Assembly (NCBI RefSeq): GCF_030698145.1
Contig: NZ_JAUYNW010000094.1
Coordinates: forward strand, 1-64,000
Length of the DNA: 64,000 nt
Source: Phenylobacterium sp.
GTDB taxonomy: Bacteria; Pseudomonadota; Alphaproteobacteria; Caulobacterales; Caulobacteraceae
Direction of reading: 5' to 3'
The position numbers were made by a program, and so were the translations under genes. Positions 1 through 64,000 of the stretch are shown here, piece by piece. The notes below the pieces were generated by a model that was given only the letters and a program-made list of their open reading frames with translations, was not told the DNA's origin and made no database searches. Positions within the stretch are counted from its first letter, which is position 1, and each line of letters begins with the position of its first letter.

Positions 1-717
1 CTCGTCGAGCACCTTGTTGACCAGCGGCAGGCCCGCGCCTTCCGCGCCGATCAGCGCGTCGGCGCCGACCGAGACGTTCTCGAAATAGACTTCCGAGGCG
101 CGTTGGCCGTCGACCGTGGGATAGTCACGGGTGACCACGCCCTTGGCGCCCTTCTCGACGATGAACACCGAGACGCCGCTCTCGTCGCGCTGGCCGCCGC
201 CGGTGCGGGCGGTGACGATCAGGTGGGTGGCCCAGGGGGCGCCGATGACCACGGCCTTGGCGCCGTTGAGCGTCCAGCCGGAGCCGTCCTTCTTGGCGGT
301 GGTCTTCAGGTCCTGCCAGCTATAGCGCGCCTGCGGCTCGGCCGCGGCGAAGGCGATGGTGGTGGTCCCGGCGATGATCTGGGCGATGATGTCGGCCGCG
401 CCGGAGTGGCCGGAGTGCTTCAGGAAGCCGCCGCCGATCACTACGGTGCCGAGATAGGGCTCGACCACCAGGGTTTTGCCGAACTCTTCCATGACGACCA
501 TGTTGTCGGTGGAGCCGCCGCCCAGGCCGCCCAGCTCTTCCGAGAACGGCGCGCCCAGGATGCCGAGTTCCTCGGCGAAGGCCTTCCAGACCGCGGGCCG
601 CCAGCCGGCCTCGGTCTTCAGCGCGTCGCGGCGCTGTTCGAAGCTGTAATGGTCGGCCAGATAGCTCGCGACGGTGTCGCGCAGCATCGACTGTTCTTCG
701 GTGAAGCTGAAATCCAT
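1..717 (-). CDS. acyl-CoA dehydrogenase (3' end outside window)
   Basis: FAD-dependent acyl-CoA dehydrogenase that would oxidise an acyl-CoA thioester to the enoyl-CoA. The visible 239 residues start MDFSFTEEQSMLRDTVASYL, the usual N-terminal helical domain, and continue into the middle beta domain (AFAAAEPQARYSW, then GAKAVVIGAPWATHLIV). The C-terminal helical domain lies beyond base 1. It follows the interrupted acyl-CoA dehydrogenase at 791-1993 after 73 bases on the same strand, so the two were probably co-transcribed. Such paired, divergent-in-sequence ACADs often form heteromeric enzymes in steroid or branched-acid catabolism; that pairing here is inference. Substrate cannot be told from the sequence. 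Confidence 0.9.
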   Translation of the reverse strand, partial: MDFSFTEEQSMLRDTVASYLADHYSFEQRRDALKTEAGWRPAVWKAFAEELGILGAPFSEELGGLGGGSTDNMVVMEEFGKTLVVEPYLGTVVIGGGFLKHSGHSGAADIIAQIIAGTTTIAFAAAEPQARYSWQDLKTTAKKDGSGWTLNGAKAVVIGAPWATHLIVTARTGGGQRDESGVSVFIVEKGAKGVVTRDYPTVDGQRASEVYFENVSVGADALIGAEGAGLPLVNKVLDE

Positions 718-790
718 CTGGTTTCCCCGTGACGTTTCCCGCCCCGGCTGCAGGCCGGAGCGGGCTTAAGACAATTATTCAGAATGTGGC

Positions 791-1993
791 TTAGAGGCCC
801 AGCACCATCTTGGCGATGATGTTGCGCTGGATTTCGTTGGAGCCGCCGTAGATCGAGGTCTTGCGGCCGTTGAAATAGTCGCCGGCCAGGCCGTCGGCGT
901 AGCCGGGGCCGACGTTGGCGTTGTGGCCCAGGTCGCGCAGATAGGGCGCGCCGTAATGGCCCACGGCTTCCAGGGCCAGCTCGTGCAGGCGGTGCTGGAA
1001 CTCGGTGCCCATGATCTACAGAATCGAGGTCTCCAGGCCGGGGCCCTTGCCGCTGTGCTCGCCGGCCAGGGTGCGCAGCTCGGTGAACTCCAGCGCCGTC
1101 AGGTCGATCTCGAGCTCGGCCACCTTGCGCTTGAAGAAGGGGTCGGCCAGCAGCGGGCCGCCGGTGTCCGACAGCTCGGTGGAGGCGATCTCGCGCACCC
1201 GCTCCAGGCCGCGCTTGGAGCGCGCCACCCCGGCGATGCCCGAGCGCTCGTGGGCCAGCAGCGCCTTGGCGCAGGTCCAGCCCTGGTTCTCGTGGAAGAT
1301 GCGGTTCTCGACCGGGACCTTCACATTGTCGAGGAAGACGTCGTTGACCTCGTGACCGCCCTCCAGCGTCGTGATCCGGCGGACCTCGATGCCCGGGGAC
1401 GTCATGTCGATCAGCAGGAAGGAGATGCCGGCCTGCGGCTTGGAATTGGGGTCGGTGCGGACCAGGAAGAAGCCCCAGTCGGCGTGCTGGCCGAGCGTCG
1501 TCCACGTCTTTTGGCCGTTGACCAGGTAGTATTCCTTGCCGTCGTCGCCGGTGATGCGCTCGGCCTTGCACTTGAGGCTGGCCAGGTCGGAGCCGGCGCC
1601 GGGCTCGGAATAGCCCTGGCACCACCACACCTTGCCGTCGCGGATGCCCGGCAGGAACTTCTCTTTCTGCTCCTGGGTGCCGAAGGTGTAGATCACCGGC
1701 GCCAGCATGGCGACGCCGAACGGCAGGATGCCGATGGTGTCGGCGCGGGCCTGTTCCTCGGACCAGATGTACTTCTGGGTGGGGGTCCACTCGGTGCCGC
1801 CGAACTCCTTGGGCCAGGACGGGGCCGACCAGCCCTTGGAGGCCAGGATGCGGTGCCAGGACAGGAAGTCCTCCTTGCCCAGGTCCTCGCCGCGTTCCTG
1901 TTTCTCGCGCAGGGCCTTGGGGTAGTTCTCGGCGATGAAGGTGCGGGCCTCCTGACGGAAGGCGGCGTCTTCGGGGGAAAAGTCGAGGTCCAT
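791..1993 (-). pseudogene. acyl-CoA dehydrogenase interrupted by an in-frame TAG
   Basis: Reads as one full-length acyl-CoA dehydrogenase of about 400 residues (start MDLDFSPEDAAFRQEARTF) except for a TAG at 1016-1018 on the minus strand. The upstream part is 325 residues and ends GLETSIL; the same frame resumes at once with IMGTEFQHRLHELALEA and runs to the family's C-terminal motif (IYGGSNEIQRNIIAKMVLGL). No frame change is needed, so a single base change from a Lys or Gln codon (AAG or CAG to TAG) explains it. The C-terminal part carries residues needed for FAD contacts and tetramer packing, so the truncated protein is unlikely to work. First gene of a pair with 1-717. A sequencing error is possible. 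Confidence 0.85.
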
Positions 1994-2067
1994 GGCGCGG
2001 CTCCCTAGACCCTTTCCGGGTCAGATAGAATCTGCCCGGATGAAAATGGTCTATCTTCAAAAGTTTA

Positions 2068-2115
2068 GAGCGTGACGGCTGCCTGAACCGGTATCCACTT
2101 CAGGCTGTCACGCTC
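2068..2115. repeat. dispersed palindromic intergenic repeat, REP-like
   Basis: Imperfect hairpin in the gap between the acyl-CoA dehydrogenase start and the next gene. Arms GAGCGTGAC (2068-2076) with GTCACGCTC (2107-2115), then GCCTGAA (2081-2087) with TTCAGGC (2099-2105), with a four-versus-one base bulge and a loop containing CCGGTATCCAC. The layout (GAGC-TGA outer arm, CCGGT-TCCAC loop) resembles the abundant intergenic palindromes known from many alphaproteobacterial genomes. Only one copy is visible in this window, so the dispersed nature is inference from that resemblance. The rest of 1994-2213 shows no gene. Confidence 0.6.
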
Positions 2116-2213
2116 CGGCTCGAACATTTACAGTGTATTGCGTTGGCGCGACCATACGCGCGCCGTGCGACGATGTGAAGATGACCCTTAGGTAAGCGTC
2201 ATCCGATAGTGGC

Positions 2214-2489
2214 TCAGCCGGGCATTTTGAACGTCATCGGGATGACGATCCGGCCCTTCCGGATCCTCCGGTCGTTGGGCGGGACACGATAGTTCTTCAC
2301 CAGCCGCAGGGCGAAGGCGCCGACACCCCGGCCCATCGGCGTTTCCGACACGAGCACGCAGCCGGTGAGCCGGCCGCCCTCGCCGACCTTGCAGTCCACG
2401 GTCGCGTGGCCCTGCTGCGCCGGGGCCGGCGTGGCCGCGATCAGCATCGCCGACAGGGCGAGCGCCGTCAGACCTGGCGACGGCCTCAT
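2214..2489 (-). CDS. small secreted TonB-C-domain-like protein
   Basis: 91 residues. Residues 1-24 form a signal peptide (ALALSAMLIAATPAPAQ). The mature part has VDCKVGEGGRLTGCVLVSE and FALRLVKNYRVPPND, the pattern of a TonB C-terminal domain (beta strand with a G-L/R-C-x-V turn, then a helix). There is no transmembrane anchor or proline-rich linker, so it is not a working TonB energy transducer by itself; the fold is likely reused in the periplasm. Its ATG overlaps the stop of the upstream 2486-3058 gene, which encodes two more copies of the same domain type, so they are translationally coupled. Role unknown. Confidence 0.7.
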   Translation of the reverse strand: MRPSPGLTALALSAMLIAATPAPAQQGHATVDCKVGEGGRLTGCVLVSETPMGRGVGAFALRLVKNYRVPPNDRRIRKGRIVIPMTFKMPG

Positions 2490-3058
2490 TCCAGGACGAA
2501 GCGGACGGGGATCTTGATCGGGCGGCCGGCGACGGGCTCGCCGTCCTTGTCCTCAAGCGCCATGCGGTAGCGGGGGGCCAGCATGAGGATGCCTTCGGCG
2601 TAGCCGACCCCCAGGGGCGCGACGTCGGTGACGATGCAGTCCTTCAGGCGGCCGTCGTCGGCGGCGATGCAGTTGAGGTCGCCCTGCCCGCCGGTCTTGG
2701 CCTGGGGTGGGAAGGCGAGCGAATAGTCGTCGCCCACCGGCTTGGTGATCCATTCCGGGTGGCGCAGCAGGTCCTCCGGCTCCTCCTCGGCGGTGAAGGT
2801 GATCGGGATGCTGACCCGCCCGGGGCTGCCGGCGGCCAGCTTCATCTTGGCCACCAGGCCGAGCGCCGCCTTGCCGAAGCCACGCTTGGCCGGCAGCTCG
2901 CTGGTGGCGACGCATTGGTCCAGCACGCCTTCCGCCCGCCGTTCGCAGTCGAGCACCACGCGCCCGTTGACGCTGCCCGCCACGGAGACCTGGACCGCCT
3001 GCATCGGAACCGGCGCCGTAGCCTGCAGCGCCGCCGCCATCGTCAGAGCCAAGAACAT
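2486..3058 (-). CDS. secreted protein with two TonB-C-like repeats
   Basis: 190 residues with a short signal-like N-terminus (MFLALTMAAALQATAPVPMQ). Two similar modules follow: residues 25-95 (VVLDCERRAEGVLDQCVATSE, ending VSIPITF) and residues 120-190 (GDLNCIAADDGRLKDCIVTD, ending IKIPVRFVLE). Each has the paired cysteines and final IPVxF strand also seen in the downstream 91-residue protein, so the two genes together carry three copies of one domain. The stop overlaps the next ATG by four bases. Function unknown; a periplasmic binding or scaffold role is a guess. Confidence 0.7.
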   Translation of the reverse strand: MFLALTMAAALQATAPVPMQAVQVSVAGSVNGRVVLDCERRAEGVLDQCVATSELPAKRGFGKAALGLVAKMKLAAGSPGRVSIPITFTAEEEPEDLLRHPEWITKPVGDDYSLAFPPQAKTGGQGDLNCIAADDGRLKDCIVTDVAPLGVGYAEGILMLAPRYRMALEDKDGEPVAGRPIKIPVRFVLE

Positions 3059-3162
3059 CGCGAACTCCTCATCGTTTCGCCGACTTTGCCGCGAACCTTC
3101 CGCCCGCGCCAGCCGTTGGAGCGATTGCGCCGGTGACGCGAGGCGTGCATCCCTGGCGATCC

Positions 3163-3894
3163 ATGCCGCGCATCCTCACCTACAACGTCCATCGCTGCGT
3201 CGGCACCGACCGCCGGCTGGATGTCGGGCGGGTCGCCGAGGTGATCGCCCGGCTGGAGCCCGACATCGTCGCCCTGCAGGAGCTGGACGTCGGCCGCGCG
3301 CGGACCGGCGGGGTCGACCAGGCTCATGAGATCGCTCGGCGCCTGAAGATGGCCTTCCATTTCCACCCGGCCCTGCGCGTGGAGGAGGAGCTGTACGGCG
3401 ACGCGATCCTGACCGCCTATCCCGAGCGACTGGTGCGCTCCGGCCCCCTGCCCGGCCATCCGGCGATCCCGCGGCTCGAGCCGCGGGGCGCCCTGTGGCT
3501 GGCGGTGGAGATCGAGGGCCGCGAGGTGCACATCCTCAACACCCACCTGGGTCTGGTGCCCAAGGAGCAGCAGATCCAGGCCCGCGCCCTGGCCGGCCCC
3601 GGCTGGCTGGACCATCCGGAACGCCAAGGGCCGACCATCCTGCTGGGGGACTTCAACGCCACGGCGACCTCGGTGGTCTACCGCACCCTGCACGCCAAGC
3701 TGGAGCCGGCGCGGCGGCTGGCGCGGCGCAAGGCGTCGACCTCCACCTTCCCCTCCGGCCTGCCGGTGCTGCGCATCGACCACATCTTCGTGAGCCCTGA
3801 AATCTTGGTGGAGAGCGTGACCGCGCCGTTCGAGCCCCTGACCCGAACCGCCTCCGACCACCTGCCCCTGGTGATGGATTTCAGCCTAGTTTGA
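3163..3894 (+). CDS. endonuclease/exonuclease/phosphatase (EEP) family protein
   Basis: About 243 residues of the DNase I/EEP fold. Visible motifs are MPRILTYNVHRCVG (N-terminal Asn), DIVALQELD (metal-binding Glu), HILNTHLG, ILLGDFNA (Asp/Asn) and TASDHLPLV (terminal Asp-His), so the catalytic set is complete. The ATG at 3163 starts directly on the first strand; an in-frame GTG at 3133 would add ten residues without family support. It converges with the phospholipase D gene, overlapping it by 14 bases. In enterobacteria the EEP protein YbhP is encoded beside the cardiolipin synthase ClsB (YbhO); the same partnership here, in opposite orientation, hints at a membrane phospholipid role. Confidence 0.85.
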   Translation: MPRILTYNVHRCVGTDRRLDVGRVAEVIARLEPDIVALQELDVGRARTGGVDQAHEIARRLKMAFHFHPALRVEEELYGDAILTAYPERLVRSGPLPGHPAIPRLEPRGALWLAVEIEGREVHILNTHLGLVPKEQQIQARALAGPGWLDHPERQGPTILLGDFNATATSVVYRTLHAKLEPARRLARRKASTSTFPSGLPVLRIDHIFVSPEILVESVTAPFEPLTRTASDHLPLVMDFSLV

Positions 3895-5341
3895 TCCGCG
3901 GCTCGGAGCGGATGGTGGCGTAGAGCCGGTCGCGGCGGCGGGACGCGCGCCAACTGTCGCTGACATTGGCCGGGTCGCCCAGGTGATAGGTGGCGATCAC
4001 CTCCCCCAGGGTCGACAGCCTCTTGGGCGCGATGGGGGTCAGCCGGCCTTCCTTGTTCAGGGACTCCACGGCGCCGATCAGGCTCCCGCGTTCGGCGCGG
4101 GCCTTGGCCACGGCGTCGCCGGTGTGGCCAAGGAAATGGCCGACCAGCCGGTCACGGAAGGCGCTGACCACCAGCCGGTCGTGGTCCTGGTCGACCTCGA
4201 CGCCGAGCTCCGCCTCGGTGTCGAAACCGCCCGAGCGGTTGTTGAGGTTGGCCGAACCGATCCGCACCAGGGTGTCGTCGATCACCGTGACCTTGGAGTG
4301 GACGATGATCTTGGTCCCCGCCCGGGTGGTCGGATACCAGGCCCGGAACCGTCCGAAGATGTCGGCCGCCTGCAGCCGCCAGAGCATGCTGGACCGCGCG
4401 CGGTCCATGGTGAGCTGGTCGAACCAGCTGGGGCTCTGGCCGGTGGAGATCAGCACCACCTCGGGGCCGTCGGGCTCGGCCAGCCGCACGGCCAGGGCCT
4501 CGGCGATGGAGGGGGCGGTGAAGTACTGGTTCTCCAGATAGATCGTGGACTTCGCCGCGGCGATGGACAGCAGGGTCAGGCTGCGGATCTCCTCGACCGC
4601 CGGCCGGCCCTTCCAGCCAGGCTCGGTGCGGGCGATGGCGACCTGGACGTCGCGCAGATGGGCCGGGATGTGGACCGGCCAGGGATCCGACTCCGCCGCA
4701 CCCGCCGGCGGGGCGAGCACCTCGCCGGTGGCGCGCCACCAGCGCGCCCGGGCCAGGTCGCCGAACGCCGCGGCCGCCTCACCGTCGACCATGGCCATCA
4801 CCTCGTGGCGCGGGGCGTGGCATTCCTGGTCGGGCATGATCCGGCGTGGCTCGATGTCGAGATGGCCCGCCGTGTCCCAGCGGTCGACGCCGATGTCACC
4901 GCCGCCACAGAAGGCCAGGGCGTCGTCGATCACCAGCACCTTCTGGTGATGGCAGGCGCCGAAGGGCACCTGATCGTCCAGCTCGAACTTGACTCCCGTG
5001 CCCTCGAACCACTTGCGGGCCTTGTGGGGGAAGAATTCCTGGCTGATGGCGACGGGCAGGGCCGACTTCCAGATCAGCAGGCGGATGTCGAGGTCGGGCC
5101 GCGCGCGGGCCAGTTCCACCAGGGTGCGCCCCACCTCGTCGGGATCATCATGCCCCTCCTTGCCGTCCGGGAACAGCCGTGTCCGCGGATCGAACCCCCA
5201 GCCGAGCAGCAGCACCGAGCGCTTCGCCTTGCGCAGGGCTTCGTAGACGGCGGTGAAATAGGCCTCGGTGTCGATCAGGAAGGCCGCGCGCCCGGCGTGG
5301 GCCTTGCGCCAACAGGTCTCGCCGGGTCTCAGAACGCTCAT
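3881..5341 (-). CDS. phospholipase D / cardiolipin-synthase-like protein
   Basis: About 486 residues with two HKD motifs, the mark of the phospholipase D superfamily: HHQKVLVIDDALAFCGGGDI in the N-terminal half and HSKVTVIDDTLVRIGSANL in the C-terminal half, each with the following Gly-Gly or Gly-Ser and Asn. The protein probably transfers phosphatidyl groups (cardiolipin synthase class) or hydrolyses phospholipids. There is no clear N-terminal membrane pair, unlike ClsA, and this is closer to the ClsB type. The ATG at 5341 begins MSVLRPGETCW; an in-frame GTG at 5377 adds 12 residues and cannot be excluded. Convergent with the EEP gene. Confidence 0.85.
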   Translation of the reverse strand: MSVLRPGETCWRKAHAGRAAFLIDTEAYFTAVYEALRKAKRSVLLLGWGFDPRTRLFPDGKEGHDDPDEVGRTLVELARARPDLDIRLLIWKSALPVAISQEFFPHKARKWFEGTGVKFELDDQVPFGACHHQKVLVIDDALAFCGGGDIGVDRWDTAGHLDIEPRRIMPDQECHAPRHEVMAMVDGEAAAAFGDLARARWWRATGEVLAPPAGAAESDPWPVHIPAHLRDVQVAIARTEPGWKGRPAVEEIRSLTLLSIAAAKSTIYLENQYFTAPSIAEALAVRLAEPDGPEVVLISTGQSPSWFDQLTMDRARSSMLWRLQAADIFGRFRAWYPTTRAGTKIIVHSKVTVIDDTLVRIGSANLNNRSGGFDTEAELGVEVDQDHDRLVVSAFRDRLVGHFLGHTGDAVAKARAERGSLIGAVESLNKEGRLTPIAPKRLSTLGEVIATYHLGDPANVSDSWRASRRRDRLYATIRSEPRIKLG

Positions 5342-5437
5342 GGCCGACGCAGCGTCCTCCCAGTCAACAACGCTCACTCAAAGCGCATGGCCAAGGTGGG
5401 TTCCGGACCGCGCCAAGGCCAGCGGCAAATGACGAAA

Positions 5438-5466
5438 AAAGAGCGCCCGGTGGGGGACCGGGCGCT
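5438..5466 (-). terminator. rho-independent terminator
   Basis: On the minus strand a ten-base-pair GC stem (arms AGCGCCCGGT and ACCGGGCGCT) closes a CCCCC loop and is followed directly by CTTTTTTCG. It lies 37 bases past the stop of the small secreted protein gene 5503-5820 and separates it from the phospholipase D gene. This is the best intrinsic terminator in the window. Confidence 0.9.
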
Positions 5467-5502
5467 TCAAGGGGGATGTCGACAGGGCCGGGCCGGGGGC
5501 GG

Positions 5503-5820
5503 TCAGCCCTTGTAGACCTGGCAGGGTCCGGTGAGTTCGGCGGTGAGGCGCGCCTTGCGCTCCTCGTTCTGGGTCTTGGTCTCACCCTTGGCCTTTTCCA
5601 TCTCGGTGCGGCCGCGATCGACGATGTAGGCGGCGCGGGAGCGCTTCTCGGCCTTCAGAAAGGCGTCCAAGGCGGTGGTGTCCACACTGGCCAGCTCCCC
5701 GGCCGCCAGGCCGCGGCATCGGTTGGCCTTCAGATACTCCACGTCGCTGACGGAAGCGGCGGCCGTCCCGGCCGCGCCGAGGACGCAGGTGGCAACGAAG
5801 GCGATCGTGATCAGTCGCAT
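5503..5820 (-). CDS. small secreted protein of unknown function
   Basis: 105 residues. The start at 5820 (MRLITIAFVATCVLGAAG) gives a textbook signal peptide ending TAAAS; a longer open frame to 5877 has no such logic. The mature part has a pair of cysteines (NRCRGLAAGEL near the start, TGPCQVYKG at the end) and a charged helical middle (EMEKAKGETKTQNEERKAR) likely to form a coiled coil. It is not a family I recognise. It has its own terminator and an AT-rich promoter region shared with the divergent thioesterase gene, so it is probably monocistronic. Confidence 0.7.
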   Translation of the reverse strand: MRLITIAFVATCVLGAAGTAAASVSDVEYLKANRCRGLAAGELASVDTTALDAFLKAEKRSRAAYIVDRGRTEMEKAKGETKTQNEERKARLTAELTGPCQVYKG

Positions 5821-5879
5821 GGCGAAACTCCCAATGAACTCTGCGGGAAATCTGTTCTCCGACCCGGATATCCTCAAAT

Positions 5880-5993
5880 GAAATTCTGTACATATTCAGT
5901 AATGTCCGATAAAATATTAGTAATGATACAGTATAGTAACCAAAGTAACACGAAACGGTTGCAACGGACCGACGCAGACGCAATCATTTAGGT
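5880..5993. promoter_or_regulatory. AT-rich divergent promoter region
   Basis: About 110 bases that are far richer in A and T than the rest of the window (for example ATAAAATATTAGTAATG near 5911). It sits between the starts of the minus-strand secreted protein and the plus-strand thioesterase. Several TATAAT-like stretches are present, so transcription start points in both directions are likely, but no single -35/-10 pair can be fixed by eye. Confidence 0.45.
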
Positions 5994-6416
5994 ATGATCC
6001 CTGAAATCAAGCTCGACGCCGCCGCCGTGAACGCCCTGCTGCGGCGGGCCTTCCCGCAGGCCTCCGACCTGGTCTTCCCGACGGTCACCGAAGTCGAGCC
6101 CGGTCGAGTCCACACGGTCGCGCCCTATCACGAGGGCATGCTGCGTCCCGGCGGCCTGATCTCGGGTCCCAACCTGATGAGCCTGGCCGACACCGCCGCC
6201 TACGCCCTGGTGCTCTGCCATGTGGGCGACGAGCTGATGGCGGTGACCAGCAGCCTGGTGATGAACTTCCTGCGCGGCGCCAAGCCCGGCCCGATCCACG
6301 CCGAGGCCCTGCTGCTGCGGCTGGGGCGGCGCAGCGCGGTCTGCGACATCCGGCTCTGGACCGAGAGCCAGGACCGGCTGGCGGCGCAGGCCACTGTGAC
6401 CTACGCTATTCCCTGA
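5994..6416 (+). CDS. PaaI-type hotdog thioesterase
   Basis: 140 residues with the 4HBT hotdog pattern: HEGMLRPGGLISGPNLMSLAD is the helix-entry segment carrying the Gly-Asp pair, followed by strands AVTSSLVMNFLRGA and ATVTYAIP. The family hydrolyses acyl-CoA thioesters in the cytosol, often clearing dead-end CoA esters during aromatic or fatty acid breakdown. The next gene (DUF1289) begins one base after the stop, so the two form an operon. Confidence 0.85.
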   Translation: MIPEIKLDAAAVNALLRRAFPQASDLVFPTVTEVEPGRVHTVAPYHEGMLRPGGLISGPNLMSLADTAAYALVLCHVGDELMAVTSSLVMNFLRGAKPGPIHAEALLLRLGRRSAVCDIRLWTESQDRLAAQATVTYAIP

Positions 6417-6417
6417 C

Positions 6418-6639
6418 ATGACCGACCTGCCGCTCCGCCCCCCCGCCCCCATCAAGACCCCCTGCATCAAGGTCTGCGTCGTCGACGGCGAGAGCGGCCT
6501 CTGCATGGGCTGCTACCGCAAGCTCTCGGAGGTCGCCGGCTGGGCCAAGCTCAGCGACGACGAGCGGGCCGCGATCATGGACGAGCTGGCATCGCGCCGA
6601 AGCCGCATCCGGCCGGAAAAGCTGGCCATGTTCGGCTGA
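6418..6639 (+). CDS. DUF1289 small cysteine-rich protein
   Basis: 73 residues with the DUF1289 signature: TPCIKVCVVD, then GLCMGCYRKLSEVAGWAKLS, giving four cysteines in a C-x3-C plus C-x2-C arrangement suited to bind zinc or an Fe-S cluster. The ending (ASRRSRIRPEKLAMFG) is basic. The family's function is unknown. Translation is probably coupled to the thioesterase gene ahead of it. Confidence 0.9.
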   Translation: MTDLPLRPPAPIKTPCIKVCVVDGESGLCMGCYRKLSEVAGWAKLSDDERAAIMDELASRRSRIRPEKLAMFG

Positions 6640-6761
6640 GCCGGCTCACCGAACACGGTTAGCAATTCGGCAAGGTTCGATTCACGGCTTGCAAACCCCA
6701 CCCGCCTAATCTTCGCCCCTGGCCGAGAACGGCCCGGACTGGCCGAAGAGCGGATTTCGAG

Positions 6762-7271
6762 ATGATCAGACTGGCGGTGCTAGCCCTGATAGGCGCGGTT
6801 TCAGCGGTCGGGGCCGCCGAAGCCCTGGTTTCGTTCGACCGCAAGAACGACGTGCCCGAACTGCGCGCCGCCGTGGCCATCGCTCCCAGCATGGCCGCCG
6901 AGGGCGCGGCCGCCTCCATCGCCAAGGGCGCCGACGGCCACTATTGGGCCGAGGCCGACGTCAACGGCTCGCGTGTGCGGTTCCTGGTCGACACCGGCGC
7001 CAGCGCCGTGGCGCTCACCCTCGAGGACGCCAAGCGCCTGGGCTTCGACACCGCCAAGCTGGACTACGCCTACAAGGTGGTCACCGCCTCGGGCCAGACC
7101 CGCGCCGCGGCCGTCAAGCTGGGCAGCGTCTCCATCGCCGGCGCCCAGGTGTCCGACGTCGACGCCCTGGTCATCGAGAAGGGTCTCGAGACCTCGCTGC
7201 TGGGCATGACCTATCTAGGCCGCCTCTCCCGTTTCGAGGCCACGAAGACGGCGCTCATCCTGCGCCCGTAG
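6762..7271 (+). CDS. clan AA retropepsin-like aspartic protease (TIGR02281 family)
   Basis: 169 residues. An N-terminal hydrophobic stretch (LAVLALIGAVSAVGAAEAL) anchors or exports it. The catalytic loop is VRFLVDTGASAVALT, the single D-T-G-A per chain expected of a retroviral-type protease that works as a dimer. The later LLGMTYLGRLSRFE matches the family's C-terminal flap strand. The order DUF1289 then this protease is common in alphaproteobacteria. Substrate unknown; membrane-facing, probably periplasmic. Its last 57 bases overlap the 3' end of dusA on the other strand. Confidence 0.85.
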   Translation: MIRLAVLALIGAVSAVGAAEALVSFDRKNDVPELRAAVAIAPSMAAEGAAASIAKGADGHYWAEADVNGSRVRFLVDTGASAVALTLEDAKRLGFDTAKLDYAYKVVTASGQTRAAAVKLGSVSIAGAQVSDVDALVIEKGLETSLLGMTYLGRLSRFEATKTALILRP

Positions 7272-8255
7272 GACCGCGGCCAGCGCCGCGTCGACGACCT
7301 CCAGACCCGCGCCCGGTTTGACGCCCTCGACGGTGAGGATCCGCCGCCAGGTCCGCGCGCCCGGCATGCCGTGGAACAGGCCCAGCATGTGGCGGGTCAT
7401 GGCCGCCAGGTGGGTTCCCTTGGTCAGCTCCCCCGCCAGATAGCCGCGATAGAGCTCCACGGCCTGGAAGGCGTCGACATCCTCGCCGACCCCGAACACC
7501 CGACGATCCACCTGACCCAGCAGGTCGGGCGTGTGATAGGCCGCGCGGCCCAGCATTACGCCATCCATGACCTCCAGGTGGCCGAGCGCCTCGTCCAGCG
7601 AACCGATCCCGCCATTGATGGCGATGGTCAGCGCGGGGCGCTCGCGCTTCAGCCTGTGGACCAGGGGATAGTCCAACGGCGGCACATCCCGGTTCTCCTT
7701 GGGCGACAGGCCCTTGAGCAAGGCCTTGCGGGCATGGACGACGAAGGTGGTCACCCCGGCCTTGGCGCAGAGGTCGACCAGTTCGAACAGGCTCTGCTCC
7801 GGCGACTGGTCGTCGACCCCGATGCGGCATTTGACGGTCACCGGAACCTTCACCGCCGCGCCCATGGCGGCCATGCACTCAGCCACCAGCTCGGGCTCGC
7901 GCATCAGGCAGGCCCCGAACCGCCCGCTCTGCACCCGGTCGGAGGGACAGCCGACATTGAGGTTGATCTCGTCATAGCCCTCGGCCTCGCCGATGCGGGC
8001 GGCCTCCACGAGGTCGGCCGGATCGGACCCGCCCAGCTGCAAGGCCACGGGATGCTCAACAGCGTCATAGGCCAGCAGCCTCGCGCGATCCCCATGCAGG
8101 ATCGCCCCGGTGGTGAGCATCTCCGTATAGAGCAGGGCGCGGGCCGTCAGGGTCCGGTGCAGGACCCGGCAATGCCGGTCCGTCCAGTCCATCATGGGTG
8201 CTATACTAAGTAAATGATGTTGTGTTTTCAATGGATTATCGCTATGTTTCAACAT
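7215..8255 (-). CDS. dusA: tRNA-dihydrouridine(20/20a) synthase DusA
   Basis: 346-residue flavoprotein that reduces uridine at position 20/20a in the D-loop of tRNAs. Motifs are IAPMMDWTDRHCR at the start of the barrel, LQLGGSDP, INLNVGCPSDRVQSGRFGAC (catalytic Cys), KCRIGVDD, FVVHARKA and INGGIGS. The first twenty residues (MLKHSDNPLKTQHHLLSIA) are written in AT-rich codons such as ACA, TTA, CTT and ATA, unlike the rest of the gene, which suggests that the original 5' end was replaced by an inserted element while the frame stayed open. The adjoining integrase remnant supports this. The enzyme should still be functional. Confidence 0.95.
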   Translation of the reverse strand: MLKHSDNPLKTQHHLLSIAPMMDWTDRHCRVLHRTLTARALLYTEMLTTGAILHGDRARLLAYDAVEHPVALQLGGSDPADLVEAARIGEAEGYDEINLNVGCPSDRVQSGRFGACLMREPELVAECMAAMGAAVKVPVTVKCRIGVDDQSPEQSLFELVDLCAKAGVTTFVVHARKALLKGLSPKENRDVPPLDYPLVHRLKRERPALTIAINGGIGSLDEALGHLEVMDGVMLGRAAYHTPDLLGQVDRRVFGVGEDVDAFQAVELYRGYLAGELTKGTHLAAMTRHMLGLFHGMPGARTWRRILTVEGVKPGAGLEVVDAALAAVLRAQDERRLRGLETGEAA

Positions 8256-8260
8256 CCTAG
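8165..8260. mobile_element. likely attachment-site junction at the 5' end of dusA
   Basis: Base composition changes sharply at about 8200. Below it is GC-rich dusA coding for PMMDWTDRHCR, the conserved segment used as an attB by a known class of prophages and islands. Above it about 60 AT-rich bases supply the start codon and first codons, and a tyrosine integrase begins 95 bases further on. The exact core repeat cannot be defined because no second copy was found in the window; the far end is either outside it or lost. Confidence 0.6.
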
Positions 8261-8349
8261 TTCGACGTGCTGGCCACCGATTTTACGACCTTCTGCGACC
8301 CGATCCGCCAGACTTCGATCGCTCACTGCACCCGTTCTGCACGCAAAAA

Positions 8350-9466
8350 ATGGCCACCATCGTAAAACAGAAGTCCGGTCGCTGGCGCGTCCAAGTCCGT
8401 CGTAAGGGACGATACCTAAGCGAGACCTTTAGCCTGCGCAAAGATGCCGAAGCCTGGGCCCGGCGCGTGGAGCGCGATCTGGACGTGGGGCGCAAGCCGA
8501 TTCCACGCAAGCTGGAGGGCATCCAGACCTTCGGCGACCTGATCAATCTCCATGTCAGCGACATGAAGATTGTCGGCAAGGCGCCCGGCCGGTCGAAAGC
8601 CTACAGCATGGACTTCCTCAAGCGGCGGCTGGGCAAGGTCCGGCTGGCGGACCTCGACCGGGAGACGCTGATCGCGTTCGGCAAGGCCAGGGCGCGAGAG
8701 GGCGCCGGCGGCATGACGCTGGGCATCGACCTTGGCTACATCCGGACGCTGCTGGCCTATGGCGCAGCGGTCCATGGCCTACCTTACTCGCCTGAGCCGG
8801 TCGACCTCGCGCGGATCGCGCTTCGCATGTACGGCCTCGTGGGTAAGGGCGTCGAGCGCGACCGACGCCCGACGAAGACAGAGATCGAGCGGCTGATTGA
8901 GCACTTCCGCAGCCTGAACAGCTCGACGATCCCCATGGGCCGCATCATCAAATTCGCCATCGCGACCGCCATGCGCCAGGAAGAGATCTGCCGGGTAGTC
9001 TGGGACGACCTGGACGAGCGGCACAGGATGCTTCTGATCCGCGACCGCAAGGACCCGCGCAACAAGCGTGGCAATCACCAGAACATCCCGCTCCTCAACA
9101 TCAGCGGCTACGATGCGTGGGAACTCATTGAGGAGCAGGCGCGGCATCTCGGCCACCGGAAGGGCCGCATCTTCCCCTACAACAGTCGCTCCGCCGGCAC
9201 CTCTTTCCGCCGGGGCCTGCCGGGATCTCCGTATCGACGACCTCCACTTCCACGACCTGAGGCACGAGGCGACCAGCCGGCTGTTCGAGGCAGAGTACGA
9301 AATCCCCGAGGTCTCGCTGGTTACCGGTCACAGGGACTGGAAGATGCTACAGCGCTACACGCATATCCGGCCGGAGGACCTGCACGCGATCGGCGCGCGA
9401 CGGCGGGCTGCGCGAGAACCGAACCCGCCTGGCGGCAACGAGAGCGATGGGCGGCCAGCGCCATAG
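8350..9466 (+). pseudogene. tyrosine-type site-specific integrase, frameshifted
   Basis: Phage-type integrase: an N-terminal Arm/DUF3596-like segment (MATIVKQKSGRWRVQVRRKG), a SAM-like core-binding region, then the catalytic domain with the first Arg (ATAMRQEEICRVVW), HDLRHEATSRLF (H-x-x-R), GHRDWKMLQRYTHI (His and nucleophilic Tyr). The first frame runs on to 9528 as nonsense after about 9211, while the His-Arg-Tyr part lies in the next frame ending at 9466. Removing one G from the GGGG at 9212-9215 restores a continuous protein of about 370 residues (SFRR then ACRDLRIDDLHFHDL). So it is either a recent frameshift or a homopolymer error. Sits beside dusA, its probable target. Confidence 0.85.
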
Positions 9467-9565
9467 GGTCCGTTTGGCGCCAGCAGCCGACATTGCAGCA
9501 GCACCGGCAAGCCGACCTTCGCGTGTGACGGCGCCCCAGATCCTCAGACCCATGAGCGGGACCGC

Positions 9566-11221
9566 CTACATCCCCACGACACACGAGAAGCTGCTGGCTA
9601 GCATCGGATCGCCCCGCCCATCGTAGCGCGGCCATGTTCCATATTCGCAGAGCGGCCGGCTCCGGGCCTGGGGGCCGACATCGGCGATGGTCTGTGGACC
9701 GGGCGAGACGCCCTCCTCAGCCCACGCCTCAAGCACGCCTAGCGCGTCCCAGGCAGGGTTGAAGGCACTCAGGCCGGCCGGGCCGTGCCCATAACCAGGA
9801 ATGACGTAGAACCTGGCGAACCCTCCGACAGCGTCGGTCCCCATCGCCGCCTGAAGCCGTTTCCAATAGGCCACCGTAGACCTGGGACTGACGATGGGAT
9901 CGGCAAGACCATGATAGAGGATCAGTCTTCCGCCTCGGGCCTTGAACCGGGTGAGATCCACCGAATCGGCGTCCAGGAGATCGACCACCTGGTTGATCCG
10001 GCCAACGCGACGTCCGGGGTGCTCTGGATCGAGCGCCAAGGGATTGAAACCGGCATCCCGGGCGATGACGAAGCGTGCGAATTGATCCCAGAAATGGGCG
10101 ATGACCGGCATGGTGGCGACGGCGGGGTGAGCGGGCAGCGTCGAGGCCATCTGCTGGTCACCGCGCAGATCCGCCCCGGCGAACACCGGAAACCCTGGAT
10201 AGGACGTCTCCCGCCCCCGCGTCCGATACGGGTAGCTGATCTTCGCGTCGTACCTGCGCAGGGCCAAGATCTGTGGATCCGACAGGCAGGTGTCTTTCGC
10301 CGGTCCAGCACACCTGAGCACGGAAGGGTCAAAGTCGCACGCGTCGACATTGGCGATCAGGCCGTCCTTGAGACCATCGAGGCCGTCGCACCTGGCCATG
10401 ACAGCGTCGAACAGGAGGGCCTGCCCGGCCGGCGGCAGATAGGCGCCGGGCGCGGCGAAGCCGTTCATCACGGACCCAAACGTCAGGGCCGTCGTACCGG
10501 CGTTCCAGAAGGGAAAGGCGACGATGACGCCATCGAAGTCATCGGGCCACCGCTGGGCCACCAGCAACCCCTCACGACCACCGTTGGAGCCGCCCGCGAA
10601 ATAGGTGCGGTCCGGGGTCTGGCCGTAGGCCCGCGCCATAAGCTTGATGGCGACATCGCGGGTCTTCTTCAGGGCCGCCCCGCCGAAATTGGCCAGGGCC
10701 TCGTCATTCACCGCAAAGGCGGCGTCGACGGCGGGAATAGGCGCGGCGCCGGGAACCGCCTGGTGTCCGGAGTCGCTGGCGAAGACCGCGTAGCCCCGCA
10801 GCAATGGCGGAACCACCTGGTCGAACGGCTCGCCCAGCATTGGACCGCCGGTGTCAGGGATCACCCCGTCGAAGCCGCCGCCGCCCATCATCAGGGCCTT
10901 GTGGTTCCAAGCCACGGGAAGGTCGAGCGCGAAGCGGATCTGCGGCGCGGCGTCATCCACCGGATCAATGGCGCCGCGCACCTCGCAGTACGCCGGCGTC
11001 GCCCGACCACGCGCGGCGCGGGCCCTGACCATCTTGGCCGAGATCACACGGGCGCCCCTGGTGGGCAGGCCGATCTGGTCGGCCGCAACGGTTTGCCCCA
11101 GCAGAGCCTCGCAGATTGCCGGTGGCGAGGCCGCCGACGCACCCGCAGCTAGGAACATGCCCAGACCGAAGGCTGCAAATCCCAACCAATCACGGCCTGA
11201 AGGCCCTCTAGCGGGTGCCAT
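9566..11221 (-). CDS. tannase/feruloyl-esterase family secreted hydrolase
   Basis: 551 residues with a signal peptide (GFAAFGLGMFLAAGASAA) and the tannase-family alpha/beta hydrolase pattern. The nucleophile is Ser212 in FAGGSNGGREGLL, the acid Asp is in YHGLADPIVSPRS and the His in VIPGYGHGPAG. Paired cysteines near the active site (for example MARCDGLDGLKDGLIANVDACDF) are typical of feruloyl esterases and tannases with a lid. Its ATG overlaps the stop of the TonB receptor gene by one base, so uptake receptor and esterase are co-expressed, suggesting use of plant phenolic esters. Exact ester unknown. Confidence 0.9.
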   Translation of the reverse strand: MAPARGPSGRDWLGFAAFGLGMFLAAGASAASPPAICEALLGQTVAADQIGLPTRGARVISAKMVRARAARGRATPAYCEVRGAIDPVDDAAPQIRFALDLPVAWNHKALMMGGGGFDGVIPDTGGPMLGEPFDQVVPPLLRGYAVFASDSGHQAVPGAAPIPAVDAAFAVNDEALANFGGAALKKTRDVAIKLMARAYGQTPDRTYFAGGSNGGREGLLVAQRWPDDFDGVIVAFPFWNAGTTALTFGSVMNGFAAPGAYLPPAGQALLFDAVMARCDGLDGLKDGLIANVDACDFDPSVLRCAGPAKDTCLSDPQILALRRYDAKISYPYRTRGRETSYPGFPVFAGADLRGDQQMASTLPAHPAVATMPVIAHFWDQFARFVIARDAGFNPLALDPEHPGRRVGRINQVVDLLDADSVDLTRFKARGGRLILYHGLADPIVSPRSTVAYWKRLQAAMGTDAVGGFARFYVIPGYGHGPAGLSAFNPAWDALGVLEAWAEEGVSPGPQTIADVGPQARSRPLCEYGTWPRYDGRGDPMLASSFSCVVGM

Positions 11222-13407
11222 CAGAATTGCGCCCGCAGCTCGACGCCCACCTGACGCGGGGTCCCGAACGACCCTGCGCGAGCTCCAAACCCATCAACGG
11301 CGAGCATCGAGGTCCAGTAGCCCTTGTCGAACAGATTATTGGCAAACACCCTCACCCGATAGGCTTGGTCTGGGCTGTCCCAGATCAGGTTGGCGTTGAC
11401 GATCGCATAGGCGGCTTGGGATTCTTCCGGACGATTGAACTCCCGGAAGTAGATCTTGGATCGCGCCGTGATGTCCGCGCGCGCTGTAACGCGGCCAGAC
11501 TCGGTTTCGTCGGTCCGATAGGCGACGCCGATGTTTCCGGAGACCTTCGGCGAGTTGGCGAGATAGCGACCCTTGAGGTTCTGAGGGCCCAAGGCCGCGT
11601 TCAGGGAATCGGTATTGGTGAAGGAGCCGAACGTCGCCTCGAGCAGCGCAAGGCTGCCGTTGAGCGACCAGTGATCGTCCGGGCTCCAGACAGTCTCCAG
11701 TTCAAGCCCCTTGACCCGGGCGGAGGCCGCGTTGGTGATCCTCCCGGAGATCCCCACCACCTGGGAGAGCTGGAAATCGGAATAGTCGTACCAGAACGCC
11801 GAGGCGTTCAGAGTCAGCCGATTGTCGAGGAACCGTCCCTTGAAGCCGCCCTCGTAGGAGGTGATGTCCTCCGGATTGAAGGCGTTGTTGCAGCCCGAGA
11901 AGTTGACGCCGCCCGATTTGAAGCCCGTTGAGGTGGTCGCATAGATGTTCTTGTTGTCGGACAGCTCGTACTGGCCGCCCAGCCGATAGGTCAGGGAGTC
12001 CCATTCCAGCTCGTCGCGCTGGATCGGACAGGTCTCCAAAAGCGCCGCCCCCGTGAGCATGCTGCCGACATAGTTGCGGTGGATGACCGTCGTCTTGTCA
12101 CTCGAGTAGCGCAGTCCCCCGATCAGGCGGAGCCGATCGCTGAGCCGCCAGGTGACGTCGCCGAAACCGGCATAGGCCTCGGTTTGATACCTGGGCATGT
12201 TCTGGACCAGGTAGAAGTTCGGCGGCAGGGGGGTGAAGCCCAGCTTGAAGGCGTAGTAGGTCGTCTGAGCATGCTTGTCGTTCATGTAGTAGAGCCCGCC
12301 CACCCAATCGAATGGGCCGGTCGTGCCGGAGATGTCGACCTCCTGGGAAAAGGTGCTGGAGTTCTCGTCGGCGTGGGCGTCGACCACCGCGAGATCCACA
12401 CCATCCCGGTCCATGTCCCACTTGTTGTCCATCCGCTGGTAGGCGGTAATCGACTTCAGATCGAATCCGTTGAGCCGCCAGTTCAGGGTGGCGCTGAGGG
12501 AGGAGAAATCCCTTTCGCTGTCCGTGGGCCCCTTGGCGCTGGTCCGCCAGTACTGAAGCGGCACATTGGCGTTGACGATATAGGGATTGAGCGCCACGCC
12601 GGCCGCGCTCGGCGGGCTGGTAAGCACATAATAGTCGCCCGCCCCGCCTCCGCGGAAGGCGTTGAAGTTCAGGTCCAGGTCGAGGTTGTCGGTCAAGTCG
12701 ACGCCCACGCGCAGGCGGCCGGCCAGGGTGTCGACGGTGTCGAGATCGGCTCCGCCGGCGACATTCTTCACGAAGCCGGTTTCGCGCCGGTCATAGTCGA
12801 CGGCCAACCGGGTACGAACCCGATCGTTGATCGGCAGGTTAAGGGCGCTTTGGAAGCGATACTCGTCATAGGTGGCGTAGCTGGCTTGGACGTAACCGCC
12901 GAACTCGGCGGTGGGCGCCTGGGTGATGAAGTTCACTGCGCCGCCATTGGCGTTGCGGCCGTAGAGGGTTCCCTGCGGCCCTCGGAGCACCTCGACCCTG
13001 TCCAGGTCGGACTGACCGACCACCATGGGGGTGTTGCGCGGCTGGTAGACCCCGTCGATGTTGATGGCGACACCCGGCTGGCCGACGCTGCGCCCCACGC
13101 CGCGGATGGCGATCTGGGTGACCCCCAGGCTCCGGCCCAGGGTCAGGCTCGGGACCGCGAACTGCAGCGTGCTGACATCGGTGATGCCGCGTTGCTGCAT
13201 GATCGCCTGGTTGACGGCGGTGATCGCAGCCGGGACCTGCTGCACGGACTCCGAGCGGCGCTGCGCGGTGACGATCACCTCGTCGACCGCCGAGGGCGCC
13301 TCCTGGGCCGCGGCCACGCCGGCGAGGCAGCTCGAGGCCAGCAGCGCCGACAGGTGAAGACTCGGGCGCCATGCGCCCTGCGGAATGAGTGTGGACTTGG
13401 CTTGCAC
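11221..13407 (-). CDS. TonB-dependent outer membrane receptor
   Basis: 728 residues. A signal peptide (LHLSALLASSCLAGVAAAQ) is followed by a TonB-box-like DEVIVTAQRR, the plug domain (IAIRGVGRS, DRVEVLRGPQGTLYGRNANG) and a 22-strand barrel ending in the terminal aromatic signature GTPRQVGVELRAQF. It imports a ligand across the outer membrane using TonB energy. The pairing with a tannase-family esterase and an AraC regulator on the same strand suggests that the ligand is a phenolic ester or glycoside; this is inference. Confidence 0.92.
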   Translation of the reverse strand: MQAKSTLIPQGAWRPSLHLSALLASSCLAGVAAAQEAPSAVDEVIVTAQRRSESVQQVPAAITAVNQAIMQQRGITDVSTLQFAVPSLTLGRSLGVTQIAIRGVGRSVGQPGVAINIDGVYQPRNTPMVVGQSDLDRVEVLRGPQGTLYGRNANGGAVNFITQAPTAEFGGYVQASYATYDEYRFQSALNLPINDRVRTRLAVDYDRRETGFVKNVAGGADLDTVDTLAGRLRVGVDLTDNLDLDLNFNAFRGGGAGDYYVLTSPPSAAGVALNPYIVNANVPLQYWRTSAKGPTDSERDFSSLSATLNWRLNGFDLKSITAYQRMDNKWDMDRDGVDLAVVDAHADENSSTFSQEVDISGTTGPFDWVGGLYYMNDKHAQTTYYAFKLGFTPLPPNFYLVQNMPRYQTEAYAGFGDVTWRLSDRLRLIGGLRYSSDKTTVIHRNYVGSMLTGAALLETCPIQRDELEWDSLTYRLGGQYELSDNKNIYATTSTGFKSGGVNFSGCNNAFNPEDITSYEGGFKGRFLDNRLTLNASAFWYDYSDFQLSQVVGISGRITNAASARVKGLELETVWSPDDHWSLNGSLALLEATFGSFTNTDSLNAALGPQNLKGRYLANSPKVSGNIGVAYRTDETESGRVTARADITARSKIYFREFNRPEESQAAYAIVNANLIWDSPDQAYRVRVFANNLFDKGYWTSMLAVDGFGARAGSFGTPRQVGVELRAQF

Positions 13408-13518
13408 GACGACGTTTCCCCAGTTTTCTCGTTGGGGGGACCTAACCGTCGCGAGCCGCCGACTAGAAGGTCAGGAGAAGACGCCCAGGGGGGACCAATT
13501 CGGACATCGGCGCCGGGC

Positions 13519-14628
13519 CTAGAGCTCCATCTTGCGCGTCAGGGCGTGAATTCGTGATCTCACCGCCTCATCCGGGGTGCGCGGAGCCCGAGCTCCGGCC
13601 CGCCGAATCTGAGCAGGTGTTTGCCCCGCGCGATTGCGCAGGAAGCGCCGGAAACTGCGTTCCTCAGCATAACCAAGCTGGGCTCCGATCTCATCAATCG
13701 GCACGTCAGTCGTCTGCAGCATCCGCGTGGCGACGTCGACCAGCGCATCGCCCCGAAGGTCGCGGAAGGTCGCACCGTACTCGGCCTTGATGCGGCGGCT
13801 CATCTGGCGGTCGCCGACGCCATGATCGTAGAAGGCCTCATCCAACCTCGTTCTGGCCGGCGTCTCGAACCGGCTGAAGACGGAGCGAAGGCCCGCCTGA
13901 GCATGCGGCCCGACATCGTCGTCCATCCAGAAGCGGAGAGCCTCCCACACCGGCTCCTCGACGTCCTCCACCAGCCGCCGCCACTGGAGACAGGCGCGGG
14001 GCAACAGGAGAGAGCTCGTCTCCCCACGAGACAGGGGCGCGTTGGTGGCCCAGTAGACCCGCTGCACCAGGGGATCGTCGAGCCGAGCGACGGTGGCGGC
14101 CATCACCGGCAGCCGTCGCCCTACGAACCAGCACATGAAGGCGTAGAGCGCGTTGAACCAAATCTCCTCGAGCACCTCGCAGCGCGCCTCGTCGCGACCT
14201 TCCGCACGAAGGGAGATTTCCACGAAATCGCCGCGCGGCTCGATGCGCATACGGAACACCGAAGAACAGGTCGCAAAATAGCGGGCGAGCACCTCGAGGG
14301 CGGGCCCCAGGGCCGAGGTGCTGAGCATGGTCCGAAGGCCCAGGGAAGCGAAACCGTGGTTCAGACGCCCGGCCCCAAGGGCGTGAGCTTCGTCCCCGGT
14401 CATATCGATGCTGTTGAGCATCAGCAGGGTGTGCTGGTCGGAGGTGACGTGGGTCGCATCAGGCGCCACGAGCGACCGGCTGAGCAAGGTGTCCAGATCC
14501 AGCCCACCGAGCACAAGCGCACCTGCGCCCCGGACGCCTGCGAGCAGTGGTATCCATGCCCTCGTTGGACTGACTTCCACGTGTCTCCCCCAGAGGCGCA
14601 GCCTGTGCCCTTGCCCGCGGGAAAACAT
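13519..14628 (-). CDS. AraC-family transcriptional regulator
   Basis: About 369 residues from the ATG at 14628 (MFSRGQGHRLRLWGRHVEV). An N-terminal Arabinose_bd-like domain (residues 15-220) precedes the C-terminal double helix-turn-helix: LVDVATRMLQTTDVPIDEIG and LGYAEERSFRRFLRNRAGQT, with PAQIRR at the end. The frame is open further up to 14748, but that part overlaps a histidine kinase fragment in another frame and is arginine-rich noise, so the shorter start is preferred. It lies 111 bases ahead of the TonB receptor/tannase operon on the same strand and is its likely regulator. Confidence 0.85.
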   Translation of the reverse strand: MFSRGQGHRLRLWGRHVEVSPTRAWIPLLAGVRGAGALVLGGLDLDTLLSRSLVAPDATHVTSDQHTLLMLNSIDMTGDEAHALGAGRLNHGFASLGLRTMLSTSALGPALEVLARYFATCSSVFRMRIEPRGDFVEISLRAEGRDEARCEVLEEIWFNALYAFMCWFVGRRLPVMAATVARLDDPLVQRVYWATNAPLSRGETSSLLLPRACLQWRRLVEDVEEPVWEALRFWMDDDVGPHAQAGLRSVFSRFETPARTRLDEAFYDHGVGDRQMSRRIKAEYGATFRDLRGDALVDVATRMLQTTDVPIDEIGAQLGYAEERSFRRFLRNRAGQTPAQIRRAGARAPRTPDEAVRSRIHALTRKMEL

Positions 14629-14632
14629 TTCA

Positions 14633-14854
<222 letters not shown>

Positions 14855-14861
14855 CTATCGC

Positions 14862-14943
14862 TCAGCCCTGGCCGCCGGCAATTGCGTGGTGCTGAAGCCG
14901 GCCGAGCAGACCCCCGCCTCGATCCTGCTCTGGGCGGACCTGA
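14862..14943 (+). pseudogene. aldehyde dehydrogenase fragment
   Basis: About 26 codons encode ALAAGNCVVLKPAEQTPASI, the NAD-binding segment conserved in aldehyde dehydrogenases (the Lys of KPAEQTP contacts the cofactor). Nothing else of the roughly 490-residue enzyme is present. It runs in frame straight into the porin fragment that follows. Confidence 0.75.
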
Positions 14944-15434
14944 CCGCCCAGGCCCAGAAGCTCTCCGCCACCGTCGGCGGGGCCAGCGACTACGTCTTCC
15001 GCGGCGTGAGCCAGTCCGACTCCAAGCCGTTCGCCTTCGCCGCCCTGAACCTGACCGCTGGCCAGCTCTCCGCCGGCGCCGGGGCGGAGAACGTCGACTT
15101 CGGCAACTCCATCGACGCCGAGTACGACATCTACGCGGGCTGGAAGCCCAAGCTGGCCGGCGTCGACCTGGACTTCGGAGTGGTCCGCTACGGCTACGTG
15201 AATCAGTCGCGCCACATCGACATCGACACCGTCGAGTTCAAGGCCGGCGCCAGCGTCCCGGTTGCGGCCGGTGCGCGCCTGGGCGCAGCGGTCGCCTGGA
15301 CGCCGGACTACTGGGGCACGGGCCGGGCCTTCGGCCGCGTCGTGGTCGACCTGCGCTATCACGACACCGGCGTCCACGGTCGCGGCGACCTCTTCAAGTC
15401 CCGCGCGGTCGCCACCCTGAAGACGGCGCTCTGA
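14944..15434 (+). pseudogene. TorF-type (Gcw_chp) porin remnant
   Basis: About 163 codons. It begins at the tail of a signal peptide (TAQAQ) and shows the family's ASDYVFRGVSQSDSKPFAF, NVDFGNSIDAEYDIYAGWKP and RYGYVNQ, ending with a terminal strand (FKSRAVATLKTAL). The start codon and most of the signal peptide are missing, replaced in frame by the aldehyde dehydrogenase piece. The region after TPDYWGTGRAF jumps to VVDLRYHDTG, shorter than usual, suggesting an internal deletion of some tens of residues as well. Not expected to be functional. Confidence 0.75.
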
Positions 15435-15476
15435 CCATGGGCCCCGCCGCCTACGCGCACGCCGTCCTGGCCGCCC

Positions 15477-15835
15477 GAGAGGAACCCCGACCGCTTCTGG
15501 GGCGAGGCCGCCCAGCGACTCGACTGGATGGTCCCGTTCACGACCGTGAAGGACGTCAGCTTCCGCCGCGAGGACTTCCGCATCTGCTGGTTTGCCGATG
15601 GGGTGGTTAACGCCTGCGTCAACTGCGTCGACCGCCACCTGCCGGCGCGCGCCGACCAGACGGCGCTGATCTGGGAGGCCGACGACCCAGCCCTGTCGCG
15701 CCGGATCACCTATGCCGAGCTGCACGCCGAGGTCTGCCGGACGGGCAACGTCCTCAAAGGCCACCGCGTGGGCAAGGGCGACCGGGTGGCGGTCTACCTG
15801 CCGGTTATCCCGGAAGCCGCCGTGCCGGGCCTCAG
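15477..15835 (+). pseudogene. acetyl-CoA synthetase N-terminal fragment
   Basis: About 120 codons match the N-terminal domain of acetyl-CoA synthetase: RNPDRFWGEAAQRLDWM, WFADGVVNACVNCVDRHLPA, ADQTALIWEADDP, ITYAELHAEVCRTGNVLK and VYLPVIPEAAV. Similarity stops there; the AMP-binding core is missing. The 5' edge is also irregular, with the start ATG at 15437 in a different frame. From 15840 to 16048 I see no gene. Last of the four broken pieces. Confidence 0.8.
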
Positions 15836-16048
15836 AATGGCAACTTCGATCGATGGGCCGCAGACATCAGAGATTCGGCCAAAGAACCGCACGCGCACGA
15901 GGCTTGATGCAGGACCGAACGACAACCCGGCGAGGTGGACGGCGGCGGTCATGCAGCGGAAGCCCCAAATCTTAGGGCTGAGACTACGGGGGCGGCGCGC
16001 GCTCCGCATTGTCATTGATCAAGTTGCGACCTCCCCTCATGCCCGCCC

Positions 16049-16345
16049 TCAGCCTTCCTCCTCAACGACCCGAGCCTTGGGATAGCGCGCCACCAGGTCG
16101 GCGTGCTCCGCCTCCCGCGTCGCCCGCGCCACGTTTAGTCGGGTGTAGACGTGGGCCTCCCCGTTGGCCTTGGTCGCCGAACGCGCCTGCGACAGGTCGT
16201 TGGTCATGCCGATCACCACGACCCGGTCGGGCCCTCCCAGCACCACGACGAAATTGCCGGCGATGGGGAGATGAGCGGTTCCGTCCGGCCAGAGCCGAAA
16301 GCGGTAGTTGACGCCGGACGCGCCGGAAATGTCGATGAAGGCCAT
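16049..16345 (-). CDS. hypothetical protein, 98 residues
   Basis: Begins MAFIDISGASGVNYRFRLWP and has a beta-rich first half (HLPIAGNFVVVLGGPDRVVV) followed by a helical, charged end (REAEHADLVARYPKARVVEE). Codon use fits the genome and GAG/ACCTC upstream gives a weak ribosome site. No family recognised. It sits just after the broken-gene stretch and is divergent from the 134-residue protein at 16450. Confidence 0.55.
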   Translation of the reverse strand: MAFIDISGASGVNYRFRLWPDGTAHLPIAGNFVVVLGGPDRVVVIGMTNDLSQARSATKANGEAHVYTRLNVARATREAEHADLVARYPKARVVEEEG

Positions 16346-16449
16346 ATGAGGTGCTCACGCGTTGAACCCGGGACGTATCGCGACACGCATGACGGGTCGA
16401 GGCGATACGAGCTAGACCAGGATCAACTCGAGGAGACTGGAAGGCGCGC

Positions 16450-16854
16450 ATGGCGCAGATCGACCGCTTCCTGCGCCATAGGCCCGCAATCGCGGCGCAT
16501 CATGCCTTGGGCCTGGGCTACAGCCTGGTGCGCGAGACCTGGGATCTCGCCACCGATCCGAAGGCGACCAAGCCGCTGACAGAGGTGGTGGCCAGTGCTC
16601 GCAGCGCCTCCGACGCCGCCGACCTCGGAAGATCCGCCGCGGCCTCGTATGCGCGCCACGGCTTCCACAAACCCTCCGGAGCCTGGTGGGCGGTCGACGG
16701 GCGCCTGTTCCACCGTTTCGCCGTGCGGCCACGTCATCGCACCCGTAGCCTCCTCCTGGTTGGATTGGGTCTAGCTGGCCTCGCAGGCCTCTCGTTCCTG
16801 CGACGGAGTCGTGGCGCAACTTCGACACCCGACCTGGCGAGCGAGGCCAGCTGA
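16450..16854 (+). CDS. hypothetical protein with C-terminal membrane segment
   Basis: 134 residues preceded by a good ribosome site (GGAAGG nine bases ahead). The first 80 residues are helical and polar; residues 103-117 (SLLLVGLGLAGLAGL) form a single transmembrane helix followed by FLRRSRG, so the N-terminal part should face the cytosol or be tail-anchored with a positive stop. No homologue recognised. The 244 bases to the next gene hold only a hairpin. Confidence 0.55.
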   Translation: MAQIDRFLRHRPAIAAHHALGLGYSLVRETWDLATDPKATKPLTEVVASARSASDAADLGRSAAASYARHGFHKPSGAWWAVDGRLFHRFAVRPRHRTRSLLLVGLGLAGLAGLSFLRRSRGATSTPDLASEAS

Positions 16855-17039
16855 CCTCGAGGTGCAAAGCGCTGCTGAAGACCCCGAACTGACCGGACGG
16901 CGCCTCAGACCCCCGGCCCATCCCCGCGCGACGTTCGTGCCGCGGGTGAGTTCGCTGGACGGCCTATCGACGAACTGTTGCTGTGGAGAGGCGGACGAGC
17001 CCATCGCCGCAGCGCCGTGGTCCCAATGGCGGCGCGCTA

Positions 17040-17071
17040 GAGCCCTGGGCCGCTAGAGGCGCCCAGGGCTC
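17040..17071 (-). terminator. strong hairpin after the serine hydrolase gene
   Basis: Perfect 11-base-pair stem (GAGCCCTGGGC with GCCCAGGGCTC) around a ten-base loop, 28 bases beyond the stop of the hydrolase at 17099. There is no T-run on either side, so it may be a transcript-stabilising or rho-assisted structure and not a classical intrinsic terminator. Confidence 0.45.
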
Positions 17072-17098
17072 GCTGCGCGCAGGTTCGCCCTAGCATGC

Positions 17099-18337
17099 TC
17101 AGTATCGACGGCGCTGCGGGGCCGAGGCCAGGGCGTGGAACTGGGTGATCGCGCCGTAGACTCCGAGACCGACGCCCTGGGCCAGTTGCTCCAACTCGAA
17201 GATGTTGTGGGCCAGGAAGATCATCACCGAGCCATCGGTGGGATCGGCCTGCCACCAGCCGCCATAGGCGCCCGGCCAGCCCACCGTGCCGACGCCGCCC
17301 CTGCAGCGGGTCACCGCGGCGTTTTCAGGGTCCATCACCACGGCGACGCCCAGGCCGAATCCGTGGGCGGTGAAGAGCGGCAGACCAAAGTTCTCCCCCT
17401 TGGCGCGTTGATCGTCGGTCAATCGATTGGAGGTCATCAGAGCCAGGGTTTCCGGCGCCAGCAGCCGCACGCCGTCCACGGCGCCCTCGCCCACGAACAT
17501 CCGCGCGAAGGCGAGATAGTCGTCCAGGGTCGACCACAGCCCCCCGCCGCCGGAGACATTGGCCATGTCGTCCGGCCGCTCGGCCAGCAGGGCGCCGGCG
17601 TCCTTGGTCCCCAGCGGGCGAGGGAACAGGCGGCCGGCCGCATCGAAGCCGTACATCTGCGCGCGCCGCTCGCGCTTGGCGGCCGGGACGGTGAAGCCGG
17701 TGTCCTTCATGCCCAGGGGCGCGAAGATCCGGCGCTGGAGCACTTCGCCCAGCGGCGCCCCCTCAATGCGTGCGATCAGCAGGCCGAGCAGGTGGGTGGA
17801 GTGGCCGTAGTGGAAGCCCGCGCCGGGCTGGTCGACCAGGGGCAGGCCTGCCAGGGCGGCGATCCAGTCGTCGGGCGCCAGGGGGCTGTCGATGTCGCTG
17901 CCGAGCGCGGCGAAATAGGCCTTGGCGATGGGGCCGGCGTGGAAGTCGCCATAGGTCACGCCCGAGCGGTGGGTCAGCAGGTCGTCGAAGGTGATCTCCC
18001 GTTCCGCCGGATCGGTCTCGTCCAGCGGACCATCAGGCGAGCGCAGGACGCGCATCGCGGCGAACTCCGGCGCCCAGCGTGAGATGGGATCGTCGAGCGC
18101 GAAGGCGCCCTCCTCGAACAGCATCATCGCCGCGGCCGAGGTGATCGGCTTGGTCATCGAGGCGATGCGGAAAATGGTGTCGCGCTCGACCAGAGCCGTG
18201 GCGTCCATTTCCCGCCAGCCAACGGCTGCGGTCTGCACCACCTTCCCGTCCCGCCAGACCAGGGTGGCTGCGCCGGCGAACTCCTCGGCGTCCACATAGG
18301 CCTCGATGGCCGCCGCGATTGGATCCTTGCCGGTCAT
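17099..18337 (-). CDS. serine hydrolase, beta-lactamase/esterase class C fold
   Basis: 412 residues. The catalytic S-x-x-K is in FRIASMTKPIT, and the second motif is FHYGHSTHLLG, where Tyr is kept but His stands where Asn is usual in class C beta-lactamases, as in esterases of the EstB type. There is no signal peptide, so it is probably a cytosolic esterase or lactonase and not a resistance enzyme. It is divergent from a TetR gene with an 81-base AT-rich gap, suggesting control by that regulator. Confidence 0.85.
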   Translation of the reverse strand: MTGKDPIAAAIEAYVDAEEFAGAATLVWRDGKVVQTAAVGWREMDATALVERDTIFRIASMTKPITSAAAMMLFEEGAFALDDPISRWAPEFAAMRVLRSPDGPLDETDPAEREITFDDLLTHRSGVTYGDFHAGPIAKAYFAALGSDIDSPLAPDDWIAALAGLPLVDQPGAGFHYGHSTHLLGLLIARIEGAPLGEVLQRRIFAPLGMKDTGFTVPAAKRERRAQMYGFDAAGRLFPRPLGTKDAGALLAERPDDMANVSGGGGLWSTLDDYLAFARMFVGEGAVDGVRLLAPETLALMTSNRLTDDQRAKGENFGLPLFTAHGFGLGVAVVMDPENAAVTRCRGGVGTVGWPGAYGGWWQADPTDGSVMIFLAHNIFELEQLAQGVGLGVYGAITQFHALASAPQRRRY

Positions 18338-18418
18338 CTCAGTTCCTGAAGACGATTAAATATTATCTCATTATAAAATGTACTTCCTACAAAATAAGCA
18401 ATCATCTAGATTCGCGTC
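18338..18418. promoter_or_regulatory. divergent promoter region with candidate TetR operator
   Basis: AT-rich gap between the hydrolase and TetR genes. It contains AAAATGTACTTCCTACAAAAT (18374-18394 or so), an inverted repeat with core arms TGTA and TACA (18379-18382 and 18388-18391) and partial extension outward. A TetR dimer could block both promoters from here. The assignment rests on position and weak symmetry only. Confidence 0.4.
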
Positions 18419-19030
18419 ATGACAGCCGAACCGATCACCGAGGGCCGCCGCCGGCCGAAGGGCGACAAGCGCCAGCGCACCCGCGCCAGCCTCCTGGAGG
18501 CCGCCCGCGAGCTGATCCGCGAGAAGGGCTATGAGCGCACCACCCTGCAGGACGTGGCCCAGCGCGCCGGCATGACCAGCGGGGCGATCTACGGCAACTT
18601 CAAGAACCGCGACGACCTGTTCATGGCCCTGGCCACGGCCTACTGGGCGCCGATCAAGCCGATGATCCGGCGGGGATCGAGCTTCGCCGAGAAGATGCGC
18701 GCCCTGGCGGAAGCGACCATCGCTGTGATCCCCGAGCGGCGCGACGCCGCCTTTGGCCGCCTGACAGGCATGGCCCACACCCTTAATCACGAGGAGCTGC
18801 GCGCCCAGGTGCGCGAGGTCACCGGGCGAAGCTTCAGCTCGGGCGCCGCGTGGCTGGCGACCGTGGCCGACGACGGCGGCCTGCCCATGCCGGCCGACAT
18901 TCTGGTCGTGGTGATCCACGCCATGACCGAGGGCCTGCTGTTCCAGCGGTTCCTGACGCCGGACCTGGTTCCCGACGAGGTGTTTTACGCCGCCTTCGCG
19001 GCCCTCGCGGGCGAGCCGACGCCCGGATAA
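18419..19030 (+). CDS. TetR-family transcriptional regulator
   Basis: 203 residues. The N-terminal helix-turn-helix reads RASLLEAARELIREKGYERT, TLQDVAQRAGMTSGAIYGNF and KNRDDLFMAL, the classic TetR pattern. The C-terminal ligand domain is not family-diagnostic. Divergent from the serine hydrolase gene, which is the most likely target. The ATG follows the candidate operator by about 28 bases. Confidence 0.92.
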   Translation: MTAEPITEGRRRPKGDKRQRTRASLLEAARELIREKGYERTTLQDVAQRAGMTSGAIYGNFKNRDDLFMALATAYWAPIKPMIRRGSSFAEKMRALAEATIAVIPERRDAAFGRLTGMAHTLNHEELRAQVREVTGRSFSSGAAWLATVADDGGLPMPADILVVVIHAMTEGLLFQRFLTPDLVPDEVFYAAFAALAGEPTPG

Positions 19031-19079
19031 GCGGGCGGCGGGGCTCCTCACCGCCCACAATTTGGCCTATGGCGGGGCC

Positions 19080-19484
19080 GTGACCCCCAAGACCAACCCC
19101 TTCCGGCCCTCCGCGCGCGGCGCCTTCCTGGCGCTGGCGGCCCTGGCGGTCGCGCTGAAGGTGCTGATTCCGGTAGGCTTCATGACGCCCGCCCAGGGCG
19201 CACCGCTGTCGCTGGTGCTCTGCACCGCCCAGGGCGCCAAGCTGATCGCGGCGCCCGTCTCCGAGGGCGACCACGGGTCCGACAAGCAGCCGGACCACGA
19301 CAGCCCCTGCGCCTTCGCCGGCCATGGGGCGGGGGCGGCCCCACCCAGCCCGCTGGCGTCCGGGGCGGTGGAGTTCGTGGTCTTTCGCCCGGCGCGGGTC
19401 GCGGCCCTCGTCGACCTGGCGCCCGGCCGCGGCCTCAGCGCCCCGCCCCTGCCCGCACGCGGACCTCCTGACTTGACGACCTGA
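19080..19484 (+). CDS. DUF2946-like copper-associated protein
   Basis: About 134 residues from the GTG at 19080; no in-frame ATG lies near, and a TTG at 19062 is the only alternative. A membrane or signal segment (AFLALAALAVALKVLIPVGF) is followed by a short region with CTAQGAKL, then a His/Asp/Cys patch (GDHGSDKQPDHDSPCAFAGH), the layout of DUF2946 proteins. These are commonly found beside copper transport genes. Here PCuAC and SCO follow on the same strand, so a copper-related periplasmic role is likely; the molecular function is unknown. Confidence 0.7.
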   Translation: MTPKTNPFRPSARGAFLALAALAVALKVLIPVGFMTPAQGAPLSLVLCTAQGAKLIAAPVSEGDHGSDKQPDHDSPCAFAGHGAGAAPPSPLASGAVEFVVFRPARVAALVDLAPGRGLSAPPLPARGPPDLTT

Positions 19485-19562
19485 GCCGGCGGCCCTCACG
19501 GCCGCTCGACCCCGCATGCGCGTCCGCGCGCCATCGTCATTTCACAGGCCGGAGCCTGACCC

Positions 19563-20024
19563 ATGAAGACCCTGTACGCCCTCCTTCCGCTCGTCCTCGT
19601 CGCCGCCTGCGGCCGCGCGCCGGAAGCCCCCTCCACCGTGACCGTCGCCGACGCCTGGTGCCGCGCCGCGCCGGTCGGCGCCATGGCCGGCGGCTGCTAC
19701 GTCACCCTGACCGCCAGCGCCGACGACCGCCTGGTCGCCGTCGAGACCACCGCCGCCGACCATGCCGAGATCCACACCATGGACGTGACCGGCGAGGTCA
19801 TGCGGATGCGCCAGCTTAAGGACGGCCTGGCCCTGCCGGCCGGCGATGCGGTGAGCCTGGCGCCGGGCGGCGAGCACCTGATGATCATCCGCCCCAAGCA
19901 GACCCTGGCCGCCGGCGAGACCCTGCCCCTGACCCTGAGGTTCCAGAAGGCGCCCCCGCGGAGCCTCGCCGCGCCAATCCGTACGCCTGACGCGGCCATG
20001 GCCCATGGCGGAGATCACCGCTGA
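19563..20024 (+). CDS. periplasmic copper chaperone PCuAC
   Basis: 153-residue lipoprotein (MKTLYALLPLVLVAACGRAP, lipobox Cys). The copper site is visible: HAEIHTMDVTGEVMRM supplies the first His and Met pair and EHLMIIRP the second, matching H-x(n)-M-x(n)-H-x-M. The family delivers Cu(I) to the CuA centre of cytochrome oxidase together with SCO. The stop overlaps the start of the SCO gene by one base, so they are translated together. A His-containing tail (AMAHGGDHR) may add a second metal site. Confidence 0.92.
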   Translation: MKTLYALLPLVLVAACGRAPEAPSTVTVADAWCRAAPVGAMAGGCYVTLTASADDRLVAVETTAADHAEIHTMDVTGEVMRMRQLKDGLALPAGDAVSLAPGGEHLMIIRPKQTLAAGETLPLTLRFQKAPPRSLAAPIRTPDAAMAHGGDHR

Positions 20025-20602
20025 TGCGCGCAGCGTTCGTCGCGGCCCTGGCGGCCGGCGTACTGGGGTTGGCCGCATGCGGCCCGGCGCAGGACAGTGC
20101 GGTCCAGTCCACCACGTCCGCCATTAAGATCGGCGGCCCTTTCCAGCTGATCGACACGGAGGGCCGGCCGGTGACGGAGCAGGCGCTGAAGGGCAAGCCC
20201 ACGGCGATCTTCTTCGGCTTCACCTACTGCCCGGAGGTCTGCCCCACCACCATGGCGGAGCTGACGAATTGGCTGAGGGCCCTGGGCCGCCACGCCGACC
20301 AGCTGAACGTCGTCTTCATCTCGGTCGACCCCGAGCGCGACACCCCAGCCCAGCTCAAGACCTACCTGTCGAACTTCGACCCGCGCATCCGGGGCTTCAC
20401 CGGGTCGCCGGAGGCAGTCGCCGCCGCGGCCAAGGCCTACCGTGTCTATTACAGGAAGGTCGACACCGACGATGGCGGCTACACCGTCGACCATTCCGCG
20501 GCGATCTATCTGTTCGACAAGGACGGCGGCTTCGTGGAGCCGATCGGCTACGGGACGCCGCCCGAGCGGGCGGTCGGCCAGCTACGGAAGCTGGTTCGTT
20601 AG
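20024..20602 (+). CDS. SCO1/SenC-type copper metallochaperone
   Basis: 192-residue thioredoxin-fold lipoprotein (LAAGVLGLAACGPAQ). The metal-binding set is complete: FGFTYCPEVCPTTM gives C-x3-C and YTVDHSAAIYLFD gives the His. VFISVDPERDTP is also typical. It inserts copper into the CuA site of cytochrome c oxidase, partly by reducing its cysteines. Third gene of the DUF2946-PCuAC-SCO cluster; no oxidase subunit is in the window. Confidence 0.95.
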   Translation: MRAAFVAALAAGVLGLAACGPAQDSAVQSTTSAIKIGGPFQLIDTEGRPVTEQALKGKPTAIFFGFTYCPEVCPTTMAELTNWLRALGRHADQLNVVFISVDPERDTPAQLKTYLSNFDPRIRGFTGSPEAVAAAAKAYRVYYRKVDTDDGGYTVDHSAAIYLFDKDGGFVEPIGYGTPPERAVGQLRKLVR

Positions 20603-20627
20603 AACTGGTGAGCGCTGGACACGACAC

Positions 20628-22433
20628 CTAGGCCGCCACCGGCTGAGCGCGGCGAAGTTCAATATCCAGCAATCCTACGTCGATGGGCTTTCGAATGACG
20701 GGGCAGCTTCGGAAGCGATCCTGATGATCAAGCTTCTCGTAGCCCGTGCAGAAGACGACCGGCACGTGCTGGGCCTGCAGCAGCTCGGCCAGGGGATAGA
20801 CCGGTGTACCGCCGAGATTGACGTCCAGAATGGCCGCGTGCAGATGCGGCGTCTCGGTGACGAGCCGAGTGGCCTCTTCAATTGTCGCCGCAGGGCCGAC
20901 CACCTGCCAGCCCATCGACATCAGGCTGTTGCAAAGTTCCATCCCAATGAGCGTCTCGTCTTCGACAACGAGGATGCAGCCGCGTACCGCACCGATCGGC
21001 AGTGGCGCTTTCGCCTGATCTGTGACTGAGTGATCCATACCTGCGCCACGGCGATAGACGGCCGACGGGAGGGTCACCGACAGCTGCAAACCCTCCTTCG
21101 GCCAGCGAATGTCGAGAACCCCACCTAGCTGGCGTCTCGAGACTTCGGCCACCAGCGTCGACCCGAACCCCTGCGACGCGGGCGCGCTGATCTCTGGTCC
21201 GCCGGCCTCGATCCAGCTCAGTTCCAGGTCACCGGTCGGGAGGATCCTCCAGCCGATCTGCACGTCGCCCCCTTCGACCGACAACGCACCGTACTTGACC
21301 GCGTTCGTCGCAAGTTCATGCAAAAGAAGACTGACCGGCTGGACCGCATGCGGGCCGAGGACAATGTTCGGTCCTTGCATCCGCAGTTGGCCCGGTCTGT
21401 GGTAGGGTGATGTCTCGTCGGCCACGACTTGGGCGAGGCTGGCGCCTTCCCAGCGGTTTTGCGCCAGGAGCGAGTGGGCGCGCCCAAGAGCAGCCACCCG
21501 CCCACAGACCGCGGCGACAAAGGCTTCCTTAGTTGGTGCCTTGGTCAGGTTGACCAGGGCCTGCACAACGGCCAGCGCGTTCTTGGCCCTGTGGTCGACC
21601 TCCCTGGCGAGCAGTTGGCGCGCTTCCTCATTGGCCTTGCGCTCCGTGATGTCCCGCAGGATCACGGTAGCGATCTTCACGCCGCCGATATCGAGTTGTG
21701 AGATCGACGCCTCGATCGGGAATTCCTCGCCATTGGACCGCATGCCGCTGATGGCGCCCAGCGCGCCCATCCTGCGGTTGGTCATTCCCGCGTCCCTGAA
21801 ATGACGAATGTGTTCGGCATGTCCGGCGCGAAATCGCACGGGAATGAAGGTCTCGATCGGCGACCCGATCGCCTCTGACGCCTTGACGCCGAACATGAAC
21901 TCGGCCGCGGGATTGAACAGCATGACCCGCTGCTGCTCGTCGACGGTGATCAAGGCGTCCATCGCCGACTCGACGATGCCCTCCATACGACGACGACTCT
22001 CCAACAGCGCGTCCTCGGCGGCCTTGCGTTCCGTAATGTCGCGCAGAATCACGGTCGCCAGACGCTCGCCGCCGACTTCGACCTGCGAAATCGACGCCTC
22101 GATTGGGAACTCCGTGCCGTCCGAACGCATGCCGCTGATGGCGCCGAGCGATCCCATCTGCCGATTGGTCACGCCGGTCTTGGCGAACAGATGGATATGT
22201 TCCGCGTGCACCGAACGGAATCGCTCCGGGATGAACCTGGAGATGTGCTCGCCAAGAGCCTGCTCGGCTGGAAGGCTGAACATTCGCTCAGCTGCGGGGT
22301 TGAACAGGATTACAATCTGCAAGTCGTTGACGGTGATGATGCCGTCCATCGCCGAGGCGACGATTCCCTCAAGGCGGCGCTTGGTATCAAGCGCGTCGGT
22401 CGAGGCGCCAGTTTTGCGTGAGCGACCAAACAT
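20628..22433 (-). CDS. HWE-family histidine kinase with two PAS domains and a receiver
   Basis: 601 residues from the ATG at 22433; the only earlier start is a TTG. Two PAS domains that are close copies of each other (about 20-130 and 145-250; both contain NPAAE, GAISGMRS and EFPIEASISQ) precede the kinase H-box REVDHRAKNALAVVQALV (His271), an ATPase domain (HELATNAVKYGAL, LSWIEAGGP, GFGSTLV) of the HWE/HisKA_2 class, and a C-terminal receiver (ILVVEDE, AAILDVNLGG with Asp527, FCTGY, KPID). Such hybrid kinases control general stress or light responses. No transmembrane segment, so it senses a cytosolic signal. Confidence 0.9.
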   Translation of the reverse strand: MFGRSRKTGASTDALDTKRRLEGIVASAMDGIITVNDLQIVILFNPAAERMFSLPAEQALGEHISRFIPERFRSVHAEHIHLFAKTGVTNRQMGSLGAISGMRSDGTEFPIEASISQVEVGGERLATVILRDITERKAAEDALLESRRRMEGIVESAMDALITVDEQQRVMLFNPAAEFMFGVKASEAIGSPIETFIPVRFRAGHAEHIRHFRDAGMTNRRMGALGAISGMRSNGEEFPIEASISQLDIGGVKIATVILRDITERKANEEARQLLAREVDHRAKNALAVVQALVNLTKAPTKEAFVAAVCGRVAALGRAHSLLAQNRWEGASLAQVVADETSPYHRPGQLRMQGPNIVLGPHAVQPVSLLLHELATNAVKYGALSVEGGDVQIGWRILPTGDLELSWIEAGGPEISAPASQGFGSTLVAEVSRRQLGGVLDIRWPKEGLQLSVTLPSAVYRRGAGMDHSVTDQAKAPLPIGAVRGCILVVEDETLIGMELCNSLMSMGWQVVGPAATIEEATRLVTETPHLHAAILDVNLGGTPVYPLAELLQAQHVPVVFCTGYEKLDHQDRFRSCPVIRKPIDVGLLDIELRRAQPVAA

Positions 22434-22561
22434 GTGGCGTTTCCGGTGGGGACGCGAAAGCAACCTATAAGTAGTTTAAGATTCATCACTACTTATCATT
22501 GATTCTTGGAGCGAACCACAGCTCCGCAGCACCACGATCCGTTCCCCAGGCCGTGGCCAAG

Positions 22562-22810
22562 CTACAGTTCGTCGAAGGGCGGGGGCAGCCGGCCCGACCT
22601 GAACAGGATCACCGGGTTCTCGTCATAGTCGCCCATCTCGGTGTCGGCCGAGGCGGAATAGGCCACAACGCCCAGCCGCAGGGTTGAAAGGCGCTCGGCC
22701 TTGCGCCGGGCGTCCTCGGCGGTGGCGCAGGCCACCGCCGGTTCGGACTTCAGGGCCTGGCCTCGTCCGGCCGTGTAGGCCTGGACCAGGTGCACCGTCT
22801 CGCGCGCCAT
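22562..22810 (-). CDS. hypothetical protein, 82 residues
   Basis: Starts MARETVHLVQAYTAGRGQAL and reads smoothly in genome-typical codons, with SEPAVACATAEDARRKAERL (helix) then LGVVAYSASADTEMGDYDEN and a final PVILFRSGRLPPPFDEL. The pattern resembles small proteins that precede or follow sigma-like genes, but I cannot name a family. It begins six bases after the stop of the 37-residue gene, so it is the third gene of a small operon. Confidence 0.6.
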   Translation of the reverse strand: MARETVHLVQAYTAGRGQALKSEPAVACATAEDARRKAERLSTLRLGVVAYSASADTEMGDYDENPVILFRSGRLPPPFDEL

Positions 22811-22816
22811 GGCAGG

Positions 22817-22930
22817 CTATTTCTTGGTCGGCGGCGGAGTCAGGAACGACCTTGGCGCGTCCGTCGCCTTGACCTTGGCGGTCTTGGGTTTCCGGGTTTC
22901 CTTGTTGCTCTTCTTCTGACCCTTGGCCAT
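22817..22930 (-). CDS. 37-residue lysine-rich small protein
   Basis: Very short gene with strong support: AGGAGG sits six bases ahead of the ATG at 22930, and the product (MAKGQKKSNKETRKPKTAKV, ending SFLTPPPTKK) is almost entirely Lys, Thr and Pro. The MAKGQ-x-SNKE-x-KKPK pattern is one I associate with small conserved alphaproteobacterial proteins of unknown function. The charge suggests nucleic-acid or ribosome contact; that is a guess. Middle gene between the sigma-like gene and the 82-residue gene. Confidence 0.75.
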   Translation of the reverse strand: MAKGQKKSNKETRKPKTAKVKATDAPRSFLTPPPTKK

Positions 22931-22966
22931 GGAAGCCTCCTGTTGCGGGATTGAGGTTTGAGGCGT

Positions 22967-23281
22967 CTAGGCGCCGATTGCGGCGATGGGGACGGCGAGC
23001 GCGCCGACTCGCGAACGGCGGCGTTCCTGGTCGCGGCCCAGCACATGGAACCGTTGACGCAGCAGCCGGAAGATCCAGACCTGCGGATCGACCACCTCGC
23101 CGGCGCCATAGGCCGGATCGCGGGCGATCATCAGGGTCTCGCGCACCAGGGCCTGGGCCTGGACAGCGTCGCCCGTCAGGCTCTTCGCCGATTCGAGCAG
23201 GCGTGGCTCCAGCGCCAGGATCTCGGCGAGGTGGCTCGCCTGATGACCTTCTGCCGGCATCCGCTGTTCGGTGAGGGGCAT
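22967..23281 (-). CDS. short ECF-sigma region-2-like protein
   Basis: 104 residues that look like the sigma-2 domain of an ECF sigma factor and nothing more: EPRLLESAKSLTGDAVQAQA, LVRETLMIARDP and VWIFRLLRQRFHVLGRDQER match the region-2 helices (A-x-x-L-V-Q-E-T-x-x-A and the W-I/L-F-x-I-L-R-N element). There is no region 4. Either it is a single-domain relative that competes for core polymerase, or a truncated gene that survived. 36 bases upstream of the 37-residue gene. The 200 bases from 23282 to 23482 hold no other gene. Confidence 0.65.
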   Translation of the reverse strand: MPLTEQRMPAEGHQASHLAEILALEPRLLESAKSLTGDAVQAQALVRETLMIARDPAYGAGEVVDPQVWIFRLLRQRFHVLGRDQERRRSRVGALAVPIAAIGA

Positions 23282-23482
23282 GCGGCGCTTTCAGGAGCGG
23301 GCGCCAAGACGCGCGACGCGCGGCGGTTTGCACCCTTCCCGGCCGAGCGGCCGGTTTCCTTTCGCGCACAATAGCACGCCCAGCGGGCAGCGGGGGCGTC
23401 AATCAGGCGCAGCCGCCAGCTAGGCAATCGCGCCCGCCGATGTCAGACACCCTGGATTGGCGAGCCAGCGGAGGCAAGACGA

Positions 23483-24055
23483 GTGGTCGGGTTCTTTATT
23501 GACCGGGTCCGCGGCCCCTGGGTCGTGGCCCTCAATGTGGCGGCCTTCGCCTACGGCTGGTTGATGCTGCAGACCCTGCCGCAATGGCGGGCGCTGGGCG
23601 CTGCGGCGGGCGGCAACGAGCTGCAGGCGCGGGTCTTCTACGACCCCGCCACGGCCGCTCAGGTCCTGGGCGGGTATGACGCCGCCCTGCGCCAGGCGGC
23701 CTTCACCTTCTATGGCCTCGACCTCGTCAACGCCGCGCTCTTTGCCCTGTCGGTCGGGGCCCTGATGGCCTTCGGGCTGCGGCAGGTGAGGTGGGAGCGG
23801 TCGGTGGCGCGCTTCGTCATCCTGGCGCCGCTGGCGGCCGGCGCCTTCGACATGCTGGAGAACGCCGCGCTCGCGGCCGCCCTGGCCACCGGGGCGGGCG
23901 AGGCCGGTCCCCTGCACGCCGCGGCCGGCGTGTTGACCGCGCTGAAGATGACCGCGACGATGGTCTCGCTTCCCTTGATGCTGGTCCTGACGCTCGCGGG
24001 GGTCGCAGCGTGGCTCTGGCGGCGCTTCAAGCCGACGCCCGGCGCCGGAGCCTGA
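23483..24055 (+). CDS. four-helix integral membrane protein
   Basis: 190 residues starting at a GTG. Hydrophobic segments at about 13-32 (WVVALNVAAFAYGWLMLQTL), 75-98 (LVNAALFALSVGALMAFGL), 110-135 (FVILAPLAAGAFDMLENAAL) and 150-180 (VSLPLMLVLTLAGVAAWLW) predict four transmembrane helices with a larger loop between the first two. The D-M-L-E-N in the third helix is a charged, probably functional, motif. No family name is certain. It precedes the sugar-dehydrogenase-like lipoprotein by 41 bases and may be its membrane partner. Confidence 0.7.
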   Translation: MVGFFIDRVRGPWVVALNVAAFAYGWLMLQTLPQWRALGAAAGGNELQARVFYDPATAAQVLGGYDAALRQAAFTFYGLDLVNAALFALSVGALMAFGLRQVRWERSVARFVILAPLAAGAFDMLENAALAAALATGAGEAGPLHAAAGVLTALKMTATMVSLPLMLVLTLAGVAAWLWRRFKPTPGAGA

Positions 24056-24096
24056 GCTCGCGCGTTTCCACGGAACGATTGCACCGGAGTATCTCC

Positions 24097-25419
24097 ATGC
24101 GCCCCATCGTCATCGCCGCCGGGCTGGCCGCCCTCGCCTTGTCCGCCTGTTCCCAAGGGTCGCCCGAGCCCTTCGTCGGCTTCGGCGCCGACCCCGCCCT
24201 GCCAAAGCCCGAGACCGGCGGCCTGCCGACGCTGAACGCCCGCAAGGCGGTGGGCTGGACGGCTACAGGGCAGCCGACCGCGCCCGCCGGCTTCACGGTC
24301 ACCCGGTTCGGCTCGGGGCTGGATCATCCACGCTGGCTGCTGGTGCTGCCGAACGGCGACGTCCTGGTCTCGGAAGCGACCACGGAGACCAAGCCCGCCA
24401 AGGGAATCCAGGGCATGATCGCCAACGCCTTGCAGAAGAAGGCCGGGGCCACGGGACCTAGCCCCAACAAGATCGTGCTGCTCCGCGACGCCGACGGCGA
24501 CGGCGTGGCCGAGATGAAGACCGACTTCGCCACCGGCCTGACGCGGCCCTTCGGCATGACCCTGGTCGGCGACACCCTCTATGTGGCCAACGACAACGCG
24601 GTGGTGAAATTCCCCTACGCCCACGGCCAGATCTCGGTGGCGGGCGCCGGCGAGAAGGTGTTCGACCTGCCCGGCGGGCCGATCAACCACCACTGGACCA
24701 AGAACGTCATCGCCAGCCCCGACGGCTCGAAGCTCTACGTCACCGTCGGCTCGAACTCGAACATCGGCGAGAACGGCATGGAGAACGAGACCAACCGCGC
24801 CGCCGTGCTGGAATACGCCCTGCCCGCCGGCCAGGCGCGGGTCTACGCCTCGGGCCTGCGCAACCCCAACGGCCTGGACTGGGAGCCGGTCACAGGCGCG
24901 CTTTGGACGGCGGTCAACGAGCGCGACATGATCGGCCAGGACCTGGTCCCCGACTATATGACCAGCCTGAAGGACGGCGGCTTCTACGGCTGGCCCTACA
25001 GCTATTACGGCCAGAACGTCGACGCCCGGGTGAAGCCGCCCCGGCCGGACCTGGTGGCCAAGGCCATCGCCCCCGACTACGCGCTCGGACCGCACACGGC
25101 CTCGCTGGGCCTGGCCTTCTACAAGGCCGACGCCTTCCCGGCCGCCTACAAGGGCGGGGTGTTCATCGGCCAGCACGGCTCCTGGAACCGCACCCCGCCG
25201 AACGGCTATCGCGTGGTGTTCATCCCCTTCGCCGGGGGCAAGCCCTCGGGTCCGCCGCAGGCCTTCTTGAGCGGCTTCCTGGACAAGAAGGACCAGGCAC
25301 AAGGTCGCCCGGTTGGCGTGGCCGTCGACAAGACCGGCGCGCTCTTGGTGGCCGACGACGTCGGCGACATCGTCTGGCGGGTGGCGCCGGTCCGCCCGAG
25401 CACGACGATCGCCCGGTGA
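24097..25419 (+). CDS. sorbosone dehydrogenase / PQQ-glucose-dehydrogenase-fold lipoprotein
   Basis: 440 residues beginning with a lipoprotein signal (AAGLAALALSACSQGSPEP). The six-bladed propeller of the sGDH/L-sorbosone family is visible through GSGLDHPRWLLVLPNGDVLV, LTRPFGMTLVGDTLYVA, VYASGLRNPNGLDWEP, DGGFYGWPYSYYG and FIGQHGSWNR. The family oxidises sugars or aldehydes with PQQ; many members have no tested substrate. Periplasmic, anchored to a membrane. The TGA overlaps the GTG of the beta-helix gene that follows. Confidence 0.85.
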   Translation: MRPIVIAAGLAALALSACSQGSPEPFVGFGADPALPKPETGGLPTLNARKAVGWTATGQPTAPAGFTVTRFGSGLDHPRWLLVLPNGDVLVSEATTETKPAKGIQGMIANALQKKAGATGPSPNKIVLLRDADGDGVAEMKTDFATGLTRPFGMTLVGDTLYVANDNAVVKFPYAHGQISVAGAGEKVFDLPGGPINHHWTKNVIASPDGSKLYVTVGSNSNIGENGMENETNRAAVLEYALPAGQARVYASGLRNPNGLDWEPVTGALWTAVNERDMIGQDLVPDYMTSLKDGGFYGWPYSYYGQNVDARVKPPRPDLVAKAIAPDYALGPHTASLGLAFYKADAFPAAYKGGVFIGQHGSWNRTPPNGYRVVFIPFAGGKPSGPPQAFLSGFLDKKDQAQGRPVGVAVDKTGALLVADDVGDIVWRVAPVRPSTTIAR

Positions 25420-26027
25420 GCCTGTCGATCGGCGACTACATCGATGGCTTCGCAGGTTCGCCCCTGTCGCCTTGGGCCGGCGAGGCGCCCTGGCGCATCA
25501 CCATCCGCTCGGCGGAGATCACGCGACGCCTCATTCTAGGCTTGGACGCAACGGCCTATCGGATCGACGACGGGGTCGCCGTCCATCGCTCATCGACAGT
25601 GGAGGCCGGAGCCGTCCTGAAGGGCCCCGCCGTGATCGGGCCGAGGTGTTTCGTGGCCGCCGGCGCCTATGTCCGCGACGGTTGTTGGCTGGAGGAAGAC
25701 TGCATCCTGGGGCCCGGGGCAGAGTTGAAATCGTCGTTCGTGTTTCGCGGATCCAAGCTGGCGCACTTCAATTTCGTTGGCGACAGCATCCTGGGCCGAG
25801 GCGTCAATCTCGAAGCCGGCTCCATCGTCGCCAATTATCGGAACGAGAAGGCCGATAAGCAGATCAGTTTCCGCCTGAATGGCCAACTGATCGAGACCGG
25901 TGTCGAGAAGTTCGGCGTCTTGGCCGGTGACGGCGTCCGCGTCGGCGCAAACGCGGTGATCGCTCCCGGCGCGGTTCTGGCCAAGGGTGAGGTCGTCAGG
26001 CGCCTCACCCTGGTCGACCAGGGTTAG
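25416..26027 (+). CDS. left-handed beta-helix (hexapeptide repeat) protein
   Basis: 203 residues starting with the GTG that overlaps the previous stop. Imperfect hexapeptide turns are evident: VHRSSTVEAGAVLKGPAVIG, CFVAAGAYVRDGCWLEEDCI, LGPGAELKSS and GRGVNLEAGSIVANYRN, then VRVGANAVIAPGAVLAKGEV. This resembles the acetyltransferase domain of GlmU-type enzymes, including the N-Y-R-N segment, but the nucleotidyl domain is absent. Acyl or nucleotide-sugar transfer is likely; substrate unknown. Its last four bases overlap the convergent TonB receptor gene. Confidence 0.75.
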   Translation: MSLSIGDYIDGFAGSPLSPWAGEAPWRITIRSAEITRRLILGLDATAYRIDDGVAVHRSSTVEAGAVLKGPAVIGPRCFVAAGAYVRDGCWLEEDCILGPGAELKSSFVFRGSKLAHFNFVGDSILGRGVNLEAGSIVANYRNEKADKQISFRLNGQLIETGVEKFGVLAGDGVRVGANAVIAPGAVLAKGEVVRRLTLVDQG

Positions 26028-28054
26028 CCGATGGTCTTGCGCAGGCGCAGGAACAGGGCCCGGCCCCACTCCAGGTCGCGCACGTCGGTATAGGCGATGG
26101 CGGCCGTGCTGCGCGGACCGGCATGGACCTCGCGGATGCGCTGCACGTCGCGCGCGCCGATGTTCTGCACCTCGACGCGCAGGACGATGTCCGATCGGGG
26201 TTTCAGCTCAGCGAAGACCGTGGCGAAGGTCTCGAACTTGCGGGTCTCGATCTCGGTCAGCCGATAGAAGGTCTCGCGGAACCCGCCGGAGACGTCGACG
26301 CCCCAAGTCGCCTTCCATTGTGGCAGGTCCTGGGTGAGGTGGGCGTCCCAGACCACCGGATTGTAGCCGGAGATCTCGCGCGACCGCCCGGTGGTCGGGT
26401 CGACGACCTGCGAATCCCGCCAGGCGAGCTGGCCCCGGAAGGTGGCGTTCTTCACCCCGAACCGCGCAAGCGGCACGGCCAGGCTCACCACCGCCTCGTC
26501 CTTGGTTCCCTCACCGATATTGGCCGGACCGTCGGCGACCACGACGCCCGCGCCGATCGGCGCGCGGTCGATGACCTCGGTCAGCTCCCAATGGCGCAGG
26601 GTCAGCACCACCGCCCCGCTGGTCCAGAACCGGCGTTCGAACGCCGCCTCCGCCACCCAGGCCTGCTGGGGCGAGAGATCCGGATTTCCGGCCAGCACCA
26701 CTCCGGTGCTGGCCACCGAGGACGAGGCCACGAAGTCGTCGAAGTTGAGCTGGCTCACCTCGCGCTCCAGGCGCAGGCGGACCTGGCTGGCGGCGTCCCG
26801 CGCCCAGGTCACCGCCAGCCGCGGCTTGGTGAAGGACAGCGACTTCTCCAGCCGGACGTCGCCCGTGGAGGTGATGGTCGAGGTTTCCTGGCGCACGGCG
26901 GCTTCCACCGTCAGCTCCGGCGTCGGCCGCCAGGTGGCGACCCCGAACGCCTCCGCGCGCTTCTCTTCCACCCGGACATTGGCCGCCGGCACGGTGACGC
27001 GGGCGCCGTTGGCGCTCAGGCTGGTCTCGGAGTCCAACCCGTTGAACGCGCCCTCGACGCCGGCCTCCAGGGACAAGGCCTCCGACCAGCGCCGCCGCAG
27101 GTGCAGGCGGCCCACGGTCTCGGTGACCTTCTTGTCGCTGGCGAACAGGCGATTGACGGCGGCGCTGGTGAACCGCGCCTGGGTGTCGACATTGTTCCAC
27201 TGCTGGAAGGCGACGGCCTCCAGCGAGGTCGCGCCGAACCTGCGGGTGAACCGCCCGCCCAACTCGGCCTGCAGGCGGTCGTTGCTGATGCGCTCGTCCT
27301 CGCGGGTGGCGGTGGGGAAGCTCAGCCGGTCGTAGAGCTCGACGTCGGAGACGTTGTCCATGTAGGCGCCGTTGACCCGCAGCCGGCCCTTGGCCAGCGG
27401 GGTCTCGAAGGCGCCGATCAGCCAGCGCCGTTCGCCCTGGGCGTCGGCGTCGACGATGGACCGGATGATCGGCACGCCGGCCGGGCCGTATCGAACCCGC
27501 GGACCGTCGCCGTAGCTGTCGTCGGCTCCCTTGCCGTGGACCATCGAAAGCTCGGCCAGCTTGCCGTCCCAGCGCCACTGGCCCTCGGCGCGCAGGGCGT
27601 TCAGGACCCGGCCGTCCCCCAGCGGCTGGCTGGAGACGCTGATCGCGCCCCGCGTGCCCGCCGATTGCTTGCGCACCACGTTGGCGAGCACGGTCTTGCC
27701 CTGCATGTCGATGCCCGGCGCGCCGCCGCGGATTACGTCGATGCGCAGGACCGAGCCGACGGGGATGCGCTTGAGCACCTCCTCCAGCGTGTCGTTCTTG
27801 GAGACCGGGGGCTCGCCGTCGATCAGCACGTTGCCGCCAGCCCCGGCCAGGCCGCGCACCGTAGCGCCCTTGTCGAAGGCGAAGCCCGGCAACCGCTGGA
27901 CCATGTCGAGGGCCGTAGAGGTCCCCATCTCGGCGAAGAAGGCGGGCGGATAGGCGATGACTCCGCTCGCGGCGGGGGCGTCCTGGGCGGCGGCCAGCGT
28001 CGGAAGGATGGTCGCCGCGAGCGCCGCGGCGGCGATGACGCCGGCTGGATTCAT
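26024..28054 (-). CDS. TonB-dependent receptor-like outer membrane protein
   Basis: 676 residues from the ATG at 28054, which gives a clean signal peptide (VIAAAALAATILPTLAAAQ); the open frame extends 19 codons further without one. A plug domain is present (FDKGATVRGLAGAGGNVLID, VLRIDVIRGGAPGIDMQGKT) and the rest is barrel with many alternating strands, ending LFLRLRKTIG and not the usual terminal Phe. The plug wording (KRIPVGSVLRIDVIRG) is that of Caulobacterales TonB receptors of unknown ligand. No linked regulator or enzyme identifies the substrate. Confidence 0.85.
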   Translation of the reverse strand: MNPAGVIAAAALAATILPTLAAAQDAPAASGVIAYPPAFFAEMGTSTALDMVQRLPGFAFDKGATVRGLAGAGGNVLIDGEPPVSKNDTLEEVLKRIPVGSVLRIDVIRGGAPGIDMQGKTVLANVVRKQSAGTRGAISVSSQPLGDGRVLNALRAEGQWRWDGKLAELSMVHGKGADDSYGDGPRVRYGPAGVPIIRSIVDADAQGERRWLIGAFETPLAKGRLRVNGAYMDNVSDVELYDRLSFPTATREDERISNDRLQAELGGRFTRRFGATSLEAVAFQQWNNVDTQARFTSAAVNRLFASDKKVTETVGRLHLRRRWSEALSLEAGVEGAFNGLDSETSLSANGARVTVPAANVRVEEKRAEAFGVATWRPTPELTVEAAVRQETSTITSTGDVRLEKSLSFTKPRLAVTWARDAASQVRLRLEREVSQLNFDDFVASSSVASTGVVLAGNPDLSPQQAWVAEAAFERRFWTSGAVVLTLRHWELTEVIDRAPIGAGVVVADGPANIGEGTKDEAVVSLAVPLARFGVKNATFRGQLAWRDSQVVDPTTGRSREISGYNPVVWDAHLTQDLPQWKATWGVDVSGGFRETFYRLTEIETRKFETFATVFAELKPRSDIVLRVEVQNIGARDVQRIREVHAGPRSTAAIAYTDVRDLEWGRALFLRLRKTIG

Positions 28055-28175
28055 TGAACTGGGGCTCCCCTTCCCCGAAGCCCAGGTTTGGCGGTGTTTC
28101 GTACCGAACACCAGAAAGCTTCGCCTACGGAGCGAGTTTTTTGGTGCGTGCTGAGGCTTGGGCGCTACAGGCGTG

Positions 28176-28868
28176 TCAGACCCGACCGGTTACGGGAACC
28201 AGGGCGCCGGTCACCGCACAGGCGTCGGGCGAGGCCAGGAACAGGATCACCGTCGCCAGGTCTTCTGGCGACACCCAGGTTGCGAAGTCGGCCTTGGGCA
28301 TGTCGGCGCGGTTGGTCGGCGTGTCGATGATCGAGGGCAGGACGGCGTTGACCGTCACCCCATCGGCCTTCAACTCCTCGGCGAGGCTCTCGGTGAGCGC
28401 GTGCACGCCGGCCTTGGAGGCAGCGTAGGGGCCCATGCCGAGCGAGGCCTTCAGCGCGCCGTTGGCGCCGACATTGACGATGCGCCCAGCCAGGCTGCGC
28501 TTCAGATGCGGGATGGCGGCGCGGCTGGTGTTGGCGGCGGTCTGGACGTTCATCAGGAACAGCCGGTGCCAGCTTTCCATCAGGCTGTCCTCGAGGGTCA
28601 CCCACTTGAAGCCGCCGGCCACGTTGATCACGGCGTCGATCCCGCCGAAGCGGTCGGCGACCGCGTCAATGGCCGCCCCGGCGGCCACGGCGTCGGTCAG
28701 GTCCACCCCGCCCAGCATGATCGCCTCGGGCCCGCAGGCCTCCAAGGCGTCGGAATGCTTGGCGTGATCGATCAGGGCCACGCGGGCCCCTTGAGCTGCG
28801 GCGGCCTTGGCCACCGCCGAACCCAGGACGCCGGACGCGCCCGTGACTGCAAAGACGCGCCCGGTCAT
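28176..28868 (-). CDS. short-chain dehydrogenase/reductase
   Basis: 230 residues. Cofactor site VTGASGVLGSAVAKAAAAQG, Asp at the end of the second strand (LIDH) suggesting NAD preference, NVAGG, catalytic Ser region (VNVGANGALKASL) and YAASKAGVHALTESLAEEL. The Ser normally in the NVGS motif appears as Ala or a shifted Ser (VGANGALKAS), worth noting. It lies 12 bases after the thiolase gene and is probably its partner in beta-oxidation-type chemistry, acting as a 3-hydroxyacyl-CoA or alcohol dehydrogenase. Confidence 0.88.
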   Translation of the reverse strand: MTGRVFAVTGASGVLGSAVAKAAAAQGARVALIDHAKHSDALEACGPEAIMLGGVDLTDAVAAGAAIDAVADRFGGIDAVINVAGGFKWVTLEDSLMESWHRLFLMNVQTAANTSRAAIPHLKRSLAGRIVNVGANGALKASLGMGPYAASKAGVHALTESLAEELKADGVTVNAVLPSIIDTPTNRADMPKADFATWVSPEDLATVILFLASPDACAVTGALVPVTGRV

Positions 28869-28880
28869 GGGTTTCTCTTC

Positions 28881-30053
28881 CTAGAGGCGTTCGACGATGG
28901 TGACGTTGGCCATGCCGCCGCCTTCGCACATGGTCTGCAGGCCGTACTTGCCGCCGCGGGCCTCAAGGCCGTTCAGCAGGGTGGCCATCAGCTTGGTGCC
29001 CGAGGCGCCCAGCGGGTGACCCAGGGCGATGGCGCCGCCGTTGGCGTTCACCTTTTCCCGGTCGGCCTTCAGGTGCTTGATGAAGGCGACGGGCACGGAG
29101 CCGAAGGCCTCGTTGACCTCGAACAGGTCGATGTCGTCCACGCTCATGCCAGCCTTCTTCAAGGCGCGCTCGGTGGCCGGGATCGGGGCCTCCAGCATGA
29201 TCACCGGGTCGTGGCCCAGCAGGGATAGGTGGTGGATGCGAGCCAGCGGCTTCACGCCCAGTTCCTTCAGCCCCTTCTCCGAGACCACCATCACGCCCGA
29301 GGCGCCGTCGCAGATCTGGCTGGACGAGGCCGCAGTCAGGCGGCCGCCCTCGCGCAGCAGCTTCACGCCCTTGATGCCGTCCAGGCTGGCGTCAAAGCGG
29401 ATGCCTTCGTCGATATTGTGGACGGTGACGTTGCCCTCAGCGTCGGTGATCTCGATGCCGACGATCTCGTTCTTGAACGCCCCGGCCTGGGTCGCGGCGA
29501 TGGCGCGCTGGTGGGACTGGTAGCTGTACTCGTCGATCTCATCCTTGGTCAGGCCGTACTTCTCGGCGACCATCTCGGCGCCCATGAACTGGCTGAACTG
29601 GATGTTCGGATACCGCGCCTGCATCCGCGGGCTCATATAGTTGCCGAAGCCGTTCTGGGCCGGCAGGGCCGCCGACAGGCCCATGGGCACGCGGGTCATG
29701 CTCTCGACGCCGGCGGCGATCACCACGTCCATCGAGCCGCTCATCACGGCCTGGGCCGCGAAATGCAGGGCCTGCTGCGAGGAGCCGCACTGGCGGTCGA
29801 CGCTGGTGCCGGGGACGCTTTCCGGCAGGCGCGAGGCCAGCACGGCGTTGCGCGCCACGTTGATGGCCTGTTCGCCCACCTGTCCGACGCAGCCCATGAC
29901 CACGTCCTCGACCAGGGCCGGATCGGCGCCCGTGCGGTCCATGAGGTCGTTGAGCACCACGGCGCCCAGGTCGACCGGATGCCAGTCCTTCAGCTTGCCG
30001 CCCTTGCGGCCGCCGGCCGTGCGGGTGGCTGCAACGATATAGGCTTCGCCCAT
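28881..30053 (-). CDS. acetyl-CoA C-acyltransferase (thiolase)
   Basis: 390 residues of the thiolase family. Nucleophile Cys in DRQCGSSQQALHFAAQAV, His in NANGGAIALGHPLGASG, and the second Cys in LQTMCEGGGMANVTIVERL: the full catalytic set. N-terminal RTAGGRKGGKLKD is typical of acetyl-CoA acetyltransferases acting in fatty acid and steroid side-chain degradation (FadA/FadI-like). Upstream partner of the SDR gene. Substrate chain length unknown. Confidence 0.93.
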   Translation of the reverse strand: MGEAYIVAATRTAGGRKGGKLKDWHPVDLGAVVLNDLMDRTGADPALVEDVVMGCVGQVGEQAINVARNAVLASRLPESVPGTSVDRQCGSSQQALHFAAQAVMSGSMDVVIAAGVESMTRVPMGLSAALPAQNGFGNYMSPRMQARYPNIQFSQFMGAEMVAEKYGLTKDEIDEYSYQSHQRAIAATQAGAFKNEIVGIEITDAEGNVTVHNIDEGIRFDASLDGIKGVKLLREGGRLTAASSSQICDGASGVMVVSEKGLKELGVKPLARIHHLSLLGHDPVIMLEAPIPATERALKKAGMSVDDIDLFEVNEAFGSVPVAFIKHLKADREKVNANGGAIALGHPLGASGTKLMATLLNGLEARGGKYGLQTMCEGGGMANVTIVERL

Positions 30054-30139
30054 GATTCCGCTCCCAAGGATTGCGCGTCGTTCGCGCGTCGGAGGGTATT
30101 TAGGCGGTCGACGCGGCGTAAGCCAACACGGCGCGGCAA

Positions 30140-31054
30140 CTACACGGGGAGCAGCATCCCGGGGCGCTTGCCGTCCAGCCGGAAGCTGGTGGGCAGGATC
30201 CGCTCATGCGGGGTCTGGAGCTTCAGCGCCTTGGCCGCGCGGGCGATGGCGAGCTTGCCCAGCGAGGCTGGCGTGAAGCCGTCTTGGATGGTCGGCCGCG
30301 CCCCCAGCCGGCGACGCAGGACGCCGTTGGCGTAGATCACGTTGGCGCGCATGAGGGCTTGGGGCGTCATGAATTCGATGGAGAGCGAGACGTTCAACAT
30401 CGGGCCGTTTTCGATCCGGTGCGGGGCGTTCTGGATCCAGGTCACCATCCTGCCGGGCGTCAGGTCGTGGACCTCCGCGCCGGCGTCCCAGGCCGGGTCG
30501 AAGGTGAACTGCTCGGCGGTCTCCTTGAGCACGATCCGCTCCAGGGTCTCCTCGCCCACATAGGGATCGGCCACCGGATAGACCCAGACGCGCTTGCGTC
30601 CGCGGAGCTGCCAGAGCGACACTAGCGGCACGTCCAGATGGTAGAAGACCTGGGCGTCGGCCGACGAGATCAGCATGCCCAGGTCGCGCTTGAAGGTCTT
30701 CAGGCCGGGGCTCATCGCCTCCTTCTCGGCGAAGATCTCGTCGCCGAGGCGGGCGTATTCGGGAAGGTGGTCGTTGGTCTGGCGGAGGTTCAGCCAGATG
30801 CGGCCGGCCTGGGCGGCTTCCAGCAGCTTCGAGCCCGAGAGCCCATTGGCCGCGCCCTTGCGCCAAGTGGTCCAGGCGACCGGATCCTCGCCCATGGTGA
30901 AGACGCCCAGCTTTTCGCGCGGAAAGCGGTCGAGCAGCTCCTCCAGGCCCGCGTCGGAGAACATCGGGCGTTCGTGCAGGCCATGATCGAAGGTCAGGTT
31001 AGCCTTGCCGAAGGTCGCGGCCCTTTCTGGCGTCCAGTCGGTGATCACGCTCAT
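30140..31054 (-). CDS. JmjC/cupin-like oxygenase-fold protein
   Basis: 304 residues from the ATG at 31054. A cupin/JmjC metal triad can be read: FYHLDVPLVSLWQLRGRKRV has the H-x-D and NAPHRIENG the distal His, as in Fe(II)/2-oxoglutarate dioxygenases, with the lysine/arginine cluster after the first motif typical of JmjC-fold enzymes. Target unknown: a protein hydroxylase or a small-molecule oxygenase. The start overlaps the glycosyltransferase stop by four bases, making it the third gene of a GNAT-GT2-JmjC operon. Confidence 0.75.
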   Translation of the reverse strand: MSVITDWTPERAATFGKANLTFDHGLHERPMFSDAGLEELLDRFPREKLGVFTMGEDPVAWTTWRKGAANGLSGSKLLEAAQAGRIWLNLRQTNDHLPEYARLGDEIFAEKEAMSPGLKTFKRDLGMLISSADAQVFYHLDVPLVSLWQLRGRKRVWVYPVADPYVGEETLERIVLKETAEQFTFDPAWDAGAEVHDLTPGRMVTWIQNAPHRIENGPMLNVSLSIEFMTPQALMRANVIYANGVLRRRLGARPTIQDGFTPASLGKLAIARAAKALKLQTPHERILPTSFRLDGKRPGMLLPV

Positions 31055-31983
31055 GCGCCCGCCCTCAGGCCGTAGAAGTGGATCTTGAAGGGCCCCCACC
31101 ACAGGGTCTTGCCCAGGCCCCGCGCCGCGCGGTCCAGAGTGGGGGCGAAGTCGGGCGCGCGGACCAAACACTTGACGCCGGCCAGGGCGCCGAACACCGC
31201 GGCCTGGACCAAGCCCTGGGTCATCCAGCGGGCGACGCCGAGCCGGTCGGGCGGGCTGGCCGCCGCGCAGGCCGAGGACGGCCCCTGGCCATAGGCGAAG
31301 GCGCGCGGGATCGTGTAGGCGAGGCTCAACCGCGCCGGAACGGGATCCTCCCAGACCCAGGCCGCGGGCTCCCACGCGAACCGGGCGCCGCCGCGCTTCA
31401 TCTGTCCGAACAGCAGGTCGTCCTCACCGCCGATGTGGTTGCGGATGGCGGAGAACGGATGGTTCCGGTCCGGCAACGAGGCCCGCCGCAGCAGGGAACA
31501 GCCGCATCCGTAATAGTAGTCGAGCAGGCCGGCCTGAGCCGGCCCTTCGCGGGAGAAGAACCTCTCCAGATAGGCTCGGTGGGCGACGACGCTTTCGGGC
31601 GCGCGGCCCCGCACCGGCCCGAAGACCACGTCGGCCTCATGGCTGGCCATGGCGCCCAGCAGGGCGGCGAGCCAACCCTCCGGGGCTTCCTCATCATCGT
31701 CCAGGAAGGCGATCAGTTCACCCTTCGCCTGAGCCATGGCAGCATTGCGGGCATTGGCGACGCCAGGTTCCGGTTCGTGGACATAGATCACCGGGAACGG
31801 TGCTTCGTCGGCGAGCGCGCGGGCGGTCGATCGCGCGGAGTCGACCTCATCGTTGTCGACGATGACCAGCTCCAGCTCGCCCAGATCGACGCCGACCTGC
31901 CGAAAGGTCGAAAGCGCGGCCGTGATCAGGCCATCCCGGCGGCGCTGGGTCGGGATGATCAGGCTGACCAGCGGCGCTTGCAT
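31051..31983 (-). CDS. family 2 glycosyltransferase
   Basis: 310 residues with a GT-A fold: VSLIIPTQRRRDGLITAALS at the start, VIVDNDEVDSA, VANARNAAMAQAKGELIAFL then DDDEEAPEGWL as the D-x-D region that binds the nucleotide-sugar metal, and IGGEDDLLFGQMKRGGARFA as the acceptor-base loop. It adds a sugar to a glycan or lipid carrier. No strong transmembrane segment except a possible amphipathic region near 270. Middle gene of the operon. Confidence 0.9.
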   Translation of the reverse strand: MQAPLVSLIIPTQRRRDGLITAALSTFRQVGVDLGELELVIVDNDEVDSARSTARALADEAPFPVIYVHEPEPGVANARNAAMAQAKGELIAFLDDDEEAPEGWLAALLGAMASHEADVVFGPVRGRAPESVVAHRAYLERFFSREGPAQAGLLDYYYGCGCSLLRRASLPDRNHPFSAIRNHIGGEDDLLFGQMKRGGARFAWEPAAWVWEDPVPARLSLAYTIPRAFAYGQGPSSACAAASPPDRLGVARWMTQGLVQAAVFGALAGVKCLVRAPDFAPTLDRAARGLGKTLWWGPFKIHFYGLRAGA

Positions 31984-31987
31984 GGGA

Positions 31988-33130
31988 TCAGGCGGCCTCC
32001 GCCTCGTTGTCCCGCGGACGGGCCCTGGCGCTCAGGGCGTCGGCAAGGCCCTGGGCGCGATCGGCCAGGGACAGCTCGGTCGCCGAGATCATGTCGAGCC
32101 GGCGGCGCAGGCTGCCGACCAGGCCCGCGCGATTGGCGCCGGCCAGGGCCCAGGCCTGTTCGGAGGCCAGGGCCATGAGGCCGCGCGAGCCGGCGCTGAC
32201 GGCCGCGCCCTCGGTGATGACTCGGGTGTCGAGCGCGTAGGGCCGCTTGTAGTGGTCATGGCCCGGACCGAGGTCGTAGGTGGTCAGGCCCAGTAGCGGC
32301 ATGACGGCGATCGCGCGCTGCAGGAAGACCTGCCCGGGCGACCAGGCGCCGAGCTCCGGATCGGTCGAGGCGATCCACGGATGATAGACGTCGCCCAGGC
32401 GGACGCCGAAATGGCCGGCGACCAGACGGTCGCCCGCATAGAGGTTGATCATCAGCCCCTGAAAATCGCCGCGGTCGCGGTCGAACAGCGAGGCCATCAG
32501 GGCCTGGGTCCAGGCCGGCCGAAGGAAGTCGTGGGCGCCGGTGCGGGCGAGCTGGGCCCGCTTCCAGGCGATCAACTGGTCGAAGGCCGCGGGATCGCGG
32601 TCCGGCGCGCGGACGCTGAGCAGGCCCACCTCGCGGTCCATCTTGTGGTCGAGGCGGCGATAGTTCTTGAACCGTTTCGGACTCTCGACGCGCAGGGCCT
32701 CGAGATAGGCCTCGGCCGAGCCGTTCAAGGTGATCTGATAGGCCTCGTGCTCGGCGACGACGCCGGACCCGAAGGCGTGGTTGGGGTCGATCAGGCCGGT
32801 GAACCGGTAGGCCGCGAGGCCGGCGACGGTCAGGGCGTGCTCGGCGTCGAGGCCGGGCGCCGCCACCAGGGCGTGATAGTCCGACAGCGGCGCGCCGATC
32901 GGGCGGGCGAGGCCTCCCGGGCGGCGATGATGGGCCAGGAAGCCCGCCACCCGTTCCGGCCAGCGCCACACGGTCACCCGCGCATCGTCGCGCACCGCCC
33001 CGACCGCCAGGGCGAAATCGGGGCCCAGCAGGGGGTTGGCGAAATCCGGCCGCGAGGCGCAGAGCGCGCGCCAGGCGGCGACGTCGCTCTCCGGCAGGTC
33101 GACCGGATGAAAGGTTTCGGCCTTCAGCAT
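31988..33130 (-). CDS. GNAT/FemAB-type acyltransferase (HfsK or BcsL-like)
   Basis: 380 residues. The central part (ESPKRFKNYRRLDHKMDREV, FDQLIAWKRAQLARTG, LMINLYAGDRLVAGHFGVRL and YHPWIASTDPELGAWSPGQV) is the acetyltransferase_6/BioF2-like domain found in exopolysaccharide clusters. In Caulobacter a related protein, HfsK, acylates holdfast polysaccharide. First gene of a three-gene operon with a family 2 glycosyltransferase and a JmjC-like protein, so surface-glycan modification is the best guess. The identity with HfsK is not proven here. Confidence 0.75.
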   Translation of the reverse strand: MLKAETFHPVDLPESDVAAWRALCASRPDFANPLLGPDFALAVGAVRDDARVTVWRWPERVAGFLAHHRRPGGLARPIGAPLSDYHALVAAPGLDAEHALTVAGLAAYRFTGLIDPNHAFGSGVVAEHEAYQITLNGSAEAYLEALRVESPKRFKNYRRLDHKMDREVGLLSVRAPDRDPAAFDQLIAWKRAQLARTGAHDFLRPAWTQALMASLFDRDRGDFQGLMINLYAGDRLVAGHFGVRLGDVYHPWIASTDPELGAWSPGQVFLQRAIAVMPLLGLTTYDLGPGHDHYKRPYALDTRVITEGAAVSAGSRGLMALASEQAWALAGANRAGLVGSLRRRLDMISATELSLADRAQGLADALSARARPRDNEAEAA

Positions 33131-33187
33131 CAGAACACCAGTCTAGCTTGTCCCGGTTAGGGAAAGGTGGACCTGGCGCTGCAAGGC

Positions 33188-33685
33188 CTAGACCGCAAAG
33201 GTGTCTTTCAGGATGGTCTCCAGCCAGGCGGCGTCGGTCTCATCGAAGGCCGCGGTCTGGGTGGAGTCGACGTCGAACACGGCGATCAGCTCGCCGGCCT
33301 TGTCGAACACCGGCGCCACGATCTCGCTGGACGACCGGCTGTCGCAAGCGATGTGGCCAGGAAAGGCGTGGACGTCGGCCACCACCTGGGTCTGGCCGGT
33401 CTCGGCCGCGGCCCCGCACACACCGCGTCCATAGGCGATGCGCAGGCAACCCAGCGTGCCCTGATATGGCCCGACCACCAGCTCGCGCGGCCGCTCAGGG
33501 TCGACCACATAGAAGCCGGTCCAGAAATAGCTGTCGAAGGTCGCCGCCAGCATGGATGCGACGGTCGCCATCCGCGCGGTCAGGTTCGGCTCGCCGTCCA
33601 GGACGGCGGCGATCTCCTCTGCGACCGCGGCGTAGCGGGCGGCCTTGTCGGCGGGGAGGATCAGGTCGTTGAAGGCTTCGGCCAT
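33188..33685 (-). CDS. msrC: free methionine-(R)-sulfoxide reductase (GAF domain)
   Basis: 165-residue single GAF domain. The three cysteines of fRMsr enzymes are present: Cys80 in GTLGCLRIAYGRG, Cys90 in GVCGAAAETGQT and Cys114 in PGHIACDSRSSSEIV. The enzyme reduces free methionine-R-sulfoxide in the cytosol using thioredoxin. Length and all catalytic positions match the family. It is followed on the same strand by nothing closely spaced and preceded by the sulfotransferase-like gene six bases away, probably co-transcribed. Confidence 0.93.
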   Translation of the reverse strand: MAEAFNDLILPADKAARYAAVAEEIAAVLDGEPNLTARMATVASMLAATFDSYFWTGFYVVDPERPRELVVGPYQGTLGCLRIAYGRGVCGAAAETGQTQVVADVHAFPGHIACDSRSSSEIVAPVFDKAGELIAVFDVDSTQTAAFDETDAAWLETILKDTFAV

Positions 33686-33691
33686 GCCGGC

Positions 33692-34435
33692 TCAGATAGT
33701 ACGCAGCCGCAGGGCGGCCAAGGCCTCGTAGTGCGGCCGCGCCTGGTCGGCGATGCGCCTCAGGTCGTCTGGCAACGGTGGCGGCGCAGCCTTGGCCGGG
33801 GCGGCTTCGAAGCCCGTGGAGCGCTCCACCGCGTCGTACCAGGCCGGCGCCCAGACCCCATCGCTGGCGCGCCGCCCGGCGGGCCAGCTCAGCATCTCCT
33901 CGCGGAACGGGATCGCCAGCGCCGCGCAGAGCGCGTTCAGCATCCCGCGCGGATCGGCCAGCACGTCGGCGCCCAGCACCACCGGCGGGGCGGCGCCCAG
34001 CCGATCGCATTCGCGTTCGAACAGCTCGCGCTGCCGCACCACGCCGATATCGTCCAGGGTGACCTCAGCGCGCTTGACCGTATAGGAGGCCAGCACCGCC
34101 TCCGGCTCGCGGATCAAGAAGGCGTTGCGGCAGGTCTCCGCCCAGTCGAGGCCGAAGCCCGGGACCATGTGGTGGGTCATGTGCTTCTGGTAGAAGACCG
34201 CCTCGCCCGCCGGCGGCTCGCCCGACATGGCCTTGGCCACCTCGCGCCAGTCCAGCGGCTGGGAGGCCAGAACCTCCTCGCGCATCGGATGATCCAGGCC
34301 TGTCTGCGCCAGGTAGGCGGCGTAGAAGGGTTCGTCGACCACCACGGTGTCGGGGCGGTTCTCGAAGGCCCGCATCATCGCCGTGGAGATGTTGCGCGGC
34401 CCCGACCACATGGCGATCCGGATGGTTTGGCTCAT
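33692..34435 (-). CDS. sulfotransferase-like P-loop protein
   Basis: 247 residues with RIAMWSGPRNISTAMMRAFE near the start, a sulfotransferase-type phosphosulfate-binding loop (S-G-P-R-N-x-S-T), then VVDEPFYAAYL and FLIREPEAVLASYTV (the R-x-P 3'-phosphate segment). The family is often annotated together with branched-chain aminotransferase-like proteins, and here its ATG overlaps the stop of such an aminotransferase gene by four bases. The true reaction is not known; a sulfo-group or phosphate transfer to an amino-acid derivative would fit. Confidence 0.8.
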   Translation of the reverse strand: MSQTIRIAMWSGPRNISTAMMRAFENRPDTVVVDEPFYAAYLAQTGLDHPMREEVLASQPLDWREVAKAMSGEPPAGEAVFYQKHMTHHMVPGFGLDWAETCRNAFLIREPEAVLASYTVKRAEVTLDDIGVVRQRELFERECDRLGAAPPVVLGADVLADPRGMLNALCAALAIPFREEMLSWPAGRRASDGVWAPAWYDAVERSTGFEAAPAKAAPPPLPDDLRRIADQARPHYEALAALRLRTI

Positions 34436-35340
34436 CGGGCCTCCGCGTCCTTCAGCGCCTCATAGGCCGCGCGCAGCCTGGCGGTCACCGGCCCGGGCCG
34501 CGTAGCGGGCAGCTCGCGGCCGTCGATCGACCGCACCGGGGTCAGGCCGCCGAACGTGCCGGTGACGAAGGCCTCGTCGGCGGAATAGACCTCGGCCAGG
34601 GTGAAGTCGCCCAGGGTGATCGGCACGCCGTGGTCGCCGCACAGCCGGATGACATTGGCCCGCGTGACGCCGTTGAAGCAGTAGGCGCCGGAGGAGGTCA
34701 TCACCCGCCCGTCGCGGACGAAGAAGAAGTTGGTGGCGTTGCAGCTTGAGACGAAGCCGTGCGGGTCCAGCATCAGGGCCTCGTCGGCCCCGGCCTTGAT
34801 CGCCTGCAGCAGGGCCTGGATCAGGTTCAGCCGGCTGTGGGAGTTGAGCCGCATGTCGAACATGTCGGCCGGGGTGCAGCGGATGGTGGAGGTGAACAGC
34901 GACAGGCCGCGGGTCACGATCTCCGGGCTGGGCGACTTGTACTCGGCCGTGACCACTATGGTCGGCCTGCCCAGCCAGTTGCGCGGGTCCTGGTTGGCCG
35001 CGGCCTTCTCGCCCCGGGTCACCATCAGCCGCAGGTGGGCCCCGTCCTCCATGCCGTTGGCGGCCAGCAACCGGCGGATCTCGGCCGTCAGCGCCTCGCG
35101 GGTCAGGCCGATGTCGAGGTCGATGGTCCGCGCGCCCTCGTAGAGCCGGTCCATGTGGGCGCCCAGGAAGAGCAGAGCGCCCTTGTGCAGCCGCAGGCCC
35201 TCCCAGACCCCGTCGCCCAGCACGAAGCCAGCGTCGAAGATCGAGACCTTGGCCGCCTCGCGAGGCACGAGATCGCCGTTGAGATAGATGAGCGCCGTCG
35301 CGTTGCGCGGGTCGGCGGCGAAATCCTGACTTCCAGCCAT
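34432..35340 (-). CDS. class IV aminotransferase-like protein
   Basis: 302 residues of the PLP fold type IV group (BCAT, D-amino-acid aminotransferase, aminodeoxychorismate lyase). Recognised by FDAGFVLGDGVWEGLRLHKG, ALMLDPHGFVSSCNATNFFF, FNGVTRANVIRLCGDHGVP and FVTGTFGGLTPVRSIDGREL. Aligning the helix DMRLNSHSRLNLIQALLQA on D-amino-acid aminotransferase puts Asn166 at the place of the Schiff-base lysine; the first nearby Lys is later. So catalysis may differ or this is a subfamily with a shifted lysine. Translationally coupled to the sulfotransferase-like gene. Confidence 0.85.
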   Translation of the reverse strand: MAGSQDFAADPRNATALIYLNGDLVPREAAKVSIFDAGFVLGDGVWEGLRLHKGALLFLGAHMDRLYEGARTIDLDIGLTREALTAEIRRLLAANGMEDGAHLRLMVTRGEKAAANQDPRNWLGRPTIVVTAEYKSPSPEIVTRGLSLFTSTIRCTPADMFDMRLNSHSRLNLIQALLQAIKAGADEALMLDPHGFVSSCNATNFFFVRDGRVMTSSGAYCFNGVTRANVIRLCGDHGVPITLGDFTLAEVYSADEAFVTGTFGGLTPVRSIDGRELPATRPGPVTARLRAAYEALKDAEAR

Positions 35341-35400
35341 GGCGGCAAGTTGTAGGTGGCGTTAGGACACGAGGCTAGCGCCTGACAGCGGAGTTTCAGC

Positions 35401-36603
35401 ATGACCCATGGCATCGGCGGCTCGACCGCGGAGATCGAGCTTTCGCAACTCTCGCCCTGGCCCAATCCCGCACCGGCCATCACGCGAGAGGAGCGCATGG
35501 CCCGGATCGCCCGCGCCCGGGAGCTGATGGGCCAGATCGGCGCGGACGCCCTGATCGTCGGCGCCGGCGCCTCGCTGCGCTATTTCGCCGGCGTCGGCTG
35601 GAACGCCACCGAGCGGCTGGTGGCGATGATCCTGCCGCTGGAGGGCCCGCCGCGGATGGTCTGCCCGCGCTTCGAGCTGGGCTCGTTGGAAGCCTCGCTC
35701 GGGATCGAGGCGCAGATGCTGCTCTGGGAGGAACATGAGAGCCCCTATGTGCTGGCCGCCCGCACCCTGGGCGACCTTGGCGCCAAGACCCTGGCAATCG
35801 ACCCCGCCCTGCCCTTCTTCGTGTTCAACGGCCTGAGGCTGGCCGCGCCGGGCGTCGACCTGCTGGACGGCGCCCCGGTCATCGACGGTTGCCGGATGAT
35901 CAAGTCGTCTGCCGAGCTGGCCCTGATGTCCCAGGCCAAGGCCATGACGTTGGAGGTCCACCGCCGCGCCGCGGCCATCCTGGCGCCGGGGATCACCACC
36001 ACGGCGGTGCGTCGCTTCATCGACCAGGCGCACCGGGCGCTGGGCGCCGACGACGGGTCGTCCTTCTGCGCGGTGCAGTTCGGCCTGGCCAGCGCCTACC
36101 CCCACGGCCTGCCCGGCGAACAGGCCCTGGCCGATGGCGACCTGGTCCTGATCGACACCGGCTGCCGGGTGCAGGGCTACAATTCCGACATCACCCGCAC
36201 CTACGCGTTCGGCGAGCCTTCCCCCGAGCATCGCCGGGTCTGGGAAGTCGAGAAGCGCGCCCAGGCCGCCGCCTTCGCCGCCGTGAAACCCGGCGTGCCC
36301 TGCGAAGAGATCGACGCGGTCGCTCGCTCGGTCCTGGCCGCCGCCGGGTTCAGCCCCGACTACGACCTGCCGGGCCTGCCCCACCGGACCGGCCACGGCA
36401 TCGGACTGTCGATCCATGAGGCGCCCTATCTGGTCCGCGGCGACAAGACCCCGCTGGCGCCCGGCATGTGCTTCTCGAACGAGCCGATGATCGTCATCCC
36501 CGATGCGTTCGGCGTGCGCCTGGAGGACCACTTCCACGTCACGGTGGACGGGGCCGCCTGGTTCACCCCGCCCCAGCCCAGCCTGGAAAAACCGTTCGGC
36601 TGA
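35401..36603 (+). CDS. M24 metallopeptidase (Xaa-Pro aminopeptidase type)
   Basis: 400 residues. The creatinase-like N-terminal domain is followed by the pita-bread catalytic domain with all five metal ligands: Asp in VLIDTGCRVQGYNSDITRTY (two Asp), His in PHRTGHGIGLSIHEAPYL, Glu in MCFSNEPMIVIP and Glu in RLEDHFHVTV. It would remove N-terminal residues next to proline or cleave a related C-N bond. Divergent from the aminotransferase pair with a 60-base gap. Cytosolic; no signal peptide. Confidence 0.92.
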   Translation: MTHGIGGSTAEIELSQLSPWPNPAPAITREERMARIARARELMGQIGADALIVGAGASLRYFAGVGWNATERLVAMILPLEGPPRMVCPRFELGSLEASLGIEAQMLLWEEHESPYVLAARTLGDLGAKTLAIDPALPFFVFNGLRLAAPGVDLLDGAPVIDGCRMIKSSAELALMSQAKAMTLEVHRRAAAILAPGITTTAVRRFIDQAHRALGADDGSSFCAVQFGLASAYPHGLPGEQALADGDLVLIDTGCRVQGYNSDITRTYAFGEPSPEHRRVWEVEKRAQAAAFAAVKPGVPCEEIDAVARSVLAAAGFSPDYDLPGLPHRTGHGIGLSIHEAPYLVRGDKTPLAPGMCFSNEPMIVIPDAFGVRLEDHFHVTVDGAAWFTPPQPSLEKPFG

Positions 36604-36698
36604 CCGACCTGCGCGCCCCCGAGTCGCGCCTTGCACGCGCCCTGCTCCCGATATACAGTTATTATACAACTAGTAAGTTGTTGATACCCTGTACCCCC

Positions 36699-36776
36699 GT
36701 CACCTGAGCCTGTCCGCGGAACCACCCTCCCCCCAGCGACGCGGCCCCCGCCCCCACGGGGTACGGCTCAGGTGAC
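36699..36776. repeat. 12-base inverted repeat in a 360-base gap
   Basis: GTCACCTGAGCC at 36699-36710 is repeated in inverse as GGCTCAGGTGAC at 36765-36776, perfect over 12 bases with a 54-base spacer rich in C. Just before it (36667-36682) lies ACAACTAGTAAGTTGT, a six-base-arm palindrome in AT-rich sequence. The gap 36604-36963 otherwise holds only the copper promoter at its right end. The repeat could be the terminator-like end of the peptidase transcript, a protein site, or the remains of an inserted element. Confidence 0.55.
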
Positions 36777-36901
36777 ACCCTCAGGGGCGCTCGACGCGGC
36801 GGGCGGCGGCCAAGAACATCGCTGCCCGCGGCAGTGGTGGTCGTCAGATTGCCTTCGGCCGCCCCCATTGCGGACATCGAAAACCGCAGGAAACGAACCC
36901 C

Positions 36902-36932
36902 TTGACCCTCCCATCATGGGAAGGTCCATCTA
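36902..36932 (+). promoter_or_regulatory. CueR-type copper promoter/operator of copA
   Basis: TTGACC at 36902-36907 serves as -35, with a long spacer of about 19-20 bases to the weak -10 (CATCTA region at 36927-36933). The spacer contains a 23-base dyad: left arm GACCCTCCCAT (36904-36914) and right arm ATGGGAAGGTC (36916-36926), matching in ten of eleven positions around a central C. An over-long spacer holding a dyad with GACC and GGTC ends is the signature of MerR-family copper activators. cueR lies at the end of the same transcript, so the circuit is complete: Cu(I)-CueR untwists this promoter. Confidence 0.88.
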
Positions 36933-36963
36933 GGGCGGGCATCGACCACCAGGAGGCCCGTTC

Positions 36964-39462
36964 ATGCCCGCTACGACGCTGACGCCCATCGACATACCTG
37001 TGCTCGGCATGACCTGCGCCAGCTGCGTCAGGCGGGTCGAGAAGGCCATCGCCGCCGTGCCAGGCGTGGCCAGGGCCTCGGTGAACCTTACCGCCGAACG
37101 CGCTCATGTGGAGTTCACCGCTGAGGACCAGACGCGCGCGGTGGTCGAGGCGATCCGCAAGGCGGGCTACGAGCCGCTCGCCCACACAGTCGAGCTCAAG
37201 GTCGACGGAATGACCTGCGCGAGTTGTGTAGGGCGGGTCGAGCGGGCGCTAAGGGGGGTTCCGGGCGTGCTCGCGGCCGAGGTCAACCTGGCCACCGAAC
37301 GGGCGAGCGTCCGCGTCCTCGAAGGGTCCGCCGGAACACTAGCTCTCACCGCGGCGGTTGCGAGCGCAGGCTATGAAGCCAAGCCAGTCGGGGAGACCAC
37401 GCCCGACCTGACCGACCGCGAACGCGCTGCCCGCGAGGCTGAAATCATGGGCCTGAAGCGCGCCGTGCTGGTCGCCGCCCTGGCGACAGCGCCGCTGTTC
37501 CTGGCGGAAATGGCTCGTCATTTCATTCCAGGCGCCCACCACTGGCTGGCCGCGACCATCGGTGAACAGCCCTGGCGGCTGATAAGCTTCGCGCTGGCGG
37601 GCTTCGTCCTGTTCGGGCCGGGCCTGCGGTTCTATCGCAAGGGCGTGCCGAACCTGATCCGGCGCACCCCCGACATGAACTCCCTGGTCGTGCTCGGCGC
37701 GAGCGCGGCCTTCGCCTATTCGGCGGTCGCGACCTTCGCCCCGCGACTCCTGCCGGCCAGCGCCGACTTCGTCTACTACGAGGCTGCGGCCGTCATCGTG
37801 ACCCTGATCCTGCTCGGCCGGCTGTTCGAGGCGCAGGCCAAGGGCCGGACCAGCGAGGCCATCAAGCGGCTGATGACCCTGCAGGCGAAGACCGCCCACG
37901 TGCTGCGCGGCGGCGAGGAGGCCGAAATCGCCGTGGCCGATGTCATCGTCGGCGACATTGTCGTGGTCCGTCCGGGGGAACGCGTCGCCGTCGACGGCGA
38001 CGTGGTCGAGGGCGCGTCCTTTGTCGATGAGTCAATGATCACCGGGGAGCCGATCCCGGCCGCGAAGGGCCCCGGCGACGGGGTCGTTGGGGGCACGGTC
38101 AACAAGACCGGCGCCTTCCGGTTCCGCGCCACCAAGGTCGGCTCGGCGACCCTGCTGGCCCAGATCGTCCGCATGGTGGAGACCGCCCAGGGCGCCAAGC
38201 TGCCGATCCAGGCCCTGGTCGACCAGGTGACCTCCTGGTTCGTGCCGGCGGTGATCGCCGCAGCCGCCCTCACCTTCGGCGTTTGGCTGGTCTTCGGGCC
38301 GAGCCCGGCGCTCAGCTTCGCCCTGGTCAATGCGGTCGCCGTGTTGATCATCGCCTGTCCCTGCGCCATGGGCCTGGCTACGCCGACCTCGATCATGGTC
38401 GGAACCGGCAAGGCCGCCGAACTCGGGGTGCTGTTCCGCAACGGCGAGGCCCTGCAGAGCCTTCGCGATGTGAAGGTGGTGGCCTTCGACAAGACCGGGA
38501 CCCTGACGCTCGGCCGTCCTGCTCTCACCGACCTGCAGGTCGCCGACGGCCATGACGAGGTGGACGTCCTGCGCCTGGTCGCCGCCGTCGAGGGCAGGTC
38601 CGAGCACCCCATCGCCCAAGCCATCGTCGAGACGGCGAAGGCCCGAGGGCTGGCGGCGGCGACGGCCGACGCCTTCGAGGCTGTCCCCGGCTTCGGCGCC
38701 CAGGCCACTGTCGAGGGCAGGCTGGTGCAGGTCGGAGCCGACCGCTTCCTGCAGCGCCTCGGCGTATCGACGGCGCCGTTCGCGATCGAGGCCGAGCGCC
38801 TGGCCGGCGAGGCCAAGACCCCACTCTACGCGGCCATCGACGGTGAACTCGTGGCGATCATCGCTGTCGCCGATCCGATCAAGCCGACCACGGCCCAGGC
38901 GCTGAGCGCTCTGCACGCCATGGGCCTGAAGGTGGCGATGATCACCGGCGACAACCGCCGCACGGCGCAAGCCGTCGCCGCGGTCCTGGGGGTTGACGAC
39001 GTGGTCGCCGAGGTCCTACCCGACGCCAAGGTGGCCACCGTCAAGGCGCTCCAGGCGCGCTACGGCCGCGTCGCCTTCGTCGGCGATGGGGTCAACGACG
39101 CGCCGGCCCTGGCGACGGCCGATGTAGGGATCGCCATGGGCGCCGGCACGGACATCGCCATCGAGAGCGCCGATCTGGTGCTGATGCGTAGCGACCTGCT
39201 GGGCGTGGCCACGGCCATCGCGCTGAGCCGGGCGGTGTTGGGCAACATCCGCCAGAACCTGATCTGGGCGTTTGGCTACAACGTCGTCCTGATCCCCGTA
39301 GCGGCCGGCCTGCTCTATCCGACCTTCGGAATCCTGCTCTCGCCCATGATCGCCGCCGGGGCCATGGCGCTGTCCAGCGTCAGCGTGCTCACCAATGCGC
39401 TACGCCTTCGCACTTTCAGGCCGCCCGCGCCGATATACGTCACTGAAGGATCCGCCGCATGA
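36964..39462 (+). CDS. copA: Cu(I)-exporting P1B-type ATPase CopA
   Basis: 832 residues. Two HMA domains, each with GMTCASC (residues about 15-21 and 85-91), come first. The membrane domain carries the transport-site motif [15 protein letters not shown], and the cytoplasmic domains have [15 protein letters not shown] (phospho-Asp near 509), SEHPIAQAI (the HP loop), [10 protein letters not shown] and [20 protein letters not shown]. It pumps Cu(I) from the cytosol to the periplasm. A strong AGGAGG precedes the ATG. The stop overlaps the start of cueR by four bases. Confidence 0.97.
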
Positions 39463-39887
39463 ACATCGGCCAAGCGTCCAAGGCTTCCGGGGTCTCGACC
39501 AAGATGATCCGGTATTATGATGAGATCGGCTTGGTGCGGCCCGCGAGCCGCACCGAGTCCAACTACCGGGAGTTCGACGATCGCGAGATCAACGAGCTGC
39601 GCTTCATCAAGCGCGCGCGCAGCCTCGGCTTCTCGGTCAGCGACATCACCCAGCTGCTGTCGCTGTGGCGCGACAGCGACAGGTCGAGCCGGGAGGTCAA
39701 GGCGATCGCCGACCATCACCTCGCCGACCTCGACGCCCGCATCGCCGAGATGAAGTCCATGGCCGACACCCTCCGCCACCTCTCCCACTGCTGCACTGGC
39801 GATGATCGGCCAAACTGTCCGATCTTGGCCGATCTGACCGAGGGCAAGGAGCCCGGCAGCCCAAGTCAGAAGCCGCTGCGTCGGTAA
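39459..39887 (+). CDS. cueR: Cu(I)-responsive MerR-family activator CueR
   Basis: 142 residues. Winged helix-turn-helix [20 protein letters not shown] and [18 protein letters not shown], a long dimerisation helix, and the metal loop [13 protein letters not shown], in which Cys and Cys separated by seven residues bind Cu(I) linearly as in E. coli CueR. Made in the same transcript as copA through an overlapping start, it should activate the promoter at 36902 and so respond within one operon. The 221 bases after it show no gene. Confidence 0.96.
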
Positions 39888-40108
39888 ACGACCTGGGTCT
39901 TCTCCTCCTCGGATCCGGCGGCGACGTGACGCCAGTCACCGGGCTGGCTCGGAGCCGAGCAGGAATTCCATGACGGCCCATGCCGACGAATCGGCTCTCA
40001 GCTCGGTCGTATTTGAATTTTGAATACAGGCGCGCTGGCCAGCTGGCGGCTCAGCTTCGGAGGCTGTAATCCGGTCGTGGCGATTGCGCATCACGATCGG
40101 AGACATCC

Positions 40109-40573
40109 ATGGCCGTCAGGCTTCACGTCAACGGTTCGGTCCGCGAGGCCGATGTCGATCCGGAAATGCCGCTGCTGTGGGCGCTGCGCGACGTGCTCGG
40201 TGTTCTCGGGCCGAAATTCGGGTGCGGCGTCGCCCAGTGCGGCGCCTGCACCGTGCACGTCGATGGCCAGCCGATCCGCTCCTGCGTCACACCGGTGGCC
40301 GCCGTCTCGGGCCGCGTGACCACCATCGAGGGTGTTGGCGCCACCGCCATCGGCAGGAGGGTCCAGCAGGCCTGGAGCGAACTCGACGTCGCCCAGTGCG
40401 GCTACTGCCAGCCCGGCCAGATCATGTCGGCCACGGCCCTGCTGAAGGGTAAGGCCAAGCCCGCTAACGACGACATCGACGCGGCGATGGGCGGCAACAT
40501 CTGCCGCTGCGCCACCTACACCCGCATCCGGGCCGCCATCAAACAGGCCTCCGGCCAGAAGACGGAGGCTTGA
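40109..40573 (+). CDS. 2Fe-2S subunit of a molybdenum hydroxylase (IorA-like)
   Basis: 154 residues. First cluster ligands in KFGCGVAQCGACTVHVDGQP with the further Cys in IRSCVTP, second cluster in AQCGYCQPGQIMSATALL and NICRCATYTRIRAA. This is the small electron-transfer subunit of xanthine-dehydrogenase-family enzymes that lack an FAD subunit, such as isoquinoline 1-oxidoreductase and aldehyde oxidases of the periplasm. The large subunit starts six bases after the stop. Confidence 0.93.
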   Translation: MAVRLHVNGSVREADVDPEMPLLWALRDVLGVLGPKFGCGVAQCGACTVHVDGQPIRSCVTPVAAVSGRVTTIEGVGATAIGRRVQQAWSELDVAQCGYCQPGQIMSATALLKGKAKPANDDIDAAMGGNICRCATYTRIRAAIKQASGQKTEA

Positions 40574-40578
40574 GGATC

Positions 40579-42768
40579 ATGGCTGACGGAACCCTTCCCC
40601 TCACCGCCTCGCGGCGCGATGTCCTCAGGACCGGCGTGGGCGCCGGCGGCGGCCTGCTGATGGGCTTCGCCATGGCCGGCAAGGCAGCGGCCCAGGCCGC
40701 GAGCGCCAAGCTCAACACCTATGTCTCCATCGCTCCCGACGGGGCGGTGTCGATCATGGCCAAGAACCCGGAGGTCGGGCAGGGGATCAAGACCTCGCTG
40801 CCGATGATCATCGCCGAGGAGCTGGACGTCGACTGGGCCCAGGTGAAGAGCGTCCAGGCGCCCTCCGACCCCGCCCTTTATGGCCGCCAGTTTGCCGGCG
40901 GCAGCGCGGCCACGCCGCTGCACTGGGACGAGCTGCGCCGCGTGGGCGCCGCCGGCCGCGCAATGCTGATCGCCGCCGCCGCCAAGGGCTGGAACGTGCC
41001 GGCCGGCGAATGCATCACCGCCTCGGGCGTCGTCCATCACAAGGCGTCCGGCCGCAAGGCGACTTACGGCGCCCTGTCGGCTGTGGCAGCGACCCTGCCG
41101 GCGCCGGACCTCAAGACCCTGATCCTGAAGGATCCCAAGGACTACAAGATCATCGGGCGCTCCATCGCCCAGGTCGACACGCCCTCGATCGTGACTGGCA
41201 AGCCGCTGTTCGGGATCGACGTGGTCGTACCGGGCATGCTGTTCGCCACCTTCGAGAAGGCGCCGGTGTTCGGCGCCAAGGTCGCCAGCGCCAATCTGGA
41301 GGCCGCCAAGGCGGTGAAGGGCGTGCGCCACGCTTTCGTGGTCGAGGGCGGGACCGCGCTGGACGGCCTGCTGCCCGGGGTCGCGGTGGTGGCCGACAGC
41401 TGGTGGGCGGCGCGCAAGGGCCGCGACAAGCTCGACATCAAATGGGCAGAACATCAGACCTCGAGCCAGTCGTCGGTGAGCTTCGCCGCCAAGGCCGTTG
41501 AGCTCTCCAAGGGCGCGCCCCTGCGCACCGAACGCAATGACGGCGACGTGGACGCAGCCCTCAAGGGCGCGGCCAAGACGGTGGAGGCGGCCTACGCCTA
41601 TCCCTTCATCTCGCACGCCAATCTGGAGCCGCAGAACTGCACGGCCCAGGTCAAGGACGGCAAGGTGGAGATCTGGGCGCCCACCCAGAACCCGCAGCCC
41701 GGCCGCGACCTGGTGGCCAAGGCCCTGGGCGTCGCCGACAAGGACGTGTTCATCCACATGATCCGCTGCGGCGGCGGGTTCGGGCGGCGGCTGAACAACG
41801 ACTACATGGTCGAGGCCGCCTGGATCGCCAAGCAGGTCGGCGCACCGGTGAAGCTGCTGTGGACGCGTGAAGACGACATGCGCCACGACTTCTACCGCCC
41901 GGCCGGCTGGCACTTCCTGCAAGGCGGCGTGGACGCCAATGGCGACATCGTCGGCTGGAAGAACCACTTCGTGTCGCTGGGCGAGAACGGTCAGGTCGCG
42001 CGGTCCGCCGGGATGGCGGCCCACGAGTTCCCGGCGCGCTTCGTGCCCAACTATCGCTACGACCTGTCGCTAATGGCCTGCGGCGTGCCGACCGGGCCCC
42101 TTAGGGCGCCGGGCTCCAACGCCATCGCCTTCGTGGTGCAGTGCTTCATCGACGAGCTGGCCCACGCCGCGGGCGCGGACCCGGTGGCGTTCCGGCTGAA
42201 GATGCTGGGCGACAAGGGCCTGGTCGGGACGCTCGGCCGCGACGCCTATGACGCCGGACGGATGGCGGGCGTGCTGAAGCTGGTCGCCGAGAAGTCCGGC
42301 TGGGGCCGCAAGCTGCCCAAGGGCTCGGGCCTGGGCGTGGGCTTCCACTTCAGCCACCTGGGCTACTTCGCCGAGGTGGTCGAGGTGAAGGTCGCCGCGG
42401 ACGGCGCAATCGAACTGGTCAAGGTGTGGGTGGGCGCCGATGTGGGCCGCCAGATCATCAATCCGTTCGGCGCGCTGAACCAGATCGAGGGGTCTGTCCT
42501 GGACGGCCTTTCCGGCGCGCTCACCCAGAAGGTCACCATCGAGAACGGCGCCGCTCGGGAGGGGAATTTCAACGACTACCCCCTGATGCGGATCAGTTCG
42601 GCGCCGCCGATCGAGACCCACTTCGTGAAGTCGGACAACTCGCCGACGGGGCTCGGCGAGCCGGCCATGCCGCCGGTGATTCCGGCGCTCTGCAACGCGA
42701 TCTTCGCGGCGACCGGCAAGCGCATCCGCCAACTGCCGATCGACACGGGGCTGCTGAAGAGCGTCTAG
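40579..42768 (+). CDS. molybdopterin-binding large subunit (IorB-like), Tat-exported
   Basis: 729 residues. Twin-arginine leader (TASRRDVLRTGVGAGGGLLM then MAGKAAAQ), so it acts in the periplasm after folding with cofactor. Aldehyde-oxidase/xanthine-dehydrogenase domain features: EVGQGIKTSLP, RCGGGFGRRLNNDYMVEAAW, RAPGSNAIAFVVQCFIDELA and the late TGLGEPAMPPVIPA, where the Glu is the catalytic base of the family. Substrate could be an N-heterocycle or aldehyde. Partner is the 2Fe-2S protein just upstream; electrons probably go to a cytochrome. Confidence 0.93.
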   Translation: MADGTLPLTASRRDVLRTGVGAGGGLLMGFAMAGKAAAQAASAKLNTYVSIAPDGAVSIMAKNPEVGQGIKTSLPMIIAEELDVDWAQVKSVQAPSDPALYGRQFAGGSAATPLHWDELRRVGAAGRAMLIAAAAKGWNVPAGECITASGVVHHKASGRKATYGALSAVAATLPAPDLKTLILKDPKDYKIIGRSIAQVDTPSIVTGKPLFGIDVVVPGMLFATFEKAPVFGAKVASANLEAAKAVKGVRHAFVVEGGTALDGLLPGVAVVADSWWAARKGRDKLDIKWAEHQTSSQSSVSFAAKAVELSKGAPLRTERNDGDVDAALKGAAKTVEAAYAYPFISHANLEPQNCTAQVKDGKVEIWAPTQNPQPGRDLVAKALGVADKDVFIHMIRCGGGFGRRLNNDYMVEAAWIAKQVGAPVKLLWTREDDMRHDFYRPAGWHFLQGGVDANGDIVGWKNHFVSLGENGQVARSAGMAAHEFPARFVPNYRYDLSLMACGVPTGPLRAPGSNAIAFVVQCFIDELAHAAGADPVAFRLKMLGDKGLVGTLGRDAYDAGRMAGVLKLVAEKSGWGRKLPKGSGLGVGFHFSHLGYFAEVVEVKVAADGAIELVKVWVGADVGRQIINPFGALNQIEGSVLDGLSGALTQKVTIENGAAREGNFNDYPLMRISSAPPIETHFVKSDNSPTGLGEPAMPPVIPALCNAIFAATGKRIRQLPIDTGLLKSV

Positions 42769-42816
42769 GCGCGACCTCCGCTATCGCGGCAATTGAGGGC
42801 GCGGTATGAGGTCGCC

Positions 42817-44037
42817 ATGACCGCCGCCGCCGCACCCGTCCCGACCAAGCGCTTCGTCGAGCGCAAGGCCGCCATCGTCGGTTCGGCGATCGAGGTGATC
42901 AACCGCAAGGGCGTGCACGGCATGACCCTGGCCGACGTCGCCGCGCGGCTGAACCTCGTGCCCACCGGGGTGATCTACTATTTCAGGAACAAGGAGGCCC
43001 TGGCCTCCGCCGCCTTCCTGGATGGGATCGGGCGGTTCAACCGGCTGGTGGCCGAAAGCGCCGGCCGCCAGGCCGTCCGCGAACGTCTAGGCGCCTTCCT
43101 CGACTCCTATTTCGACCACCAGCGCCGCTCGGCGCTGGGCGAATTCCCGCCCCTGGCGATGTTCAACGATGTCCGGGCCCTGGGCAGCGAGCCGGTGAAC
43201 CAGGCCTATGTGGACATGTTCCGCGGCGTGCGGAGTCTGCTCGAGGGACCCGAGACGCTCGCCCTGTCGCGCCAGGCCCTGAACGCGCGGGCCCACCTGC
43301 TGGTCTCGGAGGTCTTCTGGGCGCCGGCGTGGCTGGACCGGCACGACCTGGGCGACTACGGCCGGGTCTCGCGGCGGCTGGGCGCCATTCTCGCCGACGG
43401 CCTGGCCGCCCCCGGTCGAGCCTGGAGGCCGGTCGCCCTGCCGGCCCTGGTCGCCGAGCGCGACAGGCTCGAGACCTCCTGCGAACGCTTCCTGCGCGCG
43501 GCCACCCAGCTCATCAACGAAGAGGGCTATGTGGGCGCCTCGGTGGAGAAGATCTCCGCGCGGCTGAATGTCACCAAAGGCGCCTTCTACCATCACAACG
43601 AGACCAAGGACGAACTGGTCGTCGCCTGTTTCGAGCGCACCTTCCAAGTCATGCGCCGGGCCATCGACCAGGCCGAGGCGGTCTGCACCAACGGCCTGCA
43701 GACCCTGTCCACCGTCGCCACGGCCCTGGTCGAACACCAGATGACCGGCGCGGCGCCGCTGTTGCGCACTTCGGCGCTCACCTCCGCGCCGGAAGCCTTG
43801 CAGCCGCACCTCCTGGCCAGCTTCGACCGCATCTCCTACCGCTTCGCCGCCCTGATCTCCGACGGGGTGGCCGACGGCTCGGTCCGGGCTGTGGACGCCA
43901 ATATCGGCGCCCAGACGATGACGGCGGCGATCAACGCCGCCGCCGAGCTGCACTACTGGGTTCCAGGCGCCACCCCGGCCACGGTCGCCGAGCTCTATGT
44001 CCGCCCCCTGTTCGAGGGGCTGCTCTCGAAGCCGTAG
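42817..44037 (+). CDS. tandem (two-domain) TetR-family regulator
   Basis: 406 residues from the ATG at 42817. Two complete TetR DNA-binding units occur in one chain: residues 10-55 (RKAAIVGSAIEVINRKGVHG, MTLADVAARLNLVPTGVIYY) and residues about 220-265 (RFLRAATQLINEEGYVGASV, EKISARLNVTKGAFYHHNE). Each has its own C-terminal ligand-like region, so the gene is an internal fusion of two TetR proteins. It ends 53 bases before the carboxylase gene, with a palindrome between them, so it is the likely repressor of that gene. Confidence 0.88.
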   Translation: MTAAAAPVPTKRFVERKAAIVGSAIEVINRKGVHGMTLADVAARLNLVPTGVIYYFRNKEALASAAFLDGIGRFNRLVAESAGRQAVRERLGAFLDSYFDHQRRSALGEFPPLAMFNDVRALGSEPVNQAYVDMFRGVRSLLEGPETLALSRQALNARAHLLVSEVFWAPAWLDRHDLGDYGRVSRRLGAILADGLAAPGRAWRPVALPALVAERDRLETSCERFLRAATQLINEEGYVGASVEKISARLNVTKGAFYHHNETKDELVVACFERTFQVMRRAIDQAEAVCTNGLQTLSTVATALVEHQMTGAAPLLRTSALTSAPEALQPHLLASFDRISYRFAALISDGVADGSVRAVDANIGAQTMTAAINAAAELHYWVPGATPATVAELYVRPLFEGLLSKP

Positions 44038-44065
44038 ACGCGGGCCATGGCCACGGGCAATATCA

Positions 44066-44079
44066 AACAAACGTTTGTT
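44066..44079. promoter_or_regulatory. perfect palindrome, likely TetR operator
   Basis: AACAAACGTTTGTT is perfectly self-complementary over 14 bases, with partial extension to CAAACAAACGTTTGTTGG. The A-C-A-A-A-C-G-T-T-T-G-T core is a typical operator of TetR repressors controlling acyl-CoA genes (compare the G/CAAAC-N-GTTTG/C of PsrA). It is 11 bases ahead of the carboxylase GTG and 28 bases past the tandem TetR stop. Confidence 0.75.
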
Positions 44080-44090
44080 GGGATGGATCC

Positions 44091-47000
44091 GTGAAGAAGC
44101 TTTTGATCGCCAATCGTGGCGAGATCGCCGTCCGGATCGCGCGCACCGCCGCCGAAATGGGGATCGCCACGATGGCGGTCTATTCGCAGGACGACGCGGC
44201 CTCGCTCCATACCCGCAAGACCGACGAGGCGGTCGCCCTCAAAGGTTCCGGCCCCGCGGCCTATCTCGACGGGGCGCAGATCCTCGCCGCGGCCAAGGCG
44301 GCCGGCTGCGACGCCATCCATCCGGGCTACGGCTTCCTGTCGGAGAACGCCGCCTTCGCGCGCGCCTGCGCCGAGGCCGGCGTGACCTTCGTCGGGCCCT
44401 CGCCTGAGACCCTGGAGTTGTTCGGCGACAAGGGCGCGGCCCGCGCCCTGGCGACGCGCTGCGACGTGCCGATCCTGCCCGGCACCTCGGGCGCGACCGC
44501 CCTGGCCGAGGCCCTGACCTTCCTGGCCGGCCTCGGCGAGGGCGGGGCGGTCATGGTCAAGGCCGTCTCCGGCGGCGGCGGACGGGGCATGCGCCCGGCC
44601 CGGTCGGCCGCCGAACTGACCGAGGCCTTCGAACGCTGCGCCTCGGAGGCTCAGGCCGCGTTCGGCGACGGGTCCCTCTATGTCGAGGCCTTCATGGCCC
44701 GCGCCCGCCATATCGAGGTGCAGATCGTCGGCGACGGCCAGGTGGTCTCCCACCTCTGGGACCGCGAGTGCAGCCTGCAGCGGCAGCGCCAGAAGGTCAT
44801 CGAGATCGCGCCCGCCGACGGCCTGCCCATGGAGACGCGAGAGCGGTTGTTCGAGGCCGCGGTCACCCTGGGCCGCGCCGCCCACTACCGCAATCTCGGC
44901 ACCGTGGAGTTCCTGGTCGAGGGCGATCGGATCGTCTTCATCGAGGCCAATCCGCGCCTGCAGGTCGAGCACACGGTCACCGAGGAGGTCACAGGCCTCG
45001 ACCTCGTCCGTATACAGATCGAGGTCGCGCGCGGGCGCTCCCTGGCTGACCTGAACCTCACCCAGGCCGAGGTCCCCAGGCCGCGCGGGATCGCCGTCCA
45101 GGCGCGGGTGAACCTGGAGACCATGTCGCCCGACGGTTCGGCCAAGCCATCGGGCGGGCTGCTCACGGCGTTCGAGCCGCCCTCGGGTCCGGGGGTCCGC
45201 GTCGACGGGTTCGGCTATGCCGGCTACCGCACCAGTGCGCGGTTCGACTCGCTGCTGGCTAAGCTGATCGTACACGCAGGCTCCGGCGGCCTGCCGGTCG
45301 CCGCGGCCAAGGCGCGGCGGGCGCTGTCGGAATTCAAGATCGTCGGCGCGGCCACCAATATCGGCTTCCTGCAAGGGCTGCTGGCCCATCCGTCGGTGAC
45401 CGCCGGCGACGTCCACACCCGCTTCATCGAGGAGGCCATGGGCGAGCTCGCCGCTGCGGCCGAGGCGCCCAGGCTCTATTTCGAGACCGCCGCGGCGGGC
45501 GGCCCCGCCAAACGCGCTGGGGCGGCTGTCGACGCCAGCGACCCCCTGGCGGTGCTGCACCACGGCAAGGCCGAGACCGCCATCGAGGATGACGAGGAAG
45601 ACCTTGAGGGGCCGGAGGGAACCCAGGCCCTGCGCGCGCCTCTGCAGGGCACGGTGATCAGCCTGTCGGTGGCGGTGGGCGACACGGTCCTGGCCGGCCA
45701 GCCGCTGTTCGTCATGGAAGCCATGAAGATGGAGCACGTCATCGCCGCCGACGTCTCCGGCGTGGTGCGCGAGATCACGGTGGCCGAGGGCGACACGGTG
45801 TTCGAGGACCACCCCCTGGCCTTCCTGGAGCCGGTGGAGATGGAGGGCGGCGGCCGGGTGGAGGAGGAGGAGATCGACCTCGATTTCATCCGCCCCGACC
45901 TTGCCGAGGTGCTGGATCGTCACGCGCGGACCCTGGACGCCGCCCGCCCGGAGGCCACGGCCCGCCGCCGCAAGACCAACCAGCGGACCACGCGGGAGAA
46001 CGTCGAGGACCTGCTCGATCCTGGCAGCTTCACCGAATACGGGTCGCTGGTGGTGGCCGCGCGCCGTCGCCGCAACACCCTGGACGAACTGATCGCCCAG
46101 ACCCCCGCCGACGGCATGATCATGGGCCTGGGTTCGGTCAACGGTGCGATGTTCGCCGAGGACAAGGCCCGGGTCGCGGTCATGGCCTATGACTACACCG
46201 TCCTGGCCGGCACCCAGGGCGGGCACAATCACGAGAAGCTCGACCGGATGAGCGAGATCGCCCTGCGCTGGCGGGTGCCGACGGTGTTCTTCACCGAGGG
46301 CGGCGGCGGGCGGCCGGGCGACACCGAGGGCGGCGGCTTCGTCCGCGGCTTCGAGTTCTGGGGCCGGCTCTCGGGCGCCGTGCCGCTGGTGGGGATCAGT
46401 TCCGGACGCTGCTTCGCCGGCAACGCCGCCATCCTCGGCTGCTGCGACGTGATCATCGCCACCAAGGACTCGGCGCTCGGCATGGGCGGCCCGGCCATGG
46501 TGGAGGGCGGCGGCCTGGGGGTGTTCCGGCCCGAGGAGATCGGGCCGATCAAGGTCATGCAGGCCAATGGCACCATCGACGTCCTGGCCGAGGACGAGGC
46601 CGACGCCGTGCGCCTGGCCAAGCAGTACATCTCGTATTTCCAGGGCCCGTTGGCGGAGTGGTCGTGCGCCGACCAACGCCTGCTGCGTCGCTCGATCCCC
46701 GAAAACCGCCTGCGGGTCTACGACATCCGCAAGGTGATCGAGCTGATCGCCGACACGGGTTCGGTGCTGGAGTTGCGACCCAAGTTCGGCTTGGCCATGG
46801 TCACCGCCTTCATCCGCATCGAGGGCCGTCCGGTGGGCGTATTCGCCAACAACCCCCACCACATCGGCGGGGCCATCGACGCCGACGCCTCGGACAAGGC
46901 CGCGCGCTTCCTGCAGCTCTGCGAGGCCTTCGACATCCCGGTCCTGTCGCTGTCGGATACGCCTGGCAACATGGTCGGACCGGAGGCGGAAAAGACCGGC

Positions 47001-47432
47001 CTGATCCGCCACTGCTCGCGGCTGTTCGTGATCGGGGCCAACCTGACCGTGCCGCTGTTCTCGGTGATCCTGCGCAAGAGCTACGGCCTGGGCGCCATCG
47101 CCATGACCGGCGGCAGCTACCAGGCCGCGATGTTCTGCGTCGCCTGGCCCACCGGCGAATTCGGCGGCATGGGCCTGGAGGGATCGGTCAAGCTCGGCTA
47201 CCGCAACGAACTGGCGGCCATCGCCGACCCCGCCGCCCGCAAGGCCAAGTTCGACGAGATGGTCGCCGCGGCCTATGCGCGGGGCAAGGCCATGTCCCAG
47301 GCAACCAGCCCGTCGCTGGACGACGTCATCGACCCCGCCGACACGCGCCGCTGGGTCGTCTCGGGCCTCAAGGCCCTGCCACCCGTCCCGGTGCGGACCG
47401 AGAAGAAGCTGCGCTGGATCGACAGCTGGTAG
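44091..47432 (+). CDS. single-chain acyl-CoA carboxylase (BC-BCCP-CT)
   Basis: 1113 residues from the GTG at 44091 (MKKLLIANRGEIAVRIARTA). Biotin carboxylase: residues 1-450, with GYGFLSENA, VKAVSGGGGRGMR, EANPRLQVEHTVTE. Biotin carrier: residues about 510-590, with VMEAMKMEHVI carrying Lys546. Carboxyltransferase alpha/beta: residues about 600-1113, with GGGGRPGDTEGGGF, FGLAMVTAFIR and SYGLGAIAMTGGSY. All three catalytic parts of acetyl/propionyl-type carboxylases in one polypeptide, as in the roughly 120-kDa long-chain acyl-CoA carboxylase of mycobacteria. It makes a 2-carboxyacyl-CoA; the chain length is unknown. Controlled by the tandem TetR through the palindrome, probably. Confidence 0.93.
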   Translation: MKKLLIANRGEIAVRIARTAAEMGIATMAVYSQDDAASLHTRKTDEAVALKGSGPAAYLDGAQILAAAKAAGCDAIHPGYGFLSENAAFARACAEAGVTFVGPSPETLELFGDKGAARALATRCDVPILPGTSGATALAEALTFLAGLGEGGAVMVKAVSGGGGRGMRPARSAAELTEAFERCASEAQAAFGDGSLYVEAFMARARHIEVQIVGDGQVVSHLWDRECSLQRQRQKVIEIAPADGLPMETRERLFEAAVTLGRAAHYRNLGTVEFLVEGDRIVFIEANPRLQVEHTVTEEVTGLDLVRIQIEVARGRSLADLNLTQAEVPRPRGIAVQARVNLETMSPDGSAKPSGGLLTAFEPPSGPGVRVDGFGYAGYRTSARFDSLLAKLIVHAGSGGLPVAAAKARRALSEFKIVGAATNIGFLQGLLAHPSVTAGDVHTRFIEEAMGELAAAAEAPRLYFETAAAGGPAKRAGAAVDASDPLAVLHHGKAETAIEDDEEDLEGPEGTQALRAPLQGTVISLSVAVGDTVLAGQPLFVMEAMKMEHVIAADVSGVVREITVAEGDTVFEDHPLAFLEPVEMEGGGRVEEEEIDLDFIRPDLAEVLDRHARTLDAARPEATARRRKTNQRTTRENVEDLLDPGSFTEYGSLVVAARRRRNTLDELIAQTPADGMIMGLGSVNGAMFAEDKARVAVMAYDYTVLAGTQGGHNHEKLDRMSEIALRWRVPTVFFTEGGGGRPGDTEGGGFVRGFEFWGRLSGAVPLVGISSGRCFAGNAAILGCCDVIIATKDSALGMGGPAMVEGGGLGVFRPEEIGPIKVMQANGTIDVLAEDEADAVRLAKQYISYFQGPLAEWSCADQRLLRRSIPENRLRVYDIRKVIELIADTGSVLELRPKFGLAMVTAFIRIEGRPVGVFANNPHHIGGAIDADASDKAARFLQLCEAFDIPVLSLSDTPGNMVGPEAEKTGLIRHCSRLFVIGANLTVPLFSVILRKSYGLGAIAMTGGSYQAAMFCVAWPTGEFGGMGLEGSVKLGYRNELAAIADPAARKAKFDEMVAAAYARGKAMSQATSPSLDDVIDPADTRRWVVSGLKALPPVPVRTEKKLRWIDSW

Positions 47433-47435
47433 GTG

Positions 47436-48794
47436 TCAGTGCGGCACGTAGGTCCGCAGCACGTCCTCGATGATCCGTTCCAGCTGGCCCAGCGTGTTGC
47501 AGGTCTTGGCGACGTGGCAGAAGCGCTCGTAGCGGTGCATGACGCTGTCGCCCTGGCTCCAGTAGCTCTCGGGCTCGGGATTGAGCCAGATCACCGACCG
47601 GGCGCGCTTGTGGATCGTGGCCATCAAGTCCATGCGCGGGTCGGCGTAGTTAGACCGGCCGTCGCCCAGGAAGATCACCGTGGTGTGGCGGTCGACATGG
47701 TCCAGGTGGTTCTCGCAGAAGTCCTCCAGCGACTTGCCGTAGTCGGTCTGCTGGAAGCCGATGCGCTTCAGCACCTCGAAGATCGCCACGTCCACATGCT
47801 CGTCGTCGAGGATGTCGTTGACGCTGATCAGGCGGCCTGAGAAGGCGTAGGCCTCCAGCCGGTCGACCACCTCGTTCAGCGAATAGAGGAAGGTCAGCAG
47901 GAACTGCGCCGCCGCGGCCACCGACTTGGAGACGTCGCAGATGCAGACGATGGACGGCTTGTCGATCTTCTGGGTCTTCCAGAGAATCTCGAAGGGCATG
48001 CCGCCGTAGGGCATGGATTTCCGCAGGGTCTTGCGGATGTCCATGTGGCCCTTGCGGGCCCGGTTGCGGCGGCGCGAATAGCGGTCGGCCAGGCGCTTGG
48101 CCATCTTCTTGACCAGGGCCTGCATCATGGCCTGGTCGACAGGATCGATGCCGCCCTCGGCGTTCAGCGCCTTCCGCGCCAGCAGCTCCTCGCGCAGCAT
48201 CCGCCCCGAGCCCGAGGCGTAAAGGCTGTGCTGGCGCTCCACATAGCGCTGGGCCTCGGCGGCCAGGCGGCGCTTGCCCGCCTCGAGCCGGTCGGCCGCA
48301 TCGCCCCCGCCTTCCAGACGCCGCGCGGCGGAGATGATCGACTCGATCTCGGCCAGGCCCATCTCCTCCAGCAACCGGCGGCTCATGCGCGAGCGCTGGG
48401 TGGTCAGGCGGATCTGCGAGACCTGGGCGCGTTCGGCGGCCTCCTCCATGGCCTGGGCCAGGCCCGTGGCGTCGCCCTCCATGATCATGCGGGTGAGATC
48501 GGACTCTGCGGCCTCCGGCGGCAGTCCTTCCATCGGGTCGCCGTCGCCGCGCTCGGGCGGCGGCTCGGCCGGGGTGAGCGCGTCGCGGGCGAAGAAGGTG
48601 TCGAACACGTCGTCGAACCGGACCACCTCGTCCGAGGTCTTGGCCAGGGTCGCGCACAGGGCGTCCTTGAACAGCTCTCGGTCGGAGAAGCCGACGGCGG
48701 CCACCGTGCGGTGGGCGTCGATGGCCTCGGCCGGCGAGACTTTCACATCCGCGGCCCGCAGGGCCCGGAAGAAGTCCTCCATGGCGTCCTGCAT
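47436..48794 (-). CDS. VWA-domain protein, CoxE-like
   Basis: 452 residues. The C-terminal von Willebrand A domain has the metal site CICDVSKSVAAAAQFLLTFL (D-x-S-x-S), then TVIFLGDGRSNYADPRMDLM. The N-terminal half is helical and charged (SPAEAIDAHRTVAAVGFSDR). This is the CoxE type, working with a MoxR-class AAA+ protein (gene just upstream, four bases away) to insert or mature metal centres such as the Mo-Cu site of CO dehydrogenase. A molybdenum hydroxylase lies 5 kb away, so maturation of that enzyme is one possible job. Confidence 0.88.
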   Translation of the reverse strand: MQDAMEDFFRALRAADVKVSPAEAIDAHRTVAAVGFSDRELFKDALCATLAKTSDEVVRFDDVFDTFFARDALTPAEPPPERGDGDPMEGLPPEAAESDLTRMIMEGDATGLAQAMEEAAERAQVSQIRLTTQRSRMSRRLLEEMGLAEIESIISAARRLEGGGDAADRLEAGKRRLAAEAQRYVERQHSLYASGSGRMLREELLARKALNAEGGIDPVDQAMMQALVKKMAKRLADRYSRRRNRARKGHMDIRKTLRKSMPYGGMPFEILWKTQKIDKPSIVCICDVSKSVAAAAQFLLTFLYSLNEVVDRLEAYAFSGRLISVNDILDDEHVDVAIFEVLKRIGFQQTDYGKSLEDFCENHLDHVDRHTTVIFLGDGRSNYADPRMDLMATIHKRARSVIWLNPEPESYWSQGDSVMHRYERFCHVAKTCNTLGQLERIIEDVLRTYVPH

Positions 48795-48798
48795 GGCC

Positions 48799-49761
48799 CT
48801 AGCCCACCGGGCGGCGGATCAACTCGACGATCTGCGGCTCCACCGCGGCGATGTCCTGTTCGAACTTGAGCAGGACGTTGAGCGTGTCGCGCACCACCTC
48901 GCCATCCAGGCTGGAGGCGTTGAGCAGGATCAGAGCGCGGGCCCAGTCGACGGTCTCGGAGATCGAGGGTGACTTGCGCAGGTCCAGCGTGCGCAGGGAC
49001 TGGACGAAGGCCACCAGCTCGGCGGTGAGCGTGGCTTCGATGTCGGGAACCCGGCTGGCGACGATCCGCCGCTCCAGGGCCGCGTCGGGCAGGGGGATGT
49101 GCAGGTGCAGGCAGCGGCGCTTGAGCGCATCGCCCAGGTCGCGGACATTGTTGGAGGTCAGGAACACCAGCGGCGGAGTCTTGGCCTTCATCACCCCTAG
49201 CTCGGGGATGGAGACCTGATAGGCCGACAGGACCTCCAGCAGGAAGGCCTCGAAGGCCTCATCCGACTTGTCGATCTCGTCGATCAGCAGGACGCAGCCG
49301 TCGTCCTCGCGCAGCGCCTTCATCAGCGGGCGCGGCTCCAGGAAGGGCTCGGAAAAGAACAGGTCGCCCATGCCGTGCAGCCGGTCCATGGCGTCGTCCA
49401 TGTCCTTGGCGTCGGAGAGCTGTTCGCCCATCCGGTCCTTGAGGATCTGGGTGTAGAGGAGCTGCTTGCCGTACTTCCACTCGTACAGGGCCTTGGACTC
49501 GTCCAGGCCCTCGTAGCACTGCATGCGGATCAGCGGCAGGCCGAGCAGGGTGGCCGTCGACAGCGCCAGTTCGGTCTTGCCGACTCCGGCCGAGCCTTCG
49601 ACCAGGATGGGCTTCTGCAGGTGGACGGCCATGTAGAGGGCGGTGGCGATGCGGCGCGAGGCGATATAGCCGACGCTGGCCAGGCCCTGGATGAGTGCCT
49701 CCACCGAGGCGAGGTGGTCGGTGGACGCGGCGGGGACCGCCACGGTCGGGGAAATGGTCAA
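48799..49761 (-). CDS. MoxR-family AAA+ ATPase (CoxD-like)
   Basis: 320 residues. Walker A GSAGVGKTELALSTATLLGL near residue 57, Walker B CVLLIDEIDKSDEAFEAFLL, sensor 1 (VFLTSNNVRDLGDALKRRCL with Asn and the arginine finger region). MoxR proteins are chaperone-like ATPases that act with a VWA partner; here the partner is the CoxE-like gene four bases downstream. N-terminal MTISPTVAVPAASTDHLA is the likely start. Cytosolic. Confidence 0.9.
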   Translation of the reverse strand: MTISPTVAVPAASTDHLASVEALIQGLASVGYIASRRIATALYMAVHLQKPILVEGSAGVGKTELALSTATLLGLPLIRMQCYEGLDESKALYEWKYGKQLLYTQILKDRMGEQLSDAKDMDDAMDRLHGMGDLFFSEPFLEPRPLMKALREDDGCVLLIDEIDKSDEAFEAFLLEVLSAYQVSIPELGVMKAKTPPLVFLTSNNVRDLGDALKRRCLHLHIPLPDAALERRIVASRVPDIEATLTAELVAFVQSLRTLDLRKSPSISETVDWARALILLNASSLDGEVVRDTLNVLLKFEQDIAAVEPQIVELIRRPVG

Positions 49762-49919
49762 AGTCTGAAACTCTCAAATGTGGCGCGTAACCGCGCCGGG
49801 ACGTTCTTCAATCCCGCCAGTGTGCCAAGCCCGCGCCATCCGACGCAACCCCAATCCCCTGAAGGCGCTTGCAGGTATGCTTTACCGGGGGTTCACACCC
49901 TCGCCTTAGATTCCGGGCC

Positions 49920-50543
49920 ATGCGCATTCTCGCGGCCCTTATCGCCGGGCTGCTGGCCGCGACGCCCGCCCTGGCCGGCGACCTGGCTGTCAGCCTGAAG
50001 ACCTCGTCCGGCAAGCCGGTGACGGATGCGGTGGTGATGGTCACGCCCCAGGGCGGAAGCCCCGCGCCGAGGTCGGCCGGGTCCTACCGCATGGCGCAGC
50101 AGGGCATGCAGTTCCAGCCCTTCGTCCTGATCGTGCCGGTGGGGGCCGACGTGGCCTTTCCCAACTTCGATCCGGTGCTGCACCACGTCTATTCGTTCTC
50201 GGCCGCCAAGCCGTTCGAGCTGAAGCTGTACGGCCGCGACCAGAGCCGCCGTGTCCGCTTCGACAAGGCCGGCGTGGTGGCTGTCGGCTGCAACATCCAT
50301 GACGCCATGTCGGCCTTCATCCGGGTGGTCGACACCGCCCATGCGGTGAAGACCGACGCCGCCGGCGCCGCCGTGCTGGCCGGCCTTCCGGCCGGACCCG
50401 CCATCCTGACCGTCTGGCATCCCTATCTGAAAGGCGCGCGGAACGAGACCGTGCGGACCATCGCGATCCCGGCCGCCGGCGTCGCGCGCCAGGCCCTGGT
50501 GGTCGACCTGCGCGCCCCGCCGATGCGGCACGGGCCGTACTGA
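49920..50543 (+). CDS. periplasmic cupredoxin-like (methylamine-utilisation-type) protein
   Basis: 207 residues from the ATG at 49920 (ILAALIAGLLAATPALAGDL, signal peptide). A type 1 copper set appears: VAFPNFDPVLHHVYSFS (His), then VVAVGCNIHDAMSAFIRVVD (Cys, His and Met in C-N-I-H-D-x-M), followed by a carboxypeptidase-regulatory-like strand region (AAVLAGLPAGPAILTVWHPY). Known in several proteobacteria as methylamine utilisation protein MauA/MauL-like, next to GGDEF/EAL proteins. Here such an EAL protein starts two bases after the stop, so the copper protein may feed a signal to it. Confidence 0.85.
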   Translation: MRILAALIAGLLAATPALAGDLAVSLKTSSGKPVTDAVVMVTPQGGSPAPRSAGSYRMAQQGMQFQPFVLIVPVGADVAFPNFDPVLHHVYSFSAAKPFELKLYGRDQSRRVRFDKAGVVAVGCNIHDAMSAFIRVVDTAHAVKTDAAGAAVLAGLPAGPAILTVWHPYLKGARNETVRTIAIPAAGVARQALVVDLRAPPMRHGPY

Positions 50544-50544
50544 C

Positions 50545-52923
50545 ATGGTCTGGATCGAGCCCATCGCCCGGCGGCTGACCGGCTTCCGGCGTCTGCGCAC
50601 CAAGCTGACCGTGCTCTATGCCGCGCTGTTCGGCATGGCGCTGCTGTTGGTGTCCGGCGCGGCCTATTCGGCCATCAACGGCGCGGCCCAGCGCCAGGTG
50701 CGCGACGAGCTGACCGCCTCGGGAACGGTGTTCGACCGCATCTGGTCGCTGCGATCCGAACAACTCCAGCAGGGCGCGGCGCTGCTGTCGCGGGACTTCG
50801 GGTTCCGCGAGGCGGTGGCCACCGGCGACGACGCCACCATCGTCTCGGCCATGGAGAACCTGCGCCAGAGGCTGCAGATCGACCTGGCCTTCATCGTGGG
50901 CGTCGACGGGACGATCACCGCCGCCAAACCCGCGACCCTACAGCCGAACGCCGACGCCCTGGTCGAGGCCATGTACGCGCAGGAAAAGCCCAGCGGCGTC
51001 TTCGTGCTGGACGGCACGCCCTACCAGATGATCGCCGCGCCGATCCTGTCGCCCGACCTGATGGGCTGGGTGGTGTTCGCCGCTCGCCTGGACCAGCGCG
51101 AGATGTCGGCCCTGGAGAAGCTGTCGGCCATCCCGTTGGACGCCAGCGTCCTGCACCGCGACGGCAAGGGCTGGAGTTCCGAGCTGGCCGGCGGTCGCGC
51201 GGAACAGGTCAGGCTTGGCGGGTTCATCGACGGCGCCCTCGCCGCCAAGACCAAGGCGCCGCGCACGCTCGACGCGCCGCAGGGCGCTTCCCTGGCGCTC
51301 GTCAAATCGCTGCCCGCGCTCACCGGCATAGCCAATCTTACCGACAAAGAGGGCGCCGTGCTCGTGCTCAGCTATCCGCTGGCCCGGGCGCTGGCGCCCT
51401 ATAAGCCCCTGCTGGCGACTATCGCTGGGGTCGGCCTGCTGGGCCTGGTGCTGGTGGTGGCGGGAAGCTGGGCCCTGGCGCGCAGCGTCACCCGTCCGAT
51501 CTCGGCCCTGGCCGCCGCGGCCAACCGCCTGCGCGAAGGCCAGTACGGCCAGGTGGCGGTCGAGAGCCAGGATGAGATCGGCCACCTGGCCGAGAGCTTC
51601 AACGTCATGGCCACAGAGATCCGCGAGCGCGAGCGGCGGATCACCCACCTGGCCCTGCACGACCCCGAGACCCACCTGCCCAACCGCCTCTCCCTGGAGC
51701 AGGCGATCGCGGGGCTGGCGGCGACCGACGGCGGCGGCCTCTATGCGGCGCTGCTGGGGGTCGACCGCTTCGCCCACGTGCGCGGCGCCATCGGCTACGC
51801 CCTGGCCGCCCAGGCGATCCGCGAGGTCGGCGAACGGCTGGCCGGCCTGCAGCCCCAGGCCTTCGTGGCGCGGATCTCCACCGACGTCCTGGGCATGGTC
51901 TTCGAGGCGGCCGACGACGACGCGGCCCAGACCAGGATGGCCCGGCTGTTGCGCGAGCTGGAGCAGCCGCTGCAGATCGGCGGCGACGCCATCGACGTGG
52001 CCCTCACGGTGGGGCTCTCGGCCTTCACGCCGGGCGAGCCTGGCGGTGCGGCCATCGAGCGTGCCAATATCGGCCTGGACCAGGCCCGAGCCGCCCGCAG
52101 GAAGCTCGCCTTCTTCGACGCCGAGGCCTATGGCGACCCCTCGTCGAACCTGGCCCTGATGAGCGGCATGCTCTGGGCCCTGCGGTCGGGTCACATCGAA
52201 CTCTATCACCAGCCGAAGTACGACCTGCGGACCCGCGGCGTGAACGGCGTCGAGGCCCTGGTGCGTTGGCGTCACCCGACGCGGGGGATGCTGCGGCCGG
52301 ACCTGTTCATCCCCATGGCCGAGGAGACCGGCCATATCCGCACCCTCACCGACTGGGTGCTGAAGCAGGCCATCGCCGACCAGACCAAGATGCGCCGCGC
52401 GGGCCATGAGGTGGAGATGTCGGTCAACATCTCCGGCCGCCTGCTGGGCGACACCGACTTCGCCGACTTCGTCGACCGCACCGTGGGCGAGGCGAGCGGC
52501 AAGCTGTGCTTCGAGATCACCGAGACCGCGGTCATCGAGAACCCCGACATGGCGCTGGAGATCCTCGACCGCTTCCGCGCGGCGGGCATCAACATCTCCA
52601 TAGACGACTTCGGATCGGGCCTGTCGTCCCTGGCCTATCTGAAGCAGATCAAGGGTCACGAACTGAAGATCGACCGCTCGCTGATCACTGACCTGACCGA
52701 GAGCCAGCGCGACGCCCTGATCGTCCGCTCAACCATCGACCTGGCCCACAGTCTGGGCCTGAAGGTCACCGCCGAGGGCGTCGAGACCGCCAACGCCTTC
52801 CAGCTGTTGGCGGCGATGGGGTGCGACAATGTGCAAGGCTATCTGATCGCCAAACCCATGCCGTTCAACGAACTCTTGATGTTTCTCAACGAGGATCGGG
52901 ACACGGAACGCAGCTACGGCTGA
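50545..52923 (+). CDS. membrane sensor with degenerate GGDEF and active-looking EAL domain
   Basis: 792 residues. Membrane helix 1 (YAALFGMALLLVSGAAYSA) is followed by a periplasmic dCache-like sensor, helix 2 near residues 293-312, HAMP (PISALAAAANRLREGQYGQV), a GGDEF fold whose signature is lost (RISTDVLGMVFE near residue 446 stands where R-x-G-G-D-E-F should be), and a C-terminal EAL domain: VNGVEALVRWRHPT near 570, FEITETA, SIDDFGSGLSSLAYL, LKIDRSLI and VTAEGVET. So it should degrade cyclic di-GMP and not make it. Second gene of a cupredoxin/EAL/barrel operon. Confidence 0.92.
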   Translation: MVWIEPIARRLTGFRRLRTKLTVLYAALFGMALLLVSGAAYSAINGAAQRQVRDELTASGTVFDRIWSLRSEQLQQGAALLSRDFGFREAVATGDDATIVSAMENLRQRLQIDLAFIVGVDGTITAAKPATLQPNADALVEAMYAQEKPSGVFVLDGTPYQMIAAPILSPDLMGWVVFAARLDQREMSALEKLSAIPLDASVLHRDGKGWSSELAGGRAEQVRLGGFIDGALAAKTKAPRTLDAPQGASLALVKSLPALTGIANLTDKEGAVLVLSYPLARALAPYKPLLATIAGVGLLGLVLVVAGSWALARSVTRPISALAAAANRLREGQYGQVAVESQDEIGHLAESFNVMATEIRERERRITHLALHDPETHLPNRLSLEQAIAGLAATDGGGLYAALLGVDRFAHVRGAIGYALAAQAIREVGERLAGLQPQAFVARISTDVLGMVFEAADDDAAQTRMARLLRELEQPLQIGGDAIDVALTVGLSAFTPGEPGGAAIERANIGLDQARAARRKLAFFDAEAYGDPSSNLALMSGMLWALRSGHIELYHQPKYDLRTRGVNGVEALVRWRHPTRGMLRPDLFIPMAEETGHIRTLTDWVLKQAIADQTKMRRAGHEVEMSVNISGRLLGDTDFADFVDRTVGEASGKLCFEITETAVIENPDMALEILDRFRAAGINISIDDFGSGLSSLAYLKQIKGHELKIDRSLITDLTESQRDALIVRSTIDLAHSLGLKVTAEGVETANAFQLLAAMGCDNVQGYLIAKPMPFNELLMFLNEDRDTERSYG

Positions 52924-52934
52924 CGGGGGTGAAT

Positions 52935-54185
52935 GTGTCCATCCGACGGGCGGGCCTGGCGGCGCTCTTCCTCGCGCTCGGCGCCGGTCCGGCGCGGGCC
53001 GCGCCCGACCTGTTGTCTCCAGAAACCTTTTCCGGACTGGTGGAGCTGCGGCTGGCCGCGGCGGACGGCGAGCGGTCCTGGCTCGACGGCGGCTTCGGCA
53101 AGACCGGCGCCTCGGGCGGCGGGTCGGACTGGGCCGCGCGGCCGGATCTGTCCCAGGCCCTGATCCAGTGGAAGCCCCGGCTTTCCTTCTCGCTCGCCGC
53201 CGTGGTGAGCGCCCAGGTGCAGCCCGACGTCGACCCCGCCTTTGATCTGGGAGAGGCCTATCTGACCTGGCGGGCGGCGCCCAACCGCCTGGCGCGGTTT
53301 TCGGCCCGGGCCGGCCTCTTCTATCCGCCGGTCAGCCAGGAGCATGAGGGGGTCGGCTGGACCACCCCCGACGTGCTGAGCGCCTCGGCCATCGGAAGCT
53401 GGATCGGCGAGGAGGTGAAGGTCGCGGGGCTGGAGCTCACCGCCACCCGCGCGCTCGGCGACCACGAGGTTTCGGCGACGGCGGCGGCCTTCGGGGCCAA
53501 CGACACCTCTGGGACCCTGCTCAGCTTTCGCGGCTGGGCGCTGCATGGCGTGCGGACCGGCGCCTCGACCGATTTCCCGCTGCCGGCGCTGAGCCCCTTC
53601 ATGCGCACGCGCCAGGCGCCGATCTCCACGCCGGTCGGCGAACTGGACAACCGCGCCGGCTATTACGGCCGCCTGGCCTGGCGTCCGCCCGTCCCGATCG
53701 AAGTCTCGGCCTTCTACTACGACAACGCCGGCGACCGGACCTCGGTGGAGGCCCTGCAATGGGCCTGGGAGACGCGGTTCACAACGCTTGGCCTGGTCTG
53801 GTCCCTGGACGAGGTCACCACGCTTCGCGCCCAGGTCCTGCGCGGCGAGACCCTGATGGGCTTCCGCTACCAGGCGCGGCACCGCTGGATCGACATGGGC
53901 TACGCCTCGGCCCATGTCTCGGCGGTCCGCCGGTTTGGCGACCACGCCCTGACCCTGCGCGTCGATGGGTTCGAGACCAACGACCGCACCCTGCAGGCCA
54001 TCGACAACAACGACGAGACCGGCTGGGCCCTGACCGCGGCCTGGCGGCACAGGCTCTCGCCCCGCGCCGACCTGCTGTTCGAGGGACTGCACGTCAGCTC
54101 CGACCGGCCCTCGCGCATCTATGGCGGGGTGGCGCCCGACCAGGACCAGACGGTCCTGCAGTCGGCCCTGAGGTTGTCGTTCTAG
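52935..54185 (+). CDS. outer membrane barrel protein, porin-like
   Basis: About 416 residues from the GTG at 52935 (an alternative GTG at 52929 is two codons earlier). A signal peptide (GLAALFLALGAGPARAAP) precedes a chain rich in alternating aromatic strands (FSLAAVVSAQVQPDVDPAFD, ARFSARAGLFYPPVSQEHEG, FDTEAELGV-like repeats are absent) and ends with LQSALRLSF, the terminal Phe expected of a barrel. Not a TonB receptor: no plug. It follows the EAL gene by 11 bases, so it shares its operon. Specificity unknown. Confidence 0.75.
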   Translation: MSIRRAGLAALFLALGAGPARAAPDLLSPETFSGLVELRLAAADGERSWLDGGFGKTGASGGGSDWAARPDLSQALIQWKPRLSFSLAAVVSAQVQPDVDPAFDLGEAYLTWRAAPNRLARFSARAGLFYPPVSQEHEGVGWTTPDVLSASAIGSWIGEEVKVAGLELTATRALGDHEVSATAAAFGANDTSGTLLSFRGWALHGVRTGASTDFPLPALSPFMRTRQAPISTPVGELDNRAGYYGRLAWRPPVPIEVSAFYYDNAGDRTSVEALQWAWETRFTTLGLVWSLDEVTTLRAQVLRGETLMGFRYQARHRWIDMGYASAHVSAVRRFGDHALTLRVDGFETNDRTLQAIDNNDETGWALTAAWRHRLSPRADLLFEGLHVSSDRPSRIYGGVAPDQDQTVLQSALRLSF

Positions 54186-54191
54186 GCCGCC

Positions 54192-55277
54192 CTATCCCAG
54201 GCCGTAGGGCCGGTAGGGGCCGGCGATGAGCTGTTCGAACACGCCCATGCCCGACTGCTGAGCCTCACCTGGCAGGTTCATGGTCACGCGGCTTAGCGCC
54301 TGGATGTGGATGTTCTCCGGCGCGGCCATGTTGACGGTGGCCAGGTCGATGTCCTCGCGCTCCACCACCAGTTCACCCTTGTAGCCGCCATGCCGCCAGG
54401 CGGGGTGGCCATAGCCGATGCCGCGCATCAGGAAGGTCAGGAACGGCTCGAACCGGATGCTGGCCGAGCCCTGGGCCAGGGGCACGTTCAAGGTCCCGCC
54501 GCGGGCATGGCGGGTCCCGGCGATCAGCGAGACGTCCTCCATCACCGCGTGCTCGGTCTCGTGGAAGCCGTCGGGGCCCGCGCCGTCCGGAGCGATCACC
54601 GCCCGGGTGTTCCAGGCCTTGCCGTCCGGGTCGGCATTGATGTGGAAGAACACGCTGCGGTCGGCGAAGTTGAGCGGGGTCCACTGCCAGAAGAAGCCGC
54701 CGATGGTCTGCGGCACGGCGGGTTGCGGGTCGGGCGCCCCGACCGGACGCACGCCCCAGGAGCGGTCCCGGGTGCCGACCGTGCCCGCGGCCAGATCCCG
54801 GCGCGCCCCGTCGATCTCGATCCAGCCCGTGGCCCGCACGTTCTGGGTCAGGCGGGTGTAGTCCATGAAGGCGCGGGGGCCGTTGCGGCGGATGAAGCGC
54901 GGCTCCTCGACCGGGAAGCTGCGGCCCTCGAAGACGATCTCGGCGGCGAAGCCGTTGGACGGCTCCACCGTCACCTTCAGCTTCTGCAGCGGCTCGAGGA
55001 CCTCGATGCGGATCGGGCCGCAGGTGAGGTCCATGCGCTCCATATGCAACACGCGGCTGGCATGGAGGCAGTACTGGACGCCGTTGCGGATCACCGAGAA
55101 ATGCGCGTCGGCGATGTTCAGGTGCGGATAGACCCCGAAGGCCGCGGCGAAGAACTCCGTCCCGTCCGGGTCGTAGCCGTTGAAGAAGTAGCGGTCGTAG
55201 AAATTGCGGTCGGTGCCGGAGAAGGCGATCGGCTCAGGCGTCTGGTGGATTGGAAAATCGTCGGCCTTGGTCAGCAT
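54192..55277 (-). CDS. hypothetical protein, beta-rich, next to P450
   Basis: 361 residues from the ATG at 55277, supported by GGAGG ten bases ahead; the frame extends upstream without a usable start. The sequence is beta-rich with many Trp and His (GFFWQWTPLNFADRSVFFHI, HGGYKGELVVEREDIDLA), a layout like that of DUF7064/7065-type and hydroxyneurosporene-synthase-like barrel proteins. I cannot name the reaction. It is divergent from the P450 gene with a 156-base AT-containing promoter gap, suggesting shared control and a role in the same pathway. Confidence 0.65.
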   Translation of the reverse strand: MLTKADDFPIHQTPEPIAFSGTDRNFYDRYFFNGYDPDGTEFFAAAFGVYPHLNIADAHFSVIRNGVQYCLHASRVLHMERMDLTCGPIRIEVLEPLQKLKVTVEPSNGFAAEIVFEGRSFPVEEPRFIRRNGPRAFMDYTRLTQNVRATGWIEIDGARRDLAAGTVGTRDRSWGVRPVGAPDPQPAVPQTIGGFFWQWTPLNFADRSVFFHINADPDGKAWNTRAVIAPDGAGPDGFHETEHAVMEDVSLIAGTRHARGGTLNVPLAQGSASIRFEPFLTFLMRGIGYGHPAWRHGGYKGELVVEREDIDLATVNMAAPENIHIQALSRVTMNLPGEAQQSGMGVFEQLIAGPYRPYGLG

Positions 55278-55433
55278 TGGGGCGTCCTCCGGAGCAGCGA
55301 TCTGTGGTCTATGTATTGCGACCGCGCCTGTCGGCGCAGTATCAAGTGAACAAAGATAACAAGACAAGGGAGGACGTTCTGCTCTGACGCCACGTAAGGT
55401 TACGGGGTGATTTCAATGGGCTGAGCGACGTCA

Positions 55434-56711
55434 ATGAGCGCCAAGAATTTCCGGATTCCAGACGACCATGCCGCCATCCTGGTCGATCCCGCCGCCTATG
55501 CCGACGGCCGCATCCATGAAACCTATGCCTGGCTGCGCGCCAACAATCCGCTGGGCGTGGCGGAGATCGAGGGCGTCGATCCCTTCTGGGTCGCAACCAA
55601 GCACGCCGACATATTGGAGGTCAGCCGCCAGAACGCGCTCTACGCCAATGGCGTGCGCTCGCCGACCCTGGTGAGCCAGGCCGTGGACGTCCGCGTCCGC
55701 GAGATGACCGGCGGCAGCCCGCACCTGCTGCGCACCCTGATCCACATGGATGCGCCCGACCACATGAAGTACCGGGTCCTGACCCAGGCCTGGTTCCTGC
55801 CGCAGAACCTGCGCAGCATGGAAGACCGTATCCGCAAGATCGCCCGGTCCGCCGTCGACAGGATGGCCGCCAAGGGCGGCAAGTGCGACTTCGTCAGCGA
55901 GGTGGCCCTGCACTACCCCCTGCACGTGATCATGGAGATCATGGGCGTGCCGGAGGAGGACGAGGGCCGGATGCTGATGCTGACCCAGGAGCTGTTCGGC
56001 GCCGCCGATCCTGAGCTCGGCCGCAAGCCGAAGGACGACAGCCCGACCGCCCAGATCGAGACTGGAGTGCTGACCGACTTCATCGCCTATTTCACCCGGT
56101 TCTCGGAGGGCAAGCGCGCCAATCCGGGCGACGACCTGGGCAGCCTGATCGCCAACTCGCAGATCGACGGCCAGCCGATCAGCCATTTCGAGGCGATGAG
56201 CTACTACATCATCGTCGCCACGGCCGGGCACGACACCACCTCGTCCTCCACCGCAGGCGCGATCTGGGGCCTGGCCGAGAACCCGGCCGAGTTCGCCAAG
56301 GTCAAGGCAGACCCGTCCCTGATCCCGGGGCTGGTGGATGAGAGCATCCGCTGGATCACCCCGGTGAAGACCTTCATGCGCACCGCCACGGAGAGCACCG
56401 AGCTCGCCGGCCGTTCGCTGTCGAAGAACGACTGGCTGATGCTCTGCTACGCGTCGGGCAATCGCGACGAGGAGGTGTTCGACGACCCCAACGCCTTCCG
56501 TGTCGACCGCAAGCCCAACAGGCACCTGGCCTTCGGCTACGGCGCCCACCTGTGCCTGGGCCAGCACCTGGCCAAGATGGAGATGCGCATCCTCTGGGAG
56601 GAGATGCTGCCGCGCCTGAAGAGCCTTGAGCTGGCCGGCCCGCCCAAGCAGTCGCTGGCCGTGTTCGTGAACGGCCCCAAGACCCTGCCTATCGCCTTCG
56701 AGATGGCCTGA
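55434..56711 (+). CDS. cytochrome P450 monooxygenase
   Basis: 425-residue soluble P450. I-helix VATAGHDTTSSSTAGA, E-x-x-R in LVDESIRWITP, and heme loop FGYGAHLCLGQHLAKMEM with Cys374 as the thiolate ligand. The wording is close to bacterial steroid or terpene P450s (CYP125/142 type), fitting the surrounding acyl-CoA dehydrogenase, phosphotransferase-fold and thiolase genes. It hydroxylates an unidentified hydrophobic substrate using ferredoxin; no ferredoxin gene is in the window. Confidence 0.93.
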   Translation: MSAKNFRIPDDHAAILVDPAAYADGRIHETYAWLRANNPLGVAEIEGVDPFWVATKHADILEVSRQNALYANGVRSPTLVSQAVDVRVREMTGGSPHLLRTLIHMDAPDHMKYRVLTQAWFLPQNLRSMEDRIRKIARSAVDRMAAKGGKCDFVSEVALHYPLHVIMEIMGVPEEDEGRMLMLTQELFGAADPELGRKPKDDSPTAQIETGVLTDFIAYFTRFSEGKRANPGDDLGSLIANSQIDGQPISHFEAMSYYIIVATAGHDTTSSSTAGAIWGLAENPAEFAKVKADPSLIPGLVDESIRWITPVKTFMRTATESTELAGRSLSKNDWLMLCYASGNRDEEVFDDPNAFRVDRKPNRHLAFGYGAHLCLGQHLAKMEMRILWEEMLPRLKSLELAGPPKQSLAVFVNGPKTLPIAFEMA

Positions 56712-56716
56712 GCCGC

Positions 56717-57745
56717 ATGGGTTCGCCGCTGGAGCCGCGGCTGGCGGCCTATATCGCCGGCCGCATGCCGGGCGCCGCGGAGGTGGCGGTCGACAACATG
56801 GGCCGCATCTCCGGCGGCGCGTCGCGGGAGACCTATCGCTTCCGCCTGAGCTGGCGCGACGCCGAGGGCCAGGCCCGCGAACGCCGGCTGATCCTGCGCC
56901 GCGATCCGCCCGCCTCGCTGATCGACACCGAGCGGCGCATCGAGTTCGAGGCCTATCGCGCCTTTCACGGCTCGGCGGCGCCCGTGCCCGAGATGCTGTG
57001 GCTGGAGGAGGGCGACGGTCCGCTGGACCATCCGTTCTTCGTCGCCGCGGAGATCGTCGGGTTCCAGGCCTCGCCGGGGCTGCTCTGGGCCGAACCCTAC
57101 CTGGCCTGCCACGAGCGCCTGGCGCAGCGGAAGTGGACCATCCTGGGCGAGATCGCCAAGGCCGATCCGGTGGCGCTCGGCCTGGACAAGGTCATGGCGT
57201 CGGTCGCGCCGGCCGACTGCTGGACGCGTGAGCTGGGTTATTGGGAAGACGTGCTCGACGCGGATGAGGCCGAGCCCCTGCCGATCATCCGTGCGGCGAT
57301 CCGCTGGCTGCGCGCCAACCCGCCGCCGGCGGCCCAGAAGGTCGGCGTCGTGCACGGCGACTACCGCACCGGCAATTTCCTGTTCGACACGGAAGGCGAC
57401 ATCCACGGCGTCCTCGACTGGGAGATGGCCCATCTCGGCGACCCGCTGGAGGACCTGGGCTGGAGCTTCAATCCGGTCTGGAGCTTCGGCCGCGGACTGG
57501 CGGGCGGGCTGATCTCCCAGGACCGGGCCGTCGCGATCTGGGAGCAGTCCAGCGGGCTCAGGGCCGACCCCGCCGCGCTGAAATGGTGGACCCTGTTCAA
57601 CTGCGTGAAGGGCCAGGCGATCTGGGTCTCCTCCGCGCGCGCCTGGATCGACGGCGGCAACCGCGAGCCGATCATGGCCTATCCGCCGTGGGCCCTGCAG
57701 AATGCCCAGGACCGCGCGGTGCTGAAGGTGATGGGGCGCTTATGA
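56717..57745 (+). CDS. aminoglycoside-phosphotransferase-fold protein
   Basis: 342 residues with the APH kinase core: SGGASRETYRFRL near the start, VGVVHGDYRTGNFLFD (Brenner motif, catalytic Asp) and HGVLDWEMAHLGDPLEDLGW (metal Asp). In catabolic gene sets these proteins commonly accompany acyl-CoA dehydrogenases and are thought to phosphorylate a hydroxy substrate. It starts five bases after the P450 stop and its own stop overlaps the next ATG by four bases, so it is in the P450 operon. Confidence 0.88.
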   Translation: MGSPLEPRLAAYIAGRMPGAAEVAVDNMGRISGGASRETYRFRLSWRDAEGQARERRLILRRDPPASLIDTERRIEFEAYRAFHGSAAPVPEMLWLEEGDGPLDHPFFVAAEIVGFQASPGLLWAEPYLACHERLAQRKWTILGEIAKADPVALGLDKVMASVAPADCWTRELGYWEDVLDADEAEPLPIIRAAIRWLRANPPPAAQKVGVVHGDYRTGNFLFDTEGDIHGVLDWEMAHLGDPLEDLGWSFNPVWSFGRGLAGGLISQDRAVAIWEQSSGLRADPAALKWWTLFNCVKGQAIWVSSARAWIDGGNREPIMAYPPWALQNAQDRAVLKVMGRL

Positions 57746-58122
57746 AACCCGACGTTTCCGCCGTGCTGATCGAGACCGCCGGCCTGCTGGTCCGCAACGC
57801 CGCCCCCGACGTGGCGGCTGCCGACCGGGCGAGCGCGCTCGGCCTCTCGGCCGCCCTGCTGGGCTTCGCCGCCCAGGCCTGGGATGGCGCGGCGCACAAT
57901 CTCGTCCAGGAGAACCGCGCTATCCGGGATTTGCTCGGCGAGGCGGGGTCGGACGAGGACCTGAGGCTCTCGGTCCTCTCCGCCGAGAACGCCCGCCTGC
58001 GCGCGGCCCTGATCGCCCTGCACATCGAGGTCGAGGGCAAGGACCCCGCCAGGGAGGCCGCCATCTGGGCCGAACTCGTGGCCTCCACCGAACGCCGGCT
58101 GGTGGCGGGATCGGCGGTCTAG
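57742..58122 (+). CDS. hypothetical helical protein, third gene of P450 operon
   Basis: 126 residues, all predicted helix (ASALGLSAALLGFAAQAWDG, LSVLSAENARLRAALIALHI, then AAIWAELVASTERRLV). Its ATG overlaps the stop of the phosphotransferase gene by four bases, so it is made in step with it. Small partner proteins are often encoded after APH-like genes in such clusters; a complex with that enzyme is plausible but unproven. Its end overlaps a convergent hydrolase by four bases. Confidence 0.65.
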   Translation: MKPDVSAVLIETAGLLVRNAAPDVAAADRASALGLSAALLGFAAQAWDGAAHNLVQENRAIRDLLGEAGSDEDLRLSVLSAENARLRAALIALHIEVEGKDPAREAAIWAELVASTERRLVAGSAV

Positions 58123-59279
58123 GCGGAGAACAGCCGGGCGGCGATGCGCCTCACGGCCGTCTTGCTCTCGGCGCTCGCCGTCACATTGGTCAGGATTGCG
58201 ACGCCGCTGCGCGCGGCAGGATCCAGAAAGGCGGCGGTGAACACGCCCGGGTCGCCGCCCCAGTGGCTGATCTTCACGCCGTCGCCGAGCTTTGACTCCA
58301 TCCAACCCAGGCCCTGCCCGGTCAGCCAGTCGGGCAAGCCGGGCGGGGTCTTCATGTCGAGCATTTGCGCCATGCCCAGTTCGTCGACGATCCGGGTTCC
58401 CCGCGCCACGCCGCCGTTGGCCGAGGCGGCCACGAACCGCATCAGGTCGGCGATCGAAGAGCGGATCATGCCGACCGGCCAATCGGGAAAGCCCATCGGC
58501 GCGACGGGCGTGAGCGCGCCGTCGACGAGGTCGTACGGCGTGGCGCGCAGGGCCTCGGGGGTTCCCGCGATGGTCCAGCTCGTATGACGCATGCCGAGCG
58601 GCGCGAAGATCGCCTCGCGGGTCTGCTCGCGCATGTCCTGCCCGCCGATGCGGCCGGCGAGATAGCCGAGCAGGCCATAGCCGATGTTGCTGTAGTCCCA
58701 GGCCGCGCCGGGCGCCGCCTTGGAGAAGCATGCCTCGCGGGAATAGGTCCGGCCGCCCGGCGCGAGATAGTCCCTGAGGAGGTCGCCCAAGGCGAGGGTG
58801 GCGTCGACGCCGGGCTGACGGAAATCGATCTCGTAGTACTTGGCGTCGGAAATGCTGGAAACGTGCGTCAGCAGGTGGCGGAAGGTGATCGGCGCATCGG
58901 GGTGATGCGGGTTGGCCAGCGGGAAGTCGAGGTGAGGCGCCACGGGCGCGTCCAGCGTCAGGCGACCCTGCTCGGCCAGCCGCATGATGGCGGTCGCGGT
59001 CACCGTCTTGGTGATCGAAGCGATGTGGAACATCGTATCGTCGGTCACCGGCCGGCGCCCCGCCAGATCGGCGAAGCCGTAGCCGCGCGCCAGGCGCATG
59101 GTCCCGTTCCTCGCCAGGCCCAGCGCCAAGCCGGGTATGCCGGCCTTGGCCATCTCGTCCGCGACGAAGACGTCCAGGTCGTCCTTCGCCAAGGCGGGCG
59201 CCGCCAGGGCGGCGAGCCCAGCGGCCAGGACGCCGCGCCGGCCCATCCGCAACGTGTAGGGAGATTGAGAGTCTGGCAC
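58119..59279 (-). CDS. secreted serine hydrolase, beta-lactamase/esterase class C fold
   Basis: 386 residues. A twin-arginine-like leader (RMGRRGVLAAGLAALAAPALA) precedes the catalytic domain: S-x-x-K in HIASITKTVTATAIM and Y-x-N in WDYSNIGYGLLGYL, then HWGGDPGV. Unlike the hydrolase at 17099 both motifs are the standard ones. The GTG at 59279 (GAGG eight bases ahead) is chosen; an ATG at 59246 would start at the leader itself. Divergent from a MarR-family gene whose operator sits between them. Confidence 0.85.
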   Translation of the reverse strand: MPDSQSPYTLRMGRRGVLAAGLAALAAPALAKDDLDVFVADEMAKAGIPGLALGLARNGTMRLARGYGFADLAGRRPVTDDTMFHIASITKTVTATAIMRLAEQGRLTLDAPVAPHLDFPLANPHHPDAPITFRHLLTHVSSISDAKYYEIDFRQPGVDATLALGDLLRDYLAPGGRTYSREACFSKAAPGAAWDYSNIGYGLLGYLAGRIGGQDMREQTREAIFAPLGMRHTSWTIAGTPEALRATPYDLVDGALTPVAPMGFPDWPVGMIRSSIADLMRFVAASANGGVARGTRIVDELGMAQMLDMKTPPGLPDWLTGQGLGWMESKLGDGVKISHWGGDPGVFTAAFLDPAARSGVAILTNVTASAESKTAVRRIAARLFSA

Positions 59280-59318
59280 GGGTTCCGCCTCAGATGAGAT
59301 CGACTTGCGGTCAAATAG

Positions 59319-59330
59319 GTAGGTGCCTAC
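59319..59330. promoter_or_regulatory. MarR-type operator in the divergent gap
   Basis: GTAGG (59319-59323) and CCTAC (59326-59330) form a dyad around TG, extended to TAGGTAGGTGCCTACATA by near-symmetry. It lies in an AT-rich 85-base gap between the serine hydrolase and the MarR gene, 35 bases ahead of the regulator's ATG, so autoregulation and control of the hydrolase are likely. Confidence 0.6.
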
Positions 59331-59364
59331 ATATATGTCAAGTCGAGGGGGCGAGGAAGATCTG

Positions 59365-59874
59365 ATGGACGACACGCGAGGTGCGGGCGGGGCGGCTATC
59401 GGCGCGCGGCTGCGGCGGGTCTCGGAATGGATCGACGGCGACGCCACCCGGGTCTACGCCGCGCTGGGGATCGACTTCGAGCAGCGTTGGTTCGGCGTGC
59501 TCAACCAGCTCGCGCGTCACGGGCCAGCGAGTGTCGGGGAGTTGGCGTCGGCGCTGCGGATCACCCACGCCTCGGTCAGCCAGACCCGTCAGTCGCTCGA
59601 GAAGGCCGGTGTGGTGACCTCCGACCCCGACCCTGCCGACGCCCGTCGACGACGGCTGACGCTCACCGAGGAAGGCGCCAGGCTGGTCCAACGGCTGACG
59701 CCGCTCTGGCGGGCTTTCGAGGCGGCGGCCCTGGAACTGAACGCCGAGGCCGGCGACGCGGTTGCCGCGCTCGACCGGCTCGACGACGCCCTGGCGCGGC
59801 GCTCACTGTTCGACCGCATCGTCGCGATCATGCCGTCACCGGCGTCAGGAACGTCCGTTCCTCCGACAGGATGA
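59365..59874 (+). CDS. MarR-family transcriptional regulator
   Basis: 169 residues from the ATG at 59365, preceded by GAGGAAGA. The winged helix reads [40 protein letters not shown] and [13 protein letters not shown], standard for MarR repressors, which respond to small aromatic ligands. Divergent from the serine hydrolase gene. Its 3' end overlaps the convergent NIPSNAP gene by 47 bases, an unusually deep overlap. Confidence 0.92.
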
Positions 59875-60136
59875 AGCGCTTCTCCTGGGCCATGGCGAAA
59901 TTGGCCGCGCCGGCGGGGTCGGCCTTCAGTCGGGCGCGATAGGCCTCGTAGTCCGCCAGGCTGTCGAAGGAGATCAGCGCATGCGCGATGTTGTTCGTGC
60001 CTTCGTGGGGTAGCCAGTAGCCCAGCAGGTCGCCGCCGCAGGCCGGGATGATGGTCAGCCAGTTGCGGGCATAGGCCTCGAAGGCGTCACGCTGGAACGG
60101 GTCGATGACGTAGCGGATGGCGCAGGTGACAGTCAT
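59828..60136 (-). CDS. NIPSNAP-family protein
   Basis: 102 residues of the ferredoxin-like alpha/beta NIPSNAP barrel: [60 protein letters not shown]. Family function is poorly known; some bind or monitor metabolites. Divergent from an ArsR-type regulator with a dyad between them, hence probably controlled by it. Confidence 0.9.
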
Positions 60137-60187
60137 GGGTGCTCCGATGGATCGCCGCGGTTCTACCGGTCTGGCGGCCCTGCATGC

Positions 60188-60203
60188 TTCGATCTGGATC
60201 GAA
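60188..60203. promoter_or_regulatory. ArsR-type operator, 7-base arms
   Basis: TTCGATC TG GATCGAA: perfect seven-base inverted repeat with a two-base centre, lying 33 bases ahead of the ArsR-family ATG and 51 bases from the NIPSNAP ATG on the other strand. Position and symmetry suit a regulator controlling both genes. Confidence 0.65.
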
Positions 60204-60236
60204 CTGTCGACGGCAGGTCTGTGCTAGTCTTCCACC

Positions 60237-60923
60237 ATGAGACTGGGTCCGGACATCGCGCGCATCGCCGCCCTGCTGGGGGACCCGACCCGGGCCAACA
60301 TGCTGGCGGCGTTGATGGGCGGCCAGGCGCTGACCGCCGGCGAACTAGCCCGTGAGGCCGGAGTGACGCCGCAGACCGCGTCGAGCCATCTGGCGAAACT
60401 TGCCGACGGCGGGCTGGTGATCGGGCGACGCCAGGGCCGTCACGCCTACTTCGCGCTGGCGGGCTCGGAGGTCGCTGATCTGCTCGAGAAGCTGATGGGG
60501 CTCGCCGAGCGAGCCGGCCACCAGCGCGTGCGTCCAGGCCCAACGGAGCCGGCCTTGCGAATGGCGCGGGTCTGCTACGACCATCTGGCCGGTGAGCTGG
60601 GTGTGGCCATGCTGGACAGCCTGACGGACCGCGCCCTGGTGGAAGATCGCGAGGGGTCGCTCAGCCTGACCGCCGAGGGCGCGGGCTTCATGCGGGCTTT
60701 GGGTGTGGAGACAGCGGGGCTGGCCCGTGGGCGCAGGCCGCTCTGCAAGGCCTGCCTCGACTGGAGCGTGCGGCGCAGTCATCTGGGCGGTGCGCTCGGT
60801 CAGGCCGTGCTGGACCGAATCTGCGCGCGCGGTTGGGCGCGGAGGGTCGAGGGCAGTCGGGTGGTCAGTTTCTCCGCGCCGGGCCTGGCGGCCTTCAGGG
60901 TCGCGTTTCCTTCACGTCCATGA
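60237..60923 (+). CDS. ArsR-family (HTH_20-type) transcriptional regulator
   Basis: 228 residues. The winged helix is LTAGELAREAGVTPQTASSH, LAKLADGGLVIGRRQGRHAY and FALAG. The C-terminal 130 residues include RRPLCKACLDWSVRRSHLGG, a Cys-x2-Cys and the LDW-S-R-HL signature seen in a known subgroup of long ArsR proteins (YgaV-like extension). Metal ligands of classical ArsR (CVC) are absent, so a different inducer is likely. Divergent from the NIPSNAP gene. The stop overlaps the DUF1810 gene by 12 bases, convergent. Confidence 0.88.
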   Translation: MRLGPDIARIAALLGDPTRANMLAALMGGQALTAGELAREAGVTPQTASSHLAKLADGGLVIGRRQGRHAYFALAGSEVADLLEKLMGLAERAGHQRVRPGPTEPALRMARVCYDHLAGELGVAMLDSLTDRALVEDREGSLSLTAEGAGFMRALGVETAGLARGRRPLCKACLDWSVRRSHLGGALGQAVLDRICARGWARRVEGSRVVSFSAPGLAAFRVAFPSRP

Positions 60924-61349
60924 GCGCAGGATCTCGAGCGTCCGGGCGTCCGGCCCCTTGAACCAGCGATCAATCGCCCTGGGGAAGGCCGGCTCGTGCG
61001 GCGCGACGGCGTCGAACAGCGTCATGGATGAGCAGAATTTGAGATCGTCGGGAGTTCCGAACAGCTCCCGGGCCGAAGCTGCGGGTGCGTGGATCGCCAG
61101 GTTCGTCAGCTCGATCAGCCGTTGACGCAGCGTCGGGTGGGCGAGGTAGGCAATGGCCTCCGCCCGCGACCGAATGGCGTAGCGAACCGCCATGGGGCTT
61201 TGCCCCAGGCCCGCCACTTGGGGGAAGATGAACCACATCCAATGGGTGGTCTTGCGCCCGGCCAGGAGTTCGTCACGCGCGTCCTCGGAGGTCTCGTTCT
61301 GCGCGTCCAGGAACCGGGCGAGGTCGAAGGGGTCGTCGAGCATGCTCAT
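60912..61349 (-). CDS. DUF1810 family protein
   Basis: 145 residues with the DUF1810 pattern: FDLARFLDAQNETSEDARDE, THWMWFIFPQVAGLGQSPMA, VRYAIRSRAEAIAYLAHPTL, and a final SMTLFDAVAPHEPAFPRAID. The family is alpha-helical and cytosolic with no established function, though a role in ADP-ribose or NAD chemistry is sometimes proposed for its relatives. Monocistronic as far as can be seen. Confidence 0.92.
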   Translation of the reverse strand: MSMLDDPFDLARFLDAQNETSEDARDELLAGRKTTHWMWFIFPQVAGLGQSPMAVRYAIRSRAEAIAYLAHPTLRQRLIELTNLAIHAPAASARELFGTPDDLKFCSSMTLFDAVAPHEPAFPRAIDRWFKGPDARTLEILRSWT

Positions 61350-61468
61350 GCCCCTATCCTAGGAGGCGCCTCCGCGCCTCGACAAGTCGGTCCCGGTCGG
61401 CTTTGCTGCGCCGCCCTCCTATTCCGGAGGGACATGAATCAACGATTTTGATTGGGAACGAATTTCAC

Positions 61469-61873
61469 ATGCCGAGGATGGCGCCTGAACCTACGCCCGA
61501 GACCCAGCATTTCTGGGACGGAACCGCCAGGGGCGAACTGCTCCTGCAACGCAACAAGCAGACGGGTGAGGCCTATTTCCCGCCGCGTCCGTTCTGCCCC
61601 AAGACCGGCTCCCGCGATGTCGAGGTCTTCAAGGCCTCGGGCCGCGCGACCCTCTATTCCTACGTGATCAACGCCCGCCCGCGCCCCGACATGGGGACCG
61701 AGCCGCACTCCATCGCCGTGGTGCAGCTCGAGGAAGGCCCGCGGATGATGACCAATATCGTGGGCTGCCCGCAGACGCCGGAGGCGCTCGTCCTGGACAT
61801 GCCGCTTGAGGTCGTCTTCGAGAAGATCAGCGACACCATCTCGCTGCCCCTGTTCCAACCGGCGAAGGGTTGA
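61469..61873 (+). CDS. DUF35 OB-fold protein, zinc ribbon degenerate
   Basis: 134 residues from the ATG at 61469. N-terminal helix TPETQHFWDGTARGELLLQR, then the rubredoxin-like zinc ribbon position FPPRPFCPKTGSRDVEVFKA, where only one of the four usual cysteines remains, and the OB fold (RATLYSYVINARPRPDMGTE, MTNIVGCPQTPEALVLDMPL). In steroid degradation, DUF35 proteins (ChsH2 type) bind SCP2-thiolase-like aldolases (Ltp2). The thiolase gene begins 10 bases after the stop, the same pair. Confidence 0.88.
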   Translation: MPRMAPEPTPETQHFWDGTARGELLLQRNKQTGEAYFPPRPFCPKTGSRDVEVFKASGRATLYSYVINARPRPDMGTEPHSIAVVQLEEGPRMMTNIVGCPQTPEALVLDMPLEVVFEKISDTISLPLFQPAKG

Positions 61874-61883
61874 GGGCAGAACC

Positions 61884-63026
61884 ATGAAAAAGAATTCCGT
61901 CGCGGTCGTCGGGGCCGCCGAAACCACCAAGATGGGCAAGATCCCGGACGTGTCCGTGATCGGCCTGCACGCGGACGCCGCGCTGAACGCCATGAAGGAC
62001 GCGGGGCTCAACCCGTCCGACATCGACGGCGTGGCCTGCGCTGGCATCTCGCCGGTCGAGCTGGCGCACTATCTGGGCATCACGCCCACCTATGCCGACG
62101 GCACCAGCGTCGGCGGCTGCTCCTTCATGCTGCACGTCCGCCATGCGGCCGCGGCGATCAATGAGGGCCTGTGCAAGACCGTCCTGATCACCCACGGGGA
62201 ATCGGGGCGTTCGCGGGTCGGCGCCGGGGGCTTCGGCCGCTCGCCGTCCAGCCTGATGGGCCAGTTCGAAATGCCCTATGGCGTCACCAGCCCGCCCACC
62301 ATGTTCACGATCCCGGTGCTTCGTTACATGAAGACCTACGGGGTGACCGAGGAAGACTTGGCCATGGTCGCCGTGGTCCAGCGGGAGTGGGCGGCGCTCA
62401 ATCCGCGCTCCAGCTTCAAGGACCCGATCACCGTCGACGACGTGCTGAACTCAGCCATGATCGCCTGGCCGTTCCGGATGCTGATGTGCTGCCTGGTCAC
62501 CGACGGCGGCGGGGCGCTGATCCTCACCAGCGCCGAGCGGGCCAAGGACTTTCCGACCAAGCCCGTCTACATCCTGGGCACGGGCGAGAGCGTGGAGACC
62601 CCGCTGGTCAGCCAGATGGAGGACTTCAACACCTCCAAGGCCTTCCGCGTCTCGGGCAAGAAAGCCTTCGACGAGGCCGGGATCAGCCATGCCGACGTCG
62701 ACCACCTAATGATCTACGACGCCTTCGCACACCTGCCGCTCTACGGCCTGGAGGACCTGGGCTTCTGCAAGCCCGGCGAGGCCAAGGACTTCATCAACGG
62801 CCGCAACACCGCAATCGGTGGCAAGCTGCCGCTGAACACCAACGGCGGCGGGCTCTCGTACATGCACTCGGGCATGTACGGCATGTACGCCTTGCAGGAG
62901 TCGGTGCGCCAGCTTCGGGGCACCGCGCCGGCCCAGGTGAAGGACGCGAAGATCAGCGTCTCGCACGGGGTCGGAGGCATGTTCGCGGCCTCGGGCACGA
63001 TCATTTTCTCGAACGAAAAAGGCTAG
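61884..63026 (+). CDS. SCP2/Ltp2-type thiolase-like protein
   Basis: 380 residues of the lipid-transfer-protein thiolase group: VAVVGAAETTKMGKIPDVSV, VACAGISPVELAHYLGI, TSVGGCSFMLHVRHAAAAIN, and NGGGLSYMHSGMYGMYALQE near the end, then SVSHGVGGMFAASGTIIFS. In Ltp2-like proteins paired with DUF35, the enzyme is a retro-aldolase that removes propionyl-CoA or acetyl-CoA side-chain units and not a Claisen thiolase; the Cys in VGGCSF leaves open a true thiolase role. Encoded 10 bases after the DUF35 gene. Confidence 0.9.
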   Translation: MKKNSVAVVGAAETTKMGKIPDVSVIGLHADAALNAMKDAGLNPSDIDGVACAGISPVELAHYLGITPTYADGTSVGGCSFMLHVRHAAAAINEGLCKTVLITHGESGRSRVGAGGFGRSPSSLMGQFEMPYGVTSPPTMFTIPVLRYMKTYGVTEEDLAMVAVVQREWAALNPRSSFKDPITVDDVLNSAMIAWPFRMLMCCLVTDGGGALILTSAERAKDFPTKPVYILGTGESVETPLVSQMEDFNTSKAFRVSGKKAFDEAGISHADVDHLMIYDAFAHLPLYGLEDLGFCKPGEAKDFINGRNTAIGGKLPLNTNGGGLSYMHSGMYGMYALQESVRQLRGTAPAQVKDAKISVSHGVGGMFAASGTIIFSNEKG

Positions 63027-63078
63027 GTTTTCCGGCTCTTACCGCACGGCATGCTGCGCGGCATGGGTGCAGCAATTT

Positions 63079-63106
63079 CGCCCTCTCCGGCCTGCCGGGG
63101 AGGGCG
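63079..63106. terminator. bidirectional hairpin terminator
   Basis: Stem CGCCCTCTCCGG (63079-63090) with CCGGGGAGGGCG (63095-63106), twelve pairs including one G-U, loop CCTG. Flanking AATTT on the left and ATTTCG on the right supply short T-runs in both directions, so it can end the thiolase transcript and the convergent DUF899 transcript. Confidence 0.75.
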
Positions 63107-63118
63107 ATTTCGTGAGCG

Positions 63119-63832
63119 TCAGGCGTCGTAGTCCAGCTTGGGATACCAGTCCTTGCCTCGGCCTTCAGGGGTGGTGTCCAGGACGTTCCATAGGGGCGCC
63201 AGGTCGGGCGCGCCGCGCGGGTCCTGGCCGGGATCGGCGGTGGAGCCGCTCATCTCGCCGGACCAGAAGTGGCGGATGGTCCCGTCGCGGCGGGTGAAGA
63301 CGTTGAAGGCCGGGACTTCCGAGCCGTCGGGCAGCAGGCCGAAATAGTCCCGCGAATAACTTCCGTTCAGGTCGCTGTAGAGCCGCAGGTTCTTCCAGCC
63401 CCGCTCCTGCTTCCAGGCGACCAGCCGCGCGATGGGCGAGCGGGCGACGACCACCAGGGAGATGCGCTGGTCGATGTCAGCCGCGGCGCCTTCCCAGGCG
63501 CCCAGCAGATTGGTGCACATGGGGCAGGGGCGTTCGCGCTCCGGCCCGAACATGTAGCTGTAGACCGCCAGGGTCGGCTTATCGCCGAACAGGTCGACGA
63601 AGTCGGCTGGGCCCGTCTCGCCCTCGAAGCGGTAGTCGCCCTCGACCTCGCCCCCGGGGGGCAGGGCCCGGCGCTGGGCGGCGACGCGTTCCAGGTGGCG
63701 GCGCAGCTCGATCTCCTCGGCGAGCAGGGCGGTGCGCGCGGCGCGGTACTCGGCGCTCTCGTTGCGGAATCGCACGGGGTTATCGCGGGCCAGCTGGCCC
63801 GCGGGGATCAGGGTCTCGGTCTTGGCGTCCAT
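63119..63832 (-). CDS. DUF899 thioredoxin-like protein
   Basis: 237 residues of the DUF899 family: LIPAGQLARDNPVRFRNESA, then FEGETGPADFVDLFGDKPTL, AVYSYMFGPERERPCPMCTN with a Cys-x2-Cys in thioredoxin-fold position, and FNVFTRRDGTIRHFWSGEMS. Distantly related to peroxiredoxins/AhpC; cytosolic, reaction unknown. The final RGKDWYPKLDYDA is close to the typical ending of the family. Confidence 0.9.
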   Translation of the reverse strand: MDAKTETLIPAGQLARDNPVRFRNESAEYRAARTALLAEEIELRRHLERVAAQRRALPPGGEVEGDYRFEGETGPADFVDLFGDKPTLAVYSYMFGPERERPCPMCTNLLGAWEGAAADIDQRISLVVVARSPIARLVAWKQERGWKNLRLYSDLNGSYSRDYFGLLPDGSEVPAFNVFTRRDGTIRHFWSGEMSGSTADPGQDPRGAPDLAPLWNVLDTTPEGRGKDWYPKLDYDA

Positions 63833-63891
63833 GAGCGTTCTCCATTGGGGAAGATAACCCGCCAGCAGGGGGGTAGGTTCGGCGGCGACCG

Positions 63892-64000
63892 CTAGCCGCC
63901 CTCGGCCAGGACCTCGGCTAGCCTCTCCAGCAGGCCGCGGCTGCCTTCCTCGCGGCCCTGGATGTCGCCGCCGCCGGCGAAATAGACCCCCTGCTCGGTA
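63892..64000 (-). CDS. 3' end of an unidentified gene
   Basis: The minus strand is open from base 64000 to a TAG at 63892-63894, giving 35 residues: TEQGVYFAGGGDIQGREEGS then RGLLERLAEVLAEGG. Codon use fits the genome and the helical ending looks like a normal protein C-terminus, but too little is present to name a family. It lies 60 bases upstream of the DUF899 gene on the same strand, so it may be in the same operon. Confidence 0.5.
   Translation of the reverse strand, partial: TEQGVYFAGGGDIQGREEGSRGLLERLAEVLAEGG

What the first reader, a model, noticed from the sequence alone, without database searches (positions are those of the whole stretch)
49920..54185. Cupredoxin - EAL sensor - outer-membrane barrel operon
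A periplasmic type 1 copper protein, a membrane Cache-HAMP-GGDEF*-EAL protein with destroyed GGDEF motif, and a barrel protein are packed within a few bases of each other. A plausible but undescribed pathway is periplasmic redox or copper sensing relayed to cyclic di-GMP breakdown, with the barrel as uptake or anchor partner.
Basis: partly seen in the sequence, partly recalled or inferred. Interest (0 to 1): 0.7.

Follow-up and report, generated by a model that had tools for sequence, protein, structure and literature searches.

The report
Copper protein feeding envelope signalling receptors
Next to each other sit genes for a periplasmic copper protein, a membrane receptor that probably breaks down the messenger cyclic di-GMP, and an outer-membrane barrel; across bacteria the copper protein stays beside receptors of this sensor type even when the receptor's output or the barrel is exchanged, which points to an uncharacterised way of sensing conditions in the cell envelope.

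Summary
In detail: a signal-peptide cupredoxin (49920-50543), a dCache-HAMP-degenerate GGDEF-EAL protein (50545-52923) and a porin-like barrel (52929-54185), with gaps of 1 and 5 bases. The pairing is widespread. The gene directly after the cupredoxin carries the dCache sensor domain in 76 of 80 related loci, 20 of 30 phylum-sample loci and 20 of 20 order-sample loci. Its output is usually EAL, but elsewhere it is a class III cyclase, a histidine kinase or a Ser/Thr kinase. What these receptors share is the sensor half, so the cupredoxin most likely serves the sensor rather than c-di-GMP as such. The copper ligands are invariant in 186 of 186 aligned cupredoxins. The outer-membrane partner is exchangeable too: most loci carry DUF3034 plus a truncated haemoglobin, a minority the window-type barrel, and no scored locus both; the partner switches at least six times by parsimony on two trees. 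Best reading: an uncharacterised trans-envelope sensing module in which a type 1 copper protein is the periplasmic input of dCache-HAMP receptors. Contact, signal and enzyme activity are inferred. Ten text searches found no description.

The parts
49920..50543 (+). Periplasmic cupredoxin, 207 aa: signal peptide, type 1 copper domain with H88, C124, H127, M130, then a C-terminal beta-sandwich (CarboxypepD_reg-like, below cut-off); many relatives are annotated 'methylamine utilization protein'
50545..52923 (+). Inner-membrane receptor, 792 aa: TM - dCache_3 - TM - HAMP - degenerate GGDEF (STDVL) - EAL with full catalytic set; predicted c-di-GMP phosphodiesterase
   Evidence: TM helices read from the sequence, not computed
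52929..54185 (+). Outer-membrane porin-like beta-barrel, 418 aa with signal peptide; family without Pfam or NCBIfam model

Best explanation
The operon is one version of a widespread trans-envelope sensing module. A periplasmic type 1 copper protein is the dedicated input of an inner-membrane receptor with a dCache sensor and HAMP relay. The receptor's output varies between lineages: EAL in the window and in most loci, class III cyclase, histidine kinase or Ser/Thr kinase in others. An exchangeable outer-membrane part is often attached: the window's porin-like barrel, or DUF3034 with a truncated haemoglobin that looks exported. Proposed working (inferred): the cupredoxin changes state with periplasmic copper loading or redox conditions, in haemoglobin-bearing versions perhaps O2 or NO; one state binds the dCache domain and, through HAMP, sets EAL phosphodiesterase activity, hence c-di-GMP level and the choice between swimming and attachment; the barrel admits the stimulus or anchors the complex. 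In the window's protein the GGDEF domain cannot be a cyclase and can at most regulate. Shown here: gene order, domains, conserved active sites, pairing with dCache receptors across outputs, repeated exchange of the outer-membrane partner. Not shown: contact, signal, sign of regulation, enzyme activity.
For: The gene next to the cupredoxin scores with a dCache profile in 76 of 80, 20 of 30 and 20 of 20 loci, with an EAL domain in the same ORF in 70, 17 and 19 (the profile was built from linked proteins, so it is not independent). Independent Pfam scans of non-EAL neighbours give dCache_3 or CHASE4 above cut-off plus cyclase (L123, L343), histidine kinase (L225) and Ser/Thr kinase (L140, L308, L309, L313, L314, L317, L321); L050 (cyclase), L305 and L306 (kinases) match dCache_3 just below cut-off and L319 (kinase) has HAMP only. 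In a further 40 loci, 39 from the family of G154 and 1 from that of G064, 14 receptors have EAL, 15 are long or kinase receptors (9 of them scanned, all 9 with a kinase domain), 1 is a cyclase, 1 has CHASE4-HAMP scores but no output, 9 are unclear or lack a receptor. Copper ligands invariant in 186 of 186, including the cyclase (3), histidine kinase (3) and Ser/Thr kinase (16) groups at 27-42% identity to the window. EAL catalytic positions are kept wherever aligned save one E-to-D at 747. From the barrel's side: cupredoxin in 14 of 15 examined loci, the window included, cupredoxin plus EAL in 9. From DUF3034: trHb in 24 of 24, cupredoxin in 19, an EAL protein somewhere in the locus in 18.
Against: No Cys, His or Met of the dCache region is conserved at 85% or more, so copper or electrons are unlikely to pass directly to it. 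Co-divergence does not single out the cupredoxin: DUF3034 and trHb track dCache as well. Inter-protein mutual information is not concentrated on dCache (35 of the top 100 pairs against 30% of columns). Of the 30 phylum-sample loci 10 have no receptor next to the cupredoxin, 6 of them with matches of E 4e-25 or better (E-values). In 5 of 145 cupredoxins and in L334 the barrel is adjacent without a receptor, twice beside a TonB receptor and a PKHD-type dioxygenase gene, which suits metal handling. Four weaker relatives fetched later (L231, L236, L237, L238) also have no receptor directly following.
Confidence: 0.6

Rival explanations
1. The cupredoxin with its barrel (or DUF3034 and trHb) is a periplasmic metal or electron-handling unit; the receptor senses its own small ligand and is only co-expressed with it.
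For: Cupredoxin-barrel pairs without a receptor: L129 and L257 beside a TonB receptor and a 2OG-Fe(II)/PKHD gene, L126 beside a Redoxin gene, L262 beside an RND pump, L261 beside a thioesterase gene, and L334. DUF3034-trHb occurs without a cupredoxin in 5 of 24 loci. dCache domains usually bind small ligands (recalled).
Against: The next gene keeps the dCache sensor while the output changes among EAL, cyclase and kinases, which is better explained by the cupredoxin acting on that sensor. Neighbours of only four EAL-bearing barrel triads were scanned with Pfam; no other family recurred in them.
Confidence: 0.25
2. The cupredoxin is a copper carrier or chaperone and the operon answers copper stress.
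For: Invariant copper ligands.
Against: Sites with Cys, two His and axial Met are electron-transfer sites rather than delivery sites (recalled); among the four flanking genes scanned in the window none is a copper-resistance gene (other neighbours were not scanned).
Confidence: 0.08
3. Adjacency is shared ancestry only.
For: The cupredoxin and EAL trees agree in broad outline, so the pair is largely inherited together.
Against: Cupredoxins 36-56% identical to the window's apart from the Phenylobacterium one, rearranged gene order, exchanged outer-membrane partner and exchanged output domain, while cupredoxin and dCache receptor stay adjacent.
Confidence: 0.03

Closest known systems
YfiBNR of Pseudomonas aeruginosa
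   Same: Small periplasmic protein, outer-membrane protein and inner-membrane c-di-GMP enzyme with periplasmic sensor and HAMP (PMC2837407, passages seen)
   Different: YfiN is a cyclase with an intact GGDEF motif, here the output is EAL; YfiR is not a cupredoxin; YfiB is an OmpA/Pal-like lipoprotein, here a porin-like barrel or DUF3034
Receptors fed by a periplasmic binding protein, such as LuxP-LuxQ (recalled)
   Same: A soluble periplasmic protein encoded beside a transmembrane receptor and thought to gate it
   Different: The soluble protein is a type 1 copper protein, and the same pairing is met with several output types
Amicyanin, pseudoazurin, plastocyanin and the cupredoxin domain of Thermus NirK (6hbe)
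   Same: Cupredoxin fold; ligand loop C-x2-H-x2-M (that amicyanin has this spacing is recalled)
   Different: Has a second C-terminal domain and is encoded with a receptor instead of a dehydrogenase or reductase
DUF3034 - group 1 truncated haemoglobin - 'methylamine utilization protein' - EAL loci as annotated on Caballeronia and Novosphingobium plasmids
   Same: Homologous cupredoxin and EAL pair
   Different: DUF3034 and a globin in place of the barrel; the window genome gave no PF11231 hit (where no control genome rang; the same model rang in 24 of 299 genomes)
NCBIfam equivalog DibA
   Same: Best NCBIfam score of the window EAL protein
   Different: 303.6 bits against a cut-off of 980, so not a member

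Membership tests
Type 1 copper protein (cupredoxin) | Cupredoxin beta-sandwich | tested here: met
   AlphaFold pLDDT 91; Foldseek to 6hbe, 1id2, 5fc9 at E about 1e-5, TM by target 0.70 and 0.72 for the last two
Type 1 copper protein (cupredoxin) | His, Cys, His, Met ligands | tested here: met
   H88, C124, H127, M130 in 186 of 186 aligned rows of 100 bits or more
Type 1 copper protein (cupredoxin) | Binds copper, blue colour | not testable with these tools
   needs protein
EAL c-di-GMP phosphodiesterase | Conserved EAL catalytic and metal residues | tested here: met
   E570, N628, E657, D687, D688, K708, E744, E747, Q764 in the window and in every row without a gap save one D at 747; which positions matter is recalled from studied EAL domains
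EAL c-di-GMP phosphodiesterase | Hydrolyses c-di-GMP | not testable with these tools
   needs assay
Diguanylate cyclase (GGDEF) | GGDEF or GGEEF motif | tested here: not met
   STDVL in the window
YfiBNR | YfiR homologue | tested here: not met
   only a sub-threshold CarboxypepD_reg match in Pfam, none in NCBIfam
YfiBNR | OmpA/Pal-like lipoprotein | tested here: not met
   no Pfam match at the limit used; porin-like model
DUF3034 module | PF11231 gene in the locus | tested here: not met
   no hit in the window genome; DUF3034 and window barrel show no homology (hhalign probability 9.4)
Porins | Complete transmembrane barrel | tested here: inconclusive
   model pLDDT 55 from 4 sequences; best Foldseek matches are porins

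The most novel reading that the evidence does not exclude
A type 1 copper protein, normally an electron carrier, is a general periplasmic input for transmembrane receptors: it reads copper, redox, O2 or NO in the periplasm and gates dCache-HAMP receptors whose outputs have been exchanged in evolution (c-di-GMP breakdown, cyclic nucleotide synthesis, His and Ser/Thr phosphorylation), while exchangeable outer-membrane barrels and a disulphide-type globin tune what reaches it.
Probability: 0.4. Interest if true: 0.84.

Novelty: new variant of a known kind. Interest (0 to 1): 0.7.

Why it matters
The periplasmic signals of many c-di-GMP enzymes and dCache receptors are unknown. Here a clear copper or redox protein sits beside one sensor type with several different outputs, yet is annotated only as 'methylamine utilization protein'. 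That gives a direct test of whether copper proteins serve as signal inputs, and gives a context for DUF3034 and for a globin class with a conserved cysteine pair.

Tried and rejected
First count of EAL partners, corrected: one search used a whole-protein profile and gave 76 of 80, 19 of 30 and 20 of 20 'EAL' neighbours. Rechecking showed that L050, L140 and L225 (and L123) were dCache-HAMP receptors with other outputs, so I recounted by domain. This raised my odds that the cupredoxin acts on the sensor (main reading from 0.5 to 0.6, novel case from 0.27 to 0.4).

Direct copper or electron transfer to dCache: no conserved Cys, His or Met. Specific cupredoxin-dCache co-divergence: Spearman 0.73 against 0.28 for the EAL domain, but DUF3034 and trHb give 0.75 and 0.80 with dCache, so not specific. 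Mutual information: no convincing enrichment. Homology of DUF3034 and the barrel: rejected. Destroyed GGDEF as a family trait: rejected. The two globins of the window genome as hidden partners: neither is in the operon nor has the module globin's cysteine pair. Paper searches. One search listed 20 of 531 papers. Passages were seen of PMC3770913, PMC5847120, PMC8055020, PMC6515357, PMC7019866, PMC8832773, PMC9592645 and PMC12548924, none about this module; apart from PMC2837407 the other listed papers were seen in the listing only.

Full report
What is there. Three same-strand genes fill 49920-54185: a 207-aa exported cupredoxin, a 792-aa dCache_3-HAMP-GGDEF-EAL protein and a 418-aa exported barrel protein, with gaps of 1 and 5 bases. 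The genome appears to be a Caulobacterales MAG (nearest named relative: a Phenylobacterium MAG with an 83% identical cupredoxin and the same triad). It gave six EAL matches and one match to this cupredoxin.

Cupredoxin. Sequence matches to solved structures are weak (6hbe, E 0.013 alone, 2.3e-4 with a profile). The model is confident (pLDDT 91) and matches NirK's cupredoxin domain, amicyanin, pseudoazurin and plastocyanin. H88, C124, H127 and M130 are invariant in 186 of 186 rows of 100 bits or more. Residues 133-179 resemble CarboxypepD_reg below its cut-off.

EAL protein. In 123 linked rows the catalytic positions are kept wherever there is no gap, save one E-to-D at 747. One of these rows, L050, is in truth a cyclase. 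Of the remaining 122, the GGDEF motif scored intact in 56 by the pattern used. The dCache region has conserved D84, G86, F87, A90, T98, S101, R109 and P170.

Barrel. No Pfam, NCBIfam or PDB sequence match; a poor model from four sequences (pLDDT 55) with porins as best Foldseek matches. A profile found it in 15 of 398 sampled genomes, 16 places. Of 15 places examined, the window included, 14 have a cupredoxin and 9 a cupredoxin plus EAL; the 16th, a fragment, was not examined.

Which gene follows the cupredoxin. Frame A: 80 loci (a search that favours close relatives; several contigs are short). Frame B: 30 of the 40 places of the phylum sample (34 of 249 genomes matched). Frame C: 20 of the 31 places of the order sample (30 of 200 genomes matched, eight of them only weakly). 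At least two loci are in two frames, judged by equal contig length (L036 and L222, L078 and L133). By domain the next same-strand ORF has dCache in 76 of 80, 20 of 30 and 20 of 20; an EAL domain in the same ORF in 70, 17 and 19. In frame A two more are cut by a contig end (L029, L037) and three broken (L039, L041, L065). Frame B's ten without a receptor next door include six fairly close cupredoxins (L126, L129, L133, L134, L139, L142) and four distant ones; one of the latter (L144) has a HAMP-PAS hybrid histidine kinase with a 61-bit dCache profile score about 1 kb away.

Other outputs. L050, L123 and L343 have a class III cyclase, L225 a histidine kinase, L145 a PAS-containing hybrid histidine kinase (dCache only by a 27-bit profile score), and L140, L305, L306, L308, L309, L313, L314, L317, L319 and L321 a Ser/Thr kinase domain. 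Six more long receptors look alike but were not scanned (L307, L310, L311, L315, L316, L320). L312 has CHASE4 and HAMP scores just below cut-off and no output. These last sets come from the family of G154, where 67 of 117 genomes matched, and from that of G064 (9 of 74). In the family of G443, which gave the histidine kinase locus, 3 of 62 genomes matched and only G443 strongly. So the feature that stays with the cupredoxin is the dCache-HAMP half. This is the main ground for saying that the cupredoxin serves the sensor.

Outer-membrane partner. DUF3034 is in 62 of 80, 13 of 30 and 17 of 20 loci, trHb in 61, 13 and 17, the window-type barrel in 3, 6 and 2, both never. Gene order differs between lineages (divergent, upstream, or after EAL). 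Annotated plasmids show DUF3034, group 1 truncated haemoglobin, 'methylamine utilization protein' (or a carboxypeptidase-regulatory-like name) and EAL side by side; Pfam confirms PF11231. From the DUF3034 side, trHb was present in 24 of 24 main loci, cupredoxin in 19, EAL in 18. The globin has invariant C76, C83 and H94 in 104 rows. The Caballeronia copy begins with a signal-peptide-like stretch, but a crude test upstream of the domain was positive in only 52 of 103, so export of all copies is not shown. On the cupredoxin tree (89 rows) and the EAL tree (73 rows) the barrel/DUF3034 label needs at least six changes; well-supported branches force at least three for the cupredoxin-EAL-barrel label (quick trees, and the second gave long-branch warnings). 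G216 holds both types at separate loci, G213 a barrel triad and a DUF3034-trHb pair, G126 cupredoxin-barrel at one place and EAL-DUF3034-trHb at another.

Against. The co-divergence test failed its control, mutual information was flat, dCache has no conserved metal-type residues, and cupredoxin-barrel pairs without a receptor exist, two of them beside iron-type genes.

Comparison. It works most like YfiBNR (PMC2837407, passages seen) or a binding-protein-fed receptor (recalled). It is not YfiBNR by the tests made.

Verdict. A real, widespread gene module with no description found in ten text searches; the mechanism is inferred.

Noticed in passing
L305-L311, L313-L317, L319-L321: Cupredoxin genes followed by long receptors, nine of fifteen confirmed as HAMP or CHASE4 proteins with a Ser/Thr kinase domain: a receptor-kinase version of the module in one bacterial family.
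   Followed up: partly
L117 5486-5917; L118 4342-4905: Truncated haemoglobin beside DUF3034, with an invariant C-x6-C pair before the conserved histidine; a distinct, possibly exported globin class.
   Followed up: partly
L129 2663-7805; L257 2175-7134: Cupredoxin-barrel pair without a receptor beside a TonB-dependent receptor and a PKHD-type 2OG-Fe(II) dioxygenase gene, an iron-uptake-like setting.
   Followed up: partly
L041, L065, L039, L019: EAL (L041, L065, L039) or DUF3034 (L019) frames are broken into pieces; decay or sequencing error, not resolved.
   Followed up: no
window 47436-49761 (-): Divergent AAA ATPase and CoxE-like VWA protein pair directly upstream of the operon.
   Followed up: no
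window 54192-55367 (-): 391-aa protein without a Pfam match between the barrel gene and a cytochrome P450 gene (55434-56711).
   Followed up: no
L150 1471-2031 (-): The window genome carries an unlinked truncated haemoglobin with a twin-arginine-like leader.
   Followed up: no
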